DNA from: a virus
Length of the DNA stretch: 27,401 bases
IMG/VR virus record: IMGVR_UViG_3300042503_000615
Coordinates: 1 to 27,401 of that record
Reading direction: 5' to 3' (one strand)
The stretch's first letter is position 1. Every line of letters begins with the position of its first letter. The notes under the pieces were generated by a model that saw only the letters and a list, made by a program, of their open reading frames with translations, searched no databases and was not told the DNA's origin. Position numbers and translations under genes: made by a program. This document shows, one piece after another, positions 1-27,401 of this stretch.

Positions 1-328
1 GTGCAGAAACCATTCCCTCTGGCAGTTTTGCTTCTAGTGTCGGACCGTACTTCTTCGCCAGATATCCGTAAACACGACTGCGCTCTTCATCGGTAAGTTT
101 GCGGTCAAAGGCTATGATTTCGTGAATCACACCAGTAAACGAGTACGATGGGGTGTTTGCGAGAACGGAGTCGATCCAAGCCTGTGATCCCGTGACACCA
201 CTGCCAGTGGCACCAGCACTGATATTTGCTCCTATGCGACCAATGATGATGTCCGCAGGATTGTACTGATCTGGTCCTGCGGCGAATCCGTTTTCTAATT
301 GCGGAAGAAACAAGTCTCCGTCTGGCAT
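1..328 (-). CDS. LamG-type tail protein, partial (continues beyond left edge)
   Basis: This reading frame opens with an ATG at 328 and stays open to base 1, so its C-terminus is missing; about 109 residues are visible. A GGGAG ribosome binding site lies 8 nt upstream, and the start is 12 nt after the stop of the 1922-aa gene, so it is the next operon member. The visible protein contains IIIGRIGANISAG followed by GVIHEIIAFDRKLTDEER and then RVYGYLAKKYG. That is the C-terminal signature of concanavalin/LamG-like domains, and a related copy occurs inside the 1922-aa protein. The oddity is that the protein starts inside what is normally the last third of a LamG fold. It could be a recombination remnant, a short accessory piece, or the start of a longer fibre protein. 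A receptor or glycan-binding role is inferred only. Confidence 0.7.
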   Translation of the reverse strand, partial: MPDGDLFLPQLENGFAAGPDQYNPADIIIGRIGANISAGATGSGVTGSQAWIDSVLANTPSYSFTGVIHEIIAFDRKLTDEERSRVYGYLAKKYGPTLEAKLPEGMVSA

Positions 329-340
329 ATGATTGCTCCC

Positions 341-3300
341 TTATAGTCCAAATCGTCCGCGTGTGCTGTTGAAATTCTGTAAGATTTCTTCGGGTGTCAT
401 AGCCCGAGAATAGACACGAACCATTGACACATCCCCCAACCATCTATAGTCAGTTCCATTTGTGGTATAGAATCCTTGAGTTCCTGTCTGACGATCACCC
501 ACCGAAACAGTTCTTGCGCTATACACTTCTGCTCCATCAAATGCTGCTTCCCTTACCAGAGAACCGTTCGCATACATCTGCAAACGAGTTTGAGCAGGCG
601 TTGTGCTTGTAGCGGGAGAATAATCAGAAATGAAAACCAAGTGCGTCCATCGGGAGGTAATATTGTATGGAGCAGTCCACTGTACAACCCTTTGACCACC
701 AACAGCCATGCTCCAATAGTAGATGTTGGAAAGTGGTAACGCGCCATAATACGGAAGCCCTCCCGAACCAGCAAACATTTTAAGTTCGCCGTCTGTTGGA
801 GTTGATGGCTTGACCCACGCTTCCCATGTCATTTTTTCCCTGTTCGTCGGAATCACATCCGAGTTTGTGGTGATGACAGTGGTTTTCCCATCAAACACGA
901 TGGAATTAGTTGCTATGGCAGGGCGACCCAACACAGAACCGATTGCGCCAGACGGGCTAGTGTCGTAAACAGTTCCGACACCGTTGTTCAGCAGGTCTTC
1001 AATGCTTGGCTCGGTTCCGTCCACAACATCAATTCGCGGACGGAAGAACAGGGTTTCCGCACCAGGAGTGTTGTCCTGATAGTGCAGCACTCGCAATTGT
1101 GATGCACTCGCCGCAGCAGATCCCCATATCAAATCATTATAGTTAGAAAGCGAAGCGTAGGTCAGTCCGTTTCCACTTCTCACATAGAATCCACTTTGTG
1201 GATCGTCTGCTCCTGTGGCTGTTCCGAAAGGATGCACATGACCAACAACAAGAATCCATGTGTTTTCTTTTCCAGTAAACACAGCGGATCCAGCATTGTT
1301 TGCAGTAAAATACGGATTGGTCTGTACTGTACCGTCAAACTTGCTGGTATACGAACCGCTTGCTGCTCCAAAGTAAAAAGTTCCATTACCAAGCACCCGT
1401 CGATTCACCCAAACCGAATATCTGTACTTCTTTGTCCCAATGATTGGCACTGCGCCGCTAAAGAATCCGCCGTTTTGATTGAACAACACATTAGTGGATA
1501 TGGTAGAGTGGTTTTCTGCTCGCCAAACAGTCTCCATGTTTCCCCAAGGATCAGAATACCGCTCTATAGAGTTGTTCATGGGGCTTCCGTAAAGAGTAGC
1601 CCACGAAGGATAACTGCTTGTTGTACGAGAAGCGCGACCGTCAATGTCTCCCAGTGCATACGGAAGCAGTTGGAACCTGCTCACATACAGTTCGGTTCCA
1701 GCAGAAAGAGAAGCAATAGCCAAACCAACTAGAGTTGCAGCACTTTCAGATGCTCCTGTCTTGGTTCGGCTCACGCGATACCAACCGTCACCAATATTTT
1801 CAATTGTCGCCTGTGCAGCCTCGCTTGTTCCAAAACTGTGTATGTACGCTTGTGTATCGGCAGGAAGAGGGGTTCCGTCTAGTTTACGAACACAAACACT
1901 AAAAGTCCATGCAGTTGCAGTGCGAGTATCCCGCCAAGCAGCAGTATTGGTGATGTAGAAATTCCTATTAGCCGCCAAAGTGATTTTATAGACTTCATCC
2001 GCTCCCAAAGCGGGTGTTCCCTCTTGCTGAGTAACACGAACCGCTGACAAGTCACTGCTAGGATCTCCACGCAACCACACAGGATCTACAGGCTTCAGTA
2101 CATTTATAGGAGTGGGAACAAAACTCTGATTGCGGAGCAAATCTCCGCTGAATCCAGAAATGTACTGATCCACACAAGCAGTCTTACCCGCATCAAACGA
2201 ATAGACTAGATTCTTGGAAATCAAATAGTCTTCCGTGTTTGGAGGCGACACCGAAGCAACCCTGCGTCCAGTGGAGCGAGACTTGTTCAGTCCCTGATCG
2301 CCGTTGAGGAACACATCAATCTTGTTTTGAGAGTCACGAACCGCTTCTCCGACACATATGCCCAAGCACGCTCCCGACACATGGGGATCGTAAACAATGG
2401 TGTTCTGCGGGGTGCTTGTTTGATCGCCCGATGGACGGAATCCAAACACTCCTGTTGGCGGCAAGGACGCGCCAGGATACATCACCGTGCCATTCGGAAG
2501 AATGCTGTAGTACGCACTCGTCTGCTGTGCGGCTGTTCTGTCCTGTTCGTTGTACGAGCGGCTGAACAGCACCGAGTCAAATCGCACTGATGGATTAGCC
2601 GAAAGATCACAGTTCGTGTTTCGTGATCCAAGCAAGCCGTAGCCGTAACTCAACCCATCACGGGTGGACTTGTACACCACGAAAATGTCTGCATCATCGG
2701 TGATCTTCAGTGAACGCTTGAGGTATAGGTGCTGTCCCGTGAGCATTGCTGCTGCACTGCTGCCAGTGCCTGTGGTGTATCCAAGTCCAACCACGCCACC
2801 AAGAGTAACCCCCGCGTACACCGAAGCAGGAGCAAACACGATTCCACCGTTGAACGAAACGCCTGTTGCGCCGCCGAATCCTGCTGTTTGCAGGGTGGGA
2901 CGAAGTTTGTCAACGGTGACTCCTGCGTACACAATGCTTGATATTCCAGCACTGCTGTTTACCGTGGACGCAGTTGGCACAACAGGATTGTTTCCGTTCC
3001 ACATTCCAAGAATGGTGAAACAGTGTCCGTTTCTAGCCGTGTGTGGAGTAGTGTTGTGGAACGAAGAGTCCATGTAGAATGTGCGACCGTATCCCGCAAA
3101 AACAGTTCGCTTTACAACGCCGTCTGCTCGGTAAACAATGTTTGGCTCCACATACTCTATTTCAAAAATGGTATTGTCGTATGCGGTGTGGACTGCTCCA
3201 GAAGGAAACAAGTCTGGGCGTTGGATTGATAGTTCCTGCGCTATAATACGCCTCGCTGCGTTGAGAAAGTTACCGCTACTATACGGACCATAACTGTAGA

Positions 3301-6109
3301 CCGAGTAATCAATACTATAGATGCTCGCGCTACTAGAAGGAGAGGAACCTAAACCAACAGCCATGAGTCTGTCTGTCGTAAACCCACCACACAACCCATT
3401 GAAAACCCATTGCAGTCGCGTAATAGGATCTGTTGTATAAACCTGCCTAGTCCATACACCCTGCGCCGCACCTGAATTAAGAGTGCTTGTGAAAATACCG
3501 TTCCACTTGTCCCATGTAGGCGGCAGGGCGTGATTCGCAGACGGTGAAGCGTCTGTCCACACATCAGCACTTGCACCATTGGCAACCGAGCCACACACGC
3601 CGATGTTCTCTGGCTTCAGCCACAGCACCAAGCCGTTCATGCCCTGTGGTGTAAGATTGCTTTCCCGATTAGCATACCAAGCAGCAGTGCCTCCAAGCGG
3701 AGAGCCTGTGGGATTGTGAGCAGTGACTCCGAATTCATTACACACCGTATAGGTGTAGCCCAGACCAGAATCCAAGAATTGAGAGCCTAGAGGAGCAGTT
3801 GTTCCGTCTACTCCCGTTTGTGCCGTAGAGCCGATGTACGGATTGTAGCCATTAGGATAGAAGTCACCAGTGGTTCCGTACCACTTGCCGCTGCTGTACG
3901 AGCCGCCAGGCACGGTGTTCTTGTAGGGGTGAGCCGCAGGCAGATTGTCGGCAAGACCGTATTTGTGGGCAAGATAGCCCTCAATCTTCTGCCGATCACT
4001 CTCTCCCACATCGCCCTGATAGCAAAGGATTTCTGCGATCTCGCCATCGAATGCTCCGACCAAAGAATCAAACCTCTGCTGCCCTATTTGAAGAGCGGCT
4101 GATGCATTTGCTGCCGCTGGTGTCCACGCTTGTGCCACAGTTCCAAGACAAACCCCGTCAACAAACAGAGACATTGGACCAGAGTTGCCTGTGCTGCAAG
4201 TCAGTGTGTGAGAAATGAGTTTCCACTCACCTGTTGTGCCAATGCTTCCAACGATTCCACTGATTTCACCAGCAGACCTCCAACTAAACGCAGCAATTTT
4301 CGGAACAGTAATATCTCCACCTGTTACACCAAAAAGTATTCCACGATACGAACTACGGTCACCAAGTAGCACATTTCCATTTTGGTTCGCACCAAAGTTG
4401 TTCATTGTTCCAATGCGGCGCGGCTTGGCAACTGCAAAATACGAAGTGGAAAGAGTGAGTCCTAGTAGTCCCATAGTTGGACCGCTAAATCCAAGAGAAA
4501 CCATTGAAGAAAGCGAAGAAGGACCACTGAAATTGTATTGAATAGGTCGAATATCAACCGAAGAGTGAGTATTCACCGATTCCTGTCGGATGGCTGGAGT
4601 GAGCCAGACAGTAGAATTCGGATAAGCCGAAGAGTGATAAAAAATATGTCCACCGACAAGACTCGTCCAAGAAGTAATTCCCCATATGTCATCTGTTGTA
4701 ACTGCTGCTCCGAGTCCATCAGATCCAACAGTGGCATTGTTCAGAACATATCCCCAGTCAGCAGTAATCCCCTGACTTGTTGTTCCAGGTATGTTGTAAG
4801 CACTCAACCACACCTGAAGAGTTGCGCCTCGAACCTGATTGGGCAAGAAGTATCCGCCGCGCAGATCGTTGAATGTACGAAGAGCGTATGGAGTGTACCG
4901 CCCGACAACAGGTATTTCGCTGTATGTGGCTTGAGCAGAACTGGTAACCGTGTTGTCGATTGCCTTCTTGACAAGCACAGAACCAAACATCCTCATGCCT
5001 GCTGGGTGAATGATTTTCTTCAGAACATTGAAATAAGTGTCCAACGATACCTCGGACTTCAGTTCATACGAGAAGTCCTGATAGTAGTGTCCGTCCTGAA
5101 TCTTCTTGTTGGACGAAACCTTGCCTCGGTTGCCAGAGAAATAGCCAGCATAGTTCGTAACTGCACTACGGAGAGCGAAAACCTTTGCACTCTGCGCGCC
5201 AGCCTCGCTGAAGATGTTTACCAACACATCTCCCGAGTAGTTCAGACCTGAATTGGAAATACCGATCTTCTTGATGCTTCCCGCAAGACCAGTCTGCTCA
5301 ATCTTTGCGGCAAAACCAACACCACGCGAATCGGTGACTGTGACTGTATCGCCAATGCGGTATCCGTTACCTGGCAACTCAATAAAGAACTGACCAAGAA
5401 CAGAATACGCTGTTTCGCTCCACTCCGATCCGTCTTTAGAGATGATTACAGTCTGGTCTGGTGTGAATGTTCCATTGATATCCGTGATGAAGAATTCGGT
5501 GACAGGCAATCCATTGAAAGAATACTGCACAACACTGTTGATGAACGCACTAGCAACCAGTTGGGTTCCATCGTACTGATATATCTGACCGTTCTTGCCG
5601 CCGAACAGATTCGACCCGTTGCCACTGGTTGTCTTTATGGATCTAGGCTCAATCCACTGACCATCAGATGCTTTGAGAACATCGGTCTTGGGATAGTACA
5701 GTTCAAGATCGCTGTCGTAGAGAATACGGAACAAGAACTTGTACGCGCTCTCCGTTCCCTTGTTTCCGTAGAAGTCGCGGATCTTTTTCAGCAGAGTCTT
5801 TTTGTTTGGTGTCTTGCCGTCAGGGTTCACCGCAAACAGTTCAGGAAACGAAGCAAGATAGGTTCTCTTGAAATGATCATAGAACTCATCTGCGTTTGCA
5901 TCAATATCGTAAATGGTGTCCATCTTGGACACAATGTAGCCAGCATTCCCCTGCTGCTCCATCCACTCGTAGTACGCCTTGATGAACAGCACCAACTTTG
6001 GGTAATCTGTGCGAATGAAGTTGGGAAACTGCTCCCGAATAAACGGAGAGAGCAGATTCTCAAGTTCTTCGGCGCGAGTCTCAAGTATGATGTTCTTTAT
6101 ACCACTCAT
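341..6109 (-). CDS. Giant baseplate wedge (gp7-like) / multi-LamG receptor-binding fusion protein, 1922 aa
   Basis: Residues about 1-390 resemble the C-terminal part of T4 gp7. They include FPNFIRTDYPKLVLFIKAYY, then FYGNKGTESAYKFLFRILYD (T4 gp7 has a matching STKGIEASYKFLFKVLYNEE), and near 365-385 an IIHPAGMRMFG segment matching RFVHPVGFGF of gp7. The rest is beta-rich. One LamG-like unit spans about 420-745 and ends with DRQKIEGYLAHKYGL. A second begins near 830 with MNGLVLWLKPENIG, and further units follow at about 1110-1370 and 1390-1545. Another beta region covers about 1560-1745. The last LamG-like unit spans 1745-1922, with MTWEAWVKP and VSMVRVYSRAMTPEEI. The inferred role is a wedge-anchored adhesin whose N-terminus docks on the baseplate and whose modules bind surface glycans. 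It starts 4 nt after gp6 stops, matching the T4 6-7 order. The gp7 relation is from recalled sequence, and the domain borders are approximate. Confidence 0.8.
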   Translation of the reverse strand: MSGIKNIILETRAEELENLLSPFIREQFPNFIRTDYPKLVLFIKAYYEWMEQQGNAGYIVSKMDTIYDIDANADEFYDHFKRTYLASFPELFAVNPDGKTPNKKTLLKKIRDFYGNKGTESAYKFLFRILYDSDLELYYPKTDVLKASDGQWIEPRSIKTTSGNGSNLFGGKNGQIYQYDGTQLVASAFINSVVQYSFNGLPVTEFFITDINGTFTPDQTVIISKDGSEWSETAYSVLGQFFIELPGNGYRIGDTVTVTDSRGVGFAAKIEQTGLAGSIKKIGISNSGLNYSGDVLVNIFSEAGAQSAKVFALRSAVTNYAGYFSGNRGKVSSNKKIQDGHYYQDFSYELKSEVSLDTYFNVLKKIIHPAGMRMFGSVLVKKAIDNTVTSSAQATYSEIPVVGRYTPYALRTFNDLRGGYFLPNQVRGATLQVWLSAYNIPGTTSQGITADWGYVLNNATVGSDGLGAAVTTDDIWGITSWTSLVGGHIFYHSSAYPNSTVWLTPAIRQESVNTHSSVDIRPIQYNFSGPSSLSSMVSLGFSGPTMGLLGLTLSTSYFAVAKPRRIGTMNNFGANQNGNVLLGDRSSYRGILFGVTGGDITVPKIAAFSWRSAGEISGIVGSIGTTGEWKLISHTLTCSTGNSGPMSLFVDGVCLGTVAQAWTPAAANASAALQIGQQRFDSLVGAFDGEIAEILCYQGDVGESDRQKIEGYLAHKYGLADNLPAAHPYKNTVPGGSYSSGKWYGTTGDFYPNGYNPYIGSTAQTGVDGTTAPLGSQFLDSGLGYTYTVCNEFGVTAHNPTGSPLGGTAAWYANRESNLTPQGMNGLVLWLKPENIGVCGSVANGASADVWTDASPSANHALPPTWDKWNGIFTSTLNSGAAQGVWTRQVYTTDPITRLQWVFNGLCGGFTTDRLMAVGLGSSPSSSASIYSIDYSVYSYGPYSSGNFLNAARRIIAQELSIQRPDLFPSGAVHTAYDNTIFEIEYVEPNIVYRADGVVKRTVFAGYGRTFYMDSSFHNTTPHTARNGHCFTILGMWNGNNPVVPTASTVNSSAGISSIVYAGVTVDKLRPTLQTAGFGGATGVSFNGGIVFAPASVYAGVTLGGVVGLGYTTGTGSSAAAMLTGQHLYLKRSLKITDDADIFVVYKSTRDGLSYGYGLLGSRNTNCDLSANPSVRFDSVLFSRSYNEQDRTAAQQTSAYYSILPNGTVMYPGASLPPTGVFGFRPSGDQTSTPQNTIVYDPHVSGACLGICVGEAVRDSQNKIDVFLNGDQGLNKSRSTGRRVASVSPPNTEDYLISKNLVYSFDAGKTACVDQYISGFSGDLLRNQSFVPTPINVLKPVDPVWLRGDPSSDLSAVRVTQQEGTPALGADEVYKITLAANRNFYITNTAAWRDTRTATAWTFSVCVRKLDGTPLPADTQAYIHSFGTSEAAQATIENIGDGWYRVSRTKTGASESAATLVGLAIASLSAGTELYVSRFQLLPYALGDIDGRASRTTSSYPSWATLYGSPMNNSIERYSDPWGNMETVWRAENHSTISTNVLFNQNGGFFSGAVPIIGTKKYRYSVWVNRRVLGNGTFYFGAASGSYTSKFDGTVQTNPYFTANNAGSAVFTGKENTWILVVGHVHPFGTATGADDPQSGFYVRSGNGLTYASLSNYNDLIWGSAAASASQLRVLHYQDNTPGAETLFFRPRIDVVDGTEPSIEDLLNNGVGTVYDTSPSGAIGSVLGRPAIATNSIVFDGKTTVITTNSDVIPTNREKMTWEAWVKPSTPTDGELKMFAGSGGLPYYGALPLSNIYYWSMAVGGQRVVQWTAPYNITSRWTHLVFISDYSPATSTTPAQTRLQMYANGSLVREAAFDGAEVYSARTVSVGDRQTGTQGFYTTNGTDYRWLGDVSMVRVYSRAMTPEEILQNFNSTRGRFGL

Positions 6110-6113
6110 GAAT

Positions 6114-7931
6114 TCAAGCCTTTAGCGACTGCTTACGATTGACCTGTGATTGCAGAGACACACTTACCGAATCAGGATAGCCTCTGCTGACACGGAGAAT
6201 CTTGTTCTCAAAAACAAAGATATCCTTGTTTTGCGGTTGCACCGTTATGGTGAACAGAGGGTTGCTTGAGATCGGCACGAAAGAAGTGTTGAAACTTACT
6301 TTGCCAGCAGAGTAGTCGATTGATCCAATGCCTGGATACACCAAAATCTGCTTGCCGTTTGAGTCTGTGCTGACAAGATTCAGTCTTCCGTATCCATCGT
6401 CTATCACACGAACACCCGAGACAATCGTTCCGTCAATGTTTCGGTGCGAGATGCCTGATGATGTAATGATAGACGAGTGACCATCGTGCGGGTGGTACAG
6501 AGGATTGGCAAAATCAACCGCGAATCCCTTGGAAGCAACGAGTTTGCTCAAGTTCACGGTCTTTCGCAACTTGATCGTGGTTTCATTGCTCAAGATGCTG
6601 GAGTTCAGAGAGTTGATGCCCTGTACTACCTTTGAAAGATACAGATTGGAGCCAAACGACTCCATGATCGTGGCAGAGTATGTGTAGATGTAAGAAACCA
6701 CAAGAGCCTTCAGGGTTCCGATGCCAACAGAAGCCGCTGCTGGATCGTATGTGACGAGAGAATCAACCACTACATCAATATAGTCAGGATCGACAATTTC
6801 AGGAATCACCGTAACCACTGAACGATTCTCACGCAGTGTTCTAGCAAGACTGGTCTTCTCATCCGTTGTCAATGCGCTACCAGACTTTGGCTTCACAGCA
6901 ATGAACACCTTGCCGTATTGGGGAGGAGTCACGGTTTCTCCACCGTAGACATACACCGAGTCTGCATTCGGATATTCCTTGATGACGGATGCAGTGTAAT
7001 CGTCTTCGGTGACGGCGCGAGCCTGTGATTGATAGAAACGAGGCGCAAGAAACTTCATGCGGTTTACGCTCTCTCCAAGCGCACCACCAGAAGACACGCT
7101 CACCACTGTCACATCACCAAGACCACTGACGGATGTGGTGAACTGCTGAATGCCGTTTGCTTCGTCCGCATTTGTCTCAAGGTATTCCACGATGACAACG
7201 CTGCCCGTTTCTGGCTGCATTCCAAGAAAGTCGTCACCAAAGAACAGTTCATACATTCCTGCTTCCTTCTCCTGAAGGAAATACACCTTTGATGTGGGTG
7301 TAAGGTCAATGTATGAAGTCGCCTCCGTCCATGTGTCTTCGATGCCTGTATTGTCAGTAGCGGATGCTTTCACTCTCACTTTGATCGTGGTAGTGTCGAT
7401 TTTGTCGTTTGGAATCACCAAGTACGAACCCGACCGCTTGCTCGGATCGTAAACATAACTCATGCGGCGCAGCGTTCCCTCGTAGACTTCAATGTTCTGA
7501 AACTGATCGTCCGCATCGTTTGCATAAACTGTGTCCAGCAGCACAAACCGATACTGCGTTCCTGCTCCATCGGTTCCAACGAATTCCGTGCCGCGACTCA
7601 AATATGTGGTGCTTGATGCTCCACTTGCATCAACCGTAAGCACAGCCTTTGCTGCGCGGCGAGAAGACGGCACATACCCCAACGCTTTTGCATGAGAGGC
7701 AACGGACGGACGCAGCACTGCGCTGTCCAAGAACATCTCGTTAGCCACCATGTTTGCCTGAAACGCCTGATAGTGGGTGTTGTACGCCAAGACATCAAGC
7801 ACGGTAGACAGCACGGAGCCGTCAAAATCATAGTCTTTCAGCGTGTCCTGTGACTGCAAAAACGCCTTGAGTGAAGCCTTTGCCTCATCAAAGTCTAGTC
7901 CAATGATGTTGAAACTGTTCTTGTTAGCCAT
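6114..7931 (-). CDS. 6: Baseplate wedge protein gp6
   Basis: This 605-aa protein is close in length to T4 gp6 (660 aa). gp6 dimers link the wedges into the inner baseplate ring and change conformation on sheath contraction. The N-terminal region is characteristic of the family: FDEAKASLKAFLQSQD, then LSTVLDVLAYNTHYQAFQAN and MFLDSAVLRPSVASHAKALG. A J-like middle follows with APRFYQSQARAVTEDDY at about 300-320, the usual entry to the domain shared with P2 gpJ-type proteins. The start codon shares one base with the gp25 stop (TAATG), so translation is probably coupled. The neighbours gp25 upstream and the gp7-like protein downstream are its expected wedge partners. Confidence 0.93.
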   Translation of the reverse strand: MANKNSFNIIGLDFDEAKASLKAFLQSQDTLKDYDFDGSVLSTVLDVLAYNTHYQAFQANMVANEMFLDSAVLRPSVASHAKALGYVPSSRRAAKAVLTVDASGASSTTYLSRGTEFVGTDGAGTQYRFVLLDTVYANDADDQFQNIEVYEGTLRRMSYVYDPSKRSGSYLVIPNDKIDTTTIKVRVKASATDNTGIEDTWTEATSYIDLTPTSKVYFLQEKEAGMYELFFGDDFLGMQPETGSVVIVEYLETNADEANGIQQFTTSVSGLGDVTVVSVSSGGALGESVNRMKFLAPRFYQSQARAVTEDDYTASVIKEYPNADSVYVYGGETVTPPQYGKVFIAVKPKSGSALTTDEKTSLARTLRENRSVVTVIPEIVDPDYIDVVVDSLVTYDPAAASVGIGTLKALVVSYIYTYSATIMESFGSNLYLSKVVQGINSLNSSILSNETTIKLRKTVNLSKLVASKGFAVDFANPLYHPHDGHSSIITSSGISHRNIDGTIVSGVRVIDDGYGRLNLVSTDSNGKQILVYPGIGSIDYSAGKVSFNTSFVPISSNPLFTITVQPQNKDIFVFENKILRVSRGYPDSVSVSLQSQVNRKQSLKA

Positions 7932-8338
7932 CAGCGCACCCTTTCTAGTACCGTTGTTACGCGGTCAGTCTTTCCCAAAGCGCGAATAGAATATTCTACG
8001 GTCACGCTATAAGCGTTTGAATCGGGGACAGCGACCACATCAACGATCACATTACGAACACGCGGTTCGTGGTTTGCGATAGTGAGTAGGATTCTGTCCC
8101 GCAGTTCCATCGCGCTGATGGAATCAATCGGCTCAAACAGAAGTTGACGAAGCGACCCACCGATCTGCGGCTGAAACAGCCTCTCGCCGTATGCGGTAGC
8201 CATCAGGTTCTTGAGAGAAGTACGAATAGCCAGTTCATCACGAACAAGCAACAAGTCGCCCGTCTTTGGACTCTTGTTGAAGAACGGATCAATGTCCGTG
8301 TATATGGGCTTTCCGCTTCCTGTTACCTGTACAGACAT
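7931..8338 (-). CDS. 25: Baseplate wedge protein gp25
   Basis: This 135-aa protein matches the gp25 family (T4 gp25 is 132 aa), small beta-alpha proteins that nucleate the sheath at the baseplate and have relatives in type VI secretion (TssE). The family traits visible are DELAIRTSLKNLMATAYGER near residues 34-53, an FEPID segment at 68-72, and the conserved EPR triplet at 91-93 in NHEPRVRN. The C-terminus is a beta hairpin with YSVTVEYSIRALG. The gene overlaps both neighbours by one base, giving a tight GAF-like/gp25/gp6 unit. Confidence 0.95.
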   Translation of the reverse strand: MSVQVTGSGKPIYTDIDPFFNKSPKTGDLLLVRDELAIRTSLKNLMATAYGERLFQPQIGGSLRQLLFEPIDSISAMELRDRILLTIANHEPRVRNVIVDVVAVPDSNAYSVTVEYSIRALGKTDRVTTVLERVR

Positions 8339-9003
8339 TACTTTTTACCTGCTTTGGTTGCTAGATGTGAGTTTATCTGCGACACACTGTTTGCTATTAC
8401 TTCTTCTAGCGTGCTTTCGCTCACGCCTTCCGCTTCTATTTGATCCAGTTGCTCAATCGAACACCACTGACAGCACACAAACCCAAGTGGAGTAAGTCCA
8501 TCAAAGCATTTCAGTGGACTCATGCTGAAATACTGCACATTATTTATCTCAAGACTCGAACGAAACGCGGAGGGCGGCAGGGACGAAACTCGTAAAATCT
8601 TGTTTGGAGTCTCGTCAAGTATGCGGACAAGATCCATGTATCGCGTCAACAGCACATCCTGCGACTCTAGCAATATGCTGGATATGCTTGAATCATTCGA
8701 TTCGTGGGTAACGGAGAATCGCTTGATGGATGTACCGTCAGCGAATGCGCCACCGTTATGAAACTGAAAAATAAGGCAACGCGAGGCTCGTGCCACCAAA
8801 CGCAGTTCAGTCAGCATTTCATGAATTCTGCTGTGCTGTTCCGAAAACATCTTGGCGTGCTTTGTATTTGTGGCAAAAGACAGTTTCTTTTTGCGTATGG
8901 CTCCAATGACACCAATCACCACACCTATAATCAGAGTCCCAAGTAGTTCTCCGAATGTGGTGGAAAAGTCCTTGAGGTTGGTTAGAATATCTGCTGTACT
9001 CAT
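8338..9003 (-). CDS. Membrane-anchored GAF-like protein of unknown role
   Basis: This 221-aa protein is not a known T4 baseplate part. Residues about 17-37 form a hydrophobic helix (ELLGTLIIGVVIGVIGAI) followed by RKKK, which fits a single N-terminal transmembrane anchor with the rest inside. A charged helical linker covers 45-70. Residues about 70-185 look like a GAF-type sensory fold: ASRCLIFQFHNGGAFADG, a VTHES stretch, and LTPLGFVCCQW near the end. The HNGG-x-F-x-x-G pattern recurs in phage hypothetical proteins as I remember them. The gene overlaps the upstream gene by 4 nt (ATGA) and gp25 by 1 nt, so it is made together with the baseplate. A virion, lysis-timing or host-membrane role are all possible. 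The GAF assignment is inference from pattern. Confidence 0.7.
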   Translation of the reverse strand: MSTADILTNLKDFSTTFGELLGTLIIGVVIGVIGAIRKKKLSFATNTKHAKMFSEQHSRIHEMLTELRLVARASRCLIFQFHNGGAFADGTSIKRFSVTHESNDSSISSILLESQDVLLTRYMDLVRILDETPNKILRVSSLPPSAFRSSLEINNVQYFSMSPLKCFDGLTPLGFVCCQWCSIEQLDQIEAEGVSESTLEEVIANSVSQINSHLATKAGKK

Positions 9004-9797
9004 CTTGCGCTTGTCCCGAATCCTGTGGGCGTACCTCCACGCACTGCATTAAGGAAGTCTGGACTCACCAAACTGCCGTTCAGCGTGCTGCCCAATTTGA
9101 AGCACGGATCGGTGTTTGCCTCGTTGATGAGGTTGGCGAGTGAGTTGATGCTTGTGTATTTTTGAATGAAGTTTGCGGCTTCGTTCTGCATGGCAGTGGT
9201 CGCGTCCACCACACTCTGTATGGCTGCGTTTGCCGCATCCAATTTCTGAAATGCAGAATCTAGTCCTGCGCGAAGACTTTCAACCGCGCCAGCAGTGGCT
9301 GTTCCAAGACCAGGATCAAGTTGATTCAGCACTTTCTCAAGATCCACATTTGCAGCCACCGCAAATTGAATGCTTAGTTGCCCGTTTTCATTCACCACTT
9401 GTAGTCCAGCACCAATATCAAGTCCTTCGATTCCAAGCGCACAGGACAGTTCTCCATACAGGCTCAATGAACTAATGATGTTTACTAGTTGTCTCGGATC
9501 AGTAAGACGGTTGCATTCTGCCTCGAATCCATTCACGATTCCTTGCAGTTGATTCAACTTGTTTCGCCCCTGCTCAAGTGACGGCAAAGCACTGTTCAAC
9601 AATCCTGTTGGACCACCAGCATTCGCTGCGCTGATCAATTGCTCTATCCGAAAAGAATTGGAGCCACCCAACTGCCGTGCTATTCCAATGGCGGCGGCGT
9701 TTGGATTCTTAAGCATCTCGTTCGTCAAGCCAAAATTGAGAATCCCCTTCTCGCCATCTGTCAGTTTCTGCTTGCATGGACACTGTTGGTCTGCCAT
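9000..9797 (-). CDS. Uncharacterised baseplate-operon protein, 265 aa
   Basis: I do not recognise the function. The protein starts with a CPC pair (MADQQCPCKQKLTDGEKG) and looks mostly alpha-helical, with alanine-, asparagine- and leucine-rich stretches such as AGAVESLRAGLDSAFQKLDA and a following AANAAIQSVVDA near 170-205. Cysteines at about 94, 118 and 233 add to the N-terminal pair. The end is a glycine/threonine-rich tail. There is no signal peptide or convincing transmembrane segment. It begins 3 nt after the PAAR gene stops and overlaps the GAF-like gene by 4 nt, so it belongs to the spike/baseplate operon and is probably a virion or assembly protein. Confidence 0.75.
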   Translation of the reverse strand: MADQQCPCKQKLTDGEKGILNFGLTNEMLKNPNAAAIGIARQLGGSNSFRIEQLISAANAGGPTGLLNSALPSLEQGRNKLNQLQGIVNGFEAECNRLTDPRQLVNIISSLSLYGELSCALGIEGLDIGAGLQVVNENGQLSIQFAVAANVDLEKVLNQLDPGLGTATAGAVESLRAGLDSAFQKLDAANAAIQSVVDATTAMQNEAANFIQKYTSINSLANLINEANTDPCFKLGSTLNGSLVSPDFLNAVRGGTPTGFGTSAR

Positions 9798-9800
9798 AGA

Positions 9801-10067
9801 TTACCCCACAAAGAAAGTGCTTGAACCTGTCGGCTGATGACCGCAACTAGCCTGACTCGCAATAGTGCAGACAGGAATTCCTCCAACCACAAAATTGGGG
9901 TTTCCCTGAACCATGACTGCGTTATCGTGTTCGTTGATGCCGTGATCTTGTACAGGATTGCCCTCTACTGAAACGGGAAATCCGTCAACGAAAAAGAAGG
10001 GGTTTCCCACCAGTATGGTTCCCCCTGCGGTATCTGCGTTGGCTCTGCACACCCCGAATCCTGGCAT
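9801..10067 (-). CDS. PAAR-domain spike-tip protein (gp5.4-like)
   Basis: This 88-aa protein has the PAAR layout: short hydrophobic strands repeating GNPFFFVDGFPV, QGNPNFVVGGIPV and GSSTFFVG, with candidate metal ligands between them (H42, H47, C67, C75, H77). PAAR proteins form a sharp metal-stabilised cone on the tip of the central spike in contractile tails and type VI secretion; T4 gp5.4 is the phage example. It should cap the gp5-like needle encoded at 13813-14922, although three fibre-type genes and a microgene lie between them. A GAGGAG ribosome binding site lies just before the ATG. Which histidines and cysteines bind metal is inferred. Confidence 0.88.
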   Translation of the reverse strand: MPGFGVCRANADTAGGTILVGNPFFFVDGFPVSVEGNPVQDHGINEHDNAVMVQGNPNFVVGGIPVCTIASQASCGHQPTGSSTFFVG

Positions 10068-10076
10068 GAGTTCTCC

Positions 10077-10220
10077 TCAAAAAATGCTAGCGGCTTCTTT
10101 GTTTGGAATCCTGATCTCAAAGTACGCACTCTGCGCCTCTATCCGCGCAATAGTTCCTGAACTGTAGGTAGGAAGTTCAAGAAAGAAGTACCCGCTATGG
10201 AAAACGATGTCATCTACCAT
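10077..10220 (-). CDS. 47-aa microprotein in the fibre/spike operon
   Basis: A short open frame fills the gap between the 811-aa protein and the PAAR gene exactly: its ATG (10218-10220) comes one base after the upstream stop codon, and its TGA (10077-10079) ends 9 nt before the PAAR start. The product begins MVDDIVFHSGYFFLELP and continues with SSGTIARIEAQSAYFEIRIP, an alternating polar/hydrophobic pattern that suggests a small beta fold. The ribosome binding site is weak (AGG about 9 nt upstream), so translation probably depends on coupling to the upstream gene. No family recognised. Support is positional: in this operon no other stretch of this length is non-coding. Confidence 0.6.
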   Translation of the reverse strand: MVDDIVFHSGYFFLELPTYSSGTIARIEAQSAYFEIRIPNKEAASIF

Positions 10221-10221
10221 T

Positions 10222-12657
10222 TTATGCCTGTGTCAGCAGTGCGCGTACCGTAATGTTGTTGGGCAATTCCGTTGCCGTGTAGCGAATGTAGTTGCCAACG
10301 GTGTCTGCGCCTGCGCTCCATCCGCTCCAAGCAGTCCCGCCTGGTGAATACTCCCATGTTCCGTAGGCTGAACCCGTAACAGTATCGTCAAGCACAAGGA
10401 AGTTCGTGGCTGTGTTGTACAGACGGAATCGGAGATCGGGAATAGTTCCACTCCAAGAGGACACCTGTTTCCACGCAAACTGTCTATTGGAAGCAGAAGA
10501 TTTCGTGAGCGAAGGTTGGTAGTGCGAATCCTGATTGGTGTCCTCGTACAGACAGGTGATGGAATAGATGCGGGTAGGAACGCAGATTTCGCCCATGATG
10601 TCAAACCCAATCTTGAACTGAATGTAATCGGACACAGCAGCGGCTTGCAAATCAGCACCCACACCAACTTCCGTCCATGCACCGCTGTTGTCGTCTATTC
10701 CACTTGTGCGATACCACAGTTTGTACGATTCAACAGGGAATCCGAGTCCGTATGTGCCTGCGTATTCCATGTGGTCAACATACACATGGTAGAGTTTGCT
10801 TGCGTTCGTGGTTGCAAGTTTAGGCGTAATTACTGCCTGTCTGCTTGTGGATTCGTAATACGCATCTGCACCAAATGGAAATACATATAGCCAGTTTTGT
10901 CCTGATGTTGTGCTGCTGGGAATAGCAAACATCCAACCGTCTTCTGTCCAAACGGTCAATGTTCCCTGTGGGAACAACCCATCACTTGCTCCCGATGGAG
11001 TAGTACTAAGTTTCAATCGGCTAAGGTTTGCTCCAATATACTTCTCAAACTGTTCCCCCGCTGTAACATACTGAGTCACATAAGTCCCCAATCTTCCGCT
11101 TGAGGTTGTTATAAAAAGACGATCAATTGTGGAAGAGTAGTCTACTTGTGACATTGCCGCTGAAGCAGTATAGGTTACAGTACCACCTGGCGGAACTTCA
11201 ACCATAGAATCCTGAAGCCAAGATGTACTTGCATTTGTGAGAGAGGACACAGGGCATCGGTAAATTCTGGATGAGGTGGTAAAATAAAGACTCTTGACAC
11301 CAGATGCAGAACCGTGATTCACGGTAAAGATTCTTCCACCATTCACTTGTGAAATAGTTCCTGTTGTGGCAACCGTTCCTGTTTTGTGGACGAATGCGCT
11401 CACGCTTGTTCCGCTTGAAGGGCCTCCCGTGAGCGCACCCACGGTCAACGATGCCCTCATGTTGTATTTTACAATTGTGGCATTTCCTGTTGTAAGGGTT
11501 GCGTTTACAAGGTATAAATCGTGACTCGTAGCACTACGACCATCATCATCTACAGCAAGGGTTGCTGATACCATGCGGGTTCCAGAGTGAACAGTATGGG
11601 TTCCCGAACCAGATGTGCTGAATGTCTGTATGCTTCCGCCAAGTGTCGTGGAAACCGAAAACTGATTGGCTCCCAAGTTTGTGGCAATAACATAGTAAAC
11701 AACAGATGGCGACAAACCTGTTGGCAATGTTCCTGATGTTGTGAATAAAACAGGATCACCCGCATTGAGTCCGTGACTGCTAATAGACAATATGTTTGCC
11801 GTTCCGCTGTATGTCACGGTTGCTGTTGCTGTTCCCAATGTTCCAACGGCATCTGTCAGAAAATACGAAGCACGAATGTTATCAACTGTCGTGGCTTCTG
11901 GAATTGTAGTACCACCGTTTGTAAATGTGCTGTAATTCAATCCTTTTATGAGATGCACACCACCAAGCAAGATGTTTGTGGCATTTGTTTGAGCAACGGC
12001 AATACGAATTTCTTCAATCACATACGATGTGCCTGCACTCAAATTTACGGGTGCGCTGATTGTGAGCGAAGTGTCGCTTGCAATGGCAGTAATATCATAC
12101 CATGTGGTGACTGCGGTTGGATCTGTGGTTCCAAATCCAATTCTTGCTCCAACAGCAATTCTGTCTGTGGTGAACTGTGTGCTTGAACCTGTGATGGTGG
12201 CAGAAGAACCACTTGTGGAAACTGTTCCTGATGTATGCTTATACACCATCGCCCTAAGCGAACGAATGTTTTTGTTTCCCGTGACTGTGGTTCCCGATAG
12301 CGTGATGTATCCCTTGTAGGTCAAGGTAAATGTGCTTGAGTTAAACTCCGTGAGTGTTATGGTTCTTGTTGCTGCGGCACTAGCATTAGTCGCTGCAAAA
12401 ATCCAGTAGATGTTGTCCGACCACTTGTAGACATACGGCATGAATTGGGAACCAACAAAAATTTCAGGAATGTTTACAATGGCTGATGAATCTGGAGAGA
12501 TGTACTTGTCCTCGGGGTTTGCTCCCGTGGCTTGGCGAAGGAGCGAGGAAAGCAGGGTCTTGGTGGAGTCGTATCCTGCCGTGACACCGACAGCAGGAAG
12601 ACCACCAGTGAATCCTAGTGTTGCACCCGTGAAATGATGTTCTACCGCTGCTTTCAT
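10222..12657 (-). CDS. Large beta-rich tail fibre / virion protein, 811 aa
   Basis: The protein is rich in Thr, Ser, Gly and Ala with few charged residues, as in fibre and adhesin proteins. Residues about 300-345 contain a recurring phage-fibre module: [18 protein letters not shown], then [16 protein letters not shown] and a [13 protein letters not shown] end. A related stretch at about 150-215 has [18 protein letters not shown] and [16 protein letters not shown]. The C-terminal 250 residues are more varied, with tryptophans and cysteines, and may be a receptor-facing or chaperone-like domain. The start overlaps the collagen-like gene by 4 nt (ATGA). It could be a side fibre or a baseplate-bound adhesin. 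No enzymatic motif was seen. Confidence 0.75.
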
Positions 12658-13457
12658 ATGATTCTCCGTATCTTGACGAACACTCCGACTTTCTGTATTC
12701 CCGTATTGCTATCTATGACATATTCAATCAAGTCTCCAGCCGAGATTCCGCTCCAAGCAGTGACTCCCGTATTCTGATTCTTTGTTTGAGATGTCAGGTT
12801 CGGATAGTCTCCACCCACAAAACTCGTAAAGGTGGAGTAGTCGGAGTAACTGCTCTTTTTCAGATCAACGCTGATGCTGCCCGTCTGACCGCCGAAAACA
12901 GCCCATTCAAGAACCTGTGCATCGTATGCAACTCGGCGGAATCCCTTTGATCCTGTAGACACATCATCAGGAGTGGTGTCTATGAAAAATCCTATGCTCT
13001 CTTCCGTTGGACCAGTGGCTCCCGTGTTGCCTTGCGGTCCAGTGGCTCCTGCTGCACCATTATTTCCAGTGGCTCCCTGCGGTCCTGTTGCCCCTGTCGC
13101 TCCCGTTGGTCCCGTTGGTCCCGTTGGACCTGCTACGGTAGAGTCTGCACCTGTGTTTCCTTGCGGTCCTGTTCCTCCCGTATTTCCTTGCGGTCCTGTT
13201 CCTCCCGTATTTCCTTGCGGTCCTGTTGGACCTGTTGGACCTGCTACGGTAGAAGCAGTTCCTGTAGCACCTTGCGGACCAGTGTTGCCTTGCGGTCCAG
13301 TGGCTCCTTGCGGTCCTGTTGCACCAGTTGCTCCTGGAACATACACAACAGGAGAGAACCCCAAAGACCGCCACGCGGTTCCTGTCCACTCCCATCGTAA
13401 ACCGTTGAACTCATAAATCTGTCCGCTGCTCGGTGAACTTGGAAAGTTGATGCTCAT
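12654..13457 (-). CDS. Collagen-like tail fibre protein, 267 aa
   Basis: Three parts are visible. Residues 1-40 ([20 protein letters not shown] with a following WEWTGTAW) are an attachment-type segment seen at the start of many phage fibre proteins. Residues about 42-150 are Gly-X-Y collagen repeats dominated by GPQ, GNT, GAT and GPT triplets, interrupted twice by a STVAGPTG break. Residues about 155-267 are a globular beta domain ([16 protein letters not shown] near its start) that could be the receptor-binding or trimerisation head. Collagen repeats in phage fibres form trimeric coiled stalks. The gene overlaps both neighbours by 4 nt. The repeat number is likely to vary between relatives by slippage. 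Confidence 0.88.
13008..13334 (-). repeat. Collagen-coding tandem repeats with exact 27-nt units
   Basis: The DNA that encodes the Gly-X-Y stalk is internally repetitive. Two identical 27-nt units occupy 13156-13182 and 13183-13209, followed by an 18-nt partial third copy to 13227. A second identical segment of 20 nt, beginning GTTGGACCTG, occurs at 13122-13141 and again at 13234-13253. Nucleotide-level identity means recent duplication or slippage rather than only protein-level conservation. Confidence 0.9.
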
Positions 13458-13816
13458 GTGTAGGTTCCCCCATCCACAGACGGCGAACCCGCATTAGGCT
13501 GAATCCATTGTCCATTATCTTCATCCACCACATACACATACAGTATACCGCTGTCGCTGTCAAACCACTGATCTCCTGCACTCGGTGACTCGGGAGGAGT
13601 TGCGCTGAATGCAAAGTTTACAGTTCCCCCACCACCCGCAGTGCCTCCACCAAGAACCACGAACCCAGATCCAGAGTCTTCGGGAATGTAACCGCTTGTG
13701 GTTTCTACATTGCACACATACGATACACCGTTGCGTACAACAATATCTCCATACGAATACACCTCGTATTGTGAGGAGCCTGTCCTGTATTTGCGATGTG
13801 TTCCACGATAGGTCAC
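13454..13816 (-). CDS. Small tail-fibre/adhesin-type protein, 120 aa
   Basis: Two short modules can be seen. The first (about residues 20-55, [16 protein letters not shown] and then [14 protein letters not shown]) resembles small carbohydrate-binding modules of the CBM5/12 type, with the usual pattern of a Y-x-x-GD-x-V start, a YVC strand and a proline loop. A glycine-rich linker at 54-65 follows. The second (about 70-110, [20 protein letters not shown], ending in GQWIQP) is a motif common in phage tail fibres. The gene overlaps the gp5 gene and the collagen-like gene by 4 nt each, so it is coupled to both. A role as a fibre tip or fibre-attachment piece is inferred. Confidence 0.75.
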
Positions 13817-14922
13817 GATCCACCACCCTTCACATCCACCCGCTTGGGCTTCAGCACAGGCTCGCCAGAGTTCACCTCTATGCGCTTGCCTTGCTGCATG
13901 ACCATCACATTGCTGTCCGTGATGAATGTAATCGTTCTGCCAGAGAATCCAATATCACCGTCAGCATAGAACTCAATGGTCTTGCCTGAAGCCTTCAGTG
14001 AGCCTTCAATCTGCAAGTCCACATTGTTCTTCGCCAGTATCTTTGTGTCTCCGTTGATCTGAATATTTCCGCCACCATTGATCGTAAGGTTGATTGCGCC
14101 GTCAATCACAAGATTCAGACCCTGCTGACCCTTGATATACACCTTCTTGTCCCCGTGAACGATTTCATAGTCATCGCCAACAATTCGCTGCACACGGGTT
14201 CCGTCTGGATTGTTCTGCCAACCGCTGCCGATTTCGGTGAATGTTCCTGACTCGTGGAACTGGTGAATTCGCTCTGCGCCAGGCGTATCATCCCACTCTT
14301 CGATGTGTCCACTCTCGGTATACTTCACATGGTTCTTGGGATACTCTGCTGCATACGGTGTCTGTGGCTCGCTCCACTTGCCGCCGCCTGCAATGTCTGG
14401 TGTGCTTGGAATGTCCACCTGAACGGTAGAAGCCCTGTACGCAGCCACCGTACCCTTCATCTTTTCTTCGTCATCGTTTCGAGCAAGGCGATTGGTGTCC
14501 TGCTCTCCGATCACAGAAACACCGAGCGGAAACTTCTTTGCCTCCACATCAGAAGGCTTCGCGGGATACCGTCCGCTAGGATCAGCAAACCCCTTGCTTG
14601 TGTCGGCTTGCTCAAGCGGAACGCCGCCAAACGAGCCAATCATAACAGGATCTTGCGCTTCGTCCCCATCCCTGAAGAATCCGAACACATGGGAACCCAC
14701 AAGCAGTCCCGTAGGAGACTGACCGATTCCCGAAACCGCAGCACTGGTAAGGGGCTGCATGGGATATGCCCACGGAAGAGCAGAGGTGGGAAGTTCAGTC
14801 TTGTCTTCGGAATGAAATCCAAAAACGCGAACCCTGCACCGTCCAAGGTACAGCGGATCAGCGGTGTCTTCCACGACACCGTGCCACCACACAAACCCCT
14901 CTCGTCCCATGAATCCCTTCAT
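13813..14922 (-). CDS. 5: gp5-like central spike protein lacking a lysozyme domain
   Basis: This 369-aa protein has the N-terminal OB-fold of gp5/VgrG spikes (about residues 8-100: WWHGVVEDTADPLYLGRCRV through GSHVFGFFRDGDEAQDPVMI). After a linker come the canonical HIEEWDDTPGAERIHQFHES region (about 203-222) and then a long run of short strands (DYEIVHGDKKVYIKG, INLTINGGGNIQING, FSGRTITFITDSNVMV) typical of the triple-stranded beta-helix needle. T4 gp5 is 575 aa because a lysozyme domain sits between these two parts; here there is no room or catalytic motif for it. The gene starts on the last base of the gp27-like gene, its structural partner. The PAAR protein probably caps it. Confidence 0.9.
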   Translation of the reverse strand: MKGFMGREGFVWWHGVVEDTADPLYLGRCRVRVFGFHSEDKTELPTSALPWAYPMQPLTSAAVSGIGQSPTGLLVGSHVFGFFRDGDEAQDPVMIGSFGGVPLEQADTSKGFADPSGRYPAKPSDVEAKKFPLGVSVIGEQDTNRLARNDDEEKMKGTVAAYRASTVQVDIPSTPDIAGGGKWSEPQTPYAAEYPKNHVKYTESGHIEEWDDTPGAERIHQFHESGTFTEIGSGWQNNPDGTRVQRIVGDDYEIVHGDKKVYIKGQQGLNLVIDGAINLTINGGGNIQINGDTKILAKNNVDLQIEGSLKASGKTIEFYADGDIGFSGRTITFITDSNVMVMQQGKRIEVNSGEPVLKPKRVDVKGGGS

Positions 14923-16265
14923 TACACCCCCATGCAGTTCCTAGAAAGTTCCATTTTTACCGTGTATGTGTTTGTAAGCGTGTGTCGAATGCCTGTAATC
15001 ATGAATTCGCCGCTCATGTTCGGATCGTTTTCACCCTGTAGATATGGAGAGTCCGATTGTATTTTCGGCACTGATAGTTTCACGACATCACCCACTCTAC
15101 GGCGGCTGTCTCCAAACACGGTTGCTGCAAGTTTCTGCGTCAAGAACGAACCAAGATGGTATTTTCGAGGAAGAAACAGAGACTCCACCTTGAAGTTGTC
15201 GATGAGCGGATTTGATTTGCTGTCTACGGTATATGGGGTGGTGGGCATATAGTTGTAAACTGCTCCGCGTTTCAGCAATCGTCCTGATTCAGGATCTTCA
15301 GGCTTGAAGCGGGGCTTGTCACCGAGTTTACGCATAGTCTCAAACACACCATTTTCAAAAAACTCCACATCACGAACCTGCTTCCGCATAAGATCATGCA
15401 CGCGAACGCGAGAAGAAATCAACCCATTCATGATGCTTGATACGGCATCGAATCTCTCCAACTCTTCCAAATCCTGTATCTTGTGGTAGCGAACAGGCAT
15501 ACTGCTGTCTGCTCCTTCTGGAAGTTGGGAACGCTCTTGCTCGTATGGAAGCGCACGATTGTTGCCCATGCTGTAGATGTAACTCATGGGTGCAACAGAA
15601 CCGTCTTCCATGATTTTAGACAGGCTCTTGAATCGGTGTCCGTCCATTGTCTCGTAGAACAGGTACGGACTGTAATCTTTGCCTGTCTTGGCGTGAGCCT
15701 TTGAAGCAAGCCAGTTTATGGAACGAAACGGAGTGTTGCTTTTTGGAAGCACGAACGAGTAGTTGTCTTTTGTAGGCTCAACTTGCAGTCTGTCTCGCCA
15801 CACTCCTTCAGGAAAGTGTTTCGAAAACACGGAACCAACCATTTCCGCCACAGACCCCGCAAGAGCATAGCCGCAATATTCCGAGTAGTCAAAGTAGCCA
15901 CCCTCGCTCATCAGGTGCAGAACATATTGCTGCACCTTTCCTGTTTCGCCAATCACATGAGAATCAAACTTATACACGCGGAACACCAACTCAACAGGCT
16001 CAAAATTATCCAAGTCGGTCTTGAACGACAACTCAACCTTTTCCTGACCTGATATGGGAAGACGCTCTGGAAAATTGTATGCGTCCTCAACAATGATTTT
16101 TGCTGTCAGTGTATGGGAGAAGATGTCTTCGTATATCTCAATTTTGGTGAACAAGTCACTCAGGTCAACAAACGCACCAGTGACCAGAGATGTAAGAACA
16201 CACCGCTCAAGCGAGTAGTCGCCTGGCTTGTGCAGATTATTTCCTGATACTGCTTGATTAGCCAT
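14922..16265 (-). CDS. 27: gp27-like baseplate hub protein
   Basis: This 447-aa protein (T4 gp27 is 391 aa) lies directly before the gp5-like spike gene, as in T4, and is likely the trimeric hub ring that joins spike to tube. Visible traits are an N-terminal barrel with FTKIEIYEDIFSHTLTAKII, a FVLPKSNTPFRSINWLASKA region at about 180-200, YSPYLFYETMDGHRFKSLSK at about 208-227, and a C-terminal barrel ending FMITGIRHTLTN and YTVKMELSRN. These match hub proteins of the gp27/gpD/VgrG-N type. The sequence is distant from T4, so the name depends partly on position. Confidence 0.82.
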   Translation of the reverse strand: MANQAVSGNNLHKPGDYSLERCVLTSLVTGAFVDLSDLFTKIEIYEDIFSHTLTAKIIVEDAYNFPERLPISGQEKVELSFKTDLDNFEPVELVFRVYKFDSHVIGETGKVQQYVLHLMSEGGYFDYSEYCGYALAGSVAEMVGSVFSKHFPEGVWRDRLQVEPTKDNYSFVLPKSNTPFRSINWLASKAHAKTGKDYSPYLFYETMDGHRFKSLSKIMEDGSVAPMSYIYSMGNNRALPYEQERSQLPEGADSSMPVRYHKIQDLEELERFDAVSSIMNGLISSRVRVHDLMRKQVRDVEFFENGVFETMRKLGDKPRFKPEDPESGRLLKRGAVYNYMPTTPYTVDSKSNPLIDNFKVESLFLPRKYHLGSFLTQKLAATVFGDSRRRVGDVVKLSVPKIQSDSPYLQGENDPNMSGEFMITGIRHTLTNTYTVKMELSRNCMGV

Positions 16266-16268
16266 GTG

Positions 16269-17177
16269 TTACACTCGCAGCAGCGATTCGAGTTCCTTCA
16301 ACGCAACACTCTTGTATCGCGGATGCAGAACCTTTATGATGCGCTTTGCTTCGTTGACACCGTTTTCGTAGGTGTAGTTGCTTACAGAATACAGATTTAC
16401 CTGATCGCCCGATACACCCATGTATCTGCCGATGTAAGTTTCCCAGAAATCCACAGTGCCAGAAGGACTGTAATTCAGACCTTGTGTTTCCGTTGTTGGA
16501 TACTCATCATCCTCGCTACCAACCACACCGCCAACCACAGAGTAACTGGTGTTCTGCTGCGAGAGCGGATCGACATATGCTGTTTGGTTTGCTCCGCAAT
16601 CTCCGCTTGGTCTACTCACTTCAAAATGGTGCAGTGCAGTGAAACTCGGATCTACGCGATAAATGGTGACCGTTTGAGAAGTTCCGCTAGTGAAGCCTAG
16701 CACAGCATCGCCTTCGGAAAACTGCGCTCCGCGAACGGTGAGTTTGCACAGTTCGGGTTGATAGTCGATCACGGTAGTGGAAAGATTGCCCTGCTGTATG
16801 GTGACTCCGCTGACCAGTTCTGTGCTGTAGAAGAATCCACCAGAGGTGGTTCCGATGTAAACCGAAGAACCGCCATGCTTGTTCTGTATGTACTCTTCCA
16901 TAGCAGCAGAAGACTTATACCATCCGTGATACGGATCAACCACATCATTTGTCAATAGAATGATCCAGTGAAAAGACGGATCTCCGTAAACTCGCTCGGC
17001 AATGTGTTCGGGACGCTCGCCGTCTTTTACATCGTATTTGAGAAAGACACCATCTCCGCTCTTTATGTCTTCGTTCAGTGCAACCCTGCGAAGAATGTTT
17101 CGGGTAAGAGCGTAACGGAATGTGTCTCCGTCACGAACAGGATATTGCATGACAGGAAATTTGGAAAAGTACGCCAT
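16269..17177 (-). CDS. 53: Baseplate wedge protein gp53
   Basis: This 302-aa protein carries the gp53 signature in its first 110 residues: MAYFSKFPVMQYPVRDGDT, then DGERPEHIAERVYGDPSFHW and LTNDVVDPYHGWYKSSAAM. This is the LysM-like part that clamps the wedge around the tube. T4 gp53 is only 196 aa; the extra C-terminal ~190 residues are beta-rich and include a SGTSQTVTIYRVDPSF stretch, and the end (YENGVNEAKRIIKVLHPRYK) again looks family-typical. The ATG shares one base with the gp48 stop codon. Confidence 0.9.
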   Translation of the reverse strand: MAYFSKFPVMQYPVRDGDTFRYALTRNILRRVALNEDIKSGDGVFLKYDVKDGERPEHIAERVYGDPSFHWIILLTNDVVDPYHGWYKSSAAMEEYIQNKHGGSSVYIGTTSGGFFYSTELVSGVTIQQGNLSTTVIDYQPELCKLTVRGAQFSEGDAVLGFTSGTSQTVTIYRVDPSFTALHHFEVSRPSGDCGANQTAYVDPLSQQNTSYSVVGGVVGSEDDEYPTTETQGLNYSPSGTVDFWETYIGRYMGVSGDQVNLYSVSNYTYENGVNEAKRIIKVLHPRYKSVALKELESLLRV

Positions 17178-18712
17178 TAGAAGCCCTTGCTGATGTCTTC
17201 GCGGGTAAGCAGACCCATCTCGCTGAATTGCAGAGTCATGGTAACTGCCGTGGGAGCGTTGTTTTCAAAAGCACTCCATATGGAGTTTGGTGTATAGTCA
17301 ATCGAAACCGAGTTGAGCGCACAACGAGCAATCTTGGGGATATACTCGTTTTCGACAAATCCACCTTGGTTGGGATTGGGGTTGGTTGACAAGAAACGAA
17401 TCTCGAATTCCGCAGGAACGCGGAGAATCACCTCAACCTTGTTCTCTTCTTTGCTGTCTGATTCAGCATCTCGCGCAGGATGCGAATGGTATCGGAAAGT
17501 TTCTATGATGTCCCGTACTGTATCAGCCTCTATCTGATTGCGAGGATAGAACTCCCAACTGAAATTGAAGTTACGAAAGTCTTTCTGCTTGAACAGTTTT
17601 TCAAGAACAGGGTTCAGAACCTTTCCTGTTCCAACACCAACCGCTCCACCCAATCCGCGACCAAGACCAGGAACAGATTGCAACGCTTTGTCTGCTCCAA
17701 CATAAGCACCCTGCATTGCAGTATCTAGGGGAGAACCAGCAAAACTTCCAATACCCTGAGCAAGTGCTTGGCTAGTGTCCTCATACTGAAATGTGTCTTC
17801 GTTGTTGATTTTTGTGCAAAATGGCAAATACACAGACACCATCTGATCGTAGACTGCATCGTTCTTGAAAGCCTTTGCCAGACCAACACCGCCTGCGCCG
17901 CCAATCGCACCAGCCGCGCCGCCCACTCCCGCTCCAATCAGTGCGCCTTTACCGCCGCCCAACAAGAATCCACCAAGACCTCCAAGAATTGCTCCCGCGC
18001 CACCGAATGTGATAGCGGCATCGCCTGCGCTTGTAGACTCTATCTTTTCAGCAAGTCGATTCTGTACAAGCAGACGCTCTTGCTCGTCAAGACCAACCTT
18101 CCCGATTCCATTGTCAAGATCCGCCGAAATGTCAGTTACTCTAGTCTGATAGGAACTGATGGTTTCTTCAAGAAGTTGTTTTGCCTGACCAGGATTTGTA
18201 CGCAGAAGACCAGCAATGCTGTCGTTGGTTGACGGATTTACGGTTTTCAATACATTCGGATTGTATGCTGTTTCAAGCAGTGCTGATATTTTCTCACTAC
18301 CCAATCCGCTGTTTTCGACCATGCCGCGTGTAAGCACATCGTTTTCGATCAGGCTGTGTAGTGTCTGCAAATCGCCAAGAGTCTTTTCAGACTCCTCTTT
18401 TATCTTGCTTGCTCCCTCCTTCAAGTCTCGCGGTTCAAAACGCCAGAACACCTTGAACTGCATGACATGGGGAACCTGACCTGTTCCGATGTCCTGCGGA
18501 TACCGAAGTATCCGTGGGCGACTGCGCGAACCCCGTTCCTGCTTTGGAACGCCTTCCAGCGCAGCGGCAACAGGATCTTGAATTTGTGAATTGAACACCT
18601 CTTTGGCGTAGTTGCTGCTGCGGTTCGTAGCCGTAACAGCACCAAGCGGTTCTCCATTGCTGGCAACGGGAACATTTGAAGTTCTGTTGAAATGGTTGGG
18701 TATGGAGGACAT
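17177..18712 (-). CDS. 48: Baseplate tail-tube cap protein gp48
   Basis: The ATG at 18712 (MSSIPNHFNRTSN) gives 511 aa and has an AAAAGGA ribosome binding site 10 nt upstream; a longer frame from 18811 would overlap the divergent promoter and is rejected. The tube-like fold is split: residues about 80-95 (VMQFKVFWRFEPRDL) and the C-terminal ~195 residues, with FRNFNFSWEFYPRNQIEADT, IARCALNSVSIDYTP and PTAVTMTLQFSEMGLLTRED, which are typical of gp48/gp54. Between them is an insert with helical segments and, at about 230-283, a strongly hydrophobic glycine-zipper stretch (GGFLLGGGKGALIGAGVGGA). T4 gp48 is 364 aa, so the insert explains the extra length. gp48 caps the hub and begins tube growth together with gp54. 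Confidence 0.85.
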   Translation of the reverse strand: MSSIPNHFNRTSNVPVASNGEPLGAVTATNRSSNYAKEVFNSQIQDPVAAALEGVPKQERGSRSRPRILRYPQDIGTGQVPHVMQFKVFWRFEPRDLKEGASKIKEESEKTLGDLQTLHSLIENDVLTRGMVENSGLGSEKISALLETAYNPNVLKTVNPSTNDSIAGLLRTNPGQAKQLLEETISSYQTRVTDISADLDNGIGKVGLDEQERLLVQNRLAEKIESTSAGDAAITFGGAGAILGGLGGFLLGGGKGALIGAGVGGAAGAIGGAGGVGLAKAFKNDAVYDQMVSVYLPFCTKINNEDTFQYEDTSQALAQGIGSFAGSPLDTAMQGAYVGADKALQSVPGLGRGLGGAVGVGTGKVLNPVLEKLFKQKDFRNFNFSWEFYPRNQIEADTVRDIIETFRYHSHPARDAESDSKEENKVEVILRVPAEFEIRFLSTNPNPNQGGFVENEYIPKIARCALNSVSIDYTPNSIWSAFENNAPTAVTMTLQFSEMGLLTREDISKGF

Positions 18713-18743
18713 TCGGCGGTATTCCTTTTGAAGAATGGCTACA

Positions 18744-18751
18744 TATTTATG
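18744..18751 (-). promoter_or_regulatory. T4-type late promoter for the large minus-strand operon
   Basis: Minus-strand CATAAATA matches the late consensus NATAAATA used by T4-like phages. Transcription starting about 11-13 nt downstream would begin near 18732 and give a leader of about 20 nt carrying the gp48 ribosome binding site. Two other elements in the window have the same geometry. Confidence 0.65.
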
Positions 18752-18752
18752 T

Positions 18753-19196
18753 ATGGCATACAAAGGACATTTTCGACCCGAAAACCCCTCCAAGTACATA
18801 GGGAATCCCACACAGATCGTCTACCGAAGTATGTGGGAGCGCAAGTTCATGAAGTACTGCGACCAAAGCCCTAATGTTGTACGCTGGGCATCAGAAGAAG
18901 TGGTGATTCCGTACTACAGCCCGATAGACAAAAAGGCACACAGGTACTTTGTGGACTTCTTGGTGGAGATCAAGACTCCCGAAGGCATGAAGACTTGGCT
19001 CGTAGAGATCAAGCCAAAGAAGCAGTGCCGCGAACCAGAGAAAAAGAAGCGGGTGACCCGAACCTATATTTCAGAAGTGAAAACATGGATCACCAACAAG
19101 GCAAAGTGGGAAGCAGCAAAAAAAGTGTCTGATGCTCGGGGATGGGAGTTCAAGATCCTGACCGAAGACGATCTGTTCGGAAGGAAGTCAGGATGA
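18753..19196 (+). CDS. 4: Head-completion nuclease gp4
   Basis: The ATG at 18753 gives a 147-aa product starting MAYKGHFRPENPSKYIG, aligned with the usual start of gp4 proteins; another ATG at 18735 would add six residues, and neither has a clear ribosome binding site. The family-defining stretch is IVYRSMWERKFMKYCD followed by WASEEVVIPYYSPIDKKAHR. A PD-(D/E)XK-type nuclease core is visible as D68 in YFVDFL and E85-x-K87 in LVEIKPKKQ. gp4 is needed to finish packaged heads before tail joining and has been shown to be a nuclease in T4-like phages. The gene is divergent from gp48 and overlaps the next gene by 4 nt. Confidence 0.93.
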   Translation: MAYKGHFRPENPSKYIGNPTQIVYRSMWERKFMKYCDQSPNVVRWASEEVVIPYYSPIDKKAHRYFVDFLVEIKTPEGMKTWLVEIKPKKQCREPEKKKRVTRTYISEVKTWITNKAKWEAAKKVSDARGWEFKILTEDDLFGRKSG

Positions 19197-19777
19197 ACGA
19201 TCCATCGAACGAATTGCAGCAGTTGATTGAAGAAACCACCACGGCACTAGGCGCGACCGATCAGACATACATTCGGCTGCTGAAACTGTTTCAGACCGAA
19301 GGAAAACTGTCCATCCCGTCCCGTGTGTTTGGCGGTCAACTAGTATTCTTCAAGTACAAACCAATCAGCGAATCTTTTATTTCTCGCAATACATACTATG
19401 ATTCGTACCCGATGGTACTCATTTGTGATATCACAAGAGAAGGTTTCGAAGGAATCAATTTACACTATCTGCATCCAGACTACAGGATGTTCTTGTTTCA
19501 ACAGATCATAAAGAGATTGCCTGTGCTGAAAGCAGGAGCAGAATGGAGAAACAGACTGTCCGTAGACTACGACAAACTAAACTCTCACCGCTCCATGAAG
19601 TTCTTCAGGGCTTGCTACCGAAGGTATTTGTGGAAAGGCATGAAGCGTAGACCCGCAATCCTTCCCTATGAAATGTGGGAACAGTTAGTGGAAGCCGAGA
19701 CAAGCAGATTCGTGGGCGCAAGACCAGTAACGGTATACCGAGACTCGTATCACAAAGTCATTAGAAGGGGAAGATGA
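19193..19777 (+). CDS. Conserved T4-like marine-phage protein of unknown function, 194 aa
   Basis: The start is taken at 19193 (MNDPSNELQQLIEE), where the ATG overlaps the gp4 stop in an ATGA arrangement; a longer in-frame start at 19142 lies inside gp4 and is not needed. The core LVFFKYKPISESFISR, YYDSYPMVLICDITREGFEG and INLHYLHPDYRMFLF belongs to a family I remember from cyanophage and pelagiphage relatives of T4, usually found next to gp4 or tube genes. The C-terminal half is basic (RACYRRYLWKGMKRRP), with a PYEMWEQLVE segment. The strong basic charge suggests contact with DNA or with the capsid/tail joint, but no function is established here. Confidence 0.8.
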   Translation: MNDPSNELQQLIEETTTALGATDQTYIRLLKLFQTEGKLSIPSRVFGGQLVFFKYKPISESFISRNTYYDSYPMVLICDITREGFEGINLHYLHPDYRMFLFQQIIKRLPVLKAGAEWRNRLSVDYDKLNSHRSMKFFRACYRRYLWKGMKRRPAILPYEMWEQLVEAETSRFVGARPVTVYRDSYHKVIRRGR

Positions 19778-20442
19778 TGGCTAATCTACCATCCAACATC
19801 AACGAACTCGTAACAAACATAACGAATTCGGGTCTGGCGTACAGCAACAGATACGAAATCGACATTGCCTTTCCGCGAAGACACCCAAGCAGGGACAATC
19901 AGGCACTACGGTCTATGCTTGTGCGCTGTGATTCCGTAATCATTCCTGGAAGATCACTGTCAACCACGCCGTACCGCTTCTACGGACCAGCACGAAATAT
20001 GCCGTATGAGCCGATCTACAGCGGAGAGATGAACCTGTCCATCATACTGTCTGCTGATATGCGCGAGAGAAACTTTTTCGAAGCGTGGCTGAACTCTATC
20101 GTGAATCCAGTAAACTTCAAATTCGCTTTCTATGACGACTATGTTACGAACATGGGCATCACGGTGATCGACAAGTCCGACATTCCTGCGGCGCGATTTA
20201 TAGTAGAAGAGGTCTATCCTAAATCCATTGGCGACATTCAGATGGGATACGACCGTGAAAACGACTTCTTGAAAATGGAAACAACACTGTGTTTCCGCAA
20301 GTACTACCCCGAATATCTCGGATCACTTCAGCCGCCGTCCCTTCTATCGAACGCGGTTCCGACTGCTCCTGTAAATCAGGCACCGCCTCTCATTTCAAAT
20401 ACTCTACCAGACCCCGCACCAGAGTTCTCGCTATTGAGATAA
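19774..20442 (+). CDS. 54: Tail-tube-fold protein, probably tube initiator gp54 (alternatively tube gp19)
   Basis: This 222-aa protein has the gp19-type tube fold: SNRYEIDIAFPRR, CDSVIIPGRSLSTTPYRFYG, a GEMNLSIILSADMRERNFFE strand-helix at about 90-109, and VNFKFAFYDDYVTNMGITVI. The C-terminal ~45 residues after YYPEYLG are proline-rich and probably disordered. T4 gp19 is 163 aa and gp54 is 320 aa. The location in a baseplate cluster and away from any sheath gene favours gp54, which nucleates the tube on the hub. Two ATGs are adjacent (19774 and 19777), behind a GGGGAAG ribosome binding site. The start overlaps the upstream stop. Confidence 0.82.
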   Translation: MMANLPSNINELVTNITNSGLAYSNRYEIDIAFPRRHPSRDNQALRSMLVRCDSVIIPGRSLSTTPYRFYGPARNMPYEPIYSGEMNLSIILSADMRERNFFEAWLNSIVNPVNFKFAFYDDYVTNMGITVIDKSDIPAARFIVEEVYPKSIGDIQMGYDRENDFLKMETTLCFRKYYPEYLGSLQPPSLLSNAVPTAPVNQAPPLISNTLPDPAPEFSLLR

Positions 20443-20445
20443 ATA
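20438..20445 (+). promoter_or_regulatory. T4-type late promoter ahead of gp26
   Basis: GATAAATA overlaps the stop codon of the tube-like gene. A start about 11-13 nt downstream (near 20456) would place a very short leader before the AAAAGGA ribosome binding site (20461-20467) and the gp26 ATG at 20473. Confidence 0.65.
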
Positions 20446-20472
20446 CTGTACAACCTCTTGAAAAGGATCGCT

Positions 20473-21183
20473 ATGTCTACATTGAATTTGACTTCTGCCG
20501 CATTGCCGCAATACACCATGACTCTGCCAGTGTCTGGTATCGTATCAAAATTCCGACCATTCTTGGTGAAGGAGGAGAAGATCCTCCTCATGGCACTGCA
20601 ATCCAAGGATCACAATCAGATCAACGATGCAATGAGAAATGTCATTCTCGTATGCACGAACGGAAACATGGACACCAAGAAACTGTGTTCTGCTGACGCG
20701 GAATATGCATTCCTACAGATTCGATCCAAGTCGGTGGGCGAAGAAGCAAAGCCAGAAATTACCTGTTCGAATTGTGGGAAAGCGGTTTCCGCCAAAATCA
20801 AACTTGACGAAATCACGATCAAGAAGGCAGACAAGCCACAGCCCGATCCAACAATACAGATCAGCGATACGCTATCAATCGTGCTGCGTTATCCATCCAT
20901 ACACGATGTCGATCATTCCAAGAACGAGGTGGAAGTGGCGTTCGATCTTGCAAAGCGGTGCATTGAATCCGTGATACTGAATGAACAGGTACATGAAGCA
21001 AAAGACATCAACCCACAAGAACTATCGGATTTCATCGACAATCTGCTGCCAGACCAGTTTGCAAAAATCATGGACTTCATTGCCAGTGTTCCCGAACTCG
21101 TATACGAATTCAAGTATCCGTGTCCCGAGTGCAAGCAAGTAGTGAATGTACACCTGAAGAGCGTTTCTGATTTTTTTCGCTAG
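20473..21183 (+). CDS. 26: Baseplate hub assembly protein gp26
   Basis: The ATG at 20473 follows AAAAGGA by 5 nt; a TTG at 20458 would add five residues and lies too close to the predicted transcript start. The 236-aa product (T4 gp26 is 208 aa) has the family N-terminus LPQYTMTLPVSGIVSKFRPF followed by LVKEEKILLMALQS. It has two CxxC knuckles (C98/C101 in CSNCGK and C217/C220 in CPECKQ) that probably form a zinc ribbon; the C-terminus is VNVHLKSVSDFFR. gp26 acts in assembling the baseplate hub. The last codons form a T-run immediately before TAG that is in phase for -1 slippage, giving a predicted second, longer product (next entries). Confidence 0.9.
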   Translation: MSTLNLTSAALPQYTMTLPVSGIVSKFRPFLVKEEKILLMALQSKDHNQINDAMRNVILVCTNGNMDTKKLCSADAEYAFLQIRSKSVGEEAKPEITCSNCGKAVSAKIKLDEITIKKADKPQPDPTIQISDTLSIVLRYPSIHDVDHSKNEVEVAFDLAKRCIESVILNEQVHEAKDINPQELSDFIDNLLPDQFAKIMDFIASVPELVYEFKYPCPECKQVVNVHLKSVSDFFR

Positions 21184-21207
21184 CCCTCTGTCACAATGAC
21201 TTGGGGG
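21171..21207 (+). promoter_or_regulatory. Predicted -1 programmed ribosomal frameshift signal at the gp26 end
   Basis: The zero frame reads GAT TTT TTT CGC TAG. The seven Ts at 21171-21177 fall in the canonical X_XXY_YYZ register (T_TTT_TTT). After a 6-nt spacer (21178-21183), bases 21184-21206 can fold: C84-G206, C85-G205, C86-G204, U87-G203, a 2x2 mismatch, then G90-C200, U91-A199, C92-G198, A93-U197 around a CAA loop (last digits of 211xx/212xx). The fold is modest in stability. The signal directs ribosomes into the open -1 frame. Confidence 0.6.
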
Positions 21208-21365
21208 CATACTACCAACTAAACTTCATGCTGATGCAGCATCACAAGTACTCTTTGGAGGAATTGGAAAATCTAATTCCTTGGGAGCGAGAGGTATACA
21301 TACAAATGCTGACTGCTCATCTCAAAAAAGAACGCGAGAGGGTAGACAAAAATAAGCGGGTGTGA
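21177..21365 (+). CDS. -1 frame C-terminal extension of gp26 (predicted frameshift product)
   Basis: After a -1 slip, translation would continue for 62 codons to TGA at 21363-21365, making a 297-aa fusion of gp26 residues 1-235 plus SLALCHNDLGAYYQLNFMLM and onward. The extension contains HHKYSLEELENLIPWEREVY and ends in a lysine/glutamate-rich helix. The first ATG inside (21228) would give only 45 aa and has no ribosome binding site, while the frame is open back to the slippery run. The pattern of an aromatic/hydrophobic helix, an 'S-x-x-E-L' turn and an 'IPWER' helix resembles the C-terminal parts of tail-assembly chaperones such as lambda gpGT. The tape-measure-like gene follows 29 nt later. 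It might alternatively be a standalone gp51-type small protein. Confidence 0.65.
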   Translation, partial: SLALCHNDLGAYYQLNFMLMQHHKYSLEELENLIPWEREVYIQMLTAHLKKERERVDKNKRV

Positions 21366-21394
21366 TCCCTACATCATGAGATAAAGGGAGTCTC

Positions 21395-23179
21395 ATGGCT
21401 AATCAATATTCAGAATCCGACATCAGGCGACAGTTGGCAGCGCGACAAGGACGCGGTCCTGGTGGTCGGTTTCTGCCTTTGTCACCCGAGCAGCGTCTAC
21501 CTGGTGTCCGTTCCTCCAGAATGGCTTCCTCTGCGGCTGGTGCGCCGCCCATAGGCATGGCAGCGGCTGCGGGTCAAGCAAGCCCACTCATGGTTTCTGC
21601 GGCTATCCTGCTGAAAGAAGCAAAATATCTGTCTATTGATGCGGAGTTTGCCGAAAGCCAAGAGGCAAAGAGGATATACGCAAAGATACAGGTCATCCGC
21701 AAACTGGCACAGAGATCGGCAGACTCCGCAGCAGTAACTGAAAAAATTGACACTGCAATCAAACCCGTAGAAGAGCAACTGCGTAAGAAGGCATCATTTG
21801 CGGAATTTGTCAGAGAGCGGGTTCAAGAATTCCGCAAGACGCTACCAGAAAGACTTGTTTCACGAATTCCTGTGGTTGGCGGTCTGCTTGGGGGATTCCT
21901 CCGTCAGCGCAGAGAAGCACAGGAAGAGATGAGCGACTACGAGCGTCAAGTCTTGAGAAGAGGCTCGGGTGGATTCGGTGAAGGCGGAAGGGGAATGATT
22001 GGCGGCATGGGTGGTTTGGCTGAACGAGAACGCCAATTTGAAACCACCAAAGGAGCAGTGTTCCCGACCAAGACCATTGAAGCAATCTACAAAGAAGTTG
22101 TTGCAATTCGCAAGTCCGTGGACAAGATTGCACGGGTTTCTGGCGGTGGATCTAGCAGCATCCTAGATTCTCTAAAAAATCGTTTCTTTGGAAGACGAAG
22201 CCGCATAGGTCGTCTGTTCCGAAGAGGAAGAATTGCTGCAAGGCGGCTCATGCGCGGACTGCGTAGAGGCGGAAGAGGCATTTTGAGTGCGGCTGGACGA
22301 GCAACAAGAGCGGTCGGTCGCGGCATCGGTCGCGTAGCAGGCGGCATCGGTCGCGGAGTTGGGCGCGTAGCAGGTGCTGTGGGCAGAGGAATCGGTGGTG
22401 CAGCATCTGCTGTCGGAACCGCAGCATCTACTGCTGCAAGCGGAACAGGAAGTTTTCTATCCAGTGCTTGGAACTGGACAAAAAATGCGGCTAGTTCCTT
22501 GAACCCCATGAACAGCATAAAAGGTGCAGTGAAGTCTGGTGCAGGAAAAATCATGAAGAGCGTGGTATCTCTGCCAGGCTTGGGTGCGCTCATAAGCGGA
22601 GCCATTGGAGCATTGGACATCATGGGCATCAAGAATGACCCATCAATGAATCCTGAAGAGAAGAAAGAGCAGATCGGCAGAACACTCGTAGGAACGCTTG
22701 GATCAGCAATAGGATCAGTAATCGGCGGTGCAGCAGGAACTGCTATTCCAATTCCTGGCATCGGAACGCTGATTGGAGCAATGGGTGGTGCATGGGTTGG
22801 AGAAACACTGGCAGAAGCACTTGCTGATGCCGTTGGAGGAAAGGGCATCTACGACATGGTGTCGTCAATTCCTGGAGTCGGATCACTCATCTCGGTTGAT
22901 GAAGGAATGTCAGGAGAATCGACCGAAGGAACCGTATCTGCTCCTGCCACCGCAAACACCACAGTAGGAAAAATGGCGAATCAGTACGCTGCCGAGCAAG
23001 ACGCTTTGCAAAACGCAACAGCATCAGCAATGAGCGGACCACCGTCAAACCCAACAGTGAATACCGCGAATGTTCGGTCGAATGTCACGAACAACATCAA
23101 CAACTTCAATGACGATCTTCGCATCAGGAACAACGAACCCACAATCAGGACGATGCAAGCCGCGTCCCATATGTTCTAA
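21395..23179 (+). CDS. Tape-measure-like / gp29-type hub protein, 594 aa
   Basis: Length (594 aa against 590 for T4 gp29), position after the gp26 region and composition suggest the hub/tape-measure protein that sets tail length. It lacks clear sequence identity to gp29 that I can confirm. Parts seen: a basic, low-complexity N-terminus (1-60); a charged helical region (70-185); a glycine-rich linker (189-207); an arginine/glycine region (262-335) with repeats of the GRGIGRVAG type; and a hydrophobic glycine-zipper region (385-485), including GSAIGSVIGGAAGTAIPIPG. An asparagine-rich C-terminus follows (550-594). The hydrophobic part could enter the host membrane during DNA delivery. A GGGAG ribosome binding site lies 4 nt before the ATG. 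Confidence that it is coding is high; the tape-measure role is inferred. Confidence 0.75.
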   Translation: MANQYSESDIRRQLAARQGRGPGGRFLPLSPEQRLPGVRSSRMASSAAGAPPIGMAAAAGQASPLMVSAAILLKEAKYLSIDAEFAESQEAKRIYAKIQVIRKLAQRSADSAAVTEKIDTAIKPVEEQLRKKASFAEFVRERVQEFRKTLPERLVSRIPVVGGLLGGFLRQRREAQEEMSDYERQVLRRGSGGFGEGGRGMIGGMGGLAERERQFETTKGAVFPTKTIEAIYKEVVAIRKSVDKIARVSGGGSSSILDSLKNRFFGRRSRIGRLFRRGRIAARRLMRGLRRGGRGILSAAGRATRAVGRGIGRVAGGIGRGVGRVAGAVGRGIGGAASAVGTAASTAASGTGSFLSSAWNWTKNAASSLNPMNSIKGAVKSGAGKIMKSVVSLPGLGALISGAIGALDIMGIKNDPSMNPEEKKEQIGRTLVGTLGSAIGSVIGGAAGTAIPIPGIGTLIGAMGGAWVGETLAEALADAVGGKGIYDMVSSIPGVGSLISVDEGMSGESTEGTVSAPATANTTVGKMANQYAAEQDALQNATASAMSGPPSNPTVNTANVRSNVTNNINNFNDDLRIRNNEPTIRTMQAASHMF

Positions 23180-23206
23180 AAAGAAAGAGGCGCACCGAAG
23201 TGCGCC
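23178..23206 (-). terminator. Rho-independent terminator with UUCG loop after gp32
   Basis: Read on the minus strand, a 7-bp stem GGCGCAC/GTGCGCC closes a TTCG tetraloop (23189-23206) and is followed by TCTTTCTTTTT. The T-tract overlaps the stop codon of the convergent tape-measure-like gene. On the plus strand the hairpin is followed by CCTTGCTGCG, so it should terminate mainly gp32 transcripts. Confidence 0.88.
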
Positions 23207-23236
23207 CCTTGCTGCGAAACCGAAGGCTGCTAGTAT

Positions 23237-24175
23237 TTAGTCGTCGCTAGCCAACTTCTCAAAGTAAGAGAGTGCGTCCTCCGTTTCGTCGTCATCTCTG
23301 ACGGCTTCCTTCACACTCTTCTTCATTGGCTGCGGAGCAGCCTTCTTCGCAACTGGAGCAGGAGTCTCGTCTTCGTCATCAAACGAAGCCTTTTCAGCAC
23401 CACCCTTTGCTTCAGCCGAATCAGCCGTTGCGCGGATGTTGCCACCAAGAACCATCTCAAGACGAGCCTTGAGTTCATCATAAGACTTGAAGGACTTCGG
23501 ATCGGTGAACTCCTTCAAGGAGTGTTCCGTCTTCCACAACTTCTCAAGCGCAGCGTCATCGCCACCAAGCAGAGCAGAGGGGGCAGCGAACTCGCTCTTG
23601 TCGTAGTTCGTGTACCCATCCACCTGACGAATCTTCAACTTGAAATTCGCACCGTTCCAGAAGTCGAACGGATTCAGGGGCTTCTCGTCCTGAAACTGCG
23701 GATTCATCGCTTCCTGAATCTTCTCAAAAATCTTCTTGCCATACTTGAACAGGAACACCTTGCCCTCGTTCTCGGGGTGCTTGGGGTCGCTGATCACAAG
23801 AATGTTGCTGACATAGGACAACTTGCGCTTGCGATCACGGGCAATAGCCTTGTCCTTGTCGGAACCACTGTTCCACAGCATGGAATTCATCTCACTGACT
23901 GGATCCTTTAGACCAATCGTGGTGAGCGAGTTCTCAATGTACCAACCACCTGGACCACGGAAACCGTGATGCCAAATACGCGCCCACGGCAGATCCTCAC
24001 CATCGGGAGCAGGGAGGAACCGAATCTCCGCGTAGCCGTTGCCAGTCTTGTCAGTTTCAGCCTTCCAAAGGCGGTCGTCCTTGTAAGACTCCGACTTCTT
24101 CGCCATCTTGTCCATTTCGGATGCAAGAGTCTGATAGGCGTTCTTCGATGCACTCTTCATGTCCTTAAAACCCAT
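23237..24175 (-). CDS. 32: Single-stranded DNA-binding protein gp32
   Basis: This 312-aa protein (T4 gp32 is 301 aa) coats single-stranded DNA in replication, recombination and repair. The core is clear: GNGYAEIRFLPAPDGEDLPW at about 46-65, GPGGWYIENSLTTIGLKDPV, KHPENEGKVFLFKYGKKIFE at about 132-151, and FKLKIRQVDGYTNYDKSEF. The T4 zinc ligands (His and three Cys after WYIEN) are absent: the region reads SEMNSMLWNSGSDKDKA, with no cysteine, as I recall for cyanophage gp32. The C-terminal ~75 residues are acidic and low-complexity, ending KLASDD, the tail that recruits partner proteins. An AAGGAGA ribosome binding site precedes the ATG. It has its own promoter and terminator. Confidence 0.95.
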   Translation of the reverse strand: MGFKDMKSASKNAYQTLASEMDKMAKKSESYKDDRLWKAETDKTGNGYAEIRFLPAPDGEDLPWARIWHHGFRGPGGWYIENSLTTIGLKDPVSEMNSMLWNSGSDKDKAIARDRKRKLSYVSNILVISDPKHPENEGKVFLFKYGKKIFEKIQEAMNPQFQDEKPLNPFDFWNGANFKLKIRQVDGYTNYDKSEFAAPSALLGGDDAALEKLWKTEHSLKEFTDPKSFKSYDELKARLEMVLGGNIRATADSAEAKGGAEKASFDDEDETPAPVAKKAAPQPMKKSVKEAVRDDDETEDALSYFEKLASDD

Positions 24176-24215
24176 AGTTGTCTCCTTGTACGAGGTGTAC
24201 GCTGTGTGTTGAATG

Positions 24216-24237
24216 TGTGACGAACAATTCAGTCACA
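24216..24237 (-). promoter_or_regulatory. Hairpin in the gp32 mRNA leader
   Basis: On the minus strand a 6-bp stem TGTGAC/GTCACA encloses a 10-nt loop. The first five loop bases (TGAAT) can alternatively pair with ATTCA just downstream, so two exclusive structures compete. T4 gp32 represses its own translation through a leader pseudoknot; this leader lies in the equivalent place, but a proper H-type pseudoknot cannot be drawn. Regulatory role is inferred. Confidence 0.35.
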
Positions 24238-24248
24238 GGTATGTAGGT

Positions 24249-24276
24249 AAGATACCACAAGCCTGTGTGTAGTCAA
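24249..24276 (-). promoter_or_regulatory. Sigma70-like promoter for gp32
   Basis: On the minus strand, TTGACT (24276-24271) and TATCTT (24254-24249) are separated by 16 nt, close to the bacterial -35/-10 consensus. A start near 24242 would give a leader of about 65 nt. The promoter sits directly at the end of the gp33 gene and would allow gp32 expression by unmodified host polymerase before late transcription. Confidence 0.55.
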
Positions 24277-24279
24277 TGG

Positions 24280-24495
24280 TCAAACAGGCAGTTTTGACTT
24301 TTTGGGAAGCAGGTTCAGTTCCTGCCCTTCAGCCTTGATTTTTTCAATGATGGGCTTGCTTAAGAATTTGGCAGCGACTTGTGGCTCAATACCGAACCGC
24401 TCGCACACGGCTATCACCGCGTCAATATACGAAACTTCGTACTTCTTGACATGGTTCTCTACTTCGCGGGGGAAACGGATGTTGTTGATGTCCAT
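24280..24495 (-). CDS. 33: Late transcription co-activator gp33
   Basis: The 71-aa product from ATG 24495 (MDINNIRFPREVENHVKKYE) has AAGG 5 nt upstream; a longer form from 24522 would begin at the predicted transcript start and is less likely. The family pattern is visible: FPREVENHVKKYEVSYIDAV, CERFGIEPQVAAKFLSKPI and EKIKAEGQELNLLPKKSKLP. gp33 binds the flap of host RNA polymerase and couples it to the sliding clamp so that gp55-directed polymerase fires late promoters. Genes 33 and 32 also lie near each other in T4. Its targets should include the NATAAATA elements in this window. Confidence 0.88.
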   Translation of the reverse strand: MDINNIRFPREVENHVKKYEVSYIDAVIAVCERFGIEPQVAAKFLSKPIIEKIKAEGQELNLLPKKSKLPV

Positions 24496-24534
24496 AGTAG
24501 CCTTGCTTTCGGAAATATACATAGGTAGTAACCA

Positions 24535-24542
24535 TATTTAGG
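24535..24542 (-). promoter_or_regulatory. Late-promoter-like element ahead of gp33
   Basis: Minus-strand CCTAAATA fits the CTAAATA/NATAAATA-type late element reported for T4-like cyanophages. A start about 11-13 nt downstream (near 24524) leaves a leader of roughly 29 nt to the preferred gp33 ATG, containing its AAGG. Confidence 0.5.
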
Positions 24543-24580
24543 TTCACTTTAGCCCAAGACCCTGCACAGCGGAGAATCCA

Positions 24581-26341
24581 ATGGGAGCAACTAGCGACAA
24601 CTATCAGATTGTTACCAGTGGTACTACTTATACCATAGCCAGCGATTATGTCAACCCCACTGGTGGCGAAACCGCTCATATTCAACTGGTCAAAATAATC
24701 CACGGGGCTGATGGAGCAACCGCATACGCAACATCGACTACACCCCTTCCTGTTGGTGTGTGTGGTGCATGGGCGCGATACGACTATCTGTCAACATCAG
24801 GATACTACGGTCTTGCAGTAAATATTGTTGGATTCACGGGAACCGACTCGCTTGCCATCGTAGGAACATCGGGCGGCGAAGCCGTTGGAATCACTGTTGG
24901 TACGCTTGTGGTGTCCGCAACCGATCTTGACACCCGCACCCTTTACGGCGGAACCGTTGGGTATACTCTAGGCATCACTGGCGGAATCGACTATGTGGCG
25001 GTACAGGGCATTTGCGGTGGATATCCCGTAGGAATCACCGTTGACGGCTCTCTGCCTGTTTCTCTGTCTGTATCCTCAAACATTGGAATATTTGGTGTAA
25101 GCGGTGCCACAGCAGTGGGGGTCACATTCGGAACGGTAAACATCCGTGGCATAACTGCCGCATCGGACACAATCACCGTTTACGGTGGCGGAACAGCATC
25201 CACTGTGTCTGTGGGTTTGTTTGGATTCACAGGTGCAACTGCTGCTCCTTTGTATGCAGAAAACAATGCTCTCAATGTAAATGTGAAAACATTTGCAGTG
25301 GGCATCAGCGGAGTAACCGTTTCTGCCTCGGACTTGGACATCAGAGACATTGACTACACCACAGACACCATTACCGTAGTAGGTGAAGGAGCAAGCGATG
25401 ATGCTTCTCTGTCAACGGTTCCGACATACATCACAGGTCTTGACACCAACGGAAACCTCATTCAGATTGGCGGAATAACGGGTGCAGGATGGTGTGCTGG
25501 TGCGCTGAATGTGTACCTGGTAAATGACGGCATCACATTTGCCGTCAATGCAACTGCAACATTCTCTGCCGAAATCGGAATCACCGCTCCAGCAGCAGGT
25601 GCAATTCCTGTTCAAGGCTCAACATACGCCGCATATCCCGTATGGATTGCTGGTAACACAAGCGGAGATCCTGTCTCCGTGCAGGGAACCTGTGGCGGAT
25701 ACTTGCTCGTAGATGTCAAGAATTTTGACACCAACATTGCAACAGTAAACACCACAGCCACGAACATCAAGAACAACACCGACTTCATGGCTGCTGTGAA
25801 GAAGGCTCTGTATTCGGATGCACAGAGCGTGGGCGCGTTTGATTTCTCCGACAAGTTCTCCATATACACACTCGTCCGCGACAGCATTGGTGTCAATATC
25901 GAAGCACTGAAGAATGCAATTGTTCTGAATGGATCACTGTACAGCAGCCAAGACTCTATGGCAGTGACCGTTGTGGCACAGAAGCAGCAGCCATCGTTCA
26001 TGGCTCGTACTGCATCGGCTACAAACTCGTCACAGAACCTGACAGCGTTCAACAGTGGATCGGGGTACACCTGTGCAAACGGTGTACGCATCAAGACTTC
26101 GCGCATCGCAACAGGCGCAAACGCCTCGCAGAATGAAGTCATGTGCGTAATTTCAGAAGCGGATGCCGCTCTTTATGGAGCGTCCGCAGGAACCGCATCG
26201 TATGTGCTGTATCACGGCGATGAAATGTTCTTTGAAGTAGACAACATCAACAAGATCAAGGTGTTCTACCCTGCATACTCTGCTTCCTTTGCTCCGCACA
26301 ACACGGGAGCAGGCATGACATTCTCGTTCTACGCTTCCTAA
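24581..26341 (+). CDS. Repetitive beta-rich virion protein, 586 aa
   Basis: No family was recognised with confidence. Residues about 80-290 contain irregular repeats of roughly 30 residues built on strands such as LAIVGTSGGEAVGITVG, VAVQGICGGYPVGITVDG and IGIFGVSGATAVGVTFG, suggesting a stacked beta structure. A less repetitive middle follows, with a short charged helix near 400-430 (NTDFMAAVKKALYSDAQS). The C-terminal ~110 residues look globular, with YVLYHGDEMFFEVDNINKIK near the end. Charged residues are scarce in the repeat part, as in fibres, capsid decorations and baseplate adhesins. The ribosome binding site is GGAG, 7 nt before the ATG. It overlaps the next gene by one base (TAATG), so the two products are probably made together and may assemble together. 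Confidence 0.75.
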   Translation: MGATSDNYQIVTSGTTYTIASDYVNPTGGETAHIQLVKIIHGADGATAYATSTTPLPVGVCGAWARYDYLSTSGYYGLAVNIVGFTGTDSLAIVGTSGGEAVGITVGTLVVSATDLDTRTLYGGTVGYTLGITGGIDYVAVQGICGGYPVGITVDGSLPVSLSVSSNIGIFGVSGATAVGVTFGTVNIRGITAASDTITVYGGGTASTVSVGLFGFTGATAAPLYAENNALNVNVKTFAVGISGVTVSASDLDIRDIDYTTDTITVVGEGASDDASLSTVPTYITGLDTNGNLIQIGGITGAGWCAGALNVYLVNDGITFAVNATATFSAEIGITAPAAGAIPVQGSTYAAYPVWIAGNTSGDPVSVQGTCGGYLLVDVKNFDTNIATVNTTATNIKNNTDFMAAVKKALYSDAQSVGAFDFSDKFSIYTLVRDSIGVNIEALKNAIVLNGSLYSSQDSMAVTVVAQKQQPSFMARTASATNSSQNLTAFNSGSGYTCANGVRIKTSRIATGANASQNEVMCVISEADAALYGASAGTASYVLYHGDEMFFEVDNINKIKVFYPAYSASFAPHNTGAGMTFSFYAS

Positions 26342-27401
26342 TGCTAGACAGAAACGAAAACTACTGGTTCAGTAAATTCTACAACGCCAACACAATAGAT
26401 TTGGCGATTGATGATCCTGTTAGGATTCAAGACACCTACATCACAAACACGATATCAGACACGAAGGTGCTGGCGTTTGATCGCAAAGCACAGAACTTTA
26501 TTGAATTGAATGATGTGGTGGTCAGCGAAGAGGTCACCAGCGAAGAATTTGCAGGCGGCAAAAACACAAATACGCTGTATCAGAACAGAACCACACTGAA
26601 AATTGGCGGTACTGGCGACTCCACATATCGCGGAGTGCTGATTTTCAACATACGAGACAGCGTAGAAGACGCAGTAAGTGCAATCACAGGGTATACAGCA
26701 GGGATGGAATACTCCATTCTCCACGCAAACATCACCCTGACATCATCCGAAGGTCAAAGCGGTGGAGTTTTGCAGGCTTTCATGCTTGCAACGGGTGCAT
26801 CAACAGACGAAAGCACCACATGGACGAAGCCATCACAGGCATACGAGACAACATGGACTGCTGGTGGAGAGCAGGAGCCGCTTTCGGCTGAAATAATCGC
26901 CACAGGATCGTGGAACGGTCACGATGCAACCTTTGATATCACCCCATTCTTCAATATTTGGAAGTCTTCAGGCAAAGATACGCTTGAAGTAGCAGTGAAA
27001 ACGGATGAAACATCGCCAGATGTGCGGCAATTCCACTCGCAGCAGGCGGCTTCTCCTCTGCTTGGAGCAATTCCGCAGTCGAATGTTGTGTTTTACGGCG
27101 CAGGAGACAGCAATTCCATCAACACAGAGGGAGTTGTGGTCAAAATATCGCAGCAGTTGCCGTATTTGACACTAGAAAGCGCGGAAACAGAAGGCACAGG
27201 AACAAACCGATGGTCTGCTTTCAACGCATCATTGTCCGTTGGCAACACATTTTCCATGTTCTTGCCTGATATCCAAGGAACCGCAAGCACATACACCCTG
27301 ATAGACAAGCGAAGCGGGGACAGCGGCGTTCAGATGATCATTTCGGGAGACACGGCGGGATTCTCGTCCACCGTTCACACCACCGCAGAGTTCAGTTGCA
27401 C
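26341..27401 (+). CDS. DNRLRE-like adhesin/structural protein, partial (continues beyond right edge)
   Basis: The ATG at 26341 shares its A with the preceding TAA stop; the frame is open for 353 codons to the end of the window. Residues about 65-215 resemble the DNRLRE/CBM96-type beta-sandwich: TYRGVLIFNIRDSVEDAV, a SILHANITLTSSE strand, paired tryptophan loops (STTWTKPS, TTWTAGGEQE), then WNGHDATFDITPFFNIWKS and DTLEVAVKTDE. Such modules bind glycans or pack surface fibres in bacterial and phage proteins. The next part (about 230-353) looks like another beta domain. A host-surface or virion-decoration role is inferred. Confidence 0.72.
   Translation, partial: MLDRNENYWFSKFYNANTIDLAIDDPVRIQDTYITNTISDTKVLAFDRKAQNFIELNDVVVSEEVTSEEFAGGKNTNTLYQNRTTLKIGGTGDSTYRGVLIFNIRDSVEDAVSAITGYTAGMEYSILHANITLTSSEGQSGGVLQAFMLATGASTDESTTWTKPSQAYETTWTAGGEQEPLSAEIIATGSWNGHDATFDITPFFNIWKSSGKDTLEVAVKTDETSPDVRQFHSQQAASPLLGAIPQSNVVFYGAGDSNSINTEGVVVKISQQLPYLTLESAETEGTGTNRWSAFNASLSVGNTFSMFLPDIQGTASTYTLIDKRSGDSGVQMIISGDTAGFSSTVHTTAEFSC

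Follow-up and report, generated by a model that had tools for sequence, protein, structure and literature searches.

The mechanism of G-T frameshifting in phage λ has been published, and the 2016 review that describes it still gives T4 as the exception (PMC5009743). The tail assembly chaperone (TAC) genes of T4-like phages were identified by Vladimirov, Gautam and Davidson in 2022 (Virology 566:9-15; 10.1016/j.virol.2021.11.003). Poly-T sequences are mentioned as known -1 signals in the TAC-N genes of these phages (PMC12846349), and in some of the phages the short and the fused form are stated to have genes of their own (PMC10885494). Here, we analysed 27,401 nt from an uncultured virus, a 27.4-kb fragment (the window, i.e., the whole stretch) that encodes a T4-type tail module. 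Its gp26 locus, located 5' of a tape-measure gene (Table 1), very probably encodes a tail assembly chaperone in two forms, TAC-N and TAC-NC, via -1 ribosomal frameshifting; we infer the slippage itself, its rate and the chaperone role from sequence and by analogy. The original prediction implied novelty for T4-type hub genes. That does not hold, as two articles credit poly-T TAC frameshifting to Vladimirov et al. 2022 (PMC10885494, PMC12846349). Going by these, the frameshift of the window is a rediscovery, correct and well supported, in a phage that is new, the main idea having been in print since 2022.

Table 1. Features of the gp26 locus and of the gene that follows it, in window coordinates.
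Feature	Position	Strand	Remarks
Shine-Dalgarno AAAAGGA for gp26	20461-20467	+	read directly; 5 nt 5' of ATG 20473
gp26 / TAC-N, short form, 236 aa	20473-21183	+	stop TAG 21181-21183
Weak Shine-Dalgarno-like GAAGAG	21156-21161	+	site of GAGGGA in most relatives; possible upstream stimulator
Slippery heptamer T_TTT_TTT	21171-21177	+	T_TTT_TTN in register in 160/160 relatives
Downstream hairpin, likely frameshift stimulator	21183-21208	+	-14.4 kcal/mol (MFE)
TAC-C / gp51-type extension, -1 frame	21177-21365	+	62 codons post-slip; TGA 21363-21365; fusion 297 aa
Shine-Dalgarno AAAGGGAG of the next gene	21383-21390	+	read directly
Tape-measure-like protein, 594 aa, presumed chaperone client	21395-23179	+	phrog_167 tail length tape measure protein, 1.4e-8

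The 3' end of gp26 reads GAT TTT TTT CGC TAG, with T_TTT_TTT in the X_XXY_YYZ register, and the predicted fusion junction is ...SDFFSLALCHNDL... This ending, the open -1 frame and the length of the fusion are all as originally claimed. The -1 frame is closed directly 5' of the T run by a TGA codon (21168-21170), so that no longer -1 ORF exists, and the frame can be entered only via a slip within these few nucleotides or from a later start codon. The window's + strand has no other run of at least seven T. The start codons present in the -1 frame are TTG 21201, ATG 21228 and ATG 21234, and none of them has a strong Shine-Dalgarno sequence at normal spacing, in agreement with the earlier statement that a separate start lacks a ribosome binding site. 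For gp26 itself, AAAAGGA is a good ribosome site. A hairpin had been placed at 21184-21206 behind a spacer of 6 nt; it is indeed present, but its limits differ slightly (Table 1) and the spacer is 5 nt. Overall, the earlier numbers were right to within 1-2 nt.

In Rhizobium phage RHph_I1_18 the gene order is identical, and the tape-measure gene is annotated there. Elsewhere in the window, on the minus strand, a tail-tube-cap (gp48-type) protein (17177-18811) has a glycine-rich middle insert that matches the tape-measure family phrog_794 (2e-6), an unusual feature in proteins of this kind. On the same strand, a 1922-aa ORF (341-6109) combines a baseplate-like N-terminus with a long tail resembling lectin-type (LamG-like) domains by eye, and another gene (12654-13457), with collagen-like G-P-Q-G-x-T-G repeats, probably encodes a fibre.

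To collect relatives, IMG/VR was scanned with gp26 and, separately, with the extension as a query; 160 sequences, the window counted, carried both parts. Clustering at 80% identity reduced them to 103 loci, and a stricter set comprised 67 loci of less than 60% identity. The extension was in the -1 frame with respect to gp26 in all 160 sequences, and in all of them T_TTT_TTN was in register inside the gp26/extension overlap, which supports the -1 slippage. Two kinds of relatives had been named as evidence that would speak against it, namely those with no open frame between the T run and ATG 21228 and those with a separate start and ribosome binding site in place of the slippery run; neither kind was found among the sequences with both parts. 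The heptamer was TTTTTTC in 57, TTTTTTT in 42 and TTTTTTA in 4 of the 103 loci, the codon 5' of it ended in T (NNT) in every locus, and a 0-frame stop followed 0-3 nt past it in 90. The same arrangement was found in S-ShM2, Sf-CH8, Mosig, DSL-LC03, S-N03, ME01 and S-CRM01, as well as in Vibrio XZ1 (Schizotequatrovirus), Agrobacterium Atu_ph04 and Rhizobium RHph_I1_18, the last with T_TTT_TTA farther from the stop; it thus occurs in Kyanoviridae cyanophages, Pelagibacter phage Mosig, and Vibrio, Agrobacterium and Rhizobium phages. The first Phe of the slip site was encoded by TTT in 67/67 loci of the stricter set (background 0.70, P 3e-11), whereas a conserved control Phe in the FLVK motif of the same gene was encoded by TTT in 29 and by TTC in 25 loci. 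Therefore, the constraint acts on nucleotides. Taken together, the frameshift signal of gp26 is almost certainly real.

A T run could also produce the fusion if RNA polymerase added or dropped a U on it, so that part of the mRNA encoded the long form. Such a homopolymer run is present in the window, and 12 of the 103 relatives have 8-9 T. However, in 61 of them the run has only 6 T before a C or an A, which is short for polymerase slippage, and this explanation is therefore very unlikely. It is also at odds with the fixed register, with the flanking codon that is always NNT, and with the ribosome-type stimulators around the site. Another explanation assumes two proteins, with gp51 as a short independent gene expressed from an internal start or through stop-start coupling, which is how most database records annotate it. 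In its favour, a separate 'baseplate hub assembly catalyst' is given in many records, and a few phages have an ATG that overlaps the stop codon of gp26. Nevertheless, no start with a usable ribosome binding site lies 5' of the conserved core in the window. In 41/103 relatives, the open -1 frame lacks a start codon up to 60 nt beyond the slip site, and only three relatives have a start for the extension with a strong Shine-Dalgarno sequence, so an independent start for the extension was rejected. Moreover, the conserved residues of the extension begin at the slip Phe-Phe, 5' of any such start, the conservation of the heptamer would be unneeded, and T4 gp51 is a fused protein of both parts. We consider this explanation highly improbable. 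A sequencing or assembly error at the T run of what would be one continuous gene is next to impossible and already refuted by the comparative data: homopolymer indels are common errors, but the -1 relation recurs across 160 sequences, which come from independent contigs, and across many isolate genomes, and the 6-T versions are less error-prone.

To return to the frameshifted pair, its two parts were matched to known families. gp26 matched PF12322 (T4_baseplate, 2e-56) and phrog_150 (1e-56), and the extension matched phrog_634 ('baseplate hub assembly catalyst', 1.3e-25); by tblastn, the extension was found in 658 and gp26 in 1,515 phage records. The extension also matched, weakly, the last 50 columns of phrog_150, suggesting that some members of this family are annotated as already fused. 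T4 gp26 matched the short form of the window (5e-19), and the extension matched residues 200-244 of T4 gp51 (E 4e-5), in which a PF12322 domain (residues 1-201, 4e-52) is followed by the extension in a single frame. These matches identify T4 gp51 as a gp26 paralogue that carries the extension fused in frame, and indicate that in T4 each of the two forms has a gene of its own. They also support the placement of the gp51-type function in the extension, as was originally suggested. T4 has 26 and 51 as two separate genes in divergent, opposite orientation (3803-4429 and 4480-5229 of the T4 record), and gene 26 keeps Phe-Phe as TTC TTT, with the heptamer lost. Vladimirov, Gautam and Davidson are said to name genes 26 and 51 in their 2022 work. 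A full-length gp51 protein was present in 1,339 records, most of which belong to phages of Escherichia, Klebsiella, Shigella, Acinetobacter and Aeromonas. Judged by these sequences, the same product pair arises either via a frameshift or via two paralogous genes.

Structure prediction was run on gp26 and the extension separately, not as a fusion. The AlphaFold2 model of gp26, predicted with confidence (pLDDT 93), had the T4-type gp26 fold and matched T4-type hub chaperones in a viral fold library. Some phages that are distant from T4 also have a predicted fold of this type, namely Ralstonia phiRSL1, Campylobacter CP220, Leptospira LE4 and Bacillus SP-15. The sole solved TAC that was matched by fold, 3FGX (described as such in PMC9603447), gave a non-significant match (rmsd 1.7 Å over 50 columns, E 4.1, probability 0.35), and a search by sequence found no relatives of solved structure. 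The original prediction proposed to compare the extension by profile methods with both T4 gp51 and λ gpGT; the former was matched, but hhalign found no sequence homology to λ gpG (E 0.32) or gpT (E 0.93), the sequence family of Phage_TAC_2 and Phage_tail_T. The λ proteins match other Pfam families. The proposed analogy with λ G and GT is supported as a two-form logic of -1 frameshifting next to a tape-measure gene. Thus, it is gene order, this logic and published work, not homology to λ, that suggest a chaperone role.

In the relatives, the 0-frame 5' of the heptamer usually encodes (E/K/Q)-G-(L/I), and the choice of codons there is biased: Glu is encoded by GAG in 36/52 cases, compared with 26.5% elsewhere (P 1.5e-10), and Gly by GGA or GGG in 65/94, compared with 36.5% elsewhere (P 1.4e-10). 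Both biases persist at 60% clustering (P 1e-6 and 4e-5, respectively). The resulting element, GAGGGA and its variants, lies 7-14 nt upstream of the heptamer (e.g., loci L155, L026 and L141), and its match to the anti-Shine-Dalgarno sequence ends about 7 nt 5' of the slip site and is far stronger than in synonymous shuffles (z about -10). The pairing reached -4 kcal/mol or better in 89/103 relatives, whereas GAAGAG of the window is weaker (-2.9). With no start codon at the slip site, the element cannot be used to initiate translation there. Conserved and upheld by codon choice, it is likely to act as a frameshift stimulator, and its distance to the slip site is comparable to that of the dnaX stimulator.

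The hairpin downstream of the slip site in the window is more stable than expected from dinucleotide shuffles (z -3.5) and synonymous-codon shuffles (z -3.9). In the relatives, the downstream hairpins had a mean z of -1.02 +/- 0.19 versus synonymous shuffles, compared with -0.26 to -0.50 for control regions, and a hairpin universal across the family was rejected, as it is strong in only part of the relatives. The hairpin arms paired better with their own partner, in cis, than with those of other loci (z -4.3, three controls -2.6, -1.3 and -0.2), and in the clade of the window the hairpin was kept with changed base pairs. The support from covariation and shuffles is moderate and strongest in the window's own clade, and the hairpin of the window is a likely frameshift stimulator. 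Across the relatives, the strengths of the Shine-Dalgarno-like element and of the hairpin showed no trade-off (rho -0.02), although the window, taken by itself, fits such a pattern. We give about an even chance to the T4-like TAC cassette being a dnaX-like two-stimulator signal, in which a Shine-Dalgarno-like element about 7-8 nt 5' of T_TTT_TTN would be under codon-level selection in most of the family, and a clade-specific hairpin would be strongest where this element is weak, as in the window. If so, the ratio of the short to the long form would be set by ribosome-mRNA contacts and tuned per lineage. The stimulatory elements, the upstream one in most relatives and the hairpin chiefly in the window's clade, may be new, and they are the part most worth following.

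According to the mechanism that we propose, the majority of ribosomes would terminate at the gp26 TAG codon, producing TAC-N, while a minority would slip by -1 nt at the heptamer, aided in the window's phage mainly by the hairpin, and would produce TAC-NC, the last 62 residues of which would form the gp51-type domain. By analogy with λ gpG and gpGT, the N part would form a coat on the tape-measure protein, the product of the next gene, and the less abundant long form would use its C part to bring in tail-tube or hub components. Both forms would depart before the tail is completed. Many T4-type phages, once counted as the exception to G-T frameshifting, would then use frameshifting, with T4 itself using two paralogous genes. 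For T4 gp26 and gp51, hub proteins that have long been obscure, this would mean a testable role as tape-measure chaperones. Additionally, the free-standing 'gp51' would be a mis-annotation in many cyanophage and marine phage records. It is annotated in this way in, e.g., NC_015281, PV340853 and HQ615693; the annotated start codons resemble gene-caller artefacts, a pattern of systematic mis-annotation, and in DSL-LC03 the extension was missed altogether.

Compared with known systems, the locus resembles E. coli dnaX, in which, as described (PMC5600365), the heptamer lies between an upstream internal Shine-Dalgarno sequence and a downstream RNA structure; however, dnaX is an unrelated gene, and in the TAC relatives both stimulators vary between phages. 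With λ G and GT it shares a -1 frameshift that would yield a minor, C-terminally extended form directly 5' of the tape-measure gene (H in λ), but the slippery sequence of λ is GGGAAAG, homology is not detectable, and gp26 is larger and has two CxxC motifs. In T4, gp26 is a homologue of the window's short form, and gp51 is one of the complete fusion and ends in the extension, although T4 encodes them in two genes of opposite orientation without the heptamer and the window in one gene with a probable frameshift. The closest system is the TAC-N/TAC-NC pair of T4-like phages, with which the window shares the gene family, the poly-T -1 signal, the logic of a short and a long form, and the place in the tail module. 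It differs from the described cases as a new, uncultured phage, with the hairpin of its clade and the Shine-Dalgarno-like element of its relatives as possible further differences.
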